Shown here: piece by piece, positions 1 to 64,000 of the stretch
Position numbering within the stretch: position 1 is the first letter of the stretch
Layout: every line of letters begins with the position of its first letter
Source of the DNA: Phaeobacter sp. CECT 5382
GTDB taxonomy: Bacteria > Pseudomonadota > Alphaproteobacteria > Rhodobacterales > Rhodobacteraceae
Assembly (NCBI RefSeq): GCF_001457775.1
Contig: NZ_CYSG01000011.1
Location: 1 to 64,000, forward strand
Direction of reading: 5' to 3'
DNA: 64,000 nucleotides
Position numbers and translations under genes: made by a program
Notes under the pieces: model-generated
Seen by the model: the letters and a program-made list of their open reading frames with translations, nothing else
What the model was told of the DNA's origin: nothing
Database searches by the model: none

Positions 1-188
1 CTACCATGCTGGATTCACGAAATGAATCCCTCACCCGATTTGTGCAACAAAGCCGAGTGGAGAACGAAAGACACGCAGAAATGCTACAAACAGTTGGCTG
101 CGATCAATATCAAGGCTATTTCTACGGTAGACCAATGGCCGCCCAAGAAACCTCGAAAATCTCTTGGAACTATACCAAGACAGCCTGA
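1..188 (+). pseudogene. C-terminal remnant of an EAL-domain protein, frameshifted
   Basis: From about position 57 the third frame reads VENERHAEMLQTVGCDQYQG followed by YFYGRP. This matches the end of EAL-type cyclic-di-GMP phosphodiesterases, where the usual text is AEGVEN...LGCD..QGYxxGRP. The expected preceding AE is encoded at 52-57 but in another frame, so the junction is frameshifted and bases are missing. Nothing else of the EAL catalytic barrel is visible, since the window begins here. The frame runs on for a short unrelated tail and stops at 188. I read it as a decayed gene end, probably non-functional. The rest of the gene, if it exists, lies before the window. Confidence 0.55.
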
Positions 189-580
189 GTGGATAAGGTC
201 TTGGGCCAGTCCCTGCAGCGAAGGCAGTATTGTCAACCCTAACCACTTTGGTCGCCACACTTCATGTCCAAACCTGGGAGGCAAGGCTTGCTCCCACGTG
301 TCGTAAACAGCGTATGTCACGACAGCGGGAGAGCAGGGGCCCACGGATTTCAAACCTGCTGACTTCGATGACGACCTGGTTAGTCACCATAGTAAAAAAT
401 AGTATAAAAACCTGATTTGGTCGCATCAGCATGGCTTGCTGCTGTCAATTTGAAGATTTTACCACTGGTGTCTCAGTCGATCACTCTGTGCATGACCTTC
501 ATTTGAGGCCAACGCAAAGAGACCGTGAACCATCGAGCAACAGCGCGCCATCGATCCGGCCATTTTTCTCCCAGTCCATT

Positions 581-616
581 TTGTCAGGTCCTTCTGGTTT
601 GTCAGGTCCTTCTGGC
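581..616. repeat. 18-base tandem duplication
   Basis: The unit TTGTCAGGTCCTTCTGGT at 581-598 is followed directly by the same sequence with a final C at 599-616. Only the last base differs. The length is a multiple of three, so any frame through it stays open, but I see no supported gene here. Confidence 0.8.
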
Positions 617-989
617 ATTCCTTTTCGCCTGCACCTCCAGATTGAAATTGGTGGTCGATCGAAACACTGTTTCCTCCTTCCTGTGGTATCGCATACCGAA
701 CACTGCGCTGATTTTCGGTTTCTCAAAGTTGGCCCGAGGCTTCCAAATTTTTCTCTCACCCACTCTTGGCGTGATACACACCACTGGGCGAAAAACCCAA
801 ATTTCTCACCTTGGAAAGCCACTTCAACGTTATGTAAAATAATAATAAATTGGAGTTTGAATCGGTTTAAAACTTTGTGCTCGTTTGAAAATCCCTTTTT
901 CGATGCGGGGAGGTTCAGGTGGTTCACGAAGAAGGAGACACTCAAAAGACACATGCTCATGATGTAATGTGTAGCGAAATGCTGGTTTG

Positions 990-1019
990 TTGACATATAT
1001 CAAAAACCGAACCTATCTT
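990..1019 (+). promoter_or_regulatory. Candidate sigma-70 promoter for the autotransporter gene
   Basis: A perfect TTGACA lies at 990-995, and TATCTT (four of six matches to TATAAT) lies at 1014-1019 after an 18-base spacer. The start codon is 79 bases further on. No upstream operator is evident. Confidence 0.4.
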
Positions 1020-1097
1020 CCGCTTTAGTGGAATTATTGACGTCGAGTTGTTTCGACTGTTGGGAATTTTAGGACTGCTTGAAGGGAACCACTTGAA

Positions 1098-3362
1098 ATG
1101 AACTTACTCCGAAACTACTGGAAGCTGGGAACCGTGGCTCCTGCGGCACTTTTGGTCCTGACAGCCAGCGCGGCTTCTGCTGACTTGCTGGCCGATGAAG
1201 TCTTGATCGGCACGAGCGGAGACGGGTTGATTTTTTCGGACCCTTCAGAGGGCGTTTTCGAGCCTGGTGTCAAAGCAGTCACCTTTACGCGCACACGTGT
1301 TCCGGATGGGTCCGGCGGGAACGACTTTGTTGACCCCTTTGAGGAAATCGTAACCGACTTTTCTTCGCTAACTTCCCGTGGAAATGTAACAAACTGCATC
1401 ATGGCCAACAATCCTGATGTGTATTGCGATTCCGAGAGCGGGTCAGGAAAACGCGTCAAAACATATCTTACCGGGCCTGAAGCCTTTGATCTACGGATGC
1501 GAACAGTTTCAAGCGCAACACACCCATCAGTCGACTATTTCAGTTTCGGGAAGGCGTCGAACTTTACCGGTGCCCGTATGACTGGTCTGTCACTGCAGTT
1601 GCTTGATGCGGACGGCAATTTGATGGGAACCTTGGCCCCGGAAGACGCCGCGCTTTTCAATCTGAGTGCAACCGATATCGGGATTGGTGCCCGTTTGCCT
1701 GATGGCCTTTTCGGATCCGGTGGTCACGAGGGCAATATCGGCTTCTTTTCGACAGATCGTGCGCCTCTGACACGGACGACAAGCGCTGACACGCTCACTT
1801 TTGGTGCGCTGACCAATGCCGAATATGTCGCGAATTTCGGAAACGGCATGCTTGACAACAGCATGACGCCGGATGGTCTCTTCTGGGACGACAACAACGA
1901 TCCGACTGATGAGTCCTCGCTGATCGCCTGGAACAACCTTTCCAATGGCGGCTGGACCTACGGCACGCTGGAAACCGCCACTGACATTGACGCACGGCTC
2001 GCCGAGTTGGCGACAGCCCTGGGCGTGGATGTCGCCGATCTGGGCTATGTCGACGGTGGCCTTGTGCCGGATGAAATCGTTGCGGCGGCAAATGCAAATG
2101 GTCTTTTTGCTGTTGATGCTGTCGAAGACCTTAGAAATGCAAACCTGAACTATACAATTACCGTCGGTGACGTCGACGCGGGCGAATTCACAGTGCGCCT
2201 GGCACCCAGCTTTGCCCCGATCGTCAGCAGCGCCACCTCGCTGTATGAATTCAAACTGGCAGGCCAGCTGGATGCAGCAGCTAATGTGCCATATTACGAT
2301 CTCGGCAATGCAGCAGCCTATCAGACAGCGATCACAGATCTGATGGCGATGGATGCCGCTGCGCGCAGTGCGGCCTTGACTAGCACCGGTTACAGCTTTG
2401 CGCCGGCCTTCTCCAGCCTCGGCTTCGAAATGTCGCGCGGCCAGGTCGATACAGTGTTCAGCATTCCTTCTCAGTCTGCAGCCGGTGGTGAAGGCGTGAG
2501 CCGGAACCACAGCATGGATACTTGGCGGATGGGAGAAGGCTGGACTGGCCTGATGTCGGTCAATGGCAGCCAGACAACCTATGACGCAACTGCAACCTCT
2601 GTGGGCTATGACATTGATATTGCGTCCCTGTCTTTCGGGGTAGAGAAAACTGTAAATCCAAACGCATCCTGGGGCGTTATGCTGGGTGTCATGGACGCAA
2701 GCTCCGACGCTCAAAATGGTCTCGGTGACGTCGACTCCTCCGGTGTTTCGATTACCGCATTTGGTCGGCTGAGTTTCGGTGACGGTGGTCTGGTTCGGGC
2801 CGCCTTTGGTTACCAGGATACGTCCTATGACTCGACCAGAAACGTGCTTGGACAGCAGGCGATTGGAAGCACTGATGGATCCCAGACTTTTGCTGCCCTG
2901 CAGGCGGAATATATGCAGAGCCTGGGTGCCCTGCGTTGGGGCCCAACGGCTTCCCTCGAATACTACGACGTATCGGTCGATGGTTTCACCGAAACAGGTG
3001 CCGGCATCTGGAACTTGACCGTCGGTGGCCTGTCCAGCGAAATGGTTCTGGCCTCTGTTGGTCTGCGCGGAGAGTATGAGCTGCCGGGGCAGGGCGGTGG
3101 CACACTTTTGACTGGTGGTCTGGAATACACCGCTGCTTCGGGCGATGATTTCGCCGTTCAAAGCGGTTTTGTCGGTTTGCCCGGATCGGTGTTGAATGTC
3201 CAAGGTCTTGACGACTCCTGGGTGGATATCAACCTCGGTTTTGAGACACAGCTGGCATCCGGAGCTGCAGGTGGATCCGTTCTTTATGGTGGCTACGCCG
3301 GATCAATCGGCAGCGACTACGAAAGCCATCGTTTCCAAGTCGGGTTCAACTACCTGTTCTAA
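1098..3362 (+). CDS. Autotransporter-domain outer membrane protein
   Basis: A 754-residue exported protein. Residues 1-28 form a signal peptide: a Lys, a hydrophobic run, then ASA before ADLL. Residues of about 30-480 form an acidic passenger rich in Asp, Gly and Ala without clear repeats or a protease triad. From about 490 to the end the alternating aromatic and Gly pattern fits a type V autotransporter beta-barrel, and the protein ends FQVGFNYLF with the terminal Phe that the BAM machinery recognises. The start has AAGGGAA about eight bases upstream. It is monocistronic: a TTGACA promoter precedes it and a strong hairpin follows. The passenger's function is not recognisable; adhesion or surface display is only a family-level guess. 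Confidence 0.85.
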   Translation: MNLLRNYWKLGTVAPAALLVLTASAASADLLADEVLIGTSGDGLIFSDPSEGVFEPGVKAVTFTRTRVPDGSGGNDFVDPFEEIVTDFSSLTSRGNVTNCIMANNPDVYCDSESGSGKRVKTYLTGPEAFDLRMRTVSSATHPSVDYFSFGKASNFTGARMTGLSLQLLDADGNLMGTLAPEDAALFNLSATDIGIGARLPDGLFGSGGHEGNIGFFSTDRAPLTRTTSADTLTFGALTNAEYVANFGNGMLDNSMTPDGLFWDDNNDPTDESSLIAWNNLSNGGWTYGTLETATDIDARLAELATALGVDVADLGYVDGGLVPDEIVAAANANGLFAVDAVEDLRNANLNYTITVGDVDAGEFTVRLAPSFAPIVSSATSLYEFKLAGQLDAAANVPYYDLGNAAAYQTAITDLMAMDAAARSAALTSTGYSFAPAFSSLGFEMSRGQVDTVFSIPSQSAAGGEGVSRNHSMDTWRMGEGWTGLMSVNGSQTTYDATATSVGYDIDIASLSFGVEKTVNPNASWGVMLGVMDASSDAQNGLGDVDSSGVSITAFGRLSFGDGGLVRAAFGYQDTSYDSTRNVLGQQAIGSTDGSQTFAALQAEYMQSLGALRWGPTASLEYYDVSVDGFTETGAGIWNLTVGGLSSEMVLASVGLRGEYELPGQGGGTLLTGGLEYTAASGDDFAVQSGFVGLPGSVLNVQGLDDSWVDINLGFETQLASGAAGGSVLYGGYAGSIGSDYESHRFQVGFNYLF

Positions 3363-3394
3363 GCGATTTACCTATAGGTATCTTGAAGGGCTAT

Positions 3395-3427
3395 GGCCTG
3401 GCACCCAACCGGTGCCAGGCCTTTTTT
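3395..3427 (+). terminator. Rho-independent terminator of the autotransporter gene
   Basis: Perfect 11-base arms, GGCCTGGCACC at 3395-3405 and its complement at 3411-3421, enclose a five-base loop. Six Ts follow at 3422-3427. Confidence 0.92.
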
Positions 3428-3811
3428 GCTTCTTGGGACCGTGAATGTTTGAGCTACGCCTGTGTCCTGTCGAACTTGGTGGCGGCTCTTTGCGTCATGG
3501 CTCATCATCGCAGGCTCGGTTCTGGATACTAGTTTCACCAGACGAGCGAGCAGTCGATTGAAACAGCAGGTGAACAGCTATTGACAGCGGAGTGACCCGA
3601 CAATCTGGTCGCCTGATCCGGTCAACTTGTTCCAAGTTGCAAATAGCCCTTGGCGCACACCCAAAAACTACAAAACGGGACGCTGTTTACATAAATGTGC
3701 CAGATCAGATCTCAGCGAAGCGCAAAAGCTGTAACCGCCAGGCACAAGATCATATTTACCGCCCAGATCGCGACAGCGACCCGCGTGCGCAAACTGAAGT
3801 GTCTGAAAGCA
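3428..3811. other. Intergenic region with no gene seen
   Basis: This 384-base gap lies between the autotransporter terminator and the stop of the opposite-strand flavocytochrome gene. Short open frames occur, but none has a plausible ribosome site or a recognisable product. No hairpin or repeat stands out beyond the terminator before it. Confidence 0.5.
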
Positions 3812-5116
3812 CTAGTCATAGTCGAACCGCTCCGACAGAATGTGATGTGAGGATGCGCCCCGCGTGACCAGATGGTCTTCGACGATATCCATCATGACAG
3901 CCGGTCCGCACATCACAAAGAGCCATTCCCTGATCTCCTCAGGAGAGAACACGTGATCGATGAGTGCGTGATCTATGTGGCCAGTTTCTCCCGGCCAGGA
4001 CGTCGCGGGTTCCGAGACAACATAGGTAACATCTAGCTGGTCCAGCTCGTCCCGAAAGGCGATTTGTCCCTCTGTTCTGTTGCCATAGATCAACTTGATT
4101 TGGCGCCGATCACCCGTAAGACGCATTTGTCGAATGATCCCCAACAAAGGAGCGATACCGACGCCGCCCGCAACAAAAGCGATGCCCGGTACGTTTCGGC
4201 CCTCAACTGTCAGGCTACCATAGGGGCCATCAACGTAGGCGGTGGTGCCAGATTTGATCCGCCCAAGTGTCCGGGTAAAATCTCCTAGCTCCTTGATCAA
4301 GAATGAGATTTCAGGCCCGCTTGCCGGTGCTGAGCATATGGAAAATGGGTTTTCTTTTAGTGAAAACGCACTGTGGCCGATGTTCAGCCAAGCAAACTGA
4401 CCGGCTTTGAACTCTATCCCCTTGTGTCCGTCTGGTGCGACTGTCACGTGCCATTGCCGGGGCGTCAGCCGCGTGACAGCGGTAACACGCCAAGGTTGTT
4501 TTATTTCTCGAAGCGGCGCGATCAAGTAGACATAGACTAGGGAAGCAATCGCCAGGGCAGTGAACGCCATCCATAGCCAGGTCATTGCAGGCTGTGACCC
4601 ATAGCGTCCGGCCTGGGTGGTGTGGTGCAGCAGCAGGCCCGCAATCAGCACGGCGCCAAGTCCGTGCATCAGACGCCAGGTTTCATACTTGTAGTCCAGC
4701 TGTTTTCGTCCGGCCGCCAGCAGAACGAGGCTTGGCAAGAGAAGAAATGCCACAATACCAGAAGACAGATCGGCAAAGTCGGTGGTTGTCGTAAGCTGTC
4801 GGGTCGGATCCCAGGGGCGCTGATCGCCCGAGGCCGTGCCGCGATATAGAAAGGGATGCAGTAGGGCAAAAGCGAGTGCCGTGCGTGCCATCAACTGATG
4901 AAATCGCATGGTCACGTCCATGCCGATGCCATTTGAAATTTTCTTGAAACGCCCGGATAGGACGAATTCCATCAGGATCATCGAAAACGCCAGCATGCCC
5001 AAGCCCGAAGCAAGTTCTTGCAGGAGGGGGCGAGGTGGCCCACCGGTCAGCCAGGCGAGAAGCAGGGGTAGGGCGACCACAACCAGATAAAAAAGGATCA
5101 AAGCAAGAGGTTTCAT
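3812..5116 (-). CDS. Ferric-reductase-like flavocytochrome (FNR superfamily)
   Basis: A 434-residue membrane oxidoreductase. The first half carries several transmembrane helices of the ferric-reductase-like type, with His residues at helix ends (FHQLMAR, LLHPFLY, LMHGLG, LLHHTT) suited to haem binding. The second half is an FAD/NAD(P)H module: NPFSICSAP for FAD, GPYGS, then the nucleotide loop FVAGGVGIAPLLG and the C-terminal FVMCGPAVMM. It should pass electrons from NAD(P)H through FAD and haem to an acceptor outside the cytoplasm. The frame stays open to a GTG at 5194, but the ATG at 5116 gives the normal N-terminal helix and is preferred. It is transcribed away from the stress-protein gene, with a shared upstream region. 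The physiological acceptor is unknown. Confidence 0.82.
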   Translation of the reverse strand: MKPLALILFYLVVVALPLLLAWLTGGPPRPLLQELASGLGMLAFSMILMEFVLSGRFKKISNGIGMDVTMRFHQLMARTALAFALLHPFLYRGTASGDQRPWDPTRQLTTTTDFADLSSGIVAFLLLPSLVLLAAGRKQLDYKYETWRLMHGLGAVLIAGLLLHHTTQAGRYGSQPAMTWLWMAFTALAIASLVYVYLIAPLREIKQPWRVTAVTRLTPRQWHVTVAPDGHKGIEFKAGQFAWLNIGHSAFSLKENPFSICSAPASGPEISFLIKELGDFTRTLGRIKSGTTAYVDGPYGSLTVEGRNVPGIAFVAGGVGIAPLLGIIRQMRLTGDRRQIKLIYGNRTEGQIAFRDELDQLDVTYVVSEPATSWPGETGHIDHALIDHVFSPEEIREWLFVMCGPAVMMDIVEDHLVTRGASSHHILSERFDYD

Positions 5117-5329
5117 ATTTTGTCTGGTCCACTTTCTTTGGCAACGCAATTGGTCATTTGCAGGGGCAGGCCACTTGACTGCCAATTTCACCACAGCGCG
5201 CCAGAATGGATCAAGGTGATATGATGAGATATACCTTTAAACAGGTTTTGCTGAACGTTTAAGACGGTTTCGACAGGAACCTGGCTACCAGATGTAAAAT
5301 ACTCTGGCATGAGGCTGCTTTGGAAGCCA

Positions 5330-5343
5330 TTGATCTAGCGCAA
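5330..5343 (+). promoter_or_regulatory. Candidate FNR/FnrL box
   Basis: TTGATCTAGCGCAA fits the FNR-family pattern TTGAT-N4-(A/C)(T/G)CAA used by FnrL of Rhodobacterales. It lies 69 bases before the universal stress protein start and about 214 bases from the divergent flavocytochrome start, so it could control either gene under low oxygen. Confidence 0.55.
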
Positions 5344-5411
5344 TGCTAGCTCGGATGTGTCGCGTAAGCTGTTTGTTATGTTTCGTAGATAACCCAGCTG
5401 GAGACCAAGCC

Positions 5412-5819
5412 ATGTATAAGAATATTCTTGTTCCGGTACTCTTTGACGAACACCACGATACCCAGGCGTCTTTTTTGGTTGCGCGCGCACTGGCGGACGA
5501 GGGAGCGAAATTCACCGTTGTTCATGTGTTGGAGACCATTCCAAACTACGTCACGACCGAAATTCCGGGCGAGGTGATTGATCAGGCGCGACAGGAGGTG
5601 CAGAAATCTCTGACCCAGTCCGCCAGGGCGTTGCCAAATTCCGTGCCGATGCTGATATCCGGAAATCCCGGAAGGTCCATCGTTGACTATGCCGATGAAA
5701 ACAATATCGACTGCATCATACTGGCCTCACACAGGCCCGGGTTCGGTGATTTTTTCCTGGGATCGACCGCGTCAAGAGTTGTGCGTCACGCCAAATGTTC
5801 GGTACATGTTATAAGATAG
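5412..5819 (+). CDS. Universal stress protein (UspA family)
   Basis: A 135-residue single UspA domain in the cytoplasm. It begins MYKNILVPVL, the usual first strand and acidic loop region. It ends with the ATP-binding signature SHRPG...FLGSTASRVV and the final strand CSVHVIR, so it is probably an ATP-binding Usp. The ATG at 5412 is chosen over an in-frame codon at 5343 because it sits seven bases after GGAG and matches the family N-terminus. The FNR-type box upstream suggests induction at low oxygen, as known for several proteobacterial Usps. The gene stands alone. Its role in anaerobic or stationary survival is inferred from family only. Confidence 0.88.
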   Translation: MYKNILVPVLFDEHHDTQASFLVARALADEGAKFTVVHVLETIPNYVTTEIPGEVIDQARQEVQKSLTQSARALPNSVPMLISGNPGRSIVDYADENNIDCIILASHRPGFGDFFLGSTASRVVRHAKCSVHVIR

Positions 5820-5878
5820 TGTCCGACGACAGGTTCTACGGCTTCGAGGCCTTCGCCGATCAGGTCGGATATAGGCAT
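5786..5878 (-). CDS. Possible 30-residue small protein antisense to the Usp gene end
   Basis: The minus strand carries AAAGGAGAG nine bases before an ATG at 5878. The frame reads MPISDLIGEGLEAVEP and stops at 5786, overlapping the last 34 bases of the Usp gene in antisense. Only the ribosome site argues for it. It may instead be the surviving start of a lost gene. I do not recognise the peptide. Confidence 0.2.
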   Translation of the reverse strand: MPISDLIGEGLEAVEPVVGHYLITCTEHLA

Positions 5879-5962
5879 TGTCTGTCTCTCCTTTAGCCAG
5901 GCGGGGGGGCTTGTTGGTTTTGCTGCTTTGCAAGGCGATCTGCGGGCTATAGAATTCCTACG

Positions 5963-6493
5963 GTGCTTAAACGGAAAAACCTTGTTCTACTCTCTCTGAT
6001 CTTGGGGCTGAGCTTTCTTCTTTGGTTGCCCAAGGAGAGGCGTGTGATGGTTTTTCTGACCGGGTATAGCTACTGGGACAACACGCCAGCCGGGTCTGCC
6101 ATCATCGGACGGCCCGTTATTCATGATGTCGCCGGCGGGGTCGGGACCTATACGGATCCGGTTACCCTGGCGGTCGGTTGGCGCATCTACTTCGGATGGC
6201 ATTTTGAGGATTTCGCGCCCGGAACGCGGTTCTATATTCCACGACTTCGCAAATATGCGATTGTCGAGGATCTCTGTGGTGATGGCCCCAAGCCACAGAG
6301 CGGCCCCTGCCATATAGGTTGGAATGGGCACACCTGGCTGGATATCTACGTCGATGGCAGCACGATGACTGCCGAGGTAGCTGATCACTGCATGGAACAG
6401 TTTACCGGTGTTCAGGCCGTGGTGATCAACCCGCGGCCGGGATATCGCGTTGTTCCGGGACGAATTGTCGAAAACAATTGTAAGGTCTTCTGA
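5963..6493 (+). CDS. Small exported protein with a 3D/expansin-like double-psi barrel
   Basis: A 176-residue protein with an N-terminal KRK and hydrophobic segment (residues 6-22) that acts as a signal peptide or anchor. The body contains APGTRFYIP, YAIVEDLCG and LDIYVDG. This order resembles the 3D domain and the RlpA/expansin double-psi barrel, in which the two Asp residues in VED and LDIYVD are conserved. Such domains act on cell-wall glycans, so a periplasmic or envelope role is likely, though unproven here. The GTG at 5963 is used because it supplies the leader. An ATG at 6047 has a better ribosome site (AAGGAG) but would delete the leader. Four Cys residues in the body could form disulfides. 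Confidence 0.6.
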   Translation: MLKRKNLVLLSLILGLSFLLWLPKERRVMVFLTGYSYWDNTPAGSAIIGRPVIHDVAGGVGTYTDPVTLAVGWRIYFGWHFEDFAPGTRFYIPRLRKYAIVEDLCGDGPKPQSGPCHIGWNGHTWLDIYVDGSTMTAEVADHCMEQFTGVQAVVINPRPGYRVVPGRIVENNCKVF

Positions 6494-6507
6494 AGTCGGG
6501 GAGAACT

Positions 6508-6585
6508 ATGGCCAGCCACCTGTTTAAGCTGTTCCGTGTTCGCCGCAAAGACGGCCCCAGTTCAGCTCGAATGGTGCGTCACTGA
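6508..6585 (+). CDS. Possible 25-residue basic small protein
   Basis: CGGGGAGA lies six bases before the ATG, and the frame encodes MASHLFKLFRVRRKDG and nine more residues, ending RMVRH. It begins 14 bases after the preceding gene and overlaps the stop of the opposite-strand MarR gene by seven bases. The peptide is strongly basic with an amphipathic start. It is too short for any family assignment, and the case rests on the ribosome site and tight spacing. Confidence 0.3.
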   Translation: MASHLFKLFRVRRKDGPSSARMVRH

Positions 6586-7061
6586 TCCGTCACCGGGCGA
6601 ATTTCACCAGTATCCAAGACCGGCGAAGCATCAAGACCCTCTGCGTCAAGCATGGCGGCAACCCGTTCAAGCGCTGCAACCAGCATAGCCTGTTCCCAGT
6701 CTTCCATGGCCGCGAATTTGCGCACAAATCTTTGTTGCAGCGGATCAGGTGCCTCAGCGAGAACGGAGCGCCCGGCATCTGTCAGCAGAATATGGGTCTG
6801 TCGGCGATCCTGGCTCGACTTTTCGCGCAGGGCGAGACCGTCGCGGACCAGTTTGTCAACCAGCGAAGTGACGGTGCCCTGCGAGACTTGCATGCGCAGT
6901 GAGATGGCTTTTGCAGTCGCAAATCCATGCTCTGCGATGATCTGCAAGACCCGAAACTGTGCCGGTGTGACACCAGTTGCCTGACGTATCTCGCGCCCGA
7001 ACAATTCCGTGGTGCGGACAATGCGGCGAAGCGCAATCAGGCTACTGTCAATCCGTTCCAT
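6579..7061 (-). CDS. ectR: MarR-family regulator of the ectoine operon (EctR-like)
   Basis: A 160-residue winged-helix repressor. The dimerisation helices are at both ends, and the DNA-binding region spans about residues 35-100: FRVLQIIAEHG, then AISLRMQVSQGTVTSLVDKL as the recognition part, and the wing DRRQTHILLT. It is divergent from ectA with 229 bases between the starts, the arrangement described for EctR of halotolerant methylotrophs, a MarR protein that represses ectABC-ask. By that precedent it should respond to osmotic state. An inverted repeat 11 bases upstream of its own ATG is a candidate autoregulatory operator. The assignment rests on family plus context, since MarR proteins are diverse. 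Confidence 0.78.
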   Translation of the reverse strand: MERIDSSLIALRRIVRTTELFGREIRQATGVTPAQFRVLQIIAEHGFATAKAISLRMQVSQGTVTSLVDKLVRDGLALREKSSQDRRQTHILLTDAGRSVLAEAPDPLQQRFVRKFAAMEDWEQAMLVAALERVAAMLDAEGLDASPVLDTGEIRPVTDQ

Positions 7062-7071
7062 TTCATCTCCG

Positions 7072-7092
7072 ATGCTTCATGTATCAAAGCAT
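7072..7092. promoter_or_regulatory. Inverted repeat, candidate EctR operator
   Basis: ATGCTT at 7072-7077 and AAGCAT at 7087-7092 form perfect six-base arms around a nine-base spacer. The site ends 11 bases before the regulator's start codon, a typical place for MarR autorepression. Confidence 0.4.
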
Positions 7093-7127
7093 ACAGTCAG
7101 GGTGCGGTGCGTTCAATTTAGAATTTG

Positions 7128-7170
7128 CTTTGAGTAACTAAGCGTTTTAAGCTCCGTTTGCGACTCAAAG
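7128..7170. promoter_or_regulatory. Long-spaced inverted repeat in the ectR-ectA intergenic region
   Basis: CTTTGAGT at 7128-7135 is repeated inverted as ACTCAAAG at 7163-7170, 27 bases apart. Arms of eight bases with no mismatch are unlikely to be meaningless in a 229-base regulatory gap, but no known operator is matched. It could also form a hairpin in a leader RNA of ectA. Confidence 0.3.
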
Positions 7171-7290
7171 GGGCGAAAAGCGCCACAAAACGAAGGAAAT
7201 GAGAGGTGTTTTGCCGCACAATACTTTGACTGTTGAAGTTTTGAGCCAGCTCTGGTATTTCGACCATCAAAGCGAGAGGAGAGCCCAAAC

Positions 7291-7821
7291 ATGCAAAACC
7301 CAATCGATCCAATGCGCGTCGCACTTCCTGCCATTCGCAAGCCGAGCGCCAAAGACGGGGCAGAAATCTGGAATCTGATCCGCAGCTGCAAGCCGCTCGA
7401 TGAGAACTCCATGTATTGCAATCTTTTGCAGAGCGATCATTTTGCAGACACCTGCAGCCTAGCAGAACTGTCACAGGAAACTGTTGGCTGGATTTCCGCC
7501 TACGTGATGCCCAATGACCCGGAAACGCTGTTTGTCTGGCAAGTGGCTGTCGCAGAAAAGGCGCGGGGGCGCGGGCTCGGCGCTTTGATGCTGCAGTCCA
7601 TTCTGCAGCGCCCGCAATGTAAAACTGTCACAAGGTTGCAAACCACAATCACTGCAGACAACGAGGCGTCCTGGGCCCTGTTCCGCCGGTTTGCCAAGTT
7701 TCAGGAAAGTCAGCTGGATATCCAGCCCTATTACACCCAAGCGCTGCACTTCCAGCAACGGCACAAAACCGAAAACCTGGTCACGATCCCGCTGTCAAAA
7801 CGTCTGGCGCTCGCAGCCTGA
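7291..7821 (+). CDS. ectA: L-2,4-diaminobutyrate N-gamma-acetyltransferase EctA
   Basis: A 176-residue GNAT enzyme that acetylates diaminobutyrate with acetyl-CoA, the second dedicated step to ectoine. The family text is clear: RKPSAKDGAEIWNLIRSC near the N-terminus, LDENSMYCNLL, and the acetyl-CoA loop VAEKARGRGLGALML, followed by TADNEASWALFRRFA. The length equals that of known EctA proteins. The start has GAGAGGAGAG nine bases upstream. It is the first gene of ectABC-ask; ectB starts 66 bases later. It acts in the cytoplasm on the product of EctB, although the genes are ordered A-B-C. Control is probably by the divergent MarR protein. Confidence 0.96.
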   Translation: MQNPIDPMRVALPAIRKPSAKDGAEIWNLIRSCKPLDENSMYCNLLQSDHFADTCSLAELSQETVGWISAYVMPNDPETLFVWQVAVAEKARGRGLGALMLQSILQRPQCKTVTRLQTTITADNEASWALFRRFAKFQESQLDIQPYYTQALHFQQRHKTENLVTIPLSKRLALAA

Positions 7822-7887
7822 ACGATGCGTCCCTCGGTCTTTGTTTCGCAGTTCTTCCTTCCTTCCCCAAAAAACAAAAGAGGTCGT

Positions 7888-9174
7888 ATGTCTACGAACC
7901 CCGCCACCACTGCCATTTTTACACGTCGGGAATCCGAGGCGCGCAGCTATTGCCGTGGTTTCAACACTGTTTTCACCTCGGCCAAAGGTTCTGAAATGAC
8001 CGCCCAGAATGGGCAGCGTTACATTGATTTCCTCGCAGGGTGCTCGTCGCTGAACTACGGCCACAATGACGCAGATATGAAGGCAGCCCTGATCGATCAC
8101 GTGCAGTCGGATGGTATTGCCCATGGTCTGGACATGCACACGAATACCAAGGCCCAGTTCCTGGAGGTCTTTGAACGCCTGATCCTGCGGCCCCGTGAGA
8201 TGGACCATAAGGTGATGTTCACCGGTCCAACCGGCGCCAATGCCGTCGAAGCGGCGATGAAGATTGCTCGTAAGGTGACCGGCCGCAGCAATATCATCGC
8301 CTTCACCAACGGTTTTCACGGCGTGACCCAGGGTGCATTGGCTGCCACTGGCAATAGCTATCACCGTGGCGGGGCCGGGGTGACGCTCAACAATATAACC
8401 CGGATGCCCTTTGACGGCTACCTCGGGGCTGCCTGTGACACCACCGATTTTCTTGAGGCGATGCTGAAGGACCGCTCTTCCGGGCTGGACGCGCCAGCCG
8501 CGATCCTATTGGAAACCGTGCAAGGAGAGGGCGGGCTGAATGCTGCCAACCCTGATTGGTTGCGCCGAATTGCAAAGCTTGCCCAAGAGGCTGGTGCCCT
8601 GTTGATCGTCGATGATATCCAGGCTGGTTGTGGCCGGACAGGCGGGTTTTTTTCGTTTGAACATATGGGGATCTCGCCGGGCATTGTGACACTGGCAAAA
8701 TCCCTCTCGGGATTTGGTCTGCCGATGGGGCTGGTTCTGGTGAAACCCGAACATGATGTGATGGGCCCGGCTGAACATAACGGCACCTTCCGGGGCAACA
8801 CCCATGCCTTTGTGACCGCTCGCGTCGCTATCGAAAAGTTCTGGGCCGATGATGCCTTTGAACATGATGTCGCGCGCCGCGCCGACATCATCGAGCGGGG
8901 GCTGCAGACCATCTGCGACATGGTTCCGGGCGCGCGTCTCAAAGGGCGTGGCATGATGCGGGGCGTTGACGTGGGCTGCGGCACGCTGGCCGGCAAAATC
9001 TGCGCCCGTGCTTTCCAGCAAGGTCTCATCATCGAGACCTCCGGTGCCGAAGACCAGGTCGTCAAGATCCTAGCCCCACTCACAACCCCCGACGCGACCC
9101 TTCAGGCCGGGCTCAACATTCTCATCAGCGCCGCACAGGATGTGATCGGCGCCCATAAATTTGCAGCGGAGTAA
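7888..9174 (+). CDS. ectB: Diaminobutyrate-2-oxoglutarate transaminase EctB
   Basis: A 428-residue class III PLP aminotransferase that turns L-aspartate semialdehyde plus glutamate into diaminobutyrate and 2-oxoglutarate, the first dedicated ectoine step. Visible features are [14 protein letters not shown], the cofactor-binding [18 protein letters not shown], the Asp motif [14 protein letters not shown], and the Lys in [14 protein letters not shown] that forms the Schiff base. The open frame extends upstream to 7825, but the ATG at 7888 follows AAAAGAGG and matches known EctB starts. It ends five bases before the ectC start. The length is normal for the family. Confidence 0.96.
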
Positions 9175-9178
9175 GCAG

Positions 9179-9577
9179 ATGATTGTCCGGGATTTCAACG
9201 AGATCATTGAAAAAGAGCGCAGCCGGGTGGTGTCTGACGCCAAATGGAGCAGCGTGCGGATGCTGCTGGCCGATGATGGAATGGGGTTCTCCTTTCACAT
9301 CACTTTCCTAGAGGCGGGTTCTGAACACACGTTCGAGTATAAAAACCACTTTGAGAGCGTCTATTGCATGCAGGGCTCCGGTTCGATCACCGATCTTGCT
9401 ACCGGCGAGACCCACCTCATTCACCCCGGTGTGATGTATGCGCTCGACAAGCACGATCGTCACACATTGCGCGCCGACGAGGAGCTGGTGATGGCCTGCT
9501 GCTTCAATCCGCCTGTGACTGGCAACGAAGTCCACCGCGAGGATGGGTCTTATGCGCTTGAGCTTGAAACTGCCTAA
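9179..9577 (+). CDS. ectC: L-ectoine synthase EctC
   Basis: A 132-residue cupin that cyclises N-gamma-acetyl-diaminobutyrate to ectoine with loss of water. It begins [20 protein letters not shown], and the metal-binding barrel is seen in [20 protein letters not shown] and the second-half His of [13 protein letters not shown]. The protein ends near [17 protein letters not shown], all standard for EctC. The ATG at 9179 is preferred to an in-frame codon at 9161, which would overlap ectB; GGAG lies within ectB's last codons. No ectD (ectoine hydroxylase) follows, so ectoine rather than 5-hydroxyectoine is the expected product, unless ectD is elsewhere. Confidence 0.96.
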
Positions 9578-9607
9578 AGAGGCCCGGCGCTGACCGGGAG
9601 TATCCCT

Positions 9608-11047
9608 GTGACCTTCCCAGAACATACCGTTGAGAAAATCGGCGGCACCTCGATGAGCCGCATCCACGAACTGCGCGACAGCCTGATCATTGGCGACCGT
9701 GCAGGGGCTGATCTCTACCAACGTATTTTTGTGGTGTCCGCCTTTGGTGGCATTACCAACCTATTGTTGGAACACAAGAAAACTGGTGAACCTGGTGTTT
9801 ATGCACTGTTTGCCAATGATGATAATGATCACAGCTGGCTGGATGCGCTGACCCGCGTGGCCAAGGCAATGTCCGAAGCCCACAACCTGGTTCTGGAGCA
9901 TGCAGCAGACAGGGCTTTGGCCGAGGATTTCAGCCGCGAACGCATTGAAGGCGCGCGCAGCTGCCTGTTTGATTTGCGGCGTCTGTGCTCTTACGGGCAG
10001 TTCCGGCTCAACAGCCAGATGATGATCGTGCGCGAACTTCTGTCTGGCCTTGGCGAGGCGCATTCGGCATTCGTGACCAGCCTCATGTTGCAACGTGCCG
10101 GGGTAAATGCCCGTTTCGTCGATCTGAGCGGCTGGCGGGATGAGACCGAATGCACGCTTGAGCAGCGCATCGAAGATGCCCTTGTCGGGATAGATCTGAC
10201 CACGGAATTGCCGGTTGTCACCGGATATGCCCAGTGTCGCGAAGGCGTGATGCGTGAATATGACCGCGGATATTCCGAGGTCATCTTTTCCAAGATTGCA
10301 GCCTTTACTCAGGCAAGCGAAGCCATCATTCACAAAGAATTCCATCTTTCCTCTGCGGATCCAGCGCTTGTTGGTGCCGCGACGGTGCGCAAGTTGGGTC
10401 ATACAAATTATGATGTGGCCGACCAGCTGTCGAACATGGGGATGGAGGCGATCCATCCCAATGCCGCGAAAATTTTGCGCCAATCCCAGGTGGCGCTGCG
10501 GGTCACCAATGCATTTGAGCCTTCTGATCCCGGAACCCTCATTGATGACCAGCCGGGGCAGGCGCCTGCGGTAGAAATCATAACTGGGCTTAACGTGGTG
10601 GCGCTGGAACTCTTTGAACAGGACATGGTTGGCGTCAAAGGCTATGATGCTACAGCCCTTGAGGCATTGAAGCGCCACCGGGTGCGCATTGCCTCAAAGA
10701 CATCAAATGCCAATTCGATCACGCACTACGTTGAGGCCTCTTTGAAAACAGTGCGCCGCGTCATTGTCGATCTTGAAGGCGCCTTTCCCTCTGCCGATAT
10801 CAGCACGCGATCTGTGGCTATCGTATCGGCAATTGGACGCGATCTTTCCGGGCAGCGCGCCTTTAGCCGGGGCCTCGTGGCGCTCGAGGTGGCAGGCATT
10901 GATGTCATTGCCGCCCAGCAAACACCGCGCAATGTTGATATCCAGTTTGTGGTGCCGCGCGCAGCGGCCGATGCTGCCATCATTGCACTACACACTGCTC
11001 TGGTTGATGAGGATTCTGGGATTCGGCGACTTGGAAATGCTGCATGA
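9608..11047 (+). CDS. ask_ect: Ectoine-specific aspartate kinase (Ask_Ect)
   Basis: A 479-residue aspartokinase that phosphorylates L-aspartate, the entry to aspartate semialdehyde. It starts at GTG 9608 with VEKIGGTSM, the ATP-binding start of the kinase domain, and carries VVSAFGGITNLLLEHK and VTGYAQCREGVM. The C-terminal part (from about 330) has ACT-like regulatory segments such as VRIASKTSNANS and VAIVSAIGRDLS. Its place directly after ectC is the hallmark of the Ask_Ect subfamily, known to be less feedback-inhibited than the housekeeping kinase and so to feed ectoine synthesis. Its final codons overlap the next gene by four bases. Confidence 0.93.
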   Translation: MTFPEHTVEKIGGTSMSRIHELRDSLIIGDRAGADLYQRIFVVSAFGGITNLLLEHKKTGEPGVYALFANDDNDHSWLDALTRVAKAMSEAHNLVLEHAADRALAEDFSRERIEGARSCLFDLRRLCSYGQFRLNSQMMIVRELLSGLGEAHSAFVTSLMLQRAGVNARFVDLSGWRDETECTLEQRIEDALVGIDLTTELPVVTGYAQCREGVMREYDRGYSEVIFSKIAAFTQASEAIIHKEFHLSSADPALVGAATVRKLGHTNYDVADQLSNMGMEAIHPNAAKILRQSQVALRVTNAFEPSDPGTLIDDQPGQAPAVEIITGLNVVALELFEQDMVGVKGYDATALEALKRHRVRIASKTSNANSITHYVEASLKTVRRVIVDLEGAFPSADISTRSVAIVSAIGRDLSGQRAFSRGLVALEVAGIDVIAAQQTPRNVDIQFVVPRAAADAAIIALHTALVDEDSGIRRLGNAA

Positions 11048-11709
11048 ACACAGTCGCACGAGAGCTTGATGCAGCCCAGACTGTTCAGGACCGGTTGAAT
11101 GTTCTGTGCGACGTGCTGTGCTTTCGCATTTGCACTTTGCGGTATCCACCGGGGTTTAGGTTGTCGGAAACCGCACTGGCAGAGGAGTTCGCCTGTAGTC
11201 GAACGCCGTTGCGGCGGGTTTTGGCCTGGCTGGAACGTGAAGAGCTGATTTCATCGCGACAAGGCGTCGGAACCTTTGTGACCGCGTTGGATGCGTCCAA
11301 CCTGGGTCAGAATTTTGTCGTGCGCTCCACCCTGGAACGCGCCGTGGTAGATATAGACCCCATAGACGACCCAACCCCGCTGGTGGCCCGGTTCGAAGAC
11401 CTGCAGGACCGTTGCGCGCGTTTGAAAGCGCAGCCCGGCGTGAGCGTTTTCGCGGAACTGGACATGGAGGCCTTTGATGCCTTTGTCGAGGTCACCGGCA
11501 ATGAAGCCCTGCGTCAGAGCTGCAAAAGCTACTACGGTCGTACGACACGGCATCAGCTACACAGTCTGGCGAAAGATCATGTCTGGTTGGAGGCGGCCTA
11601 TGACAATCTTTGCGCCCATCTCAGCAACATGCATTCAGCGGTCGCTGCGGCCAATCTGGAAGCGGCTGCATATTACCAGATCGCCTATACGCGCATGATC
11701 GCCCCCTAG
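11044..11709 (+). CDS. GntR-family transcriptional regulator coupled to the ectoine operon
   Basis: A 221-residue regulator. Residues of about 15-80 form a GntR winged helix: ICTLRYPPGFRLSETALAEE, then RTPLRRVLAWLEREELISSR and the wing GVGTFV. The remainder is helical and resembles an FCD effector domain, but it lacks the complete set of metal His residues I would expect, so the ligand is unclear. Its ATG overlaps the kinase stop as ATGA, which implies translational coupling and the same transcript. A GntR gene here is not part of the classical ectABC-ask set. Either it regulates ectoine-linked metabolism, or it belongs to the following methylthioribose genes on the other strand. Confidence 0.8.
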   Translation: MNTVARELDAAQTVQDRLNVLCDVLCFRICTLRYPPGFRLSETALAEEFACSRTPLRRVLAWLEREELISSRQGVGTFVTALDASNLGQNFVVRSTLERAVVDIDPIDDPTPLVARFEDLQDRCARLKAQPGVSVFAELDMEAFDAFVEVTGNEALRQSCKSYYGRTTRHQLHSLAKDHVWLEAAYDNLCAHLSNMHSAVAAANLEAAAYYQIAYTRMIAP

Positions 11710-11758
11710 AAATGCACTCAAACAGCCTCTCACAGGTCTCTCCAAGGGGCGACTGGCC

Positions 11759-12424
11759 CTACGCATCTGTTTTAAGTCCGTAGTCGGAAAACGCCTGCTG
11801 AACCGCAGACATGTCTACCTTTCCGAGCAGTTTGGGCTGCCCAACGGTCAAGGCGGTGACATAGCCTTTGGCGAGGGTTTCCAACTCTGTCATCCGCCAA
11901 AGAGCCCGTTCGAGACTATCTCCGGTCACCACTGCGCCATGGTTCGCCATCAGACAGGCCGAGCGGTTTTGCAGTGCTGCCAAAACATGCACCGACAAGG
12001 CCTCAGTCCCAAACAGGGCATAGTCGGCCAATGGTACTGTGTCACCGCCAAAAGCTGCAACCATGTAGTGACAGGACGGGATCTCCATATGGTTCATTGC
12101 CAAAGCCGTGCAATAGACCGGATGGGCATGGACCACAGCCGACACCGCGGGCTTGGCCTTCAGAATGTCGCGGTGAAAACGCCATTCCGACGAGGGTTTC
12201 ATCTGGTTGGGCGCGATACTTGTGTCATCCAGCGGCATGAGAACCAGCATATCAGGGTGTAGCTGCGCGTAGTCCACCCCCGAAGGGGTGATGAGCATGC
12301 CTGCATCGGTACGTACCGAGATATTGCCTGAAGTGCCTTGATTGATCCCGCTGGCATTCATCGCCAGGCAGCCATCTATGATCGACTGTCTGAGAGCCAG
12401 AGTATCCTTAAATCCGCTGATCAT
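11759..12424 (-). CDS. ald2: Class II aldolase, probable 5-methylthioribulose-1-phosphate aldolase
   Basis: A 221-residue class II (zinc) aldolase of the fuculose-phosphate aldolase/adducin family. The zinc site is visible as VVHAHPVYC and the later ANHGAVVTG His; SSEWRFH supplies the catalytic Glu region, and NQGTSGNISVR binds phosphate. It starts six bases after mtnA. This pairing matches the DHAP shunt of Rhodospirillum and pathogenic E. coli, in which Ald2 cleaves methylthioribulose-1-phosphate, the MtnA product, to DHAP and 2-methylthioacetaldehyde. The same pair can salvage 5-deoxyribose-1-phosphate. An alternative is MtnB dehydratase, which also has this fold, but no mtnC or mtnD accompanies it. 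The function is therefore inferred from context. Confidence 0.75.
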   Translation of the reverse strand: MISGFKDTLALRQSIIDGCLAMNASGINQGTSGNISVRTDAGMLITPSGVDYAQLHPDMLVLMPLDDTSIAPNQMKPSSEWRFHRDILKAKPAVSAVVHAHPVYCTALAMNHMEIPSCHYMVAAFGGDTVPLADYALFGTEALSVHVLAALQNRSACLMANHGAVVTGDSLERALWRMTELETLAKGYVTALTVGQPKLLGKVDMSAVQQAFSDYGLKTDA

Positions 12425-12430
12425 TGCGCG

Positions 12431-13546
12431 CTATTCCTTACTGGTAGCTGCGGATGAGGCCAGGTCGGGAAACAGACCGGCAAGGCCTTCGGCGCTGGCC
12501 TCGCAAATACCGCGCTCGGTAATGAGCCCGGTGATCAGCCGGTTTGGCGTCACATCAAAAGCCGGGTTGCCGGCCGGCGTTCCCGCAGGCGTGACCTGTA
12601 CCGTTGAGATCTCATGGTCGGCTGTCAGGCCCTGGACATGGGTCACTTCGCGTGCATCACGCTCTTCAATTGGAATGTCCGCAACCCCGTCGGTGACGGT
12701 CCAATCGATGGTCGGCGAGGGGAGCGCGACATAAAAAGGCACACCATTATCTTTTGCCGCCAGCGCCTTGAGGTAGGTTCCGATCTTGTTACAGACGTCC
12801 CCTTGCCGGGTCGTCCGGTCTGTTCCAACAATCACCATGTCAACTTGACCGTGCTGCATTAGATGGCCGCCGGCATTGTCGGTGATGTAGCTATGGCTGA
12901 TCCCATGGCTTCCCAGCTCCCAGGAGGTCAGCGCGCCCTGATTGCGGGGGCGAGTTTCGTCGACCCAGACATGCAACGCGATACCGGCATCATGGGCGTG
13001 ATACATTGGGCTGGTGGCAGTGCCCCAATTGACCGTTGCGATCCAGCCGGCGTTGCAATGGGTCAGAAGGCGGACTGGGCTGCCATCTGTTTTCTGGCTT
13101 GCGATCTTCTGGATCAGGGTCAGGCCATGCAGACCAATCTGGCGATTGATCTCGACGTCTTCGTCGGCAATTTCATGCGCTAAGATCAAAGCAGCAGCGG
13201 CGCGCTGGTCCTGTGGCAGGGTCGACAGCCGCTGGCGACAGCGATCCAGCGCCCAGCGCAGGTTGATGGCCGTTGGGCGGGTCTTGTTGAGACGTTCCCA
13301 GGCGTGGTCCAAGGCGGCATCGCCGGGATCAATCCGCATGGCAAGCGCCATACCGTAGGCTGCCGTGGCACCGATCAGAGGCGCCCCGCGAACATGCATG
13401 TCTTTGATTGCCGTTTCAAAGTCGCTTAGATTGTCGAGCTGGGCGATGCGAAACTCATGAGGGAGCCATCTTTGGTCAATAATCTGAAGGGCTTGCTTGT
13501 CTGCATCCCACCAAAGAGAGCGGTATTCGACTCCATTGACTTTCAT
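12431..13546 (-). CDS. mtnA: Methylthioribose-1-phosphate isomerase
   Basis: A 371-residue eIF2B-like isomerase converting 5-methylthioribose-1-phosphate to methylthioribulose-1-phosphate. Landmarks are [20 protein letters not shown], the catalytic Cys in [12 protein letters not shown], the Asp in [20 protein letters not shown] and the C-terminal [13 protein letters not shown]. The ATG at 13546 follows GAGGAGACC and is preferred to longer in-frame starts up to 13618. It is the first gene of a two-gene operon with the aldolase. The upstream kinase or phosphorylase (mtnK, mtnP) that should make its substrate is not in the window. It is transcribed toward the ectoine cluster but is probably independent of it. 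Confidence 0.92.
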
Positions 13547-13879
13547 AGGGCGGTCTCCTCTTTGATCTGCGAAACGCGAGTTCCGTTTTGCGCAAAGTCC
13601 TGCACAGTTCCACCCCACTTCGCAACCCTCTGTTCTGGCTTGACCTGACTGAGTTCACCAAGGTTGGTCAGGCGTTTCGTTAGTCGATCAGAATTACCGC
13701 GAGGAGACCCGGGAGTGGCCAATGGCCAGAACATGTGACCTAGAGAATAGTTGATTAGATCCCAATGCTCGCTTGCTCTTGTGCAAAGCCTTGGTCATCT
13801 TGGCAGTATTGGATTTGGAACTTCTCACTCCGACAGGCATTTGTTTTAACCGACGGAGTTGAGACAGGAAGGCTCGGGT
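13547..13879. other. Divergent promoter region, mtnA / RND operon
   Basis: These 333 bases separate two divergent operons and must hold both promoters. I see no perfect -35/-10 pair, no regulator gene and no strong palindrome. Open frames that cross it lack ribosome sites. Confidence 0.4.
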
Positions 13880-15076
13880 ATGATTGCTAAATTTGTTGAA
13901 ACGCCGCGCGTGCGTATCCTGCGCGCAACTGCTAGGACCACTTTCCGGGCCGCTTGCCTTGCGGTTCTTTTGGCGAGTACCGCCGTGCCCCTGAAATTGA
14001 ACGCTCAGGAGACGCAGGCTCCGAAAGTTTCGGTCATGGAGGCCGTGCTCAAACCTGTCCGAGAATCGGAAACCTTCATTGGACGTGGCGAAGCCATCGA
14101 CAAGGTGGATTTAGTTGCCCGGGTGAGCGGGTACCTCGAAGAGATACTGATCAAGGACGGGGCCGAGGTCTCCAAGGGAGACCTGCTCTTCCGGATCGAG
14201 AGCAGCAGTTATGAAGCAACTCTGGAGACAGCGCGCGCTGAATTGGCAAGGGCCGAAGCAAATCTGGAACTGGCCGGACTGGATCTTGATCGAAAACAAG
14301 AATTGTTTGAACGGGGCTCTGTTCCCGAATCCGAACGTGACACAGCGCGGGCCAATGAGCTTGTGGCCGAGGCGGCTGTGCGATCTGCACAGGCCGCGAT
14401 CCGTCAGGCAGAGCTGAACGTCGGCTACACCGAAGTGCGGGCTCCATTCTCTGGTCGGGCCGGGCGCATCAACGTGAGCCTGGGTGAAGTGATCGAGCCT
14501 GGATCACAAACACTGGTCAATATTGTTCGTGAAGCCCCAATCTATGTGACCTTTGCCCTGAACGAAAAGCAATATGTTGATATCTTGCAGGAATATGGGG
14601 CAGGCGGGCGCGGTGACCTGGACGAAGAGGAAATCCCGGATGTTTTCGTGATCCTGCCCAACGAGTCAGAATTGGTTGAAAAGGGGCAGGTTGCCTTTAT
14701 TGAAAACCGGATCGATCCAACAACTGGCAGCGTCGCCGTTCGCGCAAGATTTGAAAATGAAAAGGGTTTAATCCTCGATGGCTCGTTTCTGACAGTAGGT
14801 ATCACGGCACATGAAACCCAGGACAGGATCATCATCAGCCAGGCTGCCATTCAGCGTGATCAGCAGGGGCCGTTCGTGTTGGTCGTGGATGACAGCCGTC
14901 AGGTTGCGCAACGCTATATCGTCACCGGAGAGGTGCAGGGAACGGGCATCGTCGTGACCGATGGCTTGATAGAAGGCGAACAGGTTGTGGTGGAAGGATT
15001 GCAGCGCATCCGACCCGGCGTAGAGGTAGACCCGGTTCTGGCTGATCAGGTCGGAAACGAGCAGGCCGGAGAATAG
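13880..15076 (+). CDS. RND efflux periplasmic adaptor (membrane fusion protein)
   Basis: A 398-residue adaptor of the HlyD/AcrA type. An N-terminal basic and hydrophobic segment ending LNAQ serves for export. It is followed by a barrel-sandwich half (VDLVARVSGYLEEILIKDG), an alpha-hairpin of about residues 95-165 rich in Glu, Ala and Arg, the second lipoyl half (GYTEVRAPFSGRAGRI) and a beta-barrel. It would join the inner membrane pump made by the next gene to an outer membrane channel. The ATG at 13880 has AGGAAGG upstream; an in-frame TTG at 13859 is less likely. No outer membrane factor gene is adjacent, so the pump must borrow one encoded elsewhere. Confidence 0.92.
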   Translation: MIAKFVETPRVRILRATARTTFRAACLAVLLASTAVPLKLNAQETQAPKVSVMEAVLKPVRESETFIGRGEAIDKVDLVARVSGYLEEILIKDGAEVSKGDLLFRIESSSYEATLETARAELARAEANLELAGLDLDRKQELFERGSVPESERDTARANELVAEAAVRSAQAAIRQAELNVGYTEVRAPFSGRAGRINVSLGEVIEPGSQTLVNIVREAPIYVTFALNEKQYVDILQEYGAGGRGDLDEEEIPDVFVILPNESELVEKGQVAFIENRIDPTTGSVAVRARFENEKGLILDGSFLTVGITAHETQDRIIISQAAIQRDQQGPFVLVVDDSRQVAQRYIVTGEVQGTGIVVTDGLIEGEQVVVEGLQRIRPGVEVDPVLADQVGNEQAGE

Positions 15077-15079
15077 ACA

Positions 15080-18000
15080 ATGCTGTCATCCATATTCATC
15101 TCCCGCCCCAAATTCGCCATGGTGATTTCTCTGGTGCTGACCGTCATGGGAGGCATTGGCTACATGGCCTTGCCTGTCGCCCAGTTTCCGGAAATCACCC
15201 CGCCCGTGGTTTCTGTGAAGGCTTCCTACACTGGCGCCAATGCGGAAACCGTGGAAAAAAGCGTGGCCGCGCCGATCGAGGCGCAGGTCAATGGCGTGGA
15301 CGACATGATCTATATGTCCTCCAGTTCGACCGATACCGGCAGCTATTCGCTTTCTGTTACCTTCGAAGTCGGCACAGACCCCGACATTGCGTCAGTCAAT
15401 GTGCAAAACCGTGTGGCACAGGCCACTGCTAGTCTGCCCGCCGAGGTAACGACCTCAGGTGTGGTCACTCAGAAAAGCTCCTCCAACATGCTGTTGGGCG
15501 TGGCGCTCAGCTCGACAAACGGTAGCTATGACAGTGTGTTTTTGTCGAACTACGCCGCCATCAACATCAAGGATGCCCTGTCGCGGGTGCAGGGGGTGGG
15601 CAAGGTAGAGATCCTGACCAGTTTTGACTATGCCATGCGTGTCTGGATGGATCCGAATAAAATGGCCGCGCTGGCCATTACCCCCGGAGATGTGATTGCT
15701 GCAGTTCGTGAGCAGAACCTCGAGGTCTCCTCTGGCCAGATCGGCGCTCCACCTGTTCCGGGAGACCAAGTATTTCAATATACTATCAAATCAAAAGGCC
15801 GTCTGACAGAGGCCGGCGAATTTGGTGATATCGTCATTCGCAGTGGCGAGGCGGGCAGTCTTGTTCGGCTATCTGATATCGCACGGATCGAGCTTGGGGC
15901 GGCAAACTATAGCTCGTCGGGGTATTTCCAAGGCGACATTGCCAATATCATGGCCGTTTACCAGGCCCCTGGCGCCAACGCGCTTGAAGTATCCGAAATG
16001 GTGCTGGCTGAACTGGAACGCCTGTCGCGGGCCTTTCCTGATGGCGTGACCTATTCGATCCCGTTCAATACCACTGATTTTGTGGAGCAATCCCTGAATG
16101 ACGTGATCTCAACCCTGATCCTGACCTTTGTTCTGGTTATTTCGGTGGTGTTTGTCTTTCTGGGGTCCTGGCGGGCAACAATCATTCCGGCCGTGGCGAT
16201 CCCTGTTTCGTTGATTGGCACCTTTGCCTTTTTGTTGGTTTTGGGCATGTCTCTCAACACGATCTCGCTTTTCGCGCTGGTTCTGGCGATCGGCATCGTG
16301 GTTGATGATGCAATCGTTGTCGTAGAAAATGTCGAGCGTCTCATCGCAGAAGAAGGTCTCAGTCCTCAGGATGCCACCCGCAAAGCCATGGGCCAGATCA
16401 CCGGTCCGGTAATTGCGACAACGCTGGTTTTGCTGGCGGTCTTTGTGCCGGTGACCTTCATGCCCGGTATCACCGGGCGACTTTTTTCGCAGTTTGCGAT
16501 TACCATTTCTGTAGCAGTGGTGATCTCTTCGGTGAACGCTCTGACACTCTCACCGGCGCTATGCGGGCTAGTGCTCAAACCTCGGTCAGGACCGCCAAAG
16601 GGGGTTCTGGCTTTGTTTGAAACAGGCATTAGCGGATTGCGGGGCGGCTACATCGGTATCGTTGGGCGCATGCTGCGGCTTCCGATTACCGGACTGGTTA
16701 TTGTGGTTGCCGCCGCACTCGGCTCCGGTGGATTGCTGAAAACGACCTCACAGGGGTTTTTGCCATCAGAAGACAACGGATATCTGTTCGTCGATATTCA
16801 ACTGCCAGATGCGGCGGCCTTGGGCCGGACGGAAACCGTTACTGCGCGGGTCAATGACAAGATCGAACAGATTCCCGGGGTGAAAAATACGATGCTGGTG
16901 AATGGCTTCAGTCTGCTGAACGGAGCTAGCGCCAATGGCGCGATGATCATCGCGAGTCTTGCCCCCTGGGATGAGCGCAAAACCCCGGAATTGCAGCCAG
17001 ATTCGATCCTTGGGCAGATCTATGGCATTGCCAACGGCGAAGCTGGGGCAAGCATTGTAGCTTTCAACCCGCCACCAATTTCCGGTCTTGGGATGTCAGC
17101 CGGTGTCGAAATGGAAGTCCAGCAAACCGCTGGCGGCAGCGCACAGGATCTCGCACAGGCCGTTGGCTCATTGGTCTATGCCGCGAACCAGCGGGCTGAA
17201 ATCGGGCAATCCTACACCACCTTCAGGGCAAATGTTCCGCAGCTGTTTGTCGATCTGGATCGTGAAAAGGCTAAGACCCTGCAGGTTTCCATCGCCGAAG
17301 TCTTTCAAACCATGCAGGCGCATCTCGGATCTTACTATGTGAATGATTTCAATCTGTTCGGACGCGTTTATCGGGTGATGATCCAGGCTGATGGCAGCTA
17401 TCGGGACAAGGTCGAAGACATTGGCGCACTCTATGTTCGCGCGCAAAGTGGCGAAATGGTTCCATTGGCGACCCTAATCGACGTTGACAATATTCTGGGG
17501 CCGATGATCCTCAAACGTCACAACATGTTCCGCTCTGCGACCGTGACGGGTGTTCCAGCTGCCGGATTGTCGACTGGTGATGCGATCCGTGTCCTGCAAG
17601 AGGAGGCGGCGACCGCACTCCCAGCTGGCTACGCTTTTGAGTGGACCGGAACCGCGCAGCAACAGCTGGAGTCATCAGGAATGGTCTCGGCGATCCTAGT
17701 TTTGGCGGTCTTGTTTGCCTATCTGTTTTTGGTCGCGCAGTATGAAAGCTGGACAATGCCAGTGGCGATCCTGCTTTCCGTGCTTGTGGCCTTGTTTGGC
17801 GCCCTGGCTGCTGTTGCGGTGACCGGCGGGGATATCAATCTCTATACTCAGATCGGGATGATCATGCTCATCGGGCTGGCCTCAAAAAATGCCATTCTGA
17901 TTGTGGAATTTGCGATGGAGCAGCGTAGCAAAGGGCTCTCCATCCGGGAGGCCGCCCGCGAAGCCGCACATCAGCGTTTCCGAGCGGTGATGATGACAGC

Positions 18001-18211
18001 CTTGTCGTTCCTGCTTGGGGTGGTGCCATTGATGGTCGCCTCTGGTGCAGGTGCTGCCAGTCAGCAAGCGATTGGTATCGCCGTTTTCGGAGGTATGCTG
18101 GCGGCAACTGTCGTGGGCGTTATTGTGGTCCCAATTCTTTATGCATTGATGCAGTCCATGCGGGAGTGGATAAAAGGCGTCAGATCACCCGATGGCGGAG
18201 CGAGCACTTAG
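15080..18211 (+). CDS. RND multidrug efflux permease (HAE1 family)
   Basis: A 1043-residue proton-driven pump of the AcrB type, starting three bases after the adaptor gene. It has twelve transmembrane helices in two sets of six with two large periplasmic loops. The proton relay is intact: paired Asp in [17 protein letters not shown] and the Lys in [17 protein letters not shown]. The N-terminus [20 protein letters not shown] and [18 protein letters not shown] are standard for HAE1. Substrates cannot be told from sequence; drugs, solvents or self-made toxic metabolites are all possible. A hairpin about 30 bases after the stop may end the transcript. Confidence 0.94.
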
Positions 18212-18242
18212 GTCAGGGGAAAAGTCGGGGTGAAAAACATTG

Positions 18243-18272
18243 AGGGGAGTGACGGTTGAATATCGCTCCCCT
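18243..18272 (+). terminator. Terminator-like hairpin after the RND operon
   Basis: AGGGGAG at 18243-18249 pairs with CTCCCCT at 18266-18272, extended by one wobble and one GC pair. The loop is about 12 bases. The following tract TTCTTGCT is only moderately T-rich, so its efficiency is uncertain. Confidence 0.5.
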
Positions 18273-18395
18273 TTCTTGCTCTGGATCTGCCTTTCAAGGC
18301 AGAGAGGTTGATGTTTCAGGCCTAGCTCCGGTTGGGTCATAGCATGCCGAGGCATCTCTTGGAGACGTGTCATGTCCTGAAGTTGCGCCTGTATA

Positions 18396-18447
18396 GGCGC
18401 TCAGATGTATTGGCGCTCAGAAACTGCACTCCTCAGAAACTGCACTC
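18396..18447. repeat. Short array of diverged 16-base tandem units
   Basis: CTCAGAAACTGCACTC occurs twice head to tail at 18416-18431 and 18432-18447 without mismatch. The preceding GGCGCTCAG at 18396-18404 recurs at 18412-18420, also 16 bases on, so three related 16-base units can be read. No spacers or leader suggest CRISPR. Confidence 0.75.
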
Positions 18448-18522
18448 ACGGAACTTTAAGTCCGAAATCAGATAAGATCACATATTTCAGGACCCAAAGC
18501 CGAAGGCTACCGGCTAGAGAGG

Positions 18523-18747
18523 TTAGTAAGGGGTGCTGTCTTCTCGGGCACGCAACCCACGTTCGCAGGCTGCTGTCAGAATGACTTGCCATTTCCGGGG
18601 TGTTGAGCGGTATTCCGGCTCGACATCAAATCTCAAACGGATGTCCTCGTCATCGGGATAGCTTCGGGCCGTTGCAGAAACGCAGCGCTCTAGTGACCAG
18701 AAATCATCTAGTGCCGGGTTTTCCGCAAGTAACTTGCTGAGCAGCAT
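18523..18747 (-). CDS. Small acidic hypothetical protein
   Basis: A 74-residue soluble protein with no signal peptide or membrane segment. It is rich in Asp, Glu and Arg, with text such as NPALDDFWSLERCVSATARS and a C-terminal helix ILTAACERGLRAREDS. The ATG at 18747 stands eight bases after AAGGAG, a strong ribosome site, which is the best evidence that it is real. It is alone, between the RND operon and the TRAP operon. I do not recognise a family and offer no function. Confidence 0.55.
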   Translation of the reverse strand: MLLSKLLAENPALDDFWSLERCVSATARSYPDDEDIRLRFDVEPEYRSTPRKWQVILTAACERGLRAREDSTPY

Positions 18748-19294
18748 CAAAGGTTCTCCTTCCCTGTCTCGTGTCCTGTCTCTTGCCCTTTTCTTTAGGC
18801 CCGCTACCTTTGGATTTACTGTTGCCTCGGGACTGAATGCCTGTCCTATTAATCTGTAAATGCATATGCGGGTTTTTTAGTTCAATCCATTCTGAATGTC
18901 ATGTTCGTATTTGGTTCCAGACTGCCGTTTTACGACAGCTTTGCGGTGCGCCAATTTACATATTCCAAATGTCTCTGACTCCTCTTGCACTTTGTTGCGG
19001 CATTCTGTCACAGTGTGACGAATCTCGCAGGAAGGGCTTTTGGGGGAATTTTTTCGGGTGGTTGTCACATACGATAAAACTTCCAACCTTCTTGTCTTGG
19101 TTGAATTTGAGGTGCTTGACAGGCTTGGCCACTGGTGGGCCTACTTCACAGGCGCGACAAATTAACCCTCGAGCGTTTGCAGGCCGATAGTGGTCTCGGA
19201 CGAATGAGGAACGCAGAATTGTGTCCGTTTCAACGGATGAGCGGCGCAACTTCATGACTGAAAACGAACAAAAAAACGTGGGAGAGATCACATC
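18748..19294. other. Long upstream region of the TRAP operon
   Basis: This stretch of about 550 bases has no supported gene on either strand. It contains one short perfect palindrome at 19007-19019, and GGGAGAG before the TRAP start codon at 19295. The length suggests regulated transcription of the transporter. Confidence 0.45.
19007..19019. promoter_or_regulatory. Palindrome GTCACA-G-TGTGAC
   Basis: Perfect six-base arms around one base, about 275 bases before the TRAP binding-protein gene. It resembles the compact operators of GntR or CRP-like regulators but fits no consensus exactly. It also forms a small hairpin. Confidence 0.3.
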
Positions 19295-20260
19295 ATGAAA
19301 CACTCCAAGCTGACAATTGGTGCTTTGGTAACGGCGGCCTTCATGGCACCGGCGGCACAGGCTCAGGAATATATCACCATCGGGACCGGCGGCGTAACAG
19401 GCGTCTACTATCCCACCGGCGGCGCAATCTGCCGCTTGGTCAACAAGAGCCGCAAGGAGCACGGTTTTAAGTGCGCCGTCGAATCCACCGGTGGCTCTGT
19501 TTACAACATCAACACAATCCGCGAAGGCGAATTGCAGTTTGGCGTTGCGCAATCCGACTGGCAGCACCATGCCTACCACGGCACCTCCAAATTCGCTGAA
19601 AAAGGTGCTTTTGAAGGCCTGCGCGCGGTATTCTCCGTTCACCCGGAGCCCTTCACCGTTGTTGCGCGTGCCGATGCCGGCATCTCAACCTTTGATGATC
19701 TGAAAGGCAAGCGCGTCAATATCGGCAACCCCGGTTCCGGTCAGCGCGGCACCATGGAAGTTCTGATGGGCGCCAAAGGCTGGGGCATGGAAGATTTCGC
19801 TCTGGCAACCGAGCTGAAGGCAGCCGAACAGTCGGCAGCACTCTGCGACAATCAGATTGATGCGATGGTTTATACCGTTGGCCACCCTTCCGGCTCCATT
19901 CAGGAAGCCACCACAGCCTGTGACTCGGTTCTGGTAACTGTTGATGGCGCTGATGTTGCCAAGCTGGTTGATGACAATGCGTTCTACCGTACGGCAACCA
20001 TCCCCGGCGGCATGTATCGTGGGTCCGACGAAGACACCCAGACCTTTGGTGTGGGCGCAACATTCGTAAGCTCTACCGATGTGCCTGAGGAAGCTGTTTA
20101 TGCAGTTGTCAAATCAGTCTTTGAAAACTTCGACGCGTTCCGCAAGCTGCACCCAGCCTTTGCAAATCTGAAAGCCGAAGAGATGATTGCTGATGGTCTG
20201 TCTGCACCGCTGCATGACGGTGCTGCCAAATACTACCGTGAACAAGGCTGGATCGAGTAA
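19295..20260 (+). CDS. TAXI-family TRAP transporter solute-binding protein
   Basis: A 321-residue periplasmic binding protein. A signal peptide ends AQAQ at about residue 23. The mature start YITIGTGGVTGVYYPTGGAI is the TAXI-family signature, and KGKRVNIGNPGSGQRGTME is the second hallmark. It delivers its ligand to the membrane unit encoded next. TAXI proteins bind varied organic acids and amino acids, so the substrate is not predictable here. The start has GGGAGAG upstream. It is separated from the permease by 151 bases that hold a strong GC hairpin, a common way to keep binding protein levels above permease levels. Confidence 0.93.
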   Translation: MKHSKLTIGALVTAAFMAPAAQAQEYITIGTGGVTGVYYPTGGAICRLVNKSRKEHGFKCAVESTGGSVYNINTIREGELQFGVAQSDWQHHAYHGTSKFAEKGAFEGLRAVFSVHPEPFTVVARADAGISTFDDLKGKRVNIGNPGSGQRGTMEVLMGAKGWGMEDFALATELKAAEQSAALCDNQIDAMVYTVGHPSGSIQEATTACDSVLVTVDGADVAKLVDDNAFYRTATIPGGMYRGSDEDTQTFGVGATFVSSTDVPEEAVYAVVKSVFENFDAFRKLHPAFANLKAEEMIADGLSAPLHDGAAKYYREQGWIE

Positions 20261-20278
20261 TCGACCAGAGGACATAGG

Positions 20279-20302
20279 AAGGGGCGCGGTATCGCGCCCC
20301 TT
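20279..20302 (+). terminator. Intercistronic hairpin, TRAP binding protein / permease
   Basis: AAGGGGCGCG at 20279-20288 pairs with CGCGCCCCTT at 20293-20302 around a four-base loop. Only three Ts follow, so it probably protects the upstream message or terminates partially rather than ending the operon. Confidence 0.65.
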
Positions 20303-20411
20303 TCCAATTTTGCGAGGGGCAACGACCCCAAACGCCACTTTTAACAGAACACTGCCCACGACGCTCAACAATCAAACAGAGCGCGGTGCTGGTCTGTAAG
20401 GGAGATTATCC

Positions 20412-23400
20412 ATGACATCCGATGTTCAGGGAAATCGACCGCTTAGCGAAGATGAACTGCAGGAACTGGTTGCCTCCTCGGATGCGGGTGCACGCAACCC
20501 GATCGGAGCTGTCGGGCTTTCCCTGGCAGTCATCGCTGTAAGCTGGTCTGTTTTCCAGGTCGTTCTGGCCTCACCTCTGGCAAATTACCTCTTGCCGGGG
20601 GCGGTCAACAACAATTCACGCCTGATCCATCTGGCCTTTGCCCTGATGCTGGGGTTCATGGCCTATCCGGCCATGGGCCGCGAAAGCCGCAATCTTGTGT
20701 CCTTTGCCTTTGGGCATCTGGGCACCGTCTTGGGGCTTGGGGCCTTTTGCGTCGCACTTATGGTGACGCTTTCGCCTGAAATTTCTATGGGGGCTGCGGT
20801 CACTGTTGGCGCAATCATTGCGCTGGCTCTGGTGGCGCCGACGTTTTTGAACGGCACCGGATTTGCCACTTCGCTGGAACGCATGGTGAGCGCAGGCGGC
20901 GTTTTTGCAGCCATATTTGTGCTGTCTTACAGTGGCTATGCCATCATTGGGCAATATGTACTGGGCGGATGGAGCGGCGCGTTGCAAATCGGAGCTGTAG
21001 TGCTTGCGATGGCAACGGCGGCTTTGGTTTTTCTTAGCTATCTGCGCCAATGGTCTGAACCTGAAACAGATTTCATTCCTGTTCAGGACTGGGCTCTGGC
21101 CGGCGCCGGTGTCTTTGTGGCGATCTACGGGTTCCTGAATTACCAAAAGATCGTTGATAGCGGTGGCCTGGCCGACAATATCGACAAATACTATGCTCTT
21201 GCGGGCCTGTTGATCCTGTTCGAGGCCGCCCGTCGTGCTCTTGGCCCGGCTATGGCGATTATCGCGACGATCTTTTTGGCCTATGTCTTTTTCGGATCTT
21301 CAGACTACGTACCCGAAGTGATCCGCTGGAAGGGCGCAAGCCTGAAAAAAGCGATGAGCCACATGTGGATCACCTCCGAAGGGGTCTTTGGTATCGCCCT
21401 TGGGGTATCAACCAAATTTGTGTTTCTTTTCGTGCTCTTCGGCGCGCTTCTTGATAAAGCTGGAGCAGGGAACTACTTCATCAAAATGGCCTTTGGCGCC
21501 CTCGGACACCTACGCGGTGGCCCGGCCAAGGCCGCGGTTGTCGGCTCAGCCGCCACTGGCCTGATCTCTGGTTCTTCCATCGCAAATGTGGTCACCACCG
21601 GTACCTTCACCATCCCGCTGATGAAGCGAGTCGGCTTTTCCTCGGAACAGGCCGGATCGGTCGAGGTGGCTTCATCCGTCAACGGGCAGATCATGCCGCC
21701 GGTGATGGGGGCTGCTGCCTTTCTCATGGTGGAATACGTCGGCATTTCCTACGTCGAAGTGATCACCCATGCCTTCCTGCCGGCTGCGATCTCTTACATC
21801 GCGCTGGTCTACATCGTGCATCTGGAGGCGGTGAAGCGGAACATGCCCACCCTGGGCAACCGCGAAGTGCACATGGCACGGACCATTCTGGGTATGGCCA
21901 GCTTCTTTGCTGTCTTTGCCGGGCTGTGCTACGGCACTCAATTTCCTGTCGATGCGGCCTATCGTTGGGTGCCGAGCTTTGCCGGCGTTTTGATGTTTGG
22001 TGCAGTTTTTCTGGTCTATATGTTGCTGGTGTCTTTGGCCGCCACAATCCCCGATCTGGAGCCTGACGACCCCAACGCAAAAGAGGTCGAACTGCCTGAT
22101 ATTTCTAAGATCTACAAAGCAGGCCTGCACTATCTTCTGCCGATCGTTGTTCTGGTTTATTTCCTGATGATCGAGCAGAAATCACCCGGTCTCTCTGCCT
22201 TTTGGGCGACGGCACTTCTGTTTGTAATCCTGCTGACACAAAAACCGCTCAAGGCAATGTTTCGCGGACAGAGCAATTTGGCCAACACCTTCTTTGAAGG
22301 GGTCGGGGATCTGTGGCAGGGCATGATTGACGGCTCGCGCAATATGATCGGTATTGCACTGGCCACGGCGACGGCTGGTGTGATCGTCGGGACCGTCACC
22401 CTGACCGGTGTTGGTCAGGTCATGGCGGACCTGGTGGAAAGCATGGCTTATGGTCTGACCTATCTAAGCGCATTGGGTGTGCATGCCATCAGCCCGGTCA
22501 CGGATATGATCGGGATCACTAGCTTTGAAGGCACCGTTGCGGAACGCGCAGCAGACATGACCGGCACCATTCTGGTCTTTGTTCTTCTCTGTGTTGGTCT
22601 GCTGTCATTGGTTCTGGGCATGGGTTTGCCTACCACGGCCAATTACATCGTAGTCAGCTCGCTGATGGCAGGGGTCGTGGTGGAGCTGGGCGCGCAGTCC
22701 GGACTGATTGTGCCGCTGATCGCTGTGCATCTCTTTGTATTCTACTTCGGGATCATGGCGGATGTGACACCACCGGTTGGACTTGCCAGTTTTGCGGCCG
22801 CCGCCGTTTCTGGTGGTGACGCAATTCGCACTGGTTTTGTGGCCTTCTTTTATTCTTTGCGGACAGTGGCTTTGCCATTTGTCTTCATCTTCAACACAGA
22901 CCTGTTGTTGATAGATGTGACCTGGGCGCAAGGCATATTGGTTGCCATATCAGCGACTATCGCCATCCTGGTCTTCACCGCAGGTACCATGGGGTACTTT
23001 GTCACCCGGAGTAAGCTCTATGAGAGCTTTCTTCTGGTCTTTGTCGCCTTTGCCCTGTTCCGACCAGATTTCTTCATGAACCGGATCATGCCACCCCATA
23101 CTGAGGTCGCGCCAACTGAACTGGTGCAGGCACTTGGATCGGCTGAGGCGAGTCAACAGTTGAGGCTCACCATCGAGGGTCCTGACTTCGACACCGGTGA
23201 GATTGCCTCAACAACGCTGATTGTCGAAGCTATCGAAGGGTTGGATGGCGCAGCCCTGGCGGAAAAGGCCGGACTGATCCTGTTGCCCGAAGGAGAACAG
23301 ATGAACCTGGATGCTCCGGGCTTTGGTACTCCGGCAGAGCGGGATCTTGGTAGCTTTGACTTCTACGGGGACGAGCCCGTCAAGGTCACGGCAGTCCTCG

Positions 23401-23513
23401 CACCTGCAGATCAGATGCCAAAGGAACTGATCTTCATTCCGGCGCTTTTGTTGCTGGCCTTGATCGCCCTGATGCAACGCGCAAGGGCCCGCACCGAAGG
23501 AGTACCCGCATGA
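20412..23513 (+). CDS. TRAP transporter fused permease with C-terminal DUF3394 domain
   Basis: A 1033-residue membrane protein, long for the family. The N-terminal quarter is the small DctQ-like unit. The central part is the large DctM-like unit, with the ion-coupled core SAATGLISGSSIANVVTTGT and QIMPPVMGAAAFLMVEY, and the second repeat GLPTTANYIVVSS. From about residue 810 the protein continues beyond the permease as a DUF3394-type region with an Asp- and Glu-rich segment (LRLTIEGPDFDTGEIAS) and a last membrane helix LIFIPALLLLALIALM. It uses a sodium gradient in characterised relatives. It overlaps the next gene by four bases (ATGA), so pump and stress protein are co-translated. Confidence 0.92.
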   Translation: MTSDVQGNRPLSEDELQELVASSDAGARNPIGAVGLSLAVIAVSWSVFQVVLASPLANYLLPGAVNNNSRLIHLAFALMLGFMAYPAMGRESRNLVSFAFGHLGTVLGLGAFCVALMVTLSPEISMGAAVTVGAIIALALVAPTFLNGTGFATSLERMVSAGGVFAAIFVLSYSGYAIIGQYVLGGWSGALQIGAVVLAMATAALVFLSYLRQWSEPETDFIPVQDWALAGAGVFVAIYGFLNYQKIVDSGGLADNIDKYYALAGLLILFEAARRALGPAMAIIATIFLAYVFFGSSDYVPEVIRWKGASLKKAMSHMWITSEGVFGIALGVSTKFVFLFVLFGALLDKAGAGNYFIKMAFGALGHLRGGPAKAAVVGSAATGLISGSSIANVVTTGTFTIPLMKRVGFSSEQAGSVEVASSVNGQIMPPVMGAAAFLMVEYVGISYVEVITHAFLPAAISYIALVYIVHLEAVKRNMPTLGNREVHMARTILGMASFFAVFAGLCYGTQFPVDAAYRWVPSFAGVLMFGAVFLVYMLLVSLAATIPDLEPDDPNAKEVELPDISKIYKAGLHYLLPIVVLVYFLMIEQKSPGLSAFWATALLFVILLTQKPLKAMFRGQSNLANTFFEGVGDLWQGMIDGSRNMIGIALATATAGVIVGTVTLTGVGQVMADLVESMAYGLTYLSALGVHAISPVTDMIGITSFEGTVAERAADMTGTILVFVLLCVGLLSLVLGMGLPTTANYIVVSSLMAGVVVELGAQSGLIVPLIAVHLFVFYFGIMADVTPPVGLASFAAAAVSGGDAIRTGFVAFFYSLRTVALPFVFIFNTDLLLIDVTWAQGILVAISATIAILVFTAGTMGYFVTRSKLYESFLLVFVAFALFRPDFFMNRIMPPHTEVAPTELVQALGSAEASQQLRLTIEGPDFDTGEIASTTLIVEAIEGLDGAALAEKAGLILLPEGEQMNLDAPGFGTPAERDLGSFDFYGDEPVKVTAVLAPADQMPKELIFIPALLLLALIALMQRARARTEGVPA

Positions 23514-23941
23514 TTAAATCTGTTCTTTGCGCGCTCGAATTGAGCAACGAAGATGCCGACCGCATGGTTCTGGAACAGGCAGCGCGACTGGCTGATCTGG
23601 ATAAGGCGCAGCTCGATGTGGTCAATGTCCTGCCTGATTTTGGCGAAAGCTGGGTCTCTGGCTTTTTCGAAAGCCACCATCACGACAAAGCTGTCGAAGA
23701 CACCACGGCTCGGTTGAAAGAGCTCTGTGCCAAGGTCTTGGGGGCTGAACGTAATGTGGCAATCCGTCATGTGGTTGCGACCGGAACCGCCTATCAGGAG
23801 ATCCTGGCGGTGGCATCAGCTGCCGGTACGGATCTGATTGTGATCGGTGCACATAAGCCGGACCTGAAGGACTACCTCTTGGGGCCAAACGCGGCCCGGG
23901 TGATCCGGCATTCTGAATGTTCGGTCTACGTCGTGCGCTAA
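23510..23941 (+). CDS. Universal stress protein coupled to the TRAP transporter (TeaD-like)
   Basis: A 143-residue UspA-domain protein beginning MIKSVLCALELSNEDADR. The nucleotide-binding end is seen as LIVIGAHKPDLKDYLLGPNA and SECSVYVVR. In Halomonas the Usp TeaD is encoded with the ectoine TRAP transporter TeaABC and tunes its activity; the same logic probably applies here, although TeaABC is not a TAXI system. The start overlaps the permease stop by four bases and a terminator follows, so this is the last gene of the three-gene operon. Binding of ATP by this copy is likely but unverified. Confidence 0.9.
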   Translation: MIKSVLCALELSNEDADRMVLEQAARLADLDKAQLDVVNVLPDFGESWVSGFFESHHHDKAVEDTTARLKELCAKVLGAERNVAIRHVVATGTAYQEILAVASAAGTDLIVIGAHKPDLKDYLLGPNAARVIRHSECSVYVVR

Positions 23942-23968
23942 ACGGCATTCGAGACAATCACAACGCAG

Positions 23969-23997
23969 GGGCGCGCAGATGAATAATCTGCGCGCCC
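23969..23997 (+). terminator. Hairpin between convergent TRAP and Att genes
   Basis: Perfect 12-base arms, GGGCGCGCAGAT at 23969-23980 and its complement at 23986-23997, surround a five-base loop. The plus-strand continuation TTATTCG is weakly T-rich. It directly abuts the opposite-strand stop codon and may serve both directions. Confidence 0.7.
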
Positions 23998-25062
23998 TTA
24001 TTCGTATCCGGTCATCTCCAAATATCCGGTACCGGTATGGCTGCCTGAAACGGTGACAGGGCCTTCCCAATAGGCAAAGGATGTGTCCATCCAGCTTTGC
24101 GGGTTCAGGGCCTCTACAGTGACCGAAAGATCGCGATCAGCAAGCATCACCTGCCATTTGACTGGTATCCTGCGACCTTTGACCATTGCTGTCTCAACCG
24201 GCAGCGCCTGGAACGCGCCGGGCGTAAGCGCTGTCACAGCTCCATTAGCTGAAATCCAGGTGCCCGAGCGAAAATCAGGAGCATTGTTTCGCCCTCTTAG
24301 AATAAACCCCATCAGCTTGTCGCCACTATCAAAACGCAAGGAAAACCAATCCCATCCGCTTTGATCTTCAGACAAGGGCTGGCTCGACAATTCGCGATCC
24401 AACCATCCCATGCCCTCGACAGAAACGGGACCAGAGGGCAGGGTGAGCGTGCCGGTGATTTCATAGTCTGGCTGCGAATAGTAATAGCTGGCCTGCCCGC
24501 TGGCGGACTTTACCGAATAGCCATCGGCACCGTGCAGGACCAGGTCCGAGCTGGCTTTGCCAGAGAGGGCGTAGCCAAAATCTTCGGCTTTCGCCGAGAC
24601 CTCAATGTTCTCAAGCTCAGGATCACCAGTCATCGACCAGTGGTCGATCCAGGCTTCAAAGGGATCAGTTTGCAGGCCCGCCTGACCAATGCCGCCACGC
24701 GCCAGCCTCTCGGCAGAAAAATGATCTCGGGCAGATGTCAGGGCAGCGTGCCCCATCCAAATCTGCGGGCTTTGCCAGCCGACGACATCTCCCGGTGCAA
24801 GTGCTGTACGAAACAGGGTCCATTGGATGCCGTAGACAGTGCCGGTTTCGTCTTTAAGGTTCGCCGTCAAGTACCACCATTCAATACGATAATCGGGATG
24901 GGCACCGTGATCCTTCGGAAATGAAAACCGATAGTCGGCTCGTGGCTCCAAAAACCCGTCAGCTCTTGTTCCAAGACCTGCAAACCCCTGTGCTGCGAGG
25001 TGCGAAGCCAGGGACATTGACAGCAAAACCACAGAGACAAGACACCCAATTCTAGCGATCAT
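23998..25062 (-). CDS. AttH-like lipocalin/CrtC-domain exported protein
   Basis: A 354-residue protein with a signal peptide ending LAAQ at about residue 25. The body is the AttH/carotenoid 1,2-hydratase-like beta domain: FPKDHGAHPDYRIEWWYLT at residues of about 49-67, YGIQWTLFR, the long WSMTGDP region, and GMGWLDRELSSQPL with its conserved WLDRE. It is the last gene of an ABC export-type operon and overlaps the permease gene by 11 bases. In Agrobacterium the AttEFGH set was linked to surface attachment; the true substrate is unknown, and a lipophilic compound is a family-level guess. Carotenoid hydratase activity itself is unlikely with this signal peptide and these neighbours. Confidence 0.85.
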   Translation of the reverse strand: MIARIGCLVSVVLLSMSLASHLAAQGFAGLGTRADGFLEPRADYRFSFPKDHGAHPDYRIEWWYLTANLKDETGTVYGIQWTLFRTALAPGDVVGWQSPQIWMGHAALTSARDHFSAERLARGGIGQAGLQTDPFEAWIDHWSMTGDPELENIEVSAKAEDFGYALSGKASSDLVLHGADGYSVKSASGQASYYYSQPDYEITGTLTLPSGPVSVEGMGWLDRELSSQPLSEDQSGWDWFSLRFDSGDKLMGFILRGRNNAPDFRSGTWISANGAVTALTPGAFQALPVETAMVKGRRIPVKWQVMLADRDLSVTVEALNPQSWMDTSFAYWEGPVTVSGSHTGTGYLEMTGYE

Positions 25063-27508
25063 TAGAAAATACCTTCAAAAGGTCAGAGGGTTGCAGGCGG
25101 AACAGGCGCCAAGCAGAAATCAGTGCAGCGAGCCCCGCCGTAAGCAAGGCCATTGCAATAAGTCGCAGCCAGTCCAGTGGAAACAGATGCATCGGCAGAC
25201 GCCAACCAAAGGCCTTGGCGTTGATCACATCAAGCAGGACCCAGGCAAGTAAAAGCCCCAAAGGCAGCGCGAGACAGGCGGTGAGCGCGGCTATCAGCAG
25301 GCTGCGCAACAGATCCAAGCCCGCCAGGGTTCTGCGGCTGACGCCCATTGCCCAGATCGGCGCCAATTGCGGAAGACGTTGGTTCCAGAGCGTCGCAAGG
25401 CTGGTAAGGATCGCAAATCCGGCCACCGCCAGTGTGAGAATATTCAAGGCTCCTGTAACGCGAAATGTCTGATCAAAAACAGCAAGGGAACGTGCCTTTA
25501 CGCTAGTCTGATCTGTCAGGTTTTCTCTCGTTAATTCAGTCTCTTCCAGTATACGGTTGATCAGGTTCTGAACTTCGCTTGGCGGCAGGTGGAGGCCAAA
25601 ACGTCGGTTTTCCACCTCCGGTGTATTTTGCAGCAACTGCGACATCGAGATGAGGACCTGCCCATGCGGGTTGCCATAGTCTGCGTATGTACCGGTGATT
25701 TTGACGGGCCAGCCGGACGGTAAATTCAATTGATCACCTGGACCAAGCCCCAAACGATAGGAAAGCTGCTCATTGATCAGCAGACCTGCTCCCTGAAAGA
25801 CTGCGTCCCAAGCGCCATCTTGCGCTGAAATCATTGGCCAGTTGTTGCGATAGCTCGGATCGTCACGCAGGCCGTAGATTCGTATCTTGCCCCCCTGCAA
25901 CGTCGTTTCATGGTACCGGATTGGCAGAATACGCAGGCCCGGCTGCTGGTTTTGCTCTTGTCGCAACCAGGCCTCCACAGCGCGGCCCTGTGCATCGTCT
26001 TCTGTGGTGATGTAGATCGCGGCAGAGAGGCGCTGATCCATCCAGCCGAGAAAGGTGAGGCGAAAGCTGGAAACCATTGTGCTGACGCCAATATTTGTGG
26101 CCAGAGCCAGAAGGAGAGCCATCAATGCAAGCGAAAGACCGGGGAGTTGTGCCGCAGTGTCCGCCCAAAGCCATTGGACAAGGGGACGGTGGCTGTACAG
26201 TTTGCCAAGACGGAGGGAAAAGTTCAGGAAAAATGGCAAAAACACCGCTGCTCCCAACATGAGACCCGCAAGGAAAACAAAGCCCCCGGTCAGGCTGTCC
26301 AGAATTTCTAGGGCGACAAAACCACAGAGGATCAGACCACAGCCCAGAAAGGCACCGGCCCGAAAGCTTCGGATCACTTTCTGGCCTCTGGCCTGTGTCG
26401 AAGGTAGTTGTAGAACCGGGAGTGTCCAAAGGGTGAAAAATGCCTGAGAGCTCGCAACAAAGGCTCCCAAAAAAGTCATTGCGAAGCCGGAAATGATCCA
26501 ACTGGGCCGCAGGGACAGACCTGCCGTCACCGGCGCTCCGTATAGCCCGGACAGGGTGACGCTGACGCCTGGAAGCAGAGCCTGCGCAAGAAAGAAGCCT
26601 GCAATCAGACCTATGCAGGCTGCAATGAAAGTAATGAGAGTGATCTCAACCGCCAGAAGTGTGCAGAGCATCCGACGTGACACCCCGAGACAGCGCAGAG
26701 TGCGGAACTGGCCGCGTCGTTGTTCCAGAGCCAGTGAAATTGTTCCCTGCACGATGAAGAGACCCACAGCAAATGACAAAAAGCCAAAGGCAGTCAGGTT
26801 CAGATGAAAACTCTCGGTGAGTTTTGCCATCTCACCCCCCATTGGTGGGCCAGTACGATGTTGAATATGGTTCGGCAGACTGGCCAGATCCTGCGCGCCA
26901 GGCGGGCTCAAAAGGATCAGGCGGGACAGATCCTTCTGCCGGTTCAGAACCCGACTAGCGAAAGATACATCGGCAAGGGCCGTTCCGGGCGGCACACGTG
27001 TCGACAGTTGAACGGAAAAGGGCGTCTCTGCGCGCTGAATTTCCTTGGCTGTCTCAGGATGCAGTAACACCCGGCCTGGAGGTTGCAAGAACTGGACCAG
27101 GGCAGAAGATCCGGTTTTCGCAGAGGGTGAGCTTTCAGGTGAGGCGACCTCGGCGAGCGTGGCAGAAGGAGGGTTGAGGAAATCAAACCCAACCAAATCA
27201 ATTTGTTGCCCTGCGATGTTCCATTCGCCCTGAACGACGGGAGACAGATCCCACCCCATGCGGCGCAGCGCGACATAGTCGCTGAGTTGCAACTGCTCGG
27301 AAGAGCCAGTGGTGGATGCCAAATAGCCATGTTGGTTTTGGACAAGCATTGCCTCGGCCCGCCCATAGCTGGCGCGAGCCTCGCTGTTAATTGCCTGAAC
27401 CGCAGTCCAAAGCGCCGCAGCCAAAGCCAGTCCGGTCACCAAGGTAAACAATTGAAAGCGATGGCGTCGCCAGTGGGACAAAAGCGCGACCAACGCGGCG
27501 GATATCAT
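25052..27508 (-). CDS. FtsX-type ABC transporter permease (AttFG-like)
   Basis: An 818-residue membrane protein with the FtsX/MacB-type layout doubled: one N-terminal helix, a large periplasmic region, then three helices, repeated so that about eight to ten helices occur in total. The N-terminus is HWRRHRFQLFTLVTGLALAA, and later segments include FLSFAVGLFIVQGTISLALE and LRTLRCLGVSRRM, the coupling motif to the ATPase. Such permeases move lipids or peptides between the inner membrane and the periplasm by a mechanical cycle. It overlaps the ATPase gene by four bases and attH by 11 bases, so all three are translated together. Confidence 0.87.
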   Translation of the reverse strand: MISAALVALLSHWRRHRFQLFTLVTGLALAAALWTAVQAINSEARASYGRAEAMLVQNQHGYLASTTGSSEQLQLSDYVALRRMGWDLSPVVQGEWNIAGQQIDLVGFDFLNPPSATLAEVASPESSPSAKTGSSALVQFLQPPGRVLLHPETAKEIQRAETPFSVQLSTRVPPGTALADVSFASRVLNRQKDLSRLILLSPPGAQDLASLPNHIQHRTGPPMGGEMAKLTESFHLNLTAFGFLSFAVGLFIVQGTISLALEQRRGQFRTLRCLGVSRRMLCTLLAVEITLITFIAACIGLIAGFFLAQALLPGVSVTLSGLYGAPVTAGLSLRPSWIISGFAMTFLGAFVASSQAFFTLWTLPVLQLPSTQARGQKVIRSFRAGAFLGCGLILCGFVALEILDSLTGGFVFLAGLMLGAAVFLPFFLNFSLRLGKLYSHRPLVQWLWADTAAQLPGLSLALMALLLALATNIGVSTMVSSFRLTFLGWMDQRLSAAIYITTEDDAQGRAVEAWLRQEQNQQPGLRILPIRYHETTLQGGKIRIYGLRDDPSYRNNWPMISAQDGAWDAVFQGAGLLINEQLSYRLGLGPGDQLNLPSGWPVKITGTYADYGNPHGQVLISMSQLLQNTPEVENRRFGLHLPPSEVQNLINRILEETELTRENLTDQTSVKARSLAVFDQTFRVTGALNILTLAVAGFAILTSLATLWNQRLPQLAPIWAMGVSRRTLAGLDLLRSLLIAALTACLALPLGLLLAWVLLDVINAKAFGWRLPMHLFPLDWLRLIAMALLTAGLAALISAWRLFRLQPSDLLKVFSNDR

Positions 27509-28161
27509 GAAAGTTTCCCGCCGCTCAAATGGAGATGATTTTGCAACTTCGCGGCAATTGCGCGGGAATGGGTCACCAAAAACAGGCTGGTTTCGCAGTC
27601 GCGGATCAGGTCCAGCATCAGCTCAAGCACTGCATTGCTGCTGTCTTCGTCGAGGTTCCCAGTTGGTTCATCAGCCAGCAAAAGTTTGGGTTTCAAAGCC
27701 ATAGCGCGGGCGATTGCTACACGTTGCTGTTGCCCACCTGACAGCTGTTCCGGGTATCTGTGGCCCAGTTCCGTTAGCCCCAGTCTTTGGGTTAGATGAT
27801 CCTCCCAGGTGGTGTCTCGTCGTTTGGCCAATTTGGCATGAAGCGAAATATTTTCGGATACTGTGAGTGAAGGGATGATATTAAAGCTCTGAAAAACCAG
27901 TGAAACGGTAGATCTGCGGAGCGCCGCAGCTCCTGTTTCGTCAAGCTTGCTCAAGGCCTGGCCATCAACATAAATCTCGCCGCTGTCAAAGTTATCCAGA
28001 GCCGCAATGAGATGCAGGAGCGTACTTTTTCCGGAGCCACTTTCGCCTGTCAACGCCAGACTGGAAGCTGGTGCAAGCTGAAGAGAAATCTTGTTCAAAA
28101 GCGGCTTCCCGCAGGTGGTTCCAGGGTAGTTCTTGGTTAAGTCAGTGATCTTTAACACCAC
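27505..28161 (-). CDS. ABC transporter ATP-binding protein (AttE/LolD-like)
   Basis: A 218-residue ATPase of the MacB/LolD group. The Walker A motif is GESGSGKSTL (about residue 40), the ABC signature is LSGGQQQRVAIARAM, and Walker B is LLLADEPTGNLDED followed by the switch His in LFLVTHS. It powers the FtsX-type permease encoded next in the same operon. It starts the three-gene unit, 209 bases from a divergent potassium channel gene. The length and motif spacing are normal, and no residue needed for ATP hydrolysis appears to be missing. Confidence 0.93.
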   Translation of the reverse strand: MVLKITDLTKNYPGTTCGKPLLNKISLQLAPASSLALTGESGSGKSTLLHLIAALDNFDSGEIYVDGQALSKLDETGAAALRRSTVSLVFQSFNIIPSLTVSENISLHAKLAKRRDTTWEDHLTQRLGLTELGHRYPEQLSGGQQQRVAIARAMALKPKLLLADEPTGNLDEDSSNAVLELMLDLIRDCETSLFLVTHSRAIAAKLQNHLHLSGGKLS

Positions 28162-28370
28162 ATCTTTTCCCTTTCTTCTTTCAGCCAGATCACAGATACA
28201 GCCTCAAAAAACCGGCTTTGGGCCATTCAACACCTGTCACTGTACAACTGTCCAGAACTGCGGTTCTAGGAAAGTGTTCTGAACACTGATACCAACTGCC
28301 ACAAGACGGATGGCACCGCAGATTTGCCTAGCTGTTTGCTGGAGCTTTCGAACACAGCGGAGAAACCAGG

Positions 28371-28817
28371 ATGACCATGCTGCAACAATTGTTTTGGGGT
28401 TCCGGCTTTTTGTGCCTGTGCCTGGTGATCGAAACGGTCGTTCTGGTCTTTTGCGCCGATGCTCTTCGCCGGTATGCCAAGAGATTTGGACTGCAGACAA
28501 CGCCGATGCGACGAGGTGGTTTTCTTTTGATCGCTATTGGTTACATTCTGTTTTGCCACACTCTTCAGGTTTGGATTTGGGCAGCTTCCTTTGTATGGAT
28601 GGGGGCAATCGGAGATTGGAATACAGCGGCGTATTTCTCGATCGTTACTTACACCACACTGGGCTATGGAGACATCGTTCTGGGGAACGCCTCCCGTATT
28701 TTTGGCGCCTTTGTCTCGATCAACGGTCTGTTGGGATTTGGCATCAGCACGGCATTTCTAGTGGGGTCGATGTCTGATTTTTTCAAGTCATCAAAGGATG
28801 TTGAACAGAGACGTTAA
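28371..28817 (+). CDS. Two-helix potassium channel (ion_trans_2)
   Basis: A 148-residue channel subunit. A first hydrophobic segment (residues of about 8-28) and a second (about 48-72) precede the pore helix and the filter TTLGYGD at about residue 98, followed by the inner helix INGLLGFGISTAFLVG. The filter matches selective K+ channels exactly. The short cytoplasmic tail has no RCK or cyclic nucleotide domain, so gating is unknown. The ATG at 28371 follows AACCAGG; a second Met lies two codons later. Its last four bases overlap the end of the convergent cardiolipin synthase gene. A role in osmotic ion balance would fit the organism's solute genes but is inferred. Confidence 0.85.
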   Translation: MTMLQQLFWGSGFLCLCLVIETVVLVFCADALRRYAKRFGLQTTPMRRGGFLLIAIGYILFCHTLQVWIWAASFVWMGAIGDWNTAAYFSIVTYTTLGYGDIVLGNASRIFGAFVSINGLLGFGISTAFLVGSMSDFFKSSKDVEQRR

Positions 28818-30229
28818 AGAACCGGAGACAACAATCGAACCAGGGGTGCCAAAAGGCGGATACTCCAGTTCTGTTGATCCAGATCCTTGGTCAACAATGA
28901 AGACTGATCAAAATCCTTTTGCAAGATGTCTGACAGCTCTTTTGCCGCTGTGGCATCAAACAGCAAAGCCATGGTTTCAAAGTTGAGACGAAAGGAGCGG
29001 TTGTCGAGATTAGCCGTGCCAATTGCGGCGAGCTGGTCGTCGACCACAAAGGACTTTTGGTGCATGAACCCGGCAGAGTAGTTGTAGATTTTCACGCCTG
29101 CCTGCCGCAAATCGTCGTAAAAGGAAAACGCAGCCAGCCAGGGCAGATAATGGTCAAAGTTTCCCGGCAAAAGGATCCGAACATCCACACCGCGTAATGC
29201 TGCAAGTTTCAGCGCTGCGACCACGTCCAGATCGGGAACAAAATAGGGAGATGCTATCCAGATCCGACTGTTAGCCGCTGAAATAGCAGAAAAAAACAGC
29301 ATTGATCCGTTTTCTGTCAAATCCCCCGGACCGGTAGGAACTACCAGCCCAATTCTATTGCTTTCTCTGGGTTCCGGCTGCCATTCAAGAAATTCCATCA
29401 AGGGCTCATCCGTCAACCACTGCCAATCTTCAGCATAGGAAAGCTGTAATTGCTGCACCATTGGGCCAGTCAGTTGCAGCTGAGTATCACGCCAGTGTCC
29501 GAACCGGGAATCCAGACCAAGGTATTCATTGCCGACGTTCAAACCTCCAGTAAACCCGATGCGGCCATCAACTATCAGGGTTTTGCGATGGTTGCGAAAA
29601 TTGATGTGGAACCTGTGTTTCGGTCCACGGCTGGTGGCTGGCTCCACCACGTTGATTGCGGCCTGCTCCAGGGACTGTAGATAGGCGCGTGAAAGACTGT
29701 GGCTGCCGACATTGTCATACATGAACCAGACGCTCGCACCGCGCTGTGCGGCAGCAATCAGATGATCGCGCAATTTTTGTCCCAATTCATCGTCTCGAAT
29801 GGTGTAAAACTGTACTAGGACGTAGTGAACAGCACGATCAATTGCGCCAAACATGGCGCGAAAGCTATCGTCGCCATCTACGAGAATTTTGAAATCATTT
29901 CCGGTGCACAGGCTTAACCCTGAAACAGCTTCGAAGGGAGCAGGGTTGATGTCCAGACATGCAGCGTCGCAATGGGTTTCCGGAGACAGATCGGGATAGT
30001 CGTGAACAACCTCGTGAATGTCCTGTCGAATGCTGTGGTAATCTTTGAACCGATAGTGACCAAATACAAGATAAGCTGGAAGTGCTGTCAGTGGCGCGGC
30101 CAGCAAAAAGACCACCCAGCCGATCGCCCCTTGTGGGGTGCGCGAAGTCCTGGCCGCGCTGAGCGCACCAAGCACGGCGAGCGTCCACATTACAAAGACC
30201 GCAAGTGTGCTGATAGCAACCCAAAACAT
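28814..30229 (-). CDS. cls: Cardiolipin synthase, phospholipase D family
   Basis: A 471-residue membrane enzyme that condenses two phosphatidylglycerols (or a related pair) to cardiolipin. Two N-terminal helices (residues of about 1-60) anchor it. Two HKD motifs follow: HRKTLIVDGRIGFTGGLN and HQKSFVVDDQLAAIGTANLD, both complete. The order and length match ClsA-type synthases. The ATG at 30229 lies after AAGGAC and gives the correct membrane start, so the longer frame to 30292 is rejected. It converges with the potassium channel gene and is divergent from the YihY gene. Other PLD-family transferases are possible but less likely. Confidence 0.9.
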   Translation of the reverse strand: MFWVAISTLAVFVMWTLAVLGALSAARTSRTPQGAIGWVVFLLAAPLTALPAYLVFGHYRFKDYHSIRQDIHEVVHDYPDLSPETHCDAACLDINPAPFEAVSGLSLCTGNDFKILVDGDDSFRAMFGAIDRAVHYVLVQFYTIRDDELGQKLRDHLIAAAQRGASVWFMYDNVGSHSLSRAYLQSLEQAAINVVEPATSRGPKHRFHINFRNHRKTLIVDGRIGFTGGLNVGNEYLGLDSRFGHWRDTQLQLTGPMVQQLQLSYAEDWQWLTDEPLMEFLEWQPEPRESNRIGLVVPTGPGDLTENGSMLFFSAISAANSRIWIASPYFVPDLDVVAALKLAALRGVDVRILLPGNFDHYLPWLAAFSFYDDLRQAGVKIYNYSAGFMHQKSFVVDDQLAAIGTANLDNRSFRLNFETMALLFDATAAKELSDILQKDFDQSSLLTKDLDQQNWSIRLLAPLVRLLSPVL

Positions 30230-30433
30230 GTCATGTCCTTCTTGCTGCGGTCGACTGCCCGTTTGAAAACAACTATGGCGCTGCTTGTTCAAAGATACCA
30301 GAAGCCTTGACCATGCCCAAATGTAGCTGCATTGCCTGATCTTGCGATAATGGCTGTTTCGAGCAAGCCTGAACTGGAATCAGAGGGACCTTGAGGGCTG
30401 GTGTTTCAGCTTTGTCTGTGGGACGTTACGACC

Positions 30434-31324
30434 ATGCTGAAGGTTCCTACTATCAAGAGTTGGCCGCTTGCGTTTTGGCAGGCTGTAAAAAGATTTGACG
30501 CCAAAAATGGCTGGGTGATGAGCAGCCATATCGCCATGTCCATGATGCTTGCATTGTTTCCCTTTGTACTGTTCACGGTGGCTCTGACTGGGGCTGTCGC
30601 CAACATCCTTTCTCAAGATGTCGCCTTGGATGATTTGATTGAATTGGTGTTTGGCGCCTGGCCCGAAGCGGTATCCAAGCCCATTCTAACAGAGCTTTAC
30701 GCGGTGCTGCAGACATCGGGAACCGGGCTGATGACTTTCGGGGGTGTTCTGGCTTTGTATTTTGCCTCCAATGGTGTGAATGCAGTGCGTGTGGCCATGG
30801 TCCAGGCCTATCATGACAGGGACGCGCGTCCGTTTTGGCTGTCGCGCCTGCTCTGTCTCGGGTTGGTTATCCTTGGCGGTATCGGTATTTTGGCGGCCGC
30901 TTTGTTTGAGATTATCCTTCCGCTCTATGTCCAACACCTGGCAGAGTTTTTTCCTACGTTTCCGGTGTCACCACACTGGCAAAGGGGGATAAACGGAATT
31001 CTGGTGGCAGTTCTTCCGCTGATTGCGGTTCTCTTGTGCCACGCAATTTTACCCGGCAGAATTCACCGGTTTAGTCACATTTTACCGGGGGCCCTTCTGA
31101 CCGTCACCCTTTGGTGGCTGGCAGGGATTGGCTTTGCCTTCTATGTTGGCTCGGTAGCGCAATATTCTGCGACTTACGCCGGATTGGCCGGCGCTATGGC
31201 GGCAATGATCTTTCTCTATGTCAATGCTGTGATCTTGATCCTTGGAGCAGAGTTCAATGGTGTTCTGATCGATATGGCCGAAGATAGCAGCCCTGACGCG
31301 CGTCTTTCGAACCCGGACGACTGA
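30434..31324 (+). CDS. YihY/BrkB-family inner membrane protein
   Basis: A 296-residue protein with about six transmembrane helices. The family start is visible as FDAKNGWVMSSHIAMSMMLA, and later helices include LLCLGLVILGGIGILAAALF and the C-terminal YAGLAGAMAAMIFLYVNAVI followed by LILGAEFNGVLI. This family was once called ribonuclease BN in error; its real function is not settled. I choose the ATG at 30434; a GTG at 30401 in the same frame has an upstream GAGGG and would add 11 residues. It is divergent from cls with about 200 bases between, so membrane function may link them loosely. Confidence 0.82.
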   Translation: MLKVPTIKSWPLAFWQAVKRFDAKNGWVMSSHIAMSMMLALFPFVLFTVALTGAVANILSQDVALDDLIELVFGAWPEAVSKPILTELYAVLQTSGTGLMTFGGVLALYFASNGVNAVRVAMVQAYHDRDARPFWLSRLLCLGLVILGGIGILAAALFEIILPLYVQHLAEFFPTFPVSPHWQRGINGILVAVLPLIAVLLCHAILPGRIHRFSHILPGALLTVTLWWLAGIGFAFYVGSVAQYSATYAGLAGAMAAMIFLYVNAVILILGAEFNGVLIDMAEDSSPDARLSNPDD

Positions 31325-31499
31325 AAAGCTTTGCTGAGATGATCTGACTTAGCCGATAGTGCTCAGCTGTTTCCATTTTGGAAACAATAGGGCGATTTCG
31401 CCACAATTCGGTCATTGAGCTGGCGCAATCCGGCAATATTCAGCCTTCATAAACGGGATGACGATGGTAACGCCATCCAAAACTGGAAGGGAAAGCACT

Positions 31500-31739
31500 A
31501 TGCTGAAACTGGGTAAAAGCCTACGTCAAAACATAATTTTGGACTTTATCCAAAGAAGCTCTGATCTTTCGGGGGTAAACCTGAAGGATACCAAGTTCTC
31601 TGGCTTCACTTTTCCAGGCCATGTGTCGCGCAACCTACGTGTTTCGCGCCAAAGCGAAGGTGAGGGCGCCGAGGTTTTGCATCTGCGTGATTTGGCAATG
31701 CAATCTTTGCAGGGGAGACACAAACCAGCGCTGCACTAG
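31500..31739 (+). CDS. Small hypothetical protein
   Basis: A 79-residue soluble protein beginning MLKLGKSLRQNIILDFIQRS, with a helical start and a basic end (LQGRHKPALH). GGAAGGGAAAG precedes the ATG at 31500 by a good distance; a longer in-frame start at 31458 is less favoured. No membrane segment, signal or known domain is visible. It lies between the YihY gene and the convergent rlmE gene. The coding case is moderate and rests on the ribosome site and the uninterrupted frame. Confidence 0.4.
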   Translation: MLKLGKSLRQNIILDFIQRSSDLSGVNLKDTKFSGFTFPGHVSRNLRVSRQSEGEGAEVLHLRDLAMQSLQGRHKPALH

Positions 31740-31854
31740 TTTAAAAGGCGCAGGTCACCAGCAGTGATCGCCGTGGGCACCTGATCAGCAAGATGGCAGT
31801 TGAGGCAACAGGCGGGGTGAGGAAACGGGCTCGCCTAGGAAACGGGCAGGGGAT

Positions 31855-32571
31855 CTACCCCCTGAACCCCTGGGCAACAACAAACTTCTCAGAACTGTCT
31901 GACCGCGAAGAGGGCGGCTTTACGTTCGCTACCTTGGTGAATTTCTGCTTCAGCAGCTTTTGCAGCTCTCCCTCGGCACCGCCGGCAAGAACCTTGGCGA
32001 CAAAGGTGCCGCCCTGTTCTAACACATCAAAGGCAAAATAGGCAGCCGCTTCGCAAAGCGACATGATTTTCAGGTGGTCGGTCTGTTTGTGCCCTGAACT
32101 GGAGGCAGCCATGTCTGACATCACCACATCCGCCTTGCCACCCAGCCATTCCTTGACCTGATCATCAGCCCCTTCATCCATGAAGTCGAGCTGATGGAAT
32201 TCGGCACCGGCCAGCGGCTCGACCTCTTGCAGGTCAACACCAATAATGCGCCCCTGAGCCTTGCCCTGCTTTTCGCCCATAGCATTGATGCGCTTCACTG
32301 CAACCTGAGCCCAGCCACCTGGGGCACAGCCAAGGTCGACTATCCGCGCACCTGGCACAAGGAAACGATATTTATCGTCTACTTCCATGATCTTGTAGGC
32401 CGCTCTTCCGCGATAGCCTTCGGCCTGAGCGCGGCGCACATAGGGATCGTTCAGCTGTCGCTGCAACCAGCGGGTCGAGCTGAGGCGGCGACCGCGAGCG
32501 GTCTTGACCTTGACCTTCAGATCCCGCTGGCCACGGCCAGAAGTGTTTTTGCCAGTTGGTGTTTTTGCCAT
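31855..32571 (-). CDS. rlmE: 23S rRNA 2'-O-methyltransferase RlmE (FtsJ)
   Basis: A 238-residue SAM-dependent enzyme that methylates U2552 of 23S rRNA during 50S maturation. The basic N-terminus [20 protein letters not shown] is typical of alphaproteobacterial copies. The Rossmann domain shows [16 protein letters not shown] (first catalytic Lys), the SAM loop [12 protein letters not shown], the Asp in [12 protein letters not shown], and the third catalytic Lys in [11 protein letters not shown]. The ATG at 32571 follows GGTGAAG; an in-frame TTG at 32598 is less likely. It is transcribed after the ppx/gppA gene with a 68-base gap, a pairing common in Rhodobacteraceae. Confidence 0.93.
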
Positions 32572-32639
32572 CGTCTTCACCGTTTTCGCCACTGCCAAAC
32601 AAATGCTGGCCCCGGGCGGGAAATTAAAATCTGCGCGCC

Positions 32640-33752
32640 TCAGAAAGGCCCGTCTTCGAGAACGCCATCAGCGCCCATTTGTGCATAAAGCAGCCCTTCA
32701 CGCAGACCCCGATCTGCAACAGACAACCGATCAGTTGGCCAGCAGCGCAACAATGCCTGCAAAATTGCAGAACCTGACATGATCAACGCCTGTCGATCTT
32801 CGCCGATGCGCGGATCCCGGCGTCGCCCCTGCGGGCCGAGCTCAAGATAGCCCCGGATCACCTTGTCGATCTGATCGCTGGTCATCCGCAGCCCGTCAAC
32901 CTTGGTGCGATCGTAGCGCTTTAACCCAAGATGCGAGGCAGCAACAGTGGTCACCGTACCTGAAGTGCCAACAATCTGAAACCCGGCGCGCATCTGCTCA
33001 TCCTTATAGGGAGCAAAATCAGCCAGATGTTCCTCAAAAAACCAGCTCATCAGCGCAAAACGGGCGGAATCGTCTTCAACGTCATTGAATTGATCGCGCA
33101 GCGTCGCAACGCCCAGCGGAACCGAAATCCAATCCACCACCTTAGCCGCTGGAAAGGGGCTTTCGGGGGGATGGAACCCGGCATGCAGGCGCATGATGGC
33201 CGAGGGTCGATCGCGGCGCGGCACCGATGACAGATCAATCCAGACCAGTTCGGTCGACCCGCCGCCGATATCAACAACCAGCAGCTGTTCGGTATTGGTC
33301 GAAACCAGAGGCGCACAGGAGATCACCGCCAGGCGGGCTTCTTCCTCAGGCTGGATAATTTCCAGCGTCAGACCGGTTTCGCGCTTGACCTGACGGATAA
33401 ACTCGCGGGAATTTTTGGCGCGGCGACAGGCCTCGGTGGTGACCAGGCGCATGCGTTTCACGCGGTTTCGTTTAAGTTTTTGCTGACAGATCCGCAGCGC
33501 CTGAATGGTGCGCGCCATGGACGAGCGCGACAAACGGCCCGTGCGTTCCAGACCGGTCCCCAGTTGGACCGACTTGGAAAAGCTATCCACCACATGAAAA
33601 CCGCTGCCCTTTGGTTGGGCAATCAGCATGCGGCAACTATTTGTGCCAAGATCCAGCGCAGCATAAAGCGCATCCGGATCCGGACGGGCTGGTACAGGGG
33701 TTTCAACCGCCTTGGGAAACGCGCCCGCACCTTTGGAACGCCTGGGCGCCAT
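32640..33752 (-). CDS. Exopolyphosphatase / pppGpp phosphohydrolase family protein
   Basis: A 370-residue member of the Ppx/GppA ASKHA ATPase family. The first phosphate loop is [15 protein letters not shown] (residues of about 33-47) and the second is [16 protein letters not shown], with the catalytic Glu region between them in [12 protein letters not shown]. It would release phosphate from polyphosphate or convert pppGpp to ppGpp. It is shorter than E. coli Ppx because it lacks the C-terminal HD-like domains, as is usual in alphaproteobacteria, and so the choice between the two activities stays open. It lies upstream of rlmE in the same direction. The basic N-terminal 25 residues are outside the conserved domain. 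Confidence 0.88.
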
Positions 33753-34081
33753 GATTCACGCCCTCCGATTATCGTGTTATCATATAGAATATGGACGCAA
33801 TCGATGCGGCGCAAGGGGACTTGGTCGCTTCAGGTATGTTGGCAGCTACTGAAAGCCAATACAAACGCCCCAATGCGCGGCAGTTTTCGAAGCTGTTGTA
33901 CCAAACTCATAAGCTTGATGAGTATTATGGGGACGCGTTGCTGTGGCCAGCTCGGCTTCGGGTTAGTATTCACGACCTGCAAAAACGTCGCTCAAAACCC
34001 AAACGGTGTCGAAATCCGGCGTACTCCGCCGCAAAGGACGCTCTAGAACACAAATATTCAGAGGTCTTAGGAGGACTGGCT
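33753..34081. other. Upstream region of the C1-folate gene trio
   Basis: About 330 bases lie between divergent genes. An open frame from 33791 joins the next gene in frame but has no ribosome site and reads as unstructured sequence. ACTCAT at 33905-33910 and ATGAGT at 33918-33923 form a small inverted repeat. No B12-box or SAM-riboswitch core is evident. AGGAGG before 34082 is the ribosome site. Confidence 0.45.
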
Positions 34082-34378
34082 ATGGCGGATGTCACTATTG
34101 TCTATTGGCGCGATATTCCTGCGCAGGTGATCGTAGGCAAGGGGCGTCGCGGCGCCAAACGTCAGCTGGAAGAGCGGTTTGAGCAAGCGATCGACCGTGC
34201 AGCGATGAAGGTGAATGCCAAAGATGCCGATGCCTATCTGGCAGAATGGCGCAAAGCTGCCCCCTATGCGGTGGAAGGAGACGCGGCCGACGTCGTCGAA
34301 TCCGAAGCCAAACGTCTGGAAGCGGAATACGACCAGGACCGCCTCAAGACCCTGATTGCAAATGACGGATGGGCGTGA
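34082..34378 (+). CDS. Virulence-factor-domain small protein
   Basis: A 98-residue protein beginning MADVTIVYWRDIPAQVIVGK and ending near LKTLIANDGWA, the text of the 'virulence_fact' domain family found widely in alphaproteobacteria. It is charged, soluble and contains no catalytic signature. The start at 34082 is fixed by AGGAGG ten bases upstream. It is the first of three genes with a MetF-like reductase and a methyltetrahydrofolate methyltransferase, an order conserved in many Rhodobacteraceae, which suggests a role in that C1 pathway rather than virulence. Its biochemical function is unknown. Confidence 0.82.
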   Translation: MADVTIVYWRDIPAQVIVGKGRRGAKRQLEERFEQAIDRAAMKVNAKDADAYLAEWRKAAPYAVEGDAADVVESEAKRLEAEYDQDRLKTLIANDGWA

Positions 34379-34404
34379 GCCTAACACCAGTATGGGAGGC
34401 CGTG

Positions 34405-35337
34405 ATGGCTTTGTTGAACTTCAAAAAGCGTGACGCAACTGCGCCGCAACCCGTCAACCCGCAGGTCGAGGCCTTGTTGCAGGGCTATTCGATTGAGGTG
34501 ATGCCTCGCACCGCAGCCAAGGTCGAAAACTTTGCCGATCTGTTGCCTGCAGGCACCCGCGTTTACATCGCCCATATCGAGGGCACCCCGATCGAAGAAA
34601 TGGTCGAGACTGCCAAGCGGCTGAATACCGAAGGCTTTCCGGTGATGCCGCATTTCCCGGCGCGCATCATCAAGGACGAGGCTACGCTGGCCGACTGGAT
34701 AGCCCGCTATCAGGGCGAGGCCGACGTCAAGCAAGCATTGTTGCTGGCCGGTGGCGTTGACAAACCCCATGGAGATTTCCATTCTTCGATGCAGCTGCTG
34801 GAAAGCGGGCTGTTCGACAAGGCCGGTTTTGAAAACCTGCACGTGGCGGGCCACCCTGAAGGCAACAAGGACATCGACACGGACGGATCGACCAAGAACG
34901 TTGATGAAGCCCTTCAGTGGAAACAGAAATTCTCTGAGCGCACCGACGCAAAAATGGCGCTGGCGACACAGTTTGCCTTTGAGGCCAAGCCAATCATCGC
35001 CTGGGCAGACAGCCTGAAAGACGCAGGTATCGATATCCCGGTTCACATCGGTATAGCTGGCCCTGCCAAGCTACAGACCCTGATCAAATTCGCCATCGCC
35101 TGCGGTGTTGGCCCGTCTCTGAAGGTGCTGCAGAAACGGGCTATGGATGTCTCCAAGCTGTTGCTGCCCTATGAGCCAACTGATGTTCTGGCAGAACTGG
35201 CCGCACACAAGGCTGCGAACCCCGATTTCAACATCACCAATGTTCACTTCTTCCCGCTTGGCGGCATCAAGACCAACGCCACATGGGCCATCAACAACGG
35301 CGGCGCATCTGCGCAGCCCGTCAACTCCCAAGGATAG
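34405..35337 (+). CDS. Methylenetetrahydrofolate reductase family protein
   Basis: A 310-residue TIM-barrel flavoprotein of the MetF group. Visible parts are GYSIEVMPRTAAKVENFADL, where a Glu near the N-terminus is the usual catalytic acid, RVYIAHIEGT, LLAGGVDKPHGDF, and the C-terminal FFPLGGIKTNATW. It interconverts methylene- and methyl-tetrahydrofolate. The ATG at 34405 follows GGAGG; the frame opens earlier at 34369 but would overlap the previous gene. It is three bases from the methyltransferase gene, so methyl groups taken from a methylated substrate onto folate could be oxidised by this protein. Divergence from housekeeping MetF suggests a catabolic role, by inference. Confidence 0.85.
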   Translation: MALLNFKKRDATAPQPVNPQVEALLQGYSIEVMPRTAAKVENFADLLPAGTRVYIAHIEGTPIEEMVETAKRLNTEGFPVMPHFPARIIKDEATLADWIARYQGEADVKQALLLAGGVDKPHGDFHSSMQLLESGLFDKAGFENLHVAGHPEGNKDIDTDGSTKNVDEALQWKQKFSERTDAKMALATQFAFEAKPIIAWADSLKDAGIDIPVHIGIAGPAKLQTLIKFAIACGVGPSLKVLQKRAMDVSKLLLPYEPTDVLAELAAHKAANPDFNITNVHFFPLGGIKTNATWAINNGGASAQPVNSQG

Positions 35338-35340
35338 ATA

Positions 35341-36402
35341 ATGACCCGTACAGTCGTAGAATCAAAAACAAAAACCGCTGTCATGGGCTTTGATGAGCCG
35401 TTCTGCGTCATCGGTGAACGTATCAACCCTACAGGGCGCAAGAAACTCGCCGCAGAACTCGAAGCCGGCGACTTTTCGACCGTTGAGAAAGATGCTGTTG
35501 CCCAGGTTCTCGCCGGGGCAACAGTGCTCGATATCAACGCGGGCGTTGTTTACAACTCTAACCCGAACCCAAACGAGACCGAGCCACCCTTGATGAAAAA
35601 GATCGTCGAGCTGGTTCAGGGGCTGGTGGATGTACCACTGTGTATCGACTCTTCGGTGCCTGGTGCGCTCGAAGCGGGGCTCGAGGTTTGCGAAGGTCGT
35701 CCATTGCTTAACTCGGTCACCGGCGAAGAAGAGCGTCTGGAGCAGATTCTGCCGCTGGTCAAGAAATACAACGTGCCGGTTGTGGCGATTTCCAATGACG
35801 ACACGGGTATTTCCGAAGACCCTGATGTGCGGTTTGAAGTCGCGAAGAAGATCGTCCAGCGCGCGGCAGATTTTGGTATTCCGGCCCATGATATCGTGGT
35901 TGACCCGCTGGTGATGCCAGTTGGCGCCATGGGCACGGCTGGCCTGCAGGTCTTTGCACTGGTGCGTCGCCTGCGTGAGGAACTGGGCGTCAACACCACT
36001 TGCGGTGCATCCAACATCTCCTTTGGTCTGCCGAACCGACACGGTATCAACAACGCCTTTTTGCCAATGGCGATGGGCGCGGGCATGACTTCCGCGATCA
36101 TGAACCCAGTGGGCCTGCCGGTCACCCAAAAGGCGCTGGCCGCCAAGAAAGAAGAAGTGGCTGCAGCCGGTATCATTCTGCCCGAAGGCATGGACGATGA
36201 GACATTTGTCACCATGTTCGGGCTTGGCTCGATGAAGCCTCGTGCCGGCAAGGAGATGGAGGCCATTCGTGCCGCCAATTTCCTCACCAACAACGACCCG
36301 CACGGTGGTGAGTGGATCAAGTTCAACAAAGCCCCTGCCAAAGAAGGCGAAGAGGGCCGTGGTCGCGGTGGCCGCAGCGGTGGCCGTCGTCGCCGCGCCT
36401 AG
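35341..36402 (+). CDS. Methyltetrahydrofolate:corrinoid methyltransferase with Gly/Arg-rich tail
   Basis: A 353-residue pterin-binding barrel related to MtgA, MtvA and the MeTr domain of methionine synthase. Motifs are VIGERINPTGRKKL, VLDINAGVVYNSNPNPNETE with the pterin-contacting Asp and Asn, IDSSVPGALEAGL, and GASNISFGLPNRHGINNAFL. It moves methyl groups between a corrinoid protein and tetrahydrofolate. Related genes serve glycine betaine or other quaternary amine demethylation, but the corrinoid protein and MttB-type partner are not in this window. The last 18 residues, from about 336, are a Gly/Arg-rich tail (GRGRGGRSGGRRRRA) outside the enzyme fold and unusual for the family. A terminator follows. 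Confidence 0.88.
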   Translation: MTRTVVESKTKTAVMGFDEPFCVIGERINPTGRKKLAAELEAGDFSTVEKDAVAQVLAGATVLDINAGVVYNSNPNPNETEPPLMKKIVELVQGLVDVPLCIDSSVPGALEAGLEVCEGRPLLNSVTGEEERLEQILPLVKKYNVPVVAISNDDTGISEDPDVRFEVAKKIVQRAADFGIPAHDIVVDPLVMPVGAMGTAGLQVFALVRRLREELGVNTTCGASNISFGLPNRHGINNAFLPMAMGAGMTSAIMNPVGLPVTQKALAAKKEEVAAAGIILPEGMDDETFVTMFGLGSMKPRAGKEMEAIRAANFLTNNDPHGGEWIKFNKAPAKEGEEGRGRGGRSGGRRRRA

Positions 36403-36425
36403 ATTTTTCAAAAACTAGAAGAAAG

Positions 36426-36448
36426 GCCGGGTCCGCCCGGTCTTTTTT
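36426..36448 (+). terminator. Terminator of the C1-folate operon
   Basis: CCGGG at 36427-36431 pairs with CCCGG at 36436-36440 around TCCG, followed by TCTTTTTT. The stem is short but GC-only and the T tract is strong. Confidence 0.8.
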
Positions 36449-36764
36449 GTTTTTTGGACTCTTCTTGAGATGCTTCAAAAGCAAGGGCGACAGGAACAGA
36501 GTGCAGTTCAATCAGGATTTCGGAAGGGTTCTTTCCGGTCCCGCTGTCGGTTTATCGGTCTGTCCACTTCTAGTATAAAGCTTTGATCTGGTGCGCTATT
36601 TTGTGATCGAAAACCATTGTGGCGCCTGGCGTGATGCCCGGCGAAACCTGAAATTGATCCTGCTTCTGATCGAAAGTTGACCCTAGAAGTCACGAACTCT
36701 TGAGCGAGAAAAATCCACTTAACCCGATGCTGTTTATAAATTCAACAAATCTGCAGGGGGATAA
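36449..36764. other. Intergenic region between the C1 operon and tRNA-Ser
   Basis: About 316 bases without a supported gene. Open frames on both strands are short and lack ribosome sites. It lies downstream of the tRNA and contains a pair of T-rich blocks but no clear hairpin. Because it borders a tRNA 3' end, it was checked for an attachment-site repeat and none was seen by eye. Confidence 0.45.
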
Positions 36765-36854
36765 TGGCGGAGAGACAGGGATTCGAACCCTGGGTCCCCG
36801 TGAAGGGACAACGGTTTTCGAGACCGCCCCGTTCGACCACTCCGGCACCTCTCC
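36765..36854 (-). tRNA. tRNA-Ser (anticodon CGA)
   Basis: Read on the minus strand from 36854, the seven-base acceptor arm GGAGAGG pairs with TCTCTCC, and the discriminator G73 is followed by an encoded CCA ending at 36765. The anticodon arm is GCGGT-CTCGAAA-ACCGT, giving CGA in the loop, so it reads UCG serine codons. The long variable arm (GTCCCTTCACGGGGAC) is the class II feature expected of tRNA-Ser, and GGTTCGAATCC forms the T arm. The tRNA stands alone. Confidence 0.95.
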
Positions 36855-36976
36855 GCGGGGGTCTGGTGGAGGAGCGTTTAAGGATGAAACCGGCCGGGCG
36901 CAAGGGGGTTTTTCAACTTCTTTCGTGAAAGGCGTTTTTTAATTGTTTGCTCCGAGTTTTCCCTTAGGTTTCAACT

Positions 36977-37828
36977 ATGAGACATATCCTAAATCGCATT
37001 CATGCACCTCTCGCTGCCCTGCTGTTGTTGACGATGACAGTTCTTTTGCTCCCTGCATCCGCACAATCGGCTGAACGAGGAAAGATTGAGGCTTTTTTGC
37101 AGGTAACAGGCTTTGATGTTGCGCTAGACAGCATCGCCTTTTCGGCAGGAAATGCGCCCAGCATGCTTGGGCTCTCTGCCGGTAGCTTTGGTGCGGAGTG
37201 GACGCGGCTATCAGAACGGGTCTTTGACAGGCAAAAGATGCGCGTTTTGGCTCTCGATATTCTGACCGAGACACTACAGGACGACGCTCTGAACCATGCT
37301 GCTGATTTCTATGCAACCGATCTGGGCCAGCGACTGGTGCAGGCGGAAAACGCTGCCCACCTGGTTGAAGAGGGCGCGGTCAAGCAGCAGGCTGGTCAAC
37401 GCATCATTTCTGATCTCGTGCGGGCCGGAAGCGATCGCGTCGCCCTCTATCGCCGAATGGGGCAGGCGATTGATTCAGCAGGGGCAGGGCTGCGCTCGGT
37501 TCAACAAATCCAGTTCCGGTTTCTAATGGCTGCCAGTGCCGCCGGCATTGTTGAATTGCAGCTGGATGCAGACGGATTGCAGGCCTTTCTGCGCGAACAG
37601 GAAACCGAAATGCGTATGGCGCTTCAGGCTGCAAATCTTGCGACCTCGGCCTATACCTACCAGGGGTTCAGCGATGCCGAGATCCAGTCCTATGTTGAGG
37701 CGCTGGAGGCCCCTTTGATGAAGCAGGTCTATGAATTGCTAAACGCAGTTCAACACGAAATCACGGCCAACCGGTTTGAAGCACTAGCCTACAGGATGAA
37801 AGATCTTGGCCGCGGTGAAGATCTATAG
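36977..37828 (+). CDS. DUF2059-type exported protein
   Basis: A 283-residue protein with a signal peptide (hydrophobic residues of about 13-28, ending ASAQS). The mature chain is almost wholly helical, with repeated segments such as LTETLQDDALNHAADFYATD and QGFSDAEIQSYVEALEAPLM. The phrase describing helix, then FY.T..G, then E fits DUF2059, a periplasmic family of unknown role. It has no catalytic motif. The ATG at 36977 is the first in frame with the leader. It lies alone between the tRNA and the rplU region. A second, C-terminal DUF2059-like half may be present, suggesting internal duplication. Confidence 0.72.
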   Translation: MRHILNRIHAPLAALLLLTMTVLLLPASAQSAERGKIEAFLQVTGFDVALDSIAFSAGNAPSMLGLSAGSFGAEWTRLSERVFDRQKMRVLALDILTETLQDDALNHAADFYATDLGQRLVQAENAAHLVEEGAVKQQAGQRIISDLVRAGSDRVALYRRMGQAIDSAGAGLRSVQQIQFRFLMAASAAGIVELQLDADGLQAFLREQETEMRMALQAANLATSAYTYQGFSDAEIQSYVEALEAPLMKQVYELLNAVQHEITANRFEALAYRMKDLGRGEDL

Positions 37829-38189
37829 GGGGAAGCCCCATAAGAAGGTCTGTTGGTTGGGCATCGGATGCGTTCAAGGAGCCTGTTTGTAGACTACCTG
37901 CAGTCGGCATCCATGGCTTTCTGAAACCTTCGGAGCTCTGGATTAGAACGCCTACCGAGATTAGAACGCCTATCGAAGTGAGTTCCTGAGCATTCAGGCT
38001 TGACAGGTTTTGGGTTTCAGGCCAAAAGCCCCCATCCCGGCCCGGATTCTCTGTGCCGGGTTCAATTTGTAATACGTCCCGGCAGGGACGCGCTGTTCGA
38101 GGTGCCAATAGGCCAAAACGCTCTGCTACGGTTTCATAACCGGTCAACGTAGAGGACCAAAGGACGCGGTTGATAAAGGAAATACGCAT
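37829..38189. other. Leader and upstream region of rplU
   Basis: About 360 bases without a gene on the plus strand. It carries an 18-base tandem duplication (separate entry), presumably the rplU promoter, and AAAGGAA before the rplU start. A long minus-strand open frame crosses it and runs on through rplU, but it is an antisense artefact. Confidence 0.5.
37941..37976. repeat. 18-base tandem duplication upstream of rplU
   Basis: GATTAGAACGCCTACCGA at 37941-37958 is followed at once by GATTAGAACGCCTATCGA at 37959-37976, one base different. It lies about 210 bases before rplU. Confidence 0.85.
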
Positions 38190-38726
38190 ATGTTTGCGGT
38201 CCTCAAGACTGGCGGCAAGCAGTACAAAGTTCAGGCGGGTGATATCCTCCGCGTTGAAAAATTGGCTGCTGATGCTGGCGAAACAATCCAGTTCGACGAA
38301 ATCCTGATGCTTGGTGGCGACGCCCCAGTTGTTGGTGCTCCTTTGGTTGATGGCGCTGCCGTAAAGGCAGAAGTGGTCGACCAGATCAAAGGCGAAAAGC
38401 TTATTCACTTTGTGAAGCGTCGCCGGAAGCACTCTTCCAAGCGTACCAAAGGTCACCGTCAGAAACTGACCCTGATCAAGATCACTGAGATCCTGGCCTC
38501 CGGTGCTACCAAAGCTGCTGCAAAAGCGGCTCCTGCTGCTGCTGGTTCCGATGATCTGACTAAGATCACTGGCGTTGGTCCTGCTGCTGCCAAGAAATTG
38601 GAAGAAGCTGGCTTCACCAGCTTTGCTCAGATCGCAGCCTTGTCGGCAGACGACATTGCTGGTATTGACGCGGTCAAAGTGAAACCCGAATGGGTTGAGC
38701 AGGCCAAAGATCTGGCTAAAGGCTAA
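38190..38726 (+). CDS. rplU: 50S ribosomal protein L21 with C-terminal helix-hairpin-helix extension
   Basis: Residues 1-103 are ordinary L21, starting [20 protein letters not shown] and including [19 protein letters not shown], the 23S rRNA-binding part. The protein then continues through an Ala/Lys linker ([11 protein letters not shown]) into a second unit of about 60 residues: [20 protein letters not shown] and [12 protein letters not shown], a helix-hairpin-helix pattern. The total of 178 residues is far above the bacterial norm of about 103. Such extensions recur in Rhodobacteraceae. The start has AAAGGAA upstream, and rpmA follows 11 bases later, the usual rplU-rpmA order. Confidence 0.95.
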
Positions 38727-38737
38727 GGAGAGACAGA

Positions 38738-39007
38738 ATGGCACATAAAAAAGCTGGTGGTTCCTCCCGTAACGGCCGCGACTCAGCGGGTCGCCGCCTC
38801 GGTGTGAAACTCTATGGTGGTCAAGCGGCCATCTCTGGCAACATCATCATTCGTCAGCGCGGGACCAAATTTTGGCCGGGCGAGGGCGTTGGCCTTGGCA
38901 AAGATCACACGATCTTTGCTGTGACTGACGGTGCTGTCAAATTCCACAAAGGTCTGAAAGGCCGCACCTTTGTATCGGTTCTCCCAGTGGCGGAGGCCGC
39001 TGAGTAA
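38738..39007 (+). CDS. rpmA: 50S ribosomal protein L27
   Basis: An 89-residue large-subunit protein whose flexible N-terminus reaches the peptidyl transferase centre. It starts [20 protein letters not shown] and continues [20 protein letters not shown], diagnostic for L27. Unlike Firmicute copies it has no cleavable prefix. It is co-transcribed with rplU and followed by a strong terminator. The length and ending (PVAEAAE) are normal for alphaproteobacteria. Confidence 0.97.
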
Positions 39008-39036
39008 ACCGAACCCAAAAGGTTATGAACAATGAG

Positions 39037-39066
39037 GGGATCGGCGATACAGCCGGTCCCTTTTTC
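39037..39066 (+). terminator. Terminator of rplU-rpmA
   Basis: GGGATCGGC at 39037-39045 pairs with GCCGGTCCC at 39052-39060, with one wobble pair and a six-base loop. TTTTTCTTTTTT follows. Confidence 0.92.
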
Positions 39067-39080
39067 TTTTTTCCGAAGGT

Positions 39081-39102
39081 CTCTGGTCCGGCCAGAGTTT
39101 TT
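39081..39102 (+). terminator. Second terminator-like hairpin after rpmA
   Basis: CTCTGG at 39081-39086 pairs with CCAGAG at 39092-39097, then five Ts. It sits just after the first terminator and may be a backup. Confidence 0.65.
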
Positions 39103-39268
39103 CAAGGTTTTACTGATAGGACACGGGCTTCGCCTTTGGCGGGGTTACGAGTTGTCTGATGTTTGAAACGTGATCGTTCGTGGATCGCGTGATCTTTAAA
39201 CGCAGTCAGTTCGTGCATTTATGGTGACGCAAGTATTGTGTTCGATCGCGTTCAAAAGGAGCAGAGGA

Positions 39269-42067
<2,799 letters not shown>

Positions 42068-42175
42068 CCTCAAGATTTTTGACAGGATACTTGTGACTGG
42101 AACCTTTGCACCCCAACAGGCTATTGTCTGGCAAAGGGATCGGTTCCAGCCGAGATCAGCAAAGGCGACTACCCC

Positions 42176-43441
42176 ATGAAAGACATCGAAAACATCCCCG
42201 CATTGATGGCCGACATCGGCATTCGTGCAAAAACGGCGGCCCAAACACTGGCCACAGCCAGTGCTGAACGCAAACATGCAGCCCTGATTGGCGCCGCAGA
42301 GTCTGTTTGGTCTCGCCGGGCAGAGATTATCGAAGCCAACGCCAAGGATCTGGAATTTGGCCGCAGCAAGGGCCTTTCACCGGCAATGATGGATCGCCTC
42401 ATGCTGGACGAATCCCGCATCCAGGGCATCGTTGACGGGCTGCGCGCGGTGGCAGAGCAGGCGGACCCAGTGGGTGAAGTTCTGGCCGAATGGGACCAGC
42501 CTTCTGGGTTGAAAATCCAACGCGTACGCACGCCGCTGGGCGTTATTGGGGTGATCTACGAAAGCCGCCCGAATGTGACAGCCGATGCCGGGGCACTTTG
42601 CCTGAAATCCGGCAATGCGGTGATCCTGCGCGGCGGATCCGAAAGTTTTAATTCCGCCCGGGCCATTCATGCCTGTCTGGCGCAGGGGCTGCGTGATGCG
42701 GGTCTTCCTGAAGACGCCGTGCAGCTGGTTCCGACACGGGATCGGGCTGCAGTGCAAGAGCTGTTGACCATGACGAACTATGTCGACGTTATTGTCCCTC
42801 GTGGCGGCAAGGGGTTGGTTGGGCTGGTACAGCGCGAAGCACGGGTTCCGGTTTTTGCCCATCTCGAAGGCATCGTGCATATCTACCTCGACAAATCAGC
42901 GGATCCGAAAAAGGCGCTCGAAGTTGTTCTGAACGCCAAAACCCGCCGCACGGGTATTTGTGGTGCTGCCGAATGCCTGTTGATCCATAAAGATATTGTC
43001 GAGACAATCGGCCAGGATGTCCTAGCAGCATTAGCTGCAGCCGGTGTTGAAATCCACGCCGCCGAAGGGCTGATGGGCCCCGAGGGTATGGAGCTGGCAA
43101 CCGAGGAAGACTGGGGCAAAGAATATCTTGATGCCATTATTGCTGCAAAACCTGTCGCAGATATCGACGAGGCAATTGCACATATCCGCAAATACCATTC
43201 GCAGCATACTGATTGCATCATCACCGAAGATGAGGCAGCTGTTGCTCAGTTTTTCTCAGAACTGGATAGCGCCATTTTGATGCACAATGCCTCAACCCAG
43301 TTTGCAGACGGTGGCGAATTTGGCATGGGGGCCGAGATCGGCATCGCAACCGGAAAGATGCATGCGCGCGGCCCAGTTGGCGCGGCGCAATTGACCAGCT
43401 TCAAGTATCTGGTGCGCGGCGACGGGGCGGTGCGTAGCTGA
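42176..43441 (+). CDS. proA: Gamma-glutamyl phosphate reductase
   Basis: A 421-residue NADPH-dependent reductase making glutamate-5-semialdehyde in proline synthesis. It shows [38 protein letters not shown] and the catalytic Cys region [16 protein letters not shown], and ends with [20 protein letters not shown]. The length is standard. It follows proB by 108 bases, a gap that could hold its own promoter or be read through. Together proB and proA form the complete route from glutamate to the semialdehyde; proC is not in the window. A hairpin just after the stop separates it from the convergent chpT. Confidence 0.97.
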
Positions 43442-43465
43442 TTACTGTTGCATGCCTGCTGGAAG

Positions 43466-43493
43466 AAAAAAACCTCGCCAGATTTTGGCGAGG
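43466..43493 (-). terminator. Terminator of chpT, possibly bidirectional
   Basis: CCTCGCCA at 43473-43480 pairs with TGGCGAGG at 43486-43493. On the minus strand seven Ts follow (43472-43466), which fits termination of the opposite-strand chpT gene. The plus-strand side is less T-rich but may help end proA. Confidence 0.88.
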
Positions 43494-43523
43494 GTTTATG
43501 TTTACAATACCTTATGGCGAAAA

Positions 43524-44120
43524 CTAAAACTGGATTGTGATCTTTTCTAGGGTCTGGTCGTAGTAGATTTTGCGGTCGGCCTCTTGGGCGGCGGTCGGCA
43601 GCATGGCAAATTGCACCAAAGCCGGCGTAACTGTCGCCGAAGTATCGCTGCCATCAAGATGGCCCCAAAGGGCCTCATCGACATTCAGTTTGCGACCTTC
43701 GCCGGTGATCGTCCATTTACCATCCGCCTGCAAGACGTTGATCATTCCGCCATAGGGCAAAGCACTTTCCAGGCACAGAGCCGCCAAGAAGGTCATCCGA
43801 ACATCACTGCGGCTGCTGCCATCAAGCGGCGCCCATTGATATTTCAGACGACCGGCTTTGCTGATATCGTCAAGCACCGACAGGATCTCGGCGCGACCCA
43901 TCTGCTGCTCGCCGGCAGCACCGAAGGCCACGCGGAAAAACCGGATGCGGGCATTGGCGTTCAGCACGCTGTCAGAAATCAACTCCAACTCTGGGCCATC
44001 CATCGCGCCGGACATACCCAGCAGCTCAAGCCCGTTGTTGATGGCGCCAACCGGGCTGATCAAATCGTGGCAGATCCTGGACCCTATCAAAGCGGCCAAA
44101 TTGGCGGTATCTACAGCCAT
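43524..44120 (-). CDS. chpT: ChpT-like histidine phosphotransferase
   Basis: A 198-residue protein of the dimeric histidine phosphotransferase family that passes phosphate from CckA to CtrA and CpdR. The phospho-accepting His is in SRICHDLISPVGAINNGLEL (His18 in this numbering). The second half is the degenerate kinase-ATPase-like domain that binds the receiver proteins. The ATG at 44120 follows GAGGAAAGAC; a longer frame to 44231 is rejected since it would overlap the divergent gene. In roseobacters the CckA-ChpT-CtrA relay controls motility and gene transfer agents rather than viability. CckA and CtrA are not encoded here. Confidence 0.88.
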   Translation of the reverse strand: MAVDTANLAALIGSRICHDLISPVGAINNGLELLGMSGAMDGPELELISDSVLNANARIRFFRVAFGAAGEQQMGRAEILSVLDDISKAGRLKYQWAPLDGSSRSDVRMTFLAALCLESALPYGGMINVLQADGKWTITGEGRKLNVDEALWGHLDGSDTSATVTPALVQFAMLPTAAQEADRKIYYDQTLEKITIQF

Positions 44121-44147
44121 GTCTTTCCTCCGAATTGGGCCTCTCTC

Positions 44148-44330
44148 ATGATCGACCTCAATGCTATTCTTACCCCCGGGATGCTGGTGAAACATCCCGA
44201 TCACCCGGAATGGGGACCAGGTCAGGTCCAATCCAATGCAGGGGGCAAAATTACTGTCAATTTTCGTGACCAGGGAAAACTGGTCTTTGCCGGGGCTATG
44301 GTCCCCTTGATTCTAGTGAATGAGCCATAG
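44148..44330 (+). CDS. DUF3553-family small protein
   Basis: A 60-residue soluble protein beginning MIDLNAILTPGMLVKHPDHP and continuing EWGPGQVQSNAGGKITVNFR. This matches DUF3553, a small alphaproteobacterial family with a Tudor/SH3-like strand pattern resembling the RNA polymerase-binding CarD/Mfd fold (W.G.GQVQS). It starts 27 bases from the divergent chpT start, so the two share one small control region. The function is unknown; nucleic-acid or polymerase contact is a structural guess only. The frame is open further upstream, but only this ATG gives the family start. Confidence 0.8.
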   Translation: MIDLNAILTPGMLVKHPDHPEWGPGQVQSNAGGKITVNFRDQGKLVFAGAMVPLILVNEP

Positions 44331-44437
44331 CGGTTTATGAATGGTTAAGAAAGACCGTAGAGTTTTATGAAAATCTTGCGCGTGCCCTGCGGTCCGGTTT
44401 ATCTGCTGGCGCGAAACAACCTCGGAAGCCCGGCTTT

Positions 44438-45199
44438 ATGCCAGAAAATGAAATGACGTTCTCTGTCTCATTGGCGCGGACAGATGCAGATATCCAGGCC
44501 GCGCAGGCGCTGCGCTATCAGGTGTTCGTCGAAGAAATGGGCGCAAGTGGACAGCAGGTCGACCATGCGGCGAAGCTGGAGCGCGATTATTTCGACGCGT
44601 TCTGTGATCATCTTCTGATCACGGAAACCCGCAGCAATCAGGTTATTGGCACTTATCGGCTGATGCGCCGGAAGCAGGCTGAGGCGGCCGGGCGGTTTTA
44701 TTCGGAAACCGAATACGATCTTGACACATTAAAGTCATCGGGCCGCAGCCTGCTTGAGGTTGGACGGTCCTGTTTGCATCCACAATTTCGAGGCGGATCT
44801 GCTCTGTTTCATTTGTGGAGTGGCCTGGCTGACTATGTCGCCACACATCGCATCGACGTTCTGTTTGGGGTCGCGAGCTTTCCCGGAACCGATCTGGATC
44901 AACTGGCCGAACCCCTGTCGATGCTTCACCACGGGTTTCTGGCACCAGAGTGGCTTCGCTGTCGGTCAGAAGTGTTTCAATCCATGGCGCTGCTGCCAAA
45001 GGAAGATGTGGATCGCAAACGCGCGATGCTGCAGATTCCTGCGTTAATCAAAGCCTATCTTCGACTTGGCGGGGTGATCGGCGAGGGTGCCTATGTTGAC
45101 CACAGCTTTAACACCACGGATGTCTGCATGATCCTGGACACCTGCGCCATGACGGACCGACAGAAGCGGATGTTCGCAGGCCCGCAGGTGGAAGGTTAA
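44438..45199 (+). CDS. olsB: L-ornithine N-alpha-acyltransferase OlsB
   Basis: A 253-residue GNAT-like acyltransferase that attaches a 3-hydroxyacyl group from acyl carrier protein to ornithine, giving lyso-ornithine lipid. The family text is QALRYQVFVEEMGASGQQVD, YFDAFCDHLLI, VIGTYRLMRRKQAEAAGRFY and LEVGRSCLHPQFRGGSALFH. OlsB shares its fold with LuxI-type signal synthases, but the sequence and neighbour identify OlsB. The start at 44438 lies about 107 bases after the DUF3553 gene. The olsA gene follows three bases after its stop. Ornithine lipids replace phospholipids under phosphate limitation in many marine bacteria. Confidence 0.93.
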   Translation: MPENEMTFSVSLARTDADIQAAQALRYQVFVEEMGASGQQVDHAAKLERDYFDAFCDHLLITETRSNQVIGTYRLMRRKQAEAAGRFYSETEYDLDTLKSSGRSLLEVGRSCLHPQFRGGSALFHLWSGLADYVATHRIDVLFGVASFPGTDLDQLAEPLSMLHHGFLAPEWLRCRSEVFQSMALLPKEDVDRKRAMLQIPALIKAYLRLGGVIGEGAYVDHSFNTTDVCMILDTCAMTDRQKRMFAGPQVEG

Positions 45200-45202
45200 A
45201 CC

Positions 45203-46030
45203 ATGCCGGAAACCTGGAACGAAGGAGAGGCTCCGGAGCCGATCCGCATCACCGCAATTGGCTGGGGCTTTGTTGTCTGCCGGGCTTTGGTGCTCGGGGG
45301 ATTGGTTTTTGGCGGATTGATCGTCCTTTTACTGCTGCGCCTGATCGAACGCCCGATTTGCGGACTGAACCGCCCGGTCACGCCCTTTATCACTCAGTTT
45401 GTCTGTCGCAATGCCTTTCGGGTGCTGGGCATGGAGTTTTCAACCCAAGGTGAACTGATGCGCCATCGGGGGGCCGTTGTGGCCAATCACACCTCCTGGC
45501 TGGATATTTTTGCGCTGAACGCCCGCAAGCGGATATATTTTGTTTCCAAGGCTGAGGTCGCAGGCTGGCCCGGCATCGGCTGGCTTGCCCGTGCGACTGG
45601 TACCGTTTTTATCGAACGCAACCGAAAGCGTGCGAAAGAACAGACCGAACTGTTTGAATCCCGCCTGCAGGCCGGACACAAGCTGCTGTTTTTCCCGGAA
45701 GGCACATCCACCGATGGTTTGCGCGTTTTGCCATTTAAAACAACGCTTTTTGCGGCCTTCTTTGGCGACCACTTACGTCAGATAAGCTATATCCAGCCTG
45801 TATCCGTGGTGTTTATTGCCCCAAAGGGCCAAGAGGCACGGTTCTACGGCTGGTGGGGCGATATGGACTTTGCGCCGCATCTGTTGAAAACGCTGGCGGC
45901 CCCCCGTCAGGGCCGCGTCGAGTTGATCTATCACAGCCCGCTAAAAGTCGCGGATTTTGCCGATCGCAAGGCGCTGGCCGCTGCCTGTGAAGCCGAGGTC
46001 CGCAAGGGACATGAGACTTTGCGCAAATAG
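45203..46030 (+). CDS. olsA: Lyso-ornithine lipid O-acyltransferase OlsA
   Basis: A 275-residue membrane acyltransferase of the PlsC type that completes ornithine lipid. One N-terminal helix (residues of about 23-45) anchors it. The catalytic block VVANHTSWLDIFALNARK has the NHxxxxD motif, and FFPEGTSTDGLRVLPFK has the phosphate/acyl-binding EGT motif. It is three bases from olsB, forming the usual olsBA operon. It could also act on lysophosphatidate, as many OlsA homologues do, which would support phospholipid synthesis. The stop precedes the rpsB leader by about 50 bases; no terminator is obvious there. Confidence 0.92.
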   Translation: MPETWNEGEAPEPIRITAIGWGFVVCRALVLGGLVFGGLIVLLLLRLIERPICGLNRPVTPFITQFVCRNAFRVLGMEFSTQGELMRHRGAVVANHTSWLDIFALNARKRIYFVSKAEVAGWPGIGWLARATGTVFIERNRKRAKEQTELFESRLQAGHKLLFFPEGTSTDGLRVLPFKTTLFAAFFGDHLRQISYIQPVSVVFIAPKGQEARFYGWWGDMDFAPHLLKTLAAPRQGRVELIYHSPLKVADFADRKALAAACEAEVRKGHETLRK

Positions 46031-46080
46031 CACTTGCAGGCGGTGCCAAGCTGTCCTATACGCGCGCCATCAAACCCGCA

Positions 46081-46154
46081 GGTGGGGTTTGGCCTGATCA
46101 GGGGAGACATCCCTGACAGACCGCCGGTTGGAGCGTCTGCTCTGAACCCCCACC
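46081..46154 (+). promoter_or_regulatory. Structured leader before rpsB
   Basis: GGTGGGG at 46081-46087 can pair with CCCCACC at 46148-46154, closing a domain that contains an inner hairpin TCAGGG (46098-46103) / CCCTGA (46111-46116). The domain ends 33 bases before the rpsB ATG. Ribosomal protein leaders of this kind often bind the encoded protein for feedback. The pairing is by eye only. Confidence 0.45.
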
Positions 46155-46186
46155 GAGGACTGAAACCGGAAAAAAGGAATACAAGC

Positions 46187-46954
46187 ATGGCTCTTCCCGA
46201 GTTCTCCATGCGCCAGCTGCTGGAAGCAGGCGTACACTTTGGTCACCAGACACAGCGCTGGAACCCCCGCATGGCACCTTACATCTATGGTGCACGCAAC
46301 GGCATCCACATCATGGATCTGACACAGACCGTTCCAATGCTGGACCAGTCGCTGCAGATCGTGCGTGACACTGTTGCCAAGGGCGGTCGTATCCTCTTCG
46401 TTGGTACCAAGCGTCAGGCCGCAGGCCCCATCGCCGAAGCCGCTGAGAAATCCGCTCAGTACTTCATGAACCACCGTTGGTTGGGTGGCACATTGACCAA
46501 CTGGAAAACCGTTTCCCAGTCGATCAAACGCCTGAACGAAATCAACGAGAAGCTCGAAGGTGGTGCCGAAGGCCTCACCAAGAAAGAGCGTCTGGGCATG
46601 GAACGTGACCAGCAGAAGCTGCAGGCTTCGCTTGGTGGTATCTCCGAGATGGGCGGCGTTCCTGACCTGCTGTTCGTCATCGACGTGAAAAAAGAAGCAC
46701 TGGCCATCGCCGAAGCCAAAAAGCTGGGTATCCCGGTTGTGGCTGTTGTCGACACCAACTGCTCGCCTGACGGTGTTGATTTCATCATCCCCGGCAACGA
46801 CGATGCATCGCGCGCTATCTCGCTCTATTGCGATCTGGTTGCACGCGCGGCCCTGGACGGCATGACCGCTCAGCTGGGTGCTGCTGGTGTTGACCTCGGC
46901 GCGCTGGAAGATGCGCCCGAAGAAGAGGCCGTCGCTGAAGAAGCTTCCGCCTAA
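46187..46954 (+). CDS. rpsB: 30S ribosomal protein S2
   Basis: A 255-residue small-subunit protein. It starts [20 protein letters not shown] and continues [20 protein letters not shown]; later parts [20 protein letters not shown] and [20 protein letters not shown] are diagnostic of S2. The acidic C-terminal tail ([15 protein letters not shown]) is typical of alphaproteobacteria. The ATG at 46187 has AAAGGA upstream; the frame opens earlier, but that part is the structured leader. It forms the conserved rpsB-tsf operon. Confidence 0.97.
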
Positions 46955-46979
46955 TCTGCCTGTCACAGGTTTGACATAC

Positions 46980-47001
46980 GGGGCAGGGTATCACCTGCCC
47001 C
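46980..47001 (+). terminator. Hairpin between rpsB and tsf
   Basis: GGGGCAGG at 46980-46987 pairs perfectly with CCTGCCCC at 46994-47001 across a six-base loop. No T tract follows, only AATTACG, so it is more likely an attenuator or RNA stability element than a full terminator. Confidence 0.6.
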
Positions 47002-47031
47002 AATTACGTTTAGATTTGAGGAGAGCCACAG

Positions 47032-47907
47032 ATGGCAATCACAGCTGCACTCGTTAAAGAACTGCGCGACTCCACCGGCGCTGGCATGATGGACGCGAAA
47101 AAAGCCCTGACCGAAACCAATGGTGACATGGAAGCCGCCGTTGACTGGCTGCGCACCAAAGGTCTGGCCAAAGCCGCGAAAAAATCCGGTCGTACCGCCG
47201 CCGAAGGTCTGGTCGCCGTTGTCGTCGATGGCGGCAAAGGTGTTGCGGTCGAAGTGAACTCGGAAACCGACTTTGTTGGTAAGAACGCCGAATTCCAAGA
47301 AATGGTTGGCGGAATCGCCAAGGTTGCTTTGGGTGTTGCAGATGTTGAGGCGCTGAAAGCGGCCGACATGGGCGGCAAAACCGTCGAAGCCGTGATCACC
47401 GCCAAAATCGCCACCATTGGCGAAAACATGTCGGTGCGCCGTATGGCTGCTCTCGAAGGCGAGACTGTCATCTCCTACGTTCACAATGCGGCAACTGCCG
47501 GTATGGGCAAAATCGGTGTTCTGGTTGCCTTGACCGGTGGCAATGAAGCATTCGGCAAACAGGTTGCAATGCACATTGCTGCTGTGAACCCTGCCGCTCT
47601 CTCCGAAGCTGACATGGATGCTTCGGTTGTTGAGAAGGAAAAGCAGGTTCAGATGGATATCGCACGCGAGTCCGGAAAGCCCGAAGCCGTGATCGAAAAA
47701 ATGATCGTTGGTCGGATGAAGAAATTCGTTGCTGAATCAACCCTTCTGAACCAGCAGTTCGTGGTGAACCCCGACCTGACCGTTGAAGCGGCCGCCAAAG
47801 AAGCTGGCGCCACCATCACCGGGTTTGTGCGTCTGGAAGTTGGCGAAGGCATCGAAGTCGAAAAAGAAGACTTTGCCGCCGAGGTTGCCAAGGCCGCTCA
47901 GGGCTAA
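47032..47907 (+). CDS. tsf: Elongation factor Ts
   Basis: A 291-residue nucleotide exchange factor for EF-Tu. It starts [20 protein letters not shown] and continues [20 protein letters not shown], the N-terminal UBA-like part. The EF-Tu-contacting motif is [15 protein letters not shown], followed by two core subdomains. The start has GAGGAGAG upstream. It is separated from rpsB by 77 bases containing a hairpin, and a clear terminator follows. Length and sequence are ordinary for the class. Confidence 0.97.
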
Positions 47908-47931
47908 GGCTCTAGAAGTTAAGAAATTAAA

Positions 47932-47964
47932 GGGGCTGATGGGAAACCGTCGGCCCTTTTTCTA
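47932..47964 (+). terminator. Terminator of rpsB-tsf
   Basis: GGGCTGA at 47933-47939 pairs with TCGGCCC at 47950-47956 (one wobble). TTTTTCTATTT follows. Confidence 0.85.
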
Positions 47965-48465
47965 TTTCACCTGCTGAAATCGGGTAGCGAAACCAAACGT
48001 GTTTTTTGGACAAAAGGGAGGACGTGGAGCCTTGGAAAGTTTGAAGATCCATATGCCAATGCGGTCATATCTGACCTGATCTAAGGCCAACTCCTTTGAC
48101 GTTGAAAAGGCAGGACGTGATTTCTCACACTGCCTAGCTCGGGTGTGGGGGCAAAAGAGAAAAGCGGAGGGGCTCCAAAAGATGGGGATGGATGGAGCCC
48201 CTCATTCTCACGGCACCGACGCGGAAAAATACACGTCGGAAACCGTACAGGTCCGAGAGCCTTGATATTGCAAGGGTCGTTTCCCAAAGTTCCTAGGCTA
48301 AAGCCACCACTCACGGAACATGATTAGTGTGCCTCACTTCAGTGAAAAAGTGTAGTAGTGTTTTCCATACCCGATTGACGCTAGCTTCCGATGGGTAAAC
48401 TCCCTCCAGGTTACGGGGAACACTGAGTTTTTTCTTCGAATGAAATTAAGGCATCGTGAAAATTA
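47965..48465. other. Intergenic region between tsf and luxR with a long hairpin
   Basis: Five hundred bases without a supported gene. The notable element is a perfect 11-base stem, GAGGGGCTCCA at 48167-48177 with its complement at 48193-48203 around a 15-base loop. Read on the minus strand it is followed by a T-rich tract, CGCTTTTCTCTTTT. It could end a long luxR transcript or belong to a small RNA. Open frames over the region are unsupported. Confidence 0.5.
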
Positions 48466-49221
48466 TCAAGATTCAACCACGTACATCTGGTTTTGCAGCG
48501 CCGCTTTTAAAACCGCCTGAGCCGTCGTTTCCACCGATAACGAATCTCTGGCGAGCCGCAAATGTTTTTCGACTGTCGCCGCCGTCAGCCCCATTAGCAG
48601 CGCAATATCCTGGGTGGTTTTACCATCCCCAACCCATTGCAACGCCTCTCTCTGCCGATTTGTCAGGCTTCGATTCGGAGGCGTATAGGGCAGTGTCAGA
48701 ATTTTGAGGTGAACGACGTTATTCATCAAAATGATGTCTTCGCCGTGCTCTAGCCACAGGGCATCAACGTCTTTCTGATCTCTTCCAGACGGTGCCCCAA
48801 GCGAGATAGCGCCCTTGTAGCGTTTTGAAGCTGAAAAGAAACTCACGGTGTATCCGGCTGTCATTCCGATCTCTTGGTTGAACGCAATAACCTGCCGCGC
48901 TTCTGGAGTAAGGCTCCCGCCAGCGCTCATCTCCTGGATTTTCTGCCAACTTCCTGCGCCTTCGTGCTCAAGCGCCCATCGCAACATGGGCGCATGAAAA
49001 TAGAGCCCCCGGTTCAAAAAGCCGTCCACGTATTCCTGATTGTGGTTGGTCAAAATGACAAAATCATCCGGATCGCCAAGCGAGGTTTCCGTCTTGAACC
49101 GCGTGTAGCCGTACATCAGCCGGTCAAAACCATAGTCGGCCATGCGCTGAACATGCGTATGCCACAACTCTTCAAGGCTTTTCGCGCCAGACACAAAGTG
49201 GAGATAGTCAAGTATGCTCAT
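48466..49221 (-). CDS. LuxR-family regulator with atypical autoinducer-binding domain
   Basis: A 251-residue regulator. Residues of about 15-165 form the autoinducer-binding domain and residues of about 183-245 the GerE helix-turn-helix (LTNRQREALQWVGDGKTTQD, then AATVEKHLRLARDSL). Against the six usual ligand positions, and with exact TraR spacing, W57 is Tyr64, Y61 is Phe68 and D70 is Ala77; P71 (Pro78) and W85 (Trp92) are kept. The Asp that holds the acyl-homoserine lactone amide is therefore missing. Either it binds another ligand or none. Its ATG overlaps the aroQ stop by four bases, so it is translated from the aroQ message. No luxI gene is in the window. Confidence 0.88.
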   Translation of the reverse strand: MSILDYLHFVSGAKSLEELWHTHVQRMADYGFDRLMYGYTRFKTETSLGDPDDFVILTNHNQEYVDGFLNRGLYFHAPMLRWALEHEGAGSWQKIQEMSAGGSLTPEARQVIAFNQEIGMTAGYTVSFFSASKRYKGAISLGAPSGRDQKDVDALWLEHGEDIILMNNVVHLKILTLPYTPPNRSLTNRQREALQWVGDGKTTQDIALLMGLTAATVEKHLRLARDSLSVETTAQAVLKAALQNQMYVVES

Positions 49222-49673
49222 GCGCCGGGGCCTCTGGTCGGTAATAGCCTACGGGCGAGAGCATCCAATGCCATCAGATACCCGAAACTGCCAAAGCCAC
49301 AGATCTGACCGATAACCGCTTTTGAAATATAGGACTTTTGGCGAAATTCTTCCCGAGCATGGATATTGGAAAGATGTACTTCAACGGCAGGCAGTTCTAC
49401 CGAAAATATGGCATCCATAAGAGCGATAGAGCTATGCGTGTAAGCACCTGCGTTCAGGACGAGGCCTGAATGGGTGTCGCGGGCATCATGGATTGCGTCC
49501 AGCAAAATACCTTCGTGATTGGATTGCAGGCATTCCACTGTCAGACCCAGTTTGACAGCGTGATCTTTGCAGGATTGCTCGACCATCTCTAGCGTTTCAC
49601 GACCGTAGACTTCTGGCTGGCGCGTGCCCAACAAATTCAAGTTTGGACCATTCAAGATCAAAATGCTCGGCAT
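49218..49673 (-). CDS. aroQ: Type II 3-dehydroquinate dehydratase
   Basis: A 151-residue dodecameric dehydratase converting 3-dehydroquinate to 3-dehydroshikimate. It shows ILILNGPNLNLLGTRQPEVYG with the catalytic Tyr, LQSNHEGILLDAIHDAR, the substrate-binding NAGAYTHSSIALMDAI, and EVHLSNIHAREEFRQKSYIS with the catalytic His. All catalytic residues are present. The start is taken at ATG 49673, eight bases after GGGGAG; a GTG two codons earlier is too close to that site. It leads a two-gene operon with luxR, which is unusual for a shikimate or quinate pathway gene, and a lux-box-like palindrome lies upstream. A second housekeeping aroQ may exist elsewhere. Confidence 0.95.
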   Translation of the reverse strand: MPSILILNGPNLNLLGTRQPEVYGRETLEMVEQSCKDHAVKLGLTVECLQSNHEGILLDAIHDARDTHSGLVLNAGAYTHSSIALMDAIFSVELPAVEVHLSNIHAREEFRQKSYISKAVIGQICGFGSFGYLMALDALARRLLPTRGPGA

Positions 49674-49701
49674 CTCCACTCCCCATCGTTAAAACCCTAG
49701 G

Positions 49702-49722
49702 GTGAAACTATGATAGTTTTAC
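49702..49722. promoter_or_regulatory. Lux-box-like inverted repeat upstream of aroQ-luxR
   Basis: GTGAAACTA at 49702-49710 and TAGTTTTAC at 49714-49722 are inverted copies with one mismatch in nine and a three-base centre, 21 bases in all. It lies 28 bases before the aroQ start codon, where a LuxR-type protein could autoregulate the operon. Confidence 0.5.
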
Positions 49723-49828
49723 TGCAGAAGCGAAGCCAAGAAACCCGCTTTTGTTTCCGGCATGTTGCTATTTTCGCACGCAAAAGTGGGCGGATGCTCC
49801 AATGATTTCGAACACCCGCCGCACAGTA

Positions 49829-50824
49829 TCAGGCGTTGGTCAGAACAACTTCCCCCAAAACCCGCCGGTCCTGCATCATTTCCAAAGCCGTGGCAGCCTC
49901 GGTCATCGGAAAGGTGGCGCAGATTTGCGGCTTGATTTTGCCTGCTGCATAAAGTGCCTGCAATTCGGCCATGTTTTGTGCGTGGCCTTTGGGGTCGCGA
50001 AACACCGAAGCCCCCCAAAAGACGCCACGAATATCACAGCCCTTCAGAAGGGGGAGGTTGAGCGGAATTTCTGGAATGCCGGCGGGGAAGCCTACCACCA
50101 GATAACGCCCCTTCCAGGCCATCGCACGCAGGGCCGGTTCTGCATAGTCTCCCCCGACCGCGTCATAGGTGACATCGACACCATCTTTACCGGATAGCGA
50201 TTTGATATCTTTCGAAAATTGCTTTTGCGCATCCTTAGTCATCTCGCGCGGATAGATCAGTGTCTCATCCGCTCCAATAGCCTTGCAAAATGCGGCTTTT
50301 TCCTTCGAAGAAACTGCTGCGATGACCTGTGCGCCCATTGATTTTCCAAGCTCTATGGCGGCAGCCCCAACGCCCCCTGCAGCGCCCAGAATTAAAAGCG
50401 TCTCGCCAGGTTTCAAATCGGCACGGTCTTTCAACGCGTGATAAGAGGTGCCATAGGTGAAAACAAAGGCCGCAGCTTCTTCATAGGGCATGGCATCCGG
50501 AAACTTCACCGCCTGAGCAGCGGCAACGCAGATCTGGGTTGCAAAACCACCGTGTCCGGTGAGCGCTAGAACACGGTCGCCAAGGTCAAACCCAGTGACA
50601 CCTTCACCGATCGCCACAACTTCCCCGGAGATTTCACCACCAGGTGCAAAGGGGCGTGGGGGTTTCATCTGGTAGAGGTCTCGAATGATCAATGTGTCGG
50701 GGAAATTGACCCCAGCGGCCTTGATCGCAACCAGGAGCTCGCCTTTACCGGCCACAAGATCCGGCTGTTCCGTCCATGTCAGCGTCTCCGGTCCACCCGG
50801 CGCTGTGCTTAGCATTGATTTCAT
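49829..50824 (-). CDS. NADPH:quinone oxidoreductase family protein (zinc-free MDR)
   Basis: A 331-residue medium-chain reductase without the zinc ligands of alcohol dehydrogenases. It has GVNFPDTLIIRDLYQMKPPR, the GroES-like half with PGGEISGEVVAIGEGV, the NADPH fold LILGAAGGVGAAAIELGKSM and the catalytic-area GYDAV-type text VDVTYDAVGGDY. It would reduce quinones or enoyl-type substrates. It is divergent from the two acyl-CoA dehydrogenase genes with about 160 bases between, so it probably shares their control. A role as trans-enoyl-CoA or enone reductase in the same catabolic pathway is plausible but inferred. Confidence 0.87.
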   Translation of the reverse strand: MKSMLSTAPGGPETLTWTEQPDLVAGKGELLVAIKAAGVNFPDTLIIRDLYQMKPPRPFAPGGEISGEVVAIGEGVTGFDLGDRVLALTGHGGFATQICVAAAQAVKFPDAMPYEEAAAFVFTYGTSYHALKDRADLKPGETLLILGAAGGVGAAAIELGKSMGAQVIAAVSSKEKAAFCKAIGADETLIYPREMTKDAQKQFSKDIKSLSGKDGVDVTYDAVGGDYAEPALRAMAWKGRYLVVGFPAGIPEIPLNLPLLKGCDIRGVFWGASVFRDPKGHAQNMAELQALYAAGKIKPQICATFPMTEAATALEMMQDRRVLGEVVLTNA

Positions 50825-50917
50825 TGTTCTTCCCTCTGGTCACCCGGTATGGGCGCCTGTTTCCTGAAATTACGTAAAGTCTTCTGCTCAGCTGCCTCGT
50901 TGTCAATGCAATAGCGA

Positions 50918-50933
50918 AATGTAATTCTACATT
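50918..50933. promoter_or_regulatory. Palindrome in the divergent acyl-CoA catabolic promoter
   Basis: AATGTA at 50918-50923 and TACATT at 50928-50933 are perfect inverted six-base arms around ATTC. It lies 55 bases before the first acyl-CoA dehydrogenase start and about 95 from the divergent reductase start, suited to a TetR- or MerR-type repressor of acyl-CoA degradation. Confidence 0.45.
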
Positions 50934-50988
50934 GTGAAACCGCTGGAACCTTAGGGAGGCATCAGGCGGAGGGTTACGGGGAGAGAAT

Positions 50989-52164
50989 ATGACCACTGTC
51001 ACAGAACAGGCGACATCAGACAGCGTCGGATTTCGGACTGAAATCCGCGATTGGCTGGCAGCCAATTGTCCGGAAGAAATGCGAGACGGTACCAGCGGTG
51101 AAGACAGCATCTGCTGGGGAGGCAGCACTTGGGTCTTCACCAGTCCGGCCCAAAAAACTTGGCTCGACCGCTGTGCGGCGCGGGGGTTTACCGTGCCAAC
51201 ATGGCCAAAGGCCTATGGTGGTGCCGGTCTTAACCGCGATCAGGACAAGATCCTGAAGGAGGAGATGCAGCGTATCGGTGCCCGTTCACCGCTTGATAGT
51301 TTCGGCATCTGGATGCTTGGCCCCGCTTTGCTGAAATTCGGCACTGAAGAACAAAAACAGCAGTTCCTGCCACCTATTGCCCGCGGAGAGATACGCTGGT
51401 GCCAAGGTTATTCCGAACCGGGTGCGGGGTCGGATCTCGCCGGTGTTCAGACCTATGGCGCCGATCATGGTAATCACTGGGTGGTCAATGGGCAAAAGAT
51501 CTGGACCTCATATGCGGATCGGGCCGATTGGATTTTTGCTCTGGTTCGCACCGATCGGGACGCGCGCAAACACCTTGGAATTTCTTTTGTTCTTATGGAC
51601 ATGCGCTGCGAAGGTATCTCAACTCGGCCAATCCAGTTGATTTCAGGAGCCTCGCCATTTTGTGAGACGTTTTTTGACAATGTTGAGGTCTCTAAAACCC
51701 AGGTGGTTGGCGACATCAACCGCGGCTGGGACGTCGCAAAATATCTGCTGACCCATGAACGCGAGATGATCAGCAACGGCGGCAATGTGCTGGGAAGTGG
51801 GCGCGCCCTAGGGGCCGTCATTGCGGATGCCGAAACCGGCCAGAGTGATCCGGTTTTGCGGGCTGATGCTATGCGCGCCGAAGTGGACAGTCTGGCGTTG
51901 GAGATGACCTTGGAACGCTACAAGGATCAGGCCGAGGGCGGGCAGGGTGTCGGTGACGCCTCCGCCATGTTGAAATACATGGGCACAGAGCTGAACAAAC
52001 GCCGTCTTGAATTGGTGATGTCAGCTGAAGGCACCGCCGCATTGGACTGGCAGGACAGCCCGGCCTCGGATTGGCTCAGAACCAAGGCAAATTCCATCGA
52101 GGGCGGCACCTCTGAGGTGATGCTGTCGATCATCAGTCGCCGCATTTTGAACCTTCCGGGATAA
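50989..52164 (+). CDS. Acyl-CoA dehydrogenase (first of a pair)
   Basis: A 391-residue FAD-dependent dehydrogenase. The N-terminal helical domain includes PTWPKAYGGAGLNRDQDKIL; the flavin-binding middle shows WCQGYSEPGAGSDLAGVQTY and NGQKIWTSYADRADWIF; the C-terminal domain ends NSIEGGTSEVMLSIISRRIL, close to the FadE26 and FadE28 style of sterol-degrading dehydrogenases. It introduces a double bond into an acyl-CoA. A second, smaller dehydrogenase starts five bases after its stop, an arrangement typical of obligate alpha2beta2 enzymes. The exact catalytic Glu cannot be assigned by eye. It opens the catabolic operon downstream of a palindrome. Confidence 0.93.
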   Translation: MTTVTEQATSDSVGFRTEIRDWLAANCPEEMRDGTSGEDSICWGGSTWVFTSPAQKTWLDRCAARGFTVPTWPKAYGGAGLNRDQDKILKEEMQRIGARSPLDSFGIWMLGPALLKFGTEEQKQQFLPPIARGEIRWCQGYSEPGAGSDLAGVQTYGADHGNHWVVNGQKIWTSYADRADWIFALVRTDRDARKHLGISFVLMDMRCEGISTRPIQLISGASPFCETFFDNVEVSKTQVVGDINRGWDVAKYLLTHEREMISNGGNVLGSGRALGAVIADAETGQSDPVLRADAMRAEVDSLALEMTLERYKDQAEGGQGVGDASAMLKYMGTELNKRRLELVMSAEGTAALDWQDSPASDWLRTKANSIEGGTSEVMLSIISRRILNLPG

Positions 52165-52169
52165 GAAAA

Positions 52170-53285
52170 ATGGCTAAACTCATTCAAACAGAAGAAGAAA
52201 TCCTGTTATCAGAATCCGCCAATGGTTTTCTGAACAAGGCGGCACCTGTGTCCCGACTGCGCCAGATGCGTGATGCCGGAGAACACAGTGATCCAGAACT
52301 CTGGCAGGACATGGCAGCCGCTGGCTGGGCCGGTGTGTTGGTACCTGAAGCAGAGGGCGGCTCTGATATGGGGCACGCTGCTGCGCAGGTGTTGGCCCGT
52401 GAAATGGGCCGTACTTTAGCGGTTAGCCCGTTTATCAGCACTGCCGTGATGGCGACGACGGTGTTGCGCAATCAATCTGGCCCACAAAGCCGCACCCGTC
52501 TACAAGAGATTGCAGAAGGATCTCTAACCTATTCAATCGCATTGGATGAGAGTGCCAAGTTCAATCCGAATAGCATCAATCTCAAAGCAGAAAAGCGCGG
52601 CAATGGCTACGTTTTGAATGGCCTAAAACCTTTCGTTGTTGATGGCGGTATGGCCGATCGGGTGTTGGTTTTGGCCCGCAGTGAAGATGGGCTTTGCCTG
52701 TTTGATCTGGCACGCGACACAGCAGGATTGGCCACTACCGCGATCCAGATGATCGACAGCCGCGACGCAGCTTCACTGGCTTTTGAAAATGTCGAGGTTT
52801 CAGGCGACACGCTACTCGGTGATCCGGGAGCAGGATTGGAGTTGTTGAAACCCGCACTGGAGGCAGGTCAAGCCGTTCTGGCGGCAGAAACCGCCGGCTT
52901 GTCAGAGGCGGCATTCACACTGACCACGGATTACCTGAAGGAACGCAAGCAGTTCGGCGTAACCATTGGCAGTTTTCAGGCTTTGCAGCATCGCGCAGCA
53001 CATCTTTGGTGCGAGATGGAATTGACCCATTCAGCCATCCTTAATGCCGGCCGCCAGTTGGACGCAAACCCGCAGAACGCAACGCTTGCGGTTTCTGTTG
53101 CAAAAGCCCGCGCCACTGAGACGGCGCAAAAGGTGGTTCAGGAGGGTGTCCAGATGCACGGCGGTATTGGTATGACCGATGCCTTTGATATGGGATTTTA
53201 TATGAAACGGGCCCGCGTTGCTGCGGAATGGCTCGGTGACTACGGCTATCACGCTGCAATCGTTGCCAAACTACGTGGGTTTTGA
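52170..53285 (+). CDS. Acyl-CoA dehydrogenase (second of a pair)
   Basis: A 371-residue acyl-CoA dehydrogenase homologue. It has AGWAGVLVPEAEGGSDMGHA, a middle domain, and the C-terminal RKQFGVTIGSFQALQHRAA with QMHGGIGMTDAFDMGFYMKR. The usual flavin-domain phrase (YSEPGAGSD type) is poorly kept: the matching region reads LTYSIALDESAKFNPNS. This suggests it is the partner subunit with a reduced flavin site, which is how paired FadE subunits work. It is five bases from the first dehydrogenase gene, and its end lies 11 bases before the SDR start. Separate activity is possible but less likely. Confidence 0.9.
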   Translation: MAKLIQTEEEILLSESANGFLNKAAPVSRLRQMRDAGEHSDPELWQDMAAAGWAGVLVPEAEGGSDMGHAAAQVLAREMGRTLAVSPFISTAVMATTVLRNQSGPQSRTRLQEIAEGSLTYSIALDESAKFNPNSINLKAEKRGNGYVLNGLKPFVVDGGMADRVLVLARSEDGLCLFDLARDTAGLATTAIQMIDSRDAASLAFENVEVSGDTLLGDPGAGLELLKPALEAGQAVLAAETAGLSEAAFTLTTDYLKERKQFGVTIGSFQALQHRAAHLWCEMELTHSAILNAGRQLDANPQNATLAVSVAKARATETAQKVVQEGVQMHGGIGMTDAFDMGFYMKRARVAAEWLGDYGYHAAIVAKLRGF

Positions 53286-53296
53286 GGGAGAGACAG

Positions 53297-54112
53297 ATGC
53301 AGGATCTATTTACGCTTGAAGGTAAAACCGCGCTAATCACTGGCGGCGCCACAGGCATTGGCCGGATGGCTGCTGAAGCCATGGTTCGGGCCGGGGCACA
53401 TGTGCTGATCGCCTCGCGCAAAGGATCAGCCTGTGAAGCGGTAGCCGCTGAGTTGAATGCCCTTGATGCCCCTGGCAGTGCAGAAGGGTTTGGCGGTGAT
53501 GTCGGCACCCAGGAGGGGATCGAAGCGCTTGTCGACGAGATCCACAATCGCACGAAAACCCTTGATATTCTTATGAATAACTCTGGCATTACCTGGGGTG
53601 CCGAAATGCAGGACTTTCCCTATGAAGCCTGGGAAAAAGTCATGTCCGTCAATGTCACTGGGGTCTTTGATCTGACTCGCCGCTTGCTGCCAATGCTGAT
53701 CAAAAGCGGCGCCTCAGGTGATCCCGGCCGGATTATCAACGTGGGCTCGGTGATGGGTGAGATCCCAATGGGCGACGGCGCCTACAGCTATTCGGCCTCA
53801 AAAGCGGCGGTGATCCACCTGTCCAAAATTCTGGCGAAAGAACTTGCGCATAAAAACGTTACGGTAAATGCCCTGGCACCTGGACCTTTTGTGTCGCGGA
53901 TGACGGCCTTTGTGACCCATGATGAAGAAAAACGCGCCAAGGTTGGCAAGGACGTTCCTTTGGGGCGGGTCGGACGCTACGAGGACATTGCTGGCTCCGT
54001 CTTGTTTCTCAGCGGCAAAGGCGGTGCCTATGTCACGGGATCCGTGGTGCCGATTTCGGGTGGGATAAATGTGATGTCCGGGCACAATATCTTTGCCAGC
54101 GCTCTGGACTGA
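53297..54112 (+). CDS. Short-chain dehydrogenase/reductase (FabG/RhlG-like)
   Basis: A 271-residue NAD(P)-dependent SDR. The cofactor loop is GKTALITGGATGIGRMAAEA; the active site has NNSGITWGAEM, NVGSVMG (Ser) and YSYSASKAAVIHLSK (Tyr, Lys); the end is GSVVPISGGINVMSG. The size and insert (LPMLIKSGASGDPGRIINVG) resemble the RhlG group. It would oxidise a 3-hydroxyacyl-CoA or reduce its ketone in the pathway of the two dehydrogenases upstream. The ATG at 53297 follows GAGGGAGAG. It belongs to the same operon. Confidence 0.9.
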   Translation: MQDLFTLEGKTALITGGATGIGRMAAEAMVRAGAHVLIASRKGSACEAVAAELNALDAPGSAEGFGGDVGTQEGIEALVDEIHNRTKTLDILMNNSGITWGAEMQDFPYEAWEKVMSVNVTGVFDLTRRLLPMLIKSGASGDPGRIINVGSVMGEIPMGDGAYSYSASKAAVIHLSKILAKELAHKNVTVNALAPGPFVSRMTAFVTHDEEKRAKVGKDVPLGRVGRYEDIAGSVLFLSGKGGAYVTGSVVPISGGINVMSGHNIFASALD

Positions 54113-54160
54113 TTGAACTTAAGGGCGCCTAGCAGGGCTCTGAAAATAAAGGATACTCTT

Positions 54161-55156
54161 TTGTCCAAATCACGACGTGAACTACCAACAGCGCTGCAGA
54201 ATCTGCGTATTCCACTGATCGGCTCGCCGTTGTTCATCATTTCGGTGCCGGAACTGGTCATTGCGCAGTGCAAGGCAGGGATTGTGGGGTCCTTCCCGGC
54301 CCTGAATGCCCGCGAAGCTGAAGGAGACCCGGTCCTGCTGGAGGCTTGGCTGAAGCAGATCACCGAAGAGCTGGATCGCTACAATCAAGCAAATCCTGAC
54401 CGGCCCGCAGCACCTTTTGCGGTCAATCAGATCGTTCATCGCTCCAACACCCGACTGGAACGCGATCTGGAGATCTGCAATCGCTGGAACGTGCCAATCT
54501 GGATCACATCGCTGGGCGCGCGCCCTGAAGTAAACGAGGCGGCGCATTCCTGTGGTGGCGTCGTGCTGCACGACGTGATCAACAATACCTTTGCCAAAAA
54601 GGCCATCGAAAAGGGAGCTGACGGCTTGATCGCCGTGGCCGCAGGGGCTGGAGGGCACGCAGGCGAGCAATCGCCTTTTGCCTTGATCCGCGAAATTCGT
54701 AGTTGGTTTGACGGACCCCTAGCCCTGTCCGGCGCGATTGCTGGTGGCGAGGCCCTTTTGGCGGCGCGCGCATTGGGGGCGGATTTTGGCTATGCGGGAT
54801 CCCCCTTTATCGCCACGCATGAGGCCAATGCACAGGCAGGATACAAGCAGATGATCGTCGACAGCACTGCTGAAGACATCGTTTATTCTTCTCTGTTTAC
54901 GGGCGTTTGGGGCAACTATCTAAAGAAATCCGTGACACAGGCCGGGTTGGATCCCGACAATCTGCCCACGGCGGAAACGTCGGCTATGAACTTTGGCTCC
55001 GGCTCGTCAAAACCCAAAGCCTGGAAAGAAATCTGGGGCTCCGGTCAGGGGATCGGCGATGTCACCGGGATTTGTTCCGCTCAGGAGTTGGTTGATCGCA
55101 TCGCGACCGAATACCAGACAGCCGGACACACCCTTGCACAAGAGTTTCAGGACTAA
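54161..55156 (+). CDS. Nitronate monooxygenase / 2-nitropropane dioxygenase family protein
   Basis: A 331-residue FMN barrel of the NMO family. It has IPLIGSPLFIISVPELVIAQ, the Pro- and Asn-rich APFAVNQIVHRSN, ADGLIAVAAGAGGHAGEQSP for FMN phosphate, and GALLAARALGADFGYAGSPF. Family members oxidise propionate-3-nitronate or act as enoyl or ketone reductases, so the name does not fix the reaction. I choose the TTG at 54161, seven bases after AAAGGA, giving MSKSRRELP; a TTG at 54113 would overlap the SDR stop without a ribosome site. It is within the catabolic operon. Confidence 0.85.
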   Translation: MSKSRRELPTALQNLRIPLIGSPLFIISVPELVIAQCKAGIVGSFPALNAREAEGDPVLLEAWLKQITEELDRYNQANPDRPAAPFAVNQIVHRSNTRLERDLEICNRWNVPIWITSLGARPEVNEAAHSCGGVVLHDVINNTFAKKAIEKGADGLIAVAAGAGGHAGEQSPFALIREIRSWFDGPLALSGAIAGGEALLAARALGADFGYAGSPFIATHEANAQAGYKQMIVDSTAEDIVYSSLFTGVWGNYLKKSVTQAGLDPDNLPTAETSAMNFGSGSSKPKAWKEIWGSGQGIGDVTGICSAQELVDRIATEYQTAGHTLAQEFQD

Positions 55157-55159
55157 GAC

Positions 55160-55810
55160 ATGGCTGAGCTTCTAGTGGTCCGGCACGGGCAGGCGTCTTT
55201 CGGAGCGGATAACTACGACCTGCTGAGCGAGCTGGGTCGTCAGCAGGCGCGTGCCCTGGGGGATACGCTGCGGGCGCTTGATTGGATTCCTGACCGGGTG
55301 ATCACCGGAAGTCTGGAAAGGCAGAAGCAGACTCTGGCCGATATGCAGTTTGATTTGACTCCGGAACTGCATCCCGGTTGGAACGAGTATGATTTTCACG
55401 ATCTGCTGCACAGTCGGTTTGGTGGTCAGGCACCGGATGACGTCATAACCGACAGAAAGACGCATTTCCGGGCTTTGCGCGAAACGTTGGCAATCTGGCA
55501 AACAACTGGAATCCCGCAGGCCCGTGAAACCTGGCAGAGTTTTTGCAACCGGATCGAGGCCGCCCGGCAGCACGCCGTCACTACAGATTGCGAGCGCGTT
55601 TTGGTGGTAAGTTCAGGCGGTGCCATTGCGCGCTTGGTGTCCAACAGCCTGCAAGTTCCGGATGAGCAGATGATTGCCTTGAACCTGCAGATCAAGAACA
55701 GTTCTGTCAGCCGGTTTATTTTTTCGAAGGAGAGGTTTTTTCTCCATGAGTTCAATTCAGTGCCGCATCTTTATAATCAAGATCGTGCGGCGCTTTTGAC
55801 CTATAGCTAA
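55160..55810 (+). CDS. Histidine phosphatase family protein
   Basis: A 216-residue phosphoglycerate-mutase-type phosphatase. It starts MAELLVVRHGQASFGADNYD with the catalytic RHG, continues ITGSLERQKQTLADMQFDL, and has VLVVSSGGAIARL. The third-position His of the usual active site (SHG) is replaced by the Ser-Gly-Gly here, so phosphatase activity may be weakened or changed. It starts three bases after the NMO gene and 12 bases before a phosphotransferase gene. Gene pairs of a phosphatase and an acyl-CoA kinase suggest control or proofreading of a phosphorylated intermediate, an inference. Confidence 0.85.
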   Translation: MAELLVVRHGQASFGADNYDLLSELGRQQARALGDTLRALDWIPDRVITGSLERQKQTLADMQFDLTPELHPGWNEYDFHDLLHSRFGGQAPDDVITDRKTHFRALRETLAIWQTTGIPQARETWQSFCNRIEAARQHAVTTDCERVLVVSSGGAIARLVSNSLQVPDEQMIALNLQIKNSSVSRFIFSKERFFLHEFNSVPHLYNQDRAALLTYS

Positions 55811-55822
55811 GGGGCACAGAGG

Positions 55823-56851
55823 ATGAGTGGGAAAACCCAAACCTTGGATCAGGAGGCAGTTGCAGCCTATCTGAATGGACGCCTGCCGGGCTTTGACAGC
55901 GGTTTCGAGGTCGAAAAATTTGCCACGGGGCAATCAAACCCGACCTTTCTGCTAAAAACAAGCGCAGGCAATTATGTACTGCGTCGTAAACCTCCGGGCG
56001 TCTTGCTGAAATCTGCCCATGCGGTTGACCGCGAATTCCGGGTGCAAAGCGCTTTGGCGGAAACTGACGTGCCAGTCGCTAAGATGCATCTGCTGTGTGA
56101 AGACGACGATGTGCTCGGCTCTGCCTTTTACGTGATGGATCACGTGGAAGGGCGCAACATTACTGATCCGTCGATGCCCGGCCTGGATGAGGAAAGCCGC
56201 GCGGGTGTCATGGATGAAATGAACCGGGTTCTTGCCTGCCTGCATGCGGTTGATATCAATGCGGTGGGGCTCTCGGACTATGGTCCTCCGGGCAATTATT
56301 TTGAACGTCAGCTGGCGCGCTGGACCAAGCAGTACCGGGCTTCGGAAACGGAAACCATCGCTGAAATGGATGAACTGATCCAGGCGCTGGAAAGTGCGAT
56401 GCCCGAAGATGACGGGCAACGGGGACTGGTGCATGGCGACTATCGCATCGACAATATGATCTTTGCCAAGGATGGAACCAGCTGCAAGGCGGTTTTGGAT
56501 TGGGAGTTGTCAACCATCGGTCACCCCTATGCGGACTTGGCCGGGGTCATCATGCAATGGCAAATGCCACCTGGAGCCGAAGGACGGGGCCTAGCCGGTA
56601 TTGACCGCGCACCACTTGGTTTACCGTCCGATCAGGACTTCATCGACGCCTATTGCAGGCGCCGCGGTCTGGGTGGGATCGATGATTTTGGGTTCTATCT
56701 TTCGTTCAGTTTCTTTCGGATGGGGGGAATTCTTCAGGGAGTGCTGAAACGCGCCCTTGATGGCAATGCCTCCAATCCGGAGCGTGCGATCAAATTGGGC
56801 GGATTTGTTTCGCTATTCGCACAGAGTGGTTTACGGGCGTTGAATAAATAA
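55823..56851 (+). CDS. ACAD10/11-type phosphotransferase (APH family kinase)
   Basis: A 342-residue kinase of the aminoglycoside phosphotransferase fold. It has the ATP-binding half KFATGQSNPTFLLKTSAGNY and VLRRKPPGVLLKSAHAVDRE, the catalytic LVHGDYRIDNMIFAK (His at about residue 203), and DWELSTIGHPYADL with the metal Asp. This text is that of the N-terminal kinase of human ACAD10/ACAD11 and of LvaA, which phosphorylate the hydroxyl of 4-hydroxyacyl-CoA. A small helper such as LvaB is not seen. With the two dehydrogenases in the same operon, removal of a hydroxyl by phosphorylation then elimination is the likely chemistry. It ends the tight operon. Confidence 0.88.
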   Translation: MSGKTQTLDQEAVAAYLNGRLPGFDSGFEVEKFATGQSNPTFLLKTSAGNYVLRRKPPGVLLKSAHAVDREFRVQSALAETDVPVAKMHLLCEDDDVLGSAFYVMDHVEGRNITDPSMPGLDEESRAGVMDEMNRVLACLHAVDINAVGLSDYGPPGNYFERQLARWTKQYRASETETIAEMDELIQALESAMPEDDGQRGLVHGDYRIDNMIFAKDGTSCKAVLDWELSTIGHPYADLAGVIMQWQMPPGAEGRGLAGIDRAPLGLPSDQDFIDAYCRRRGLGGIDDFGFYLSFSFFRMGGILQGVLKRALDGNASNPERAIKLGGFVSLFAQSGLRALNK

Positions 56852-57051
56852 ATTCAAATTTTTCAATTCATTACATTGGGTTGAAAATGTATTTATTCAC
56901 CATTCTCTGGTAGGTTCCACGCCATCGCGCAAGCGATGTGCGTGGTTCTACGTAGCGATTATTGCTCGACCGCTCGGCCAGAGCCGCGCATTATGTGAAA
57001 CAAAAGACCGCAGCTGTCAGGCTCGGGTTTTCAAAGCAAAGGAGAGCCGTG

Positions 57052-57819
57052 ATGGAAGAGACCGATGTTCTCGGCCGACATGATCTTGGCGATGGTATTT
57101 TTGAAGTTCAACTGGGGCGCGCACCAGTCAATGCGCTGAGCGCCGATTTTCTGATGCAATTCGCTGCCGAGATCGAGAGCATTTCCAAAGATGAAACCGT
57201 AAGGGCGATCATTTTGACCAGCCCGTTCAAGGTGTTCTCTGCGGGACTTGATCTAAAACAGGCTAAGGACTTTGATATTGCGCAGCAGCACGCTGTGGTG
57301 CGGGGGCTGAACGAGGCCTTTCTGGCCCTTTATGCCTGCCCCAAACCTGTTGTGGCCAGTGTCGGTGGTGCCGCCATTGCAGGCGGATTGTTCTTTGTAC
57401 TGGCCAGTGATCGCCGGGTCGCGATGTCGAAAAGATCGTCCTTTGGTCTGGCTGAAGTGCGCGTTGGAGCTGATTTCCCTGTAGGCCCGCTGGAAATCGC
57501 CAAGGCAACGCTGGATAGCGATACCCAGCGCCGTCTGATGCTGACCGGGCAACCCATTGGCCCAATCGCTGCGCGCAATGCGGGGTTCATCGATATTATC
57601 GCTGAAGACCACGAAGATCTGGTAGCCTATTCCCTCTCCGAGGCCCGCAAGCTCGCCGAATTGCCGTCAGAAGCCTATGCATCGGTCAAACTTCAGCTCC
57701 GAGGAGAGACGATCGCGCGCATCCGTGCAGCGATTGCTGCCGGAGGAAATGAACCAGAAGGTGGCTGGTTCAACAGTCAAACCCGCGATGCGATGCAGGG
57801 CATGATTGACCAGGGTTAA
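57052..57819 (+). CDS. Enoyl-CoA hydratase/isomerase family protein
   Basis: A 255-residue crotonase-fold enzyme. The oxyanion-hole and CoA site are seen as FKVFSAGLDLKQAK and SVGGAAIAGGLFFVLASDRR. The two catalytic Glu positions of classical hydratases are not clearly both kept (VRVGADFPVGPLEIAKAT where ExE is expected), so isomerase, hydrolase or other activity is possible. The ATG at 57052 follows AAAGGAGAG; upstream in-frame sequence lacks a ribosome site. A gap of 200 AT-rich bases separates it from the previous operon, so it may start a new transcript. Confidence 0.85.
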   Translation: MEETDVLGRHDLGDGIFEVQLGRAPVNALSADFLMQFAAEIESISKDETVRAIILTSPFKVFSAGLDLKQAKDFDIAQQHAVVRGLNEAFLALYACPKPVVASVGGAAIAGGLFFVLASDRRVAMSKRSSFGLAEVRVGADFPVGPLEIAKATLDSDTQRRLMLTGQPIGPIAARNAGFIDIIAEDHEDLVAYSLSEARKLAELPSEAYASVKLQLRGETIARIRAAIAAGGNEPEGGWFNSQTRDAMQGMIDQG

Positions 57820-57853
57820 GGCTGAATCACAGCAGGGAAAAGGGGCAAAAGGA

Positions 57854-59065
57854 ATGGATCAGGCGCGGCTTGAACACATCAGGTCATGGCAGCAACGCTA
57901 TGTGGATCAAAAGAAATATGCAGGAAGCTCGGTTCTGATCAATAGGGCCGGTGAAGAAAAGCTATTCCACGCGGCCGGGCGCCGGAACCTCGAGGAAAAT
58001 CTGCCCTTCACGCGCGATACTTTGGTCCGCATTTATTCGATGACCAAGCCGGTGACCTCGCTTGCCGTGATGATGCTCGCAGAGCAGGGGTTGTTTCACC
58101 TTGATGCCCCTGTGTCGGATTTCATCCCTGAATTCTCGCAAATGCGGGCCCTGATCCCGAACGCGACCTCCATGGATCAACAGGAGCCGAGCCGTTCTCC
58201 AACTCTGCATGAACTTTTGACCCACACCAGTGGCTTAAGTTACCCCTTTAATCCTGGTGTCTTGCCTGCGGCGATGGCAGAAGAACAGTTGATGTTCAAA
58301 CCAAACCAGGGCGATCTGGGCCGCATGGCGGCTCATTTGGCCAGCTTCCCTTTGGCTTTCCAACCCGGTAAACGATGGGAGTATTCTGTTGGCATCGATG
58401 TTCTCGGAAGAGTGGTCGAAATTGTCTCTGGGAAGAGCTTGGCGGAATTCTTTGACAGCCGGATCTTTGCACCGCTGGGTATGACCGAAACCGGGTTCCG
58501 TGTCCCGCGTGACGCAGGAGACCGGTTTGCCTCTCTCTATACGCCGCTGGTGGGTGACGCCATGGCGCTGAACAGCGCGCAGACAAGCAATGAAACACTG
58601 CGTCTGACCGATCTGCATGGGGGCTCTCCCTTTGAAACGGCTGACATGATGTCTGGCGGCGGTGGCCTGGTTGGCACAATTGATGACTACATGAAATTTG
58701 CCGAAATGCTACGGCTCGGCGGACGGGCTGGTGACGACTTTATCATCTCGCCAAAAACTGTTGAATTCATGATGAGAAATCACCTTCCTGGTGACATCGC
58801 CTCGATGGGGCCGCAGAGTTTCGCGGAACAGCCCATGGAAGGAATGGGATTTGGCCTCGGGGGGGCTGTTGTTCTCGATCCGGCCCTCGCACGTTGCGCA
58901 GGGTCAATTGGTGATTTCAGCTGGGGCGGCATGGCCTCAACCTTCTTCTGGGTCGATCCGGTTCTCGATCTCAGCGTTGTCTTCTTTACTCAACTCTCTC
59001 CCTCAAGCTCTTACCCATCGCGGGCAGAGCTCAAAGCACTGGTTCATGGAGCCATCCTGGAATGA
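57854..59065 (+). CDS. Serine hydrolase, beta-lactamase/esterase family
   Basis: A 403-residue class C beta-lactamase-like hydrolase. The nucleophile motif is VRIYSMTKPVTSLAVMMLAE (Ser-Met-Thr-Lys), the Tyr motif is YSVGIDVLGRVVEIV, and GFGLGGAVVLDP plus the HTSGLSYPFNPG motif (LTHTSGL) are typical of EstB-like esterases. No signal peptide is present, so it acts in the cytoplasm on esters, lactones or amides rather than as a secreted lactamase. The ATG at 57854 follows AAAGGA. Its stop overlaps the acetoacetyl-CoA synthetase start by four bases. It may open a lactone for the pathway. Confidence 0.87.
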   Translation: MDQARLEHIRSWQQRYVDQKKYAGSSVLINRAGEEKLFHAAGRRNLEENLPFTRDTLVRIYSMTKPVTSLAVMMLAEQGLFHLDAPVSDFIPEFSQMRALIPNATSMDQQEPSRSPTLHELLTHTSGLSYPFNPGVLPAAMAEEQLMFKPNQGDLGRMAAHLASFPLAFQPGKRWEYSVGIDVLGRVVEIVSGKSLAEFFDSRIFAPLGMTETGFRVPRDAGDRFASLYTPLVGDAMALNSAQTSNETLRLTDLHGGSPFETADMMSGGGGLVGTIDDYMKFAEMLRLGGRAGDDFIISPKTVEFMMRNHLPGDIASMGPQSFAEQPMEGMGFGLGGAVVLDPALARCAGSIGDFSWGGMASTFFWVDPVLDLSVVFFTQLSPSSSYPSRAELKALVHGAILE

Positions 59066-61044
59066 CTACACCTGACGTCCTGTGGACACCAACCAACGCG
59101 CGCGCAGAACAAAGCCAATTGGCTCAATACCAGCGCTGGTTAAAGCAAACGACCGGCGCAGAGTTTGCCGACTACAACGCTCTGTGGAACTGGAGCACGA
59201 CTGATCTTGATGGGTTCTGGACCTCCATCTGTGACTTTTTTGAGCTGAAGTTCTCGCAAAAGGCCACCAAGGTTCTAGGCAGACGTCAAATGCCTGGGGC
59301 TGAATGGTTTCCCGGAGCAAAACTGAACTGGGCCGAAAATATCCTCTCCAAAGGTTTGGAAACGCCAGAAAAGCAGGCGCTTATAATAGAGTCTGAAACA
59401 ACCGGGCGATCTGAGCTGTCTTGGAAGGAATTGACGGATCAGGTTTCCAGTCTGGCCAATCATCTGCGCGCCATGGGAGTCGGGCAGGGCGATCGCGTTG
59501 CGGCAGTTTTGCCCAATACAGAATGTGCAATCATCGCCTGCCTTGCGACCACGAGCCTTGGCGCGATCTGGTCTCTCTGTTCGCCAGATATGGGCAAGGT
59601 CGCTATTCTGGATCGCTTTCGTCAGATTGAGCCCAAGGTTATGATCTATCAGGATCGCTACAAACATGGTGGCAAATGGATCGACAAAAGTCAGGAGATC
59701 TCGGAGGTCGTTGCAGGACTTTCCACGCTGGCCCATCAGGTTGAAGTATCTACCGAAGGAAACCCTTCTAGTGAGCTAGATAGCAGGGGGAAATCCACGT
59801 CAACTGACTGGCAGAGCCTGTTAAAAACCCCGGCCGAGCTCACGTTCACGCAGGTGGATTTCGATCATCCTTTGTGGATCGTCTATTCCTCTGGGACTAC
59901 AGGAAACCCCAAGCCGATTGTCCATGGACATGGAGGCATCCTGCTGGAAGGATCCAAGCAATCGCTGCACCTGGATCTGAACCCGGACAGCCGGTTTTGC
60001 TGGCTGACGTCTTCGGGTTGGGTCATGTGGAATGTTCAACTGGTGGCTTTGGGGCAGGGCGCGACCGTCATGTTGTATGACCGGGCACCGAATTACCCCG
60101 ATTTATTGGATATCTGGCGCCGCGTTGCAGACGAAAAGATTACCTATTTTGGTGCCGGCGCCGCGTTTTTCAGTGCCTGCGCAAAAGCCGCCATCCAGCC
60201 AGGGGCCCAGTTTGATTTCGCAGACCTGACTTCGCTTGGATCCACCGGGTCTCCAATGACCTCGGACGGGTATGCCTGGATTTATGGCGCCGTTAAACAG
60301 GATCTCTGGCTTGCACCGATTTCTGGCGGCACGGATTTCTGCGGCGCCTTTGTTGGGGGCAACGTGATGATGCCGGTGCGCGCAGGTGAAATGCAGGCAC
60401 GCGCCCTGGGCAATGCCGTGCGAGCCTTTGATCCAGAAGGAAACGAGCTGATCGACGAGGTCGGTGAGCTGGTCTGCACAGAACCTTTGCCATCTATGCC
60501 ATTGTTTTTATGGGGGGACGAAGACGGCTCGCGACTGCATGAAAGCTATTTTGACACCTATCCGGGGATTTGGCGCCATGGGGACTGGATCTCGATCAAC
60601 GCCGAAGGCGGTTCTGTGATCTATGGCCGGTCCGACGCCACCATAAATCGCCGCGGGCTGCGGCTTGGGTCTTCGGAAATCTACCAGGCTGTCGAAGCTT
60701 TGGAGGAGATCCAAGACAGTCTGGTAGTTGATCTGGAGTTTCTCGGCAAAGCCAGCTTTATGCCGTTGTTTGTCGTCCTGACAGAGCCCGGAAAACTAGA
60801 TGACGCCCTGCGCGAAAAGATCAAAATGGCGATCCGCAATGCGGTCTCGGCGCGGTTTGTGCCGGATGACATAGTTGAAATCAAAGACGTGCCGCGCACA
60901 CTGTCTGGTAAAAAGCTGGAAGTCCCGGTCAAGAAACTGCTACTTGGAGGCGACCCGAGCAAGATCGTGAACCGGGACTCGATGGTGAATCCATCCAGTT
61001 TTGACCCATTCATGGTCTATGCCGAAACACGGAACTTGAACTAG
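59062..61044 (+). CDS. Acetoacetyl-CoA synthetase
   Basis: A 660-residue acyl-CoA ligase of the ANL family. It has the acetoacetate ligase N-terminus (FWTSICDFFELKFSQKA, GAKLNWAENILS), the P-loop YSSGTTGNPKPIVHGHGGIL, LGSTGSPMTSDGYAWIYGAV, the adenylate Asp region RHGDWISINAEGG and the C-terminal Lys in RTLSGKKLEVPVKKLLLG. It makes acetoacetyl-CoA, or a related branched or hydroxy acyl-CoA, at the cost of ATP. It is translated with the hydrolase (ATGA). In the catabolic context it could activate a free acid for the dehydrogenase pair. Family members have broad substrate ranges. Confidence 0.9.
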   Translation: MTTPDVLWTPTNARAEQSQLAQYQRWLKQTTGAEFADYNALWNWSTTDLDGFWTSICDFFELKFSQKATKVLGRRQMPGAEWFPGAKLNWAENILSKGLETPEKQALIIESETTGRSELSWKELTDQVSSLANHLRAMGVGQGDRVAAVLPNTECAIIACLATTSLGAIWSLCSPDMGKVAILDRFRQIEPKVMIYQDRYKHGGKWIDKSQEISEVVAGLSTLAHQVEVSTEGNPSSELDSRGKSTSTDWQSLLKTPAELTFTQVDFDHPLWIVYSSGTTGNPKPIVHGHGGILLEGSKQSLHLDLNPDSRFCWLTSSGWVMWNVQLVALGQGATVMLYDRAPNYPDLLDIWRRVADEKITYFGAGAAFFSACAKAAIQPGAQFDFADLTSLGSTGSPMTSDGYAWIYGAVKQDLWLAPISGGTDFCGAFVGGNVMMPVRAGEMQARALGNAVRAFDPEGNELIDEVGELVCTEPLPSMPLFLWGDEDGSRLHESYFDTYPGIWRHGDWISINAEGGSVIYGRSDATINRRGLRLGSSEIYQAVEALEEIQDSLVVDLEFLGKASFMPLFVVLTEPGKLDDALREKIKMAIRNAVSARFVPDDIVEIKDVPRTLSGKKLEVPVKKLLLGGDPSKIVNRDSMVNPSSFDPFMVYAETRNLN

Positions 61045-61057
61045 GAACACTGGCCAA

Positions 61058-61921
61058 ATGACTGATGCAGGAAAGATTTTGCTCAACCTTCTGGATCTGG
61101 AAGAGCTCGACACCAATCTGTATCGCGGCATTGGGTCTGGTGGCGAAACGCCAATGCGGATCTACGGGGGGCAGGTTATAGCCCAGGCACTTTCGGCAGC
61201 TTATGCCAGCGTGCCTGAGCGGCTGTGCCACTCGCTGCATGCCTATTTCATTCGTCCAGGAGATCCCAGCAAGCCTGTGATCTACGAAGTCGATCCAGCA
61301 CGTGATGGTGGTAGTTTCACGACCAGACGTGTTACCGCGATTCAGAATGGGCGTCAGATCCTCAATCTGGCGGCCTCGTTTCACATCCGGGAACCCGGCT
61401 GGGAGCATCAGCACGACATGCCAGATGTCCCGCCACCGGAAGGCTTGGTTTCTCGTGACACGCTGAACCGTCAGCAAGCGCACCTAATTGCAAAAGACTA
61501 TCGCGCCGAATTCACCCGCGAACGCCCCTTTGAAATTCGTGATATCGAACCAAGGGACCCCCTCGATCCGGAAAAAACCAGCGATATAAACCACATGTGG
61601 ATCAAAATGGAAGCTGCCAAAGGGGCAGGGCCGCAGCTGCAGCATGTGCTGATGGCTTATGCCTCTGACTTTGGTCTGCTGGGATCCGCCCTTCGCCCAC
61701 ATGGGCTGACCTGGAACAAACCCGAAGCGATGACCGCCAGTCTCGACCATGCCATGTGGTTCCACGGTCCGGTTCAATTCGACCAATGGCATCTTTATAC
61801 GATGGATTCACCCTTTGGCGGTGGCGGCCGCGGTTTCAACCGCGGCTCGATCTATACTCAGGATGGGAAATTGGTGGCCAGCGTCGCACAGGAAGGGCTG
61901 ATGCGCCCGATCAAACGCTGA
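61058..61921 (+). CDS. tesB: Acyl-CoA thioesterase II (TesB)
   Basis: A 287-residue double hotdog enzyme that hydrolyses medium to long acyl-CoAs. It shows GGETPMRIYGGQVIAQALSA, HAYFIRPGDPSKPVIYEVD, GSFTTRRVTAIQNGRQILNL and the C-terminal HAMWFHGPVQFDQWHLYTMD, with the catalytic Asp of TesB in VLMAYASDFGLLGSAL. It starts 13 bases after the synthetase gene and converges with the next SDR gene, with four bases between stops. It may relieve CoA trapping in the pathway. Confidence 0.92.
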   Translation: MTDAGKILLNLLDLEELDTNLYRGIGSGGETPMRIYGGQVIAQALSAAYASVPERLCHSLHAYFIRPGDPSKPVIYEVDPARDGGSFTTRRVTAIQNGRQILNLAASFHIREPGWEHQHDMPDVPPPEGLVSRDTLNRQQAHLIAKDYRAEFTRERPFEIRDIEPRDPLDPEKTSDINHMWIKMEAAKGAGPQLQHVLMAYASDFGLLGSALRPHGLTWNKPEAMTASLDHAMWFHGPVQFDQWHLYTMDSPFGGGGRGFNRGSIYTQDGKLVASVAQEGLMRPIKR

Positions 61922-61925
61922 AACC

Positions 61926-62693
61926 TTATCGTCCACCAAATTTGTCGCGAAGCTTTTGCATGCCCGTAATCCAGCGGCCATAATTGCTTGCTTTTGCCTG
62001 CATATATTCTTTCACCTGTGGATGTGGAAGTACCAGAAAGTCATTGTTTTCAATTGCCTTCACGCAGCAGTCAGCGACATGATCCGGCTCGAGCATTCCG
62101 TCCAAACTGGCAACGCTTTCTTCAAACCCACGCGTCATCTCTGAGCGCACGGCCTGCGGACACAATACCGAGACACCAATGCCCTGATCGCCATAGGTGA
62201 TCGCCAGCCACTCCGCGAACCCGACGGCTGCGTGTTTGGTGACACCATATGGTGCCGCGCCGATCTGGTTTAGAAGACCAGCCGCAGAGGCCGTATTGAG
62301 CATGTAGCCGCCACCGCGTTTCAACATCCGCGGAACCATATGACGTGCGGCCCAAACATGCGACATCACATTGATATCCCATATTTTTTGCCATTCATCG
62401 TTGTCGACCTCAAAACCGCCAAGGGTCAAGATGCCTGCATTTGAACAAAACAGATCGATGGGCGCAATCCTGTCTTCGACCGTTTCAATCAAATCCTTGA
62501 TGCTCATCTCGTCGCGAACATCCAGCTCCAAAGCGGTTCCACCAATGAGTGCTGCCGTCTGTTTAGCGCCGTCAATATCAATGTCAGCACAAATCACATG
62601 GGCCGCACCCATTTCCGCGAACTTTTGGGCAAGACCTTTGCCAATACCGTTTGCCGCGCCAGTTACGACCACACAACTGTCCTGAATTTGCAT
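61926..62693 (-). CDS. Short-chain dehydrogenase/reductase
   Basis: A 255-residue NAD-dependent SDR. The cofactor loop VVVTGAANGIGKGLAQKF, DIDID after the second strand (NAD preference), NAGILTLGGFEV, and the active site NTASAAGLLNQIGAAPYGVT with YGVTKHA complete the family set. The C-terminal part is longer than the FabG type and resembles dehydrogenases with variable substrates. I take the ATG at 62693, eight bases after AAGGCGG; an ATG at 62720 has no ribosome site. It converges with tesB, and its partner pathway is unclear. Confidence 0.87.
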   Translation of the reverse strand: MQIQDSCVVVTGAANGIGKGLAQKFAEMGAAHVICADIDIDGAKQTAALIGGTALELDVRDEMSIKDLIETVEDRIAPIDLFCSNAGILTLGGFEVDNDEWQKIWDINVMSHVWAARHMVPRMLKRGGGYMLNTASAAGLLNQIGAAPYGVTKHAAVGFAEWLAITYGDQGIGVSVLCPQAVRSEMTRGFEESVASLDGMLEPDHVADCCVKAIENNDFLVLPHPQVKEYMQAKASNYGRWITGMQKLRDKFGGR

Positions 62694-62832
62694 CTTTGCC
62701 GCCTTGATCCTTGGTTTCATTGGACAAAGGCTATCCGGTCATAGCAAAGCTGCCAATCCTGTGTGACGGAACGGAATTGGTAGTTATTCACCATAATACT
62801 GATTATAAGAATAAGGGCGCGACAGTGGCTCC

Positions 62833-64000
62833 CTAGGCGTGGTCGGACATTTTGGACCTCAGGTTCTGGAATGCGCAATTCTGGGACAAAAAGACCTCAC
62901 CACTCAACTCGTCTAGGAAATGGCTGCGTTGCAAGCGATCCATAACTGGGCCTTTCACCTCGGACAGATGCAGCTGGATACCCATATCCGAAAGCTGATG
63001 ATTGATAGCCTCAAGAGATTCCAAAGCACTTAGATCGACTTCGTTCACTGCCGAACACATCAGGATGACATGGGCGATCTCGTCTTTGCCCTGATGTACC
63101 CTTTCCAGAATGAGATCTTCCATCCGCCGGGCATTGGCGAAATACAGGCTTTCATCAATTCTCAGCGTCACGATACGGGGATCTGTTGTTACATCATGCC
63201 GGTGAATATTGCGGAAATGTTCGGTTCCGGGCACCTGGCCCACCTCGGCGACATGCGGACGAGACGTTTTCCAAAGGTACAAAAGCAAGGAGGTCAAAAC
63301 GCCTGTCGCAACTCCGGTTTCCACACCCACCAGCAAAGTTAGAGCAATGGTGATGGAAACTGCTGCAAAATCAGCGCGGGAATACCCCCAGGCCCGTTTC
63401 AGAATGGATAGGTCAACCAAAGACAGGACAGCCACGATAATGGTCGCCGCCAGAGTTGCCTTTGGGAGGAAGTAAAGCAAGGGTGTCAGGTAGATGGCAG
63501 CAAAAGTCAATCCAATGGCAGTAAGGGCTCCTGCTGCTGGCGTGCGTGCTCCCGCATCAAAATTGACAACGGACCGGGCAAAACCGCCTGTTACCGCATA
63601 GCCACCGGACAGACCGGATGCGATGTTTGCAGCTCCCAATGCGGTTAGTTCCTGGTTTGTGTCAATGCGTTGCCTCCGTTTGGCGGCCAGTGTCTGAGCC
63701 ACAGAGACGCTTTCGACATAGCCAATGATCGTAATCAGCGCCGCCGGTCCCAACAAAGCTGTGGTGATGCCAAAATCAATGCTGGGGAAACCCAAAGGTG
63801 GAAGTCCGGTCGGTACCTGTCCAACGACCGAGACGCCAAGCTGTGGTAGGTTGAAAGCCCAGGAAATCAGGATAGTACCGGCCACAGCAAAGACCGGACC
63901 GATACGGACAACGGTACCGGCACTGGCAGCTGTTAGGTTGAAACGCCGCTGTAGTAGCCCGGACAATCCCCGGCGAAGCCAATAGAGAAACCCTAGAACG
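62833..64000 (-). CDS. SulP-family anion transporter, C-terminal part (runs off the window)
   Basis: At least 389 residues of a SulP/SLC26-type protein whose N-terminus lies beyond the window: the frame stays open through 64000. It contains late membrane helices of the UraA-like core (ALLGPAALITIIGYVESVSV, NIASGLSGGYAVTGGFARSV with the substrate-site Ser and Gly residues, then GALTAIGLTFAAIYLTPLLY). It ends in a STAS domain from about 115 residues before the end, seen as VTLRIDESLYFANARRMEDL and VILMCSAVNEVDLSALESLE. It moves sulfate, bicarbonate or other anions. Regulation through the STAS domain is usual. The substrate is not predictable. Confidence 0.88.
   Translation of the reverse strand, partial: VLGFLYWLRRGLSGLLQRRFNLTAASAGTVVRIGPVFAVAGTILISWAFNLPQLGVSVVGQVPTGLPPLGFPSIDFGITTALLGPAALITIIGYVESVSVAQTLAAKRRQRIDTNQELTALGAANIASGLSGGYAVTGGFARSVVNFDAGARTPAAGALTAIGLTFAAIYLTPLLYFLPKATLAATIIVAVLSLVDLSILKRAWGYSRADFAAVSITIALTLLVGVETGVATGVLTSLLLYLWKTSRPHVAEVGQVPGTEHFRNIHRHDVTTDPRIVTLRIDESLYFANARRMEDLILERVHQGKDEIAHVILMCSAVNEVDLSALESLEAINHQLSDMGIQLHLSEVKGPVMDRLQRSHFLDELSGEVFLSQNCAFQNLRSKMSDHA

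Follow-up and report, generated by a model that had tools for sequence, protein, structure and literature searches.

A LuxR solo linked to aroQ and tsf in Rhodobacteraceae, probably not tuned to ordinary acyl-homoserine lactones, is predicted to activate one conserved structured RNA

Introduction

Which signal does a LuxR-type regulator sense, and what does it control, when its gene is joined to that of the housekeeping enzyme AroQ? The question is raised by a locus in the genome of a marine roseobacter, which we analyzed within a stretch of 64,000 nucleotides (the window). The closest named relatives in the search were Pseudophaeobacter and Leisingera, with the reservation that records very near the window may be omitted. 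Three genes frame the locus:

47032-47907, plus strand: tsf, convergent with luxR and with the RNA described below; a conserved neighbor
48466-49221, minus strand: luxR solo, with an autoinducer-binding-type domain and a GerE helix-turn-helix; YFAPWG pocket motif and E178Q
49218-49679, minus strand: aroQ, type II 3-dehydroquinate dehydratase, by Pfam match

The initial annotation had described aroQ and luxR as a pair, and both indeed lie on the minus strand with an overlap of four bases. The luxR product matches the Pfam domains Autoind_bind (104.6 bits) and GerE (35.9 bits). AroQ matches DHquinase_II (198.2 bits) and is the sole PF01220 match in the genome; the start common to relatives is probably the ATG at 49673-49671. 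Upstream of rpsB-tsf, window positions 44438-46030 hold a gene for a GNAT protein (PF13444 match), which remains nearby in many relatives, followed by a 275-residue open reading frame that looks acyltransferase-like by eye.

The aroQ-luxR pair and its pocket substitutions are already published. Subramoni et al. (2015; PMC4338825, Table 4) list "group 1" LuxR solos of unassigned function from 25 genera, with the gene context aroQ or gene X - luxR - tsf(C) and the substitutions W57Y, Y61F, D70I/G/A, P71V and E178Q, and propose a role in aromatic amino acid synthesis. The window LuxR has the same neighbors, carries W57Y, Y61F, D70A and E178Q, and comes from the same bacterial group. In R. pomeroyi, SPO1973 is a type II aroQ (PMC10041152) and SPO1974 an orphan luxR (PMC3824088, Table A2), and we infer from the locus numbering that these form the same pair. 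VarR of Nautella italica was considered as a counterpart of the window LuxR and set aside: the solo LuxR of PMC3230580, treated as VarR in PMC4602140, is described there only from two bleaching strains, and its copies are 40% identical.

The source genome carries two luxI-type matches and two other LuxR receptors. The luxI-linked receptor, encoded on contig C6, has the canonical motif WYDPWG and was used as an internal control. The third LuxR-type receptor of the genome (L003, G000:C7:27626-28045) has an altered pocket, with Ile/Tyr/Asp/Ile at W57/Y61/D70/P71, and lies on a different contig from both luxI-type matches.

Results

Binding pocket and fold of the LuxR solo

Orthologues were identified by protein search (E below 1e-30) in 85 of 119 genomes of the family. 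After exclusion of three paralogue-like second copies from the 80 fetched loci, the remaining 77 and the window gave a set of 78; seven genomes with an orthologue lie outside the fetched loci. The excluded copies (L114, G031:C20; L115, G042:C43; L109, G081:C1:531994) are more distant, at about 41-45% identity, and have neither aroQ nor tsf within the fetched stretch.

An alignment to the solved CviR, read by eye, equates Tyr64, Phe68 and Ala77 with W57, Y61 and D70, exactly as initially annotated, and identifies P71 (Pro78) and W85 (Trp92) as retained. Alignment column 77 is never Asp or Glu in the 78 orthologues, the residue being A in 64, G in 6, S in 3, T in 3, and V and I in one each. A fourth substitution, E178Q (Gln190), had been overlooked and is present in 78/78. 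The pocket motif reads YFAPWG in 59 of the 78 sequences. Thus, the first three residues of the AHL-receptor signature W57/Y61/D70/P71/W85/G113 are replaced and the last three are kept: Trp57 occurs in only one orthologue, Pro71 in 75, and Trp85 and Gly113 in all 78. The DNA-binding helix is strongly conserved, with E218, K219, H220, R222, A224 and R225 invariant across the set.

An AlphaFold (AF2) model built from 30 sequences (pLDDT 82, pTM 0.71) has the LasR/TraR fold. Its best PDB matches are LasR, RhlR, QscR and TraR, with whole-chain TM values of about 0.5-0.6, and the LasR ligand domain alone compares with TM 0.84. With both Pfam domains and the LuxR/LasR fold, the protein is a two-domain regulator of the LuxR type.

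Because Asp70, Trp57 and Tyr61 are all replaced, the pocket suggests that the ligand is probably not a standard AHL. In this respect the first reading of the locus, which had proposed a ligand other than an AHL, appears sound; the tie to shikimate or quinate that it had added is weak, as discussed below. Altered pocket motifs and non-AHL compounds are also known from PluR, PauR and the plant-associated LuxR solos (PMC4414361). The latter are described there by W57M and Y61W, in contrast to W57Y and Y61F here, and PluR and PauR retain the Asp at 70 that is replaced in every orthologue that we counted.

It is unlikely, though well within reason, that LuxR is still a receptor for its own or foreign AHLs and couples quorum sensing to the small RNA described below. 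A luxI match is present in 82 of the 85 genomes with the luxR solo and in 23 of the 34 without it, a co-presence that fits an AHL link as well as genome reduction, and the residues kept in the pocket would suit such a role. For PluR and PauR, moreover, the six-residue motif is reported to be essential without being the sole determinant of specificity (PMC4414361). It is because of the luxI association, and because the motif alone does not decide specificity, that AHLs retain some weight. The loss of Asp70 in all counted orthologues and the persistence of the luxR solo in three genomes without a luxI match (G052, G067 and G099) argue against the AHLs of the genome itself. A luxI1 mutant of D. 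shibae showed no significant change in expression of the orphan genes luxR3-5, whether AHLs were present or absent (PMC4886583); this observation against the AHL reading concerns expression only.

Linkage to aroQ and elements upstream of the operon

The aroQ gene adjoins luxR in 47 of the 78 orthologue loci and is unlinked in 31. The 2015 survey of group 1 solos states that aroQ was always co-transcribed in the representative genomes analyzed (PMC4338825), in contrast to the 47/78 loci found here. Among 80 closer, named loci, aroQ was linked in 67, unlinked in 12 and cut in one. Mapped on the best LuxR tree, linkage requires 16 changes, 6 of them forced by well-supported branches, although the label is more clustered than shuffled labels (16 versus a mean of 26.1). 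The pocket was unaffected by linkage (YFAPWG in 37/47 linked and 22/31 unlinked loci). The steadier neighbor is tsf, convergent in 73/78 orthologue loci and 76/80 named loci.

The initial annotation had further suggested that LuxR autoregulates its operon through an inverted repeat upstream of aroQ:

49702-49722, no strand: inverted repeat GTGAAACTA-TGA-TAGTTTTAC, real and unconserved, not an operator

The repeat exists, with one mismatch in nine. However, the window contains 109 repeats of equal quality (spacers 0-8), and such a repeat turns up in 10.3% of shuffled versions of the 150-nt intergenic region (2.5% at a spacer of exactly 3). The best match had 6-9 mismatches over the 18 arm positions in 11 loci of the same genus, and 6-10 mismatches in the 80 named loci. 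Being unconserved and within chance, the repeat is not the conserved upstream palindrome expected of a lux-box operator, and autoregulation through it was discarded.

The strongest dyad upstream of the operon is of a different nature. TAAT-N4-ATTA was found upstream of aroQ/luxR in 29 of 70 loci (eight loci of the same genus were omitted as near-copies), whereas shuffles gave at most 7. A whole-genome search found its fuller form, ATAAT-N4-ATTATG, in 168 of 194 genomes, mostly as one palindromic copy and irrespective of the presence of this luxR, and in 11 inspected loci of other families its neighbors are unrelated to the aroQ-luxR locus. We therefore rejected it as a luxR operator in favor of an XerCD dif site; from its resemblance to the E. 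coli site, we take it to be the chromosomal dif site. Of the 78 orthologue loci, 42 contain the dif core, and in 34 of these it lies within 450 bp upstream of the luxR operon. In the window, a dif-like XerCD site, CATAATACTGATTATA, with one mismatch to the palindromic core, is located at 62792-62807. In one genome (G066, 20 samples), the GC skew flips from mostly positive to negative around luxR. The aroQ-luxR locus thus seems to be near the replication terminus, which may help to explain the variable upstream gene.

A CTGGACA-type element, CTGGACAG, about 55 nt before aroQ, is present in 17 of 47 aroQ-linked loci and in one of 31 unlinked loci. It tracks aroQ, not luxR, and is read as a -35-like promoter element rather than as a luxR operator. 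Hence, no luxR-associated palindrome was found upstream of the operon, where the strongest dyad is dif and the remainder goes with aroQ.

These data make it very improbable that the ligand of LuxR is a shikimate or quinate metabolite and that the protein controls its own operon, aroQ-luxR, through the repeat at 49702-49722. The four-base overlap, the adjacency in 47/78 loci and the missing Asp70 are in keeping with the idea, and a role in aromatic amino acid synthesis was also suggested for group 1 solos (PMC4338825). Against it stand the chance-level repeat, unconserved even within the genus, and the lack of an upstream palindrome that tracks luxR. The loose link to aroQ, with an identical pocket in unlinked loci, weakens the case for a shikimate ligand further.

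A conserved structured RNA between luxR and tsf

The gap between luxR and tsf, outside the segment covered by the initial annotation, contains a strongly conserved block with the following features:

48165-48319, minus strand: conserved structured non-coding RNA, by covariation; the covariance model R1 scores 163.8 bits over 48165-48323
48167-48203, minus strand: hairpin at the 3' end of the RNA, resembling a terminator as judged by eye; its loop, CAUCCCCA, is conserved, and a pyrimidine-rich tail is present

Based on conservation, we propose 48319, the G of GTTCC, as the first base. A simple terminator scan found only a short overlapping stem at 48167-48203, and there was no excess of terminators over shuffles. 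nhmmer detected the RNA beyond luxR in 153 of 161 regions, namely 73/78 orthologue loci, 80/80 named loci and 0/3 paralogues.

Structure was analyzed in 37 sequences, taken from 45 aligned ones that were themselves the closest to the window among 108 thinned sequences. The consensus has seven helices, with 94.3% of the cells paired. Two-sided compensatory changes were found for 17 of 30 base pairs, and 79 compensatory cells were counted against a shuffled mean of 26.8, a value that none of 500 shuffles reached. When pairing partners were slid, merely 27-58% of the cells were paired. The structure was derived from the same alignment that was used in this comparison, which favors it. In the wider alignment of 108 sequences RNAalifold retained only 9 pairs. 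In these, G-U cells outnumber A-C cells by 66 to 5, which places the RNA on the luxR strand. On this strand the window sequence also folds better than its shuffles, with a z of -3.8 compared with -1.5 on the opposite strand.

We also considered and rejected a coding function. The three frames contain stop codons in 37, 35 and 24 of the 37 sequences; still, one frame is open in 13 of them, the genus of the window included. With covariation beyond shuffles and stops in every frame, the block is by sequence comparison a structured non-coding RNA. The 5' end, GUUCCGUGAGUGGUGGCUU, and the last loop, CAUCCCCA, are wholly or nearly invariant in the 37 sequences.

In Rfam 15, no match reached the gathering score in 46000-51000 and none was found in 48100-48465 at E<=5, and at gathering score none was found in five named loci, including the R. 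pomeroyi locus L208. The RNA therefore appears to be a family missing from Rfam. Under stricter filters, a search with the covariance model gave hits in 75 of 194 genomes. All 75 belong to the same family (0/75 in other families); G035 and G017 match weakly, and a second, partial hit occurs in one genome.

The account of group 1 solos in PMC4338825 mentions neither the RNA nor the palindrome described below, both of which are proposed here. A description of a luxR-linked RNA or palindrome was not found in the open-access literature searched, and novelty of the RNA is likely rather than established. A survey of Paracoccus denitrificans reports conserved Rhodobacteraceae sRNAs (PMC5107571). The closest published candidate is a 188-nt antisense transcript of R. 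pomeroyi, "riboswitch82", listed at SPO1974 (PMC4809877); it may be the same RNA.

A candidate operator at fixed distance from the RNA

A search of the sequence between luxR and the RNA points to two elements of a predicted promoter:

48354-48371, minus strand: candidate LuxR operator GGTATGGAAAACACTACT, GTANGG-N4-CMNTAC, centered 43-44 nt before the first stem of the RNA
48326-48331, minus strand: CACACT, the -10-like hexamer of the proposed promoter of the RNA; its consensus form, CANNNT, spans -12 to -7

The 17-base operator pattern has one exact match in the 4.11-Mb genome, at 48354-48370. When the last 40 nt of luxR were added to the searched sequence, 70 of the 78 loci could be anchored on the RNA. 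In 69 of these, a palindrome GTANGG-N4-CCNTAC with a score of at least 8/10 is found 42-45 nt before the 5' stem, in 58 at exactly 43 nt. Leaving out the coding end of luxR gives 67/70, because L103 and L111 have a site that extends over the luxR stop. Only one of 1340 shuffled sequences reached a score of 8 at 43/44 nt. In the promoter consensus of 68 loci, G-14 occurs in 53, C-12 in 55, A-11 in 65 and T-7 in 60; G+1 occurs in 68/68, this G being the alignment anchor. In these loci, 7-204 nt (median 74) separate the luxR stop from the start of the palindrome.

The eight non-anchored loci include four distant ones without nhmmer-detectable RNA (L106, L108, L112 and L113), and L055, L084 and L095, with best nearby palindrome scores of 8, 8 and 7. 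In one genome with luxR and RNA and without a luxI match (G099; L062, L314), a different palindrome, GCGCGGG-CGT-CCCGCGC, occupies the operator position, possibly representing a switch of operator.

In the class II promoters of LuxR/TraR-type proteins (lux, tra), the lux box lies near -42.5. The segment 48371-48319 shares this geometry, with a palindrome of 16-18 bases about 43 nt before the presumed start, then a -10 element and no strong -35. Unlike these promoters, it would drive an RNA, and the gene of its presumed regulator is found directly upstream on the same strand. The palindrome also differs in sequence from the classical lux box.

We consider it rather unlikely that the RNA belongs to the 3' end of a transcript of aroQ-luxR or of luxR alone, or acts on tsf as an antisense or terminator element, and that the palindrome serves another DNA-binding protein, e.g., other LuxR receptors of the genome. 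The palindrome is located past the luxR stop, and the RNA follows closely on the same strand. In a genome that has lost luxR (G116, see below), a gap of 73 nt separates aroQ from the RNA, which could be part of the aroQ transcript, and the R. pomeroyi transcript at the orthologue SPO1974 was called antisense (PMC4809877). However, the fixed spacing between palindrome and first stem and the -10 consensus represent the design of a promoter and not of a 3' end.

The operator pattern was also searched in 36 chosen genomes, giving 47 matches, 28 at the luxR-RNA locus and 19 elsewhere, against 12 for the reversed control. Inspection of 8 of the 19 off-locus matches showed no evident common target, and a palindrome regulon was rejected: no second conserved target was found among these genomes and inspected matches. 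Two off-locus matches fall in the starts of apparently related TPR-type genes.

Coupling of luxR, palindrome and RNA

Among the 119 genomes of the family, 72 have both luxR and the RNA, 13 luxR only, 3 the RNA only, and 31 neither (Fisher p 5e-15, computed ignoring relatedness). Among ten loci fetched from the 13 luxR-only genomes, six do have the RNA according to nhmmer, so that part of the 13 are filter losses.

Of the RNA-only genomes, G116 has lost luxR, and aroQ, the RNA (72.8 bits) and tsf follow in order; the palindrome score is down to 3/10. G035, without an orthologue, has a degenerate RNA (21.7 bits) beside tsf and palindrome scores of 3 and 2, and G017 has a weak match of 16.8 bits. 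Conversely, G067 and G106 carry the RNA beside tsf and have luxR at another place in the assembly, with palindrome scores of 8 and 10; G067 is also one of the genomes without a luxI match. Both assemblies are fragmented and could mislead: in G067 luxR sits at the edge of a contig, and in G106 it is matched only in part. Sequence comparison thus suggests that the palindrome goes with luxR and is kept when luxR is not adjacent, with two genomes each pointing in the same direction. G099, with its different palindrome, and the four distant luxR loci in which nhmmer detects no RNA count against the coupling. G116 has four luxI-type matches, and its palindrome has gone along with this luxR nevertheless, indicating that other quorum-sensing receptors did not keep it and arguing against another receptor as its user.

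The same genome bears on the sign of regulation. Repression of the RNA from the palindrome is an unlikely reading: some LuxR-type proteins do repress (PMC10134790), and the palindrome adjoins the -35 region. Yet the site is centered at about -43, the consensus has no separate -35, and, as judged by eye, no -35 has replaced the lost LuxR and its site in G116, which suits an activator better.

Discussion

On balance, the LuxR solo likely acts as an activator of one conserved small RNA and probably responds to something other than ordinary AHLs. In genomes where the genes are linked, LuxR would be made together with the housekeeping AroQ from the aroQ promoter. A LuxR dimer would bind the palindrome that closely follows the luxR stop codon (48354-48371, minus strand). 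With this site in class II position, about 43 nt before the start, it would recruit RNA polymerase. The polymerase would then transcribe a structured RNA of roughly 155 nt (48319-48165), ending in the terminator-like hairpin. The RNA may act on messengers or on a protein, perhaps through the near-invariant CAUCCCCA loop.

A possible target is suggested by complementarity. At window positions 49680-49687, GAUGGGGA in the aroQ leader is complementary over 8 bases to the RNA loop UCCCCAUC. Loops were found in 52 loci, 34 of them with linked aroQ. In 13 of the 34, at least 6 bases pair with the aroQ leader, compared with 6.8% of shuffled leaders, and pairing is scarcer for the leaders of luxR (4/52), tsf (2/49) and rpsB (1/47). 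Ordinary G-rich ribosome sites could explain the pairing, and we leave it as a lead. A fuller scheme goes further: throughout the family, a LuxR solo with a non-AHL ligand would have just one conserved target, a small RNA of a new class, whose C-rich loop would block the translation of aroQ and other messengers with GGGGAU-type leaders. In its entirety this scheme strikes us as improbable.

Group 1 LuxR solos occur in 85 of the 119 sampled genomes of the family, a major marine group, and their role was left open by the 2015 survey. The predicted operator and single RNA target now give direct tests of this role and a clean reporter for the ligand. If the reading of the RNA loop were true, the locus would represent a circuit from a signal to aromatic metabolism that is run by an RNA, and not by LuxR on the aroQ promoter.
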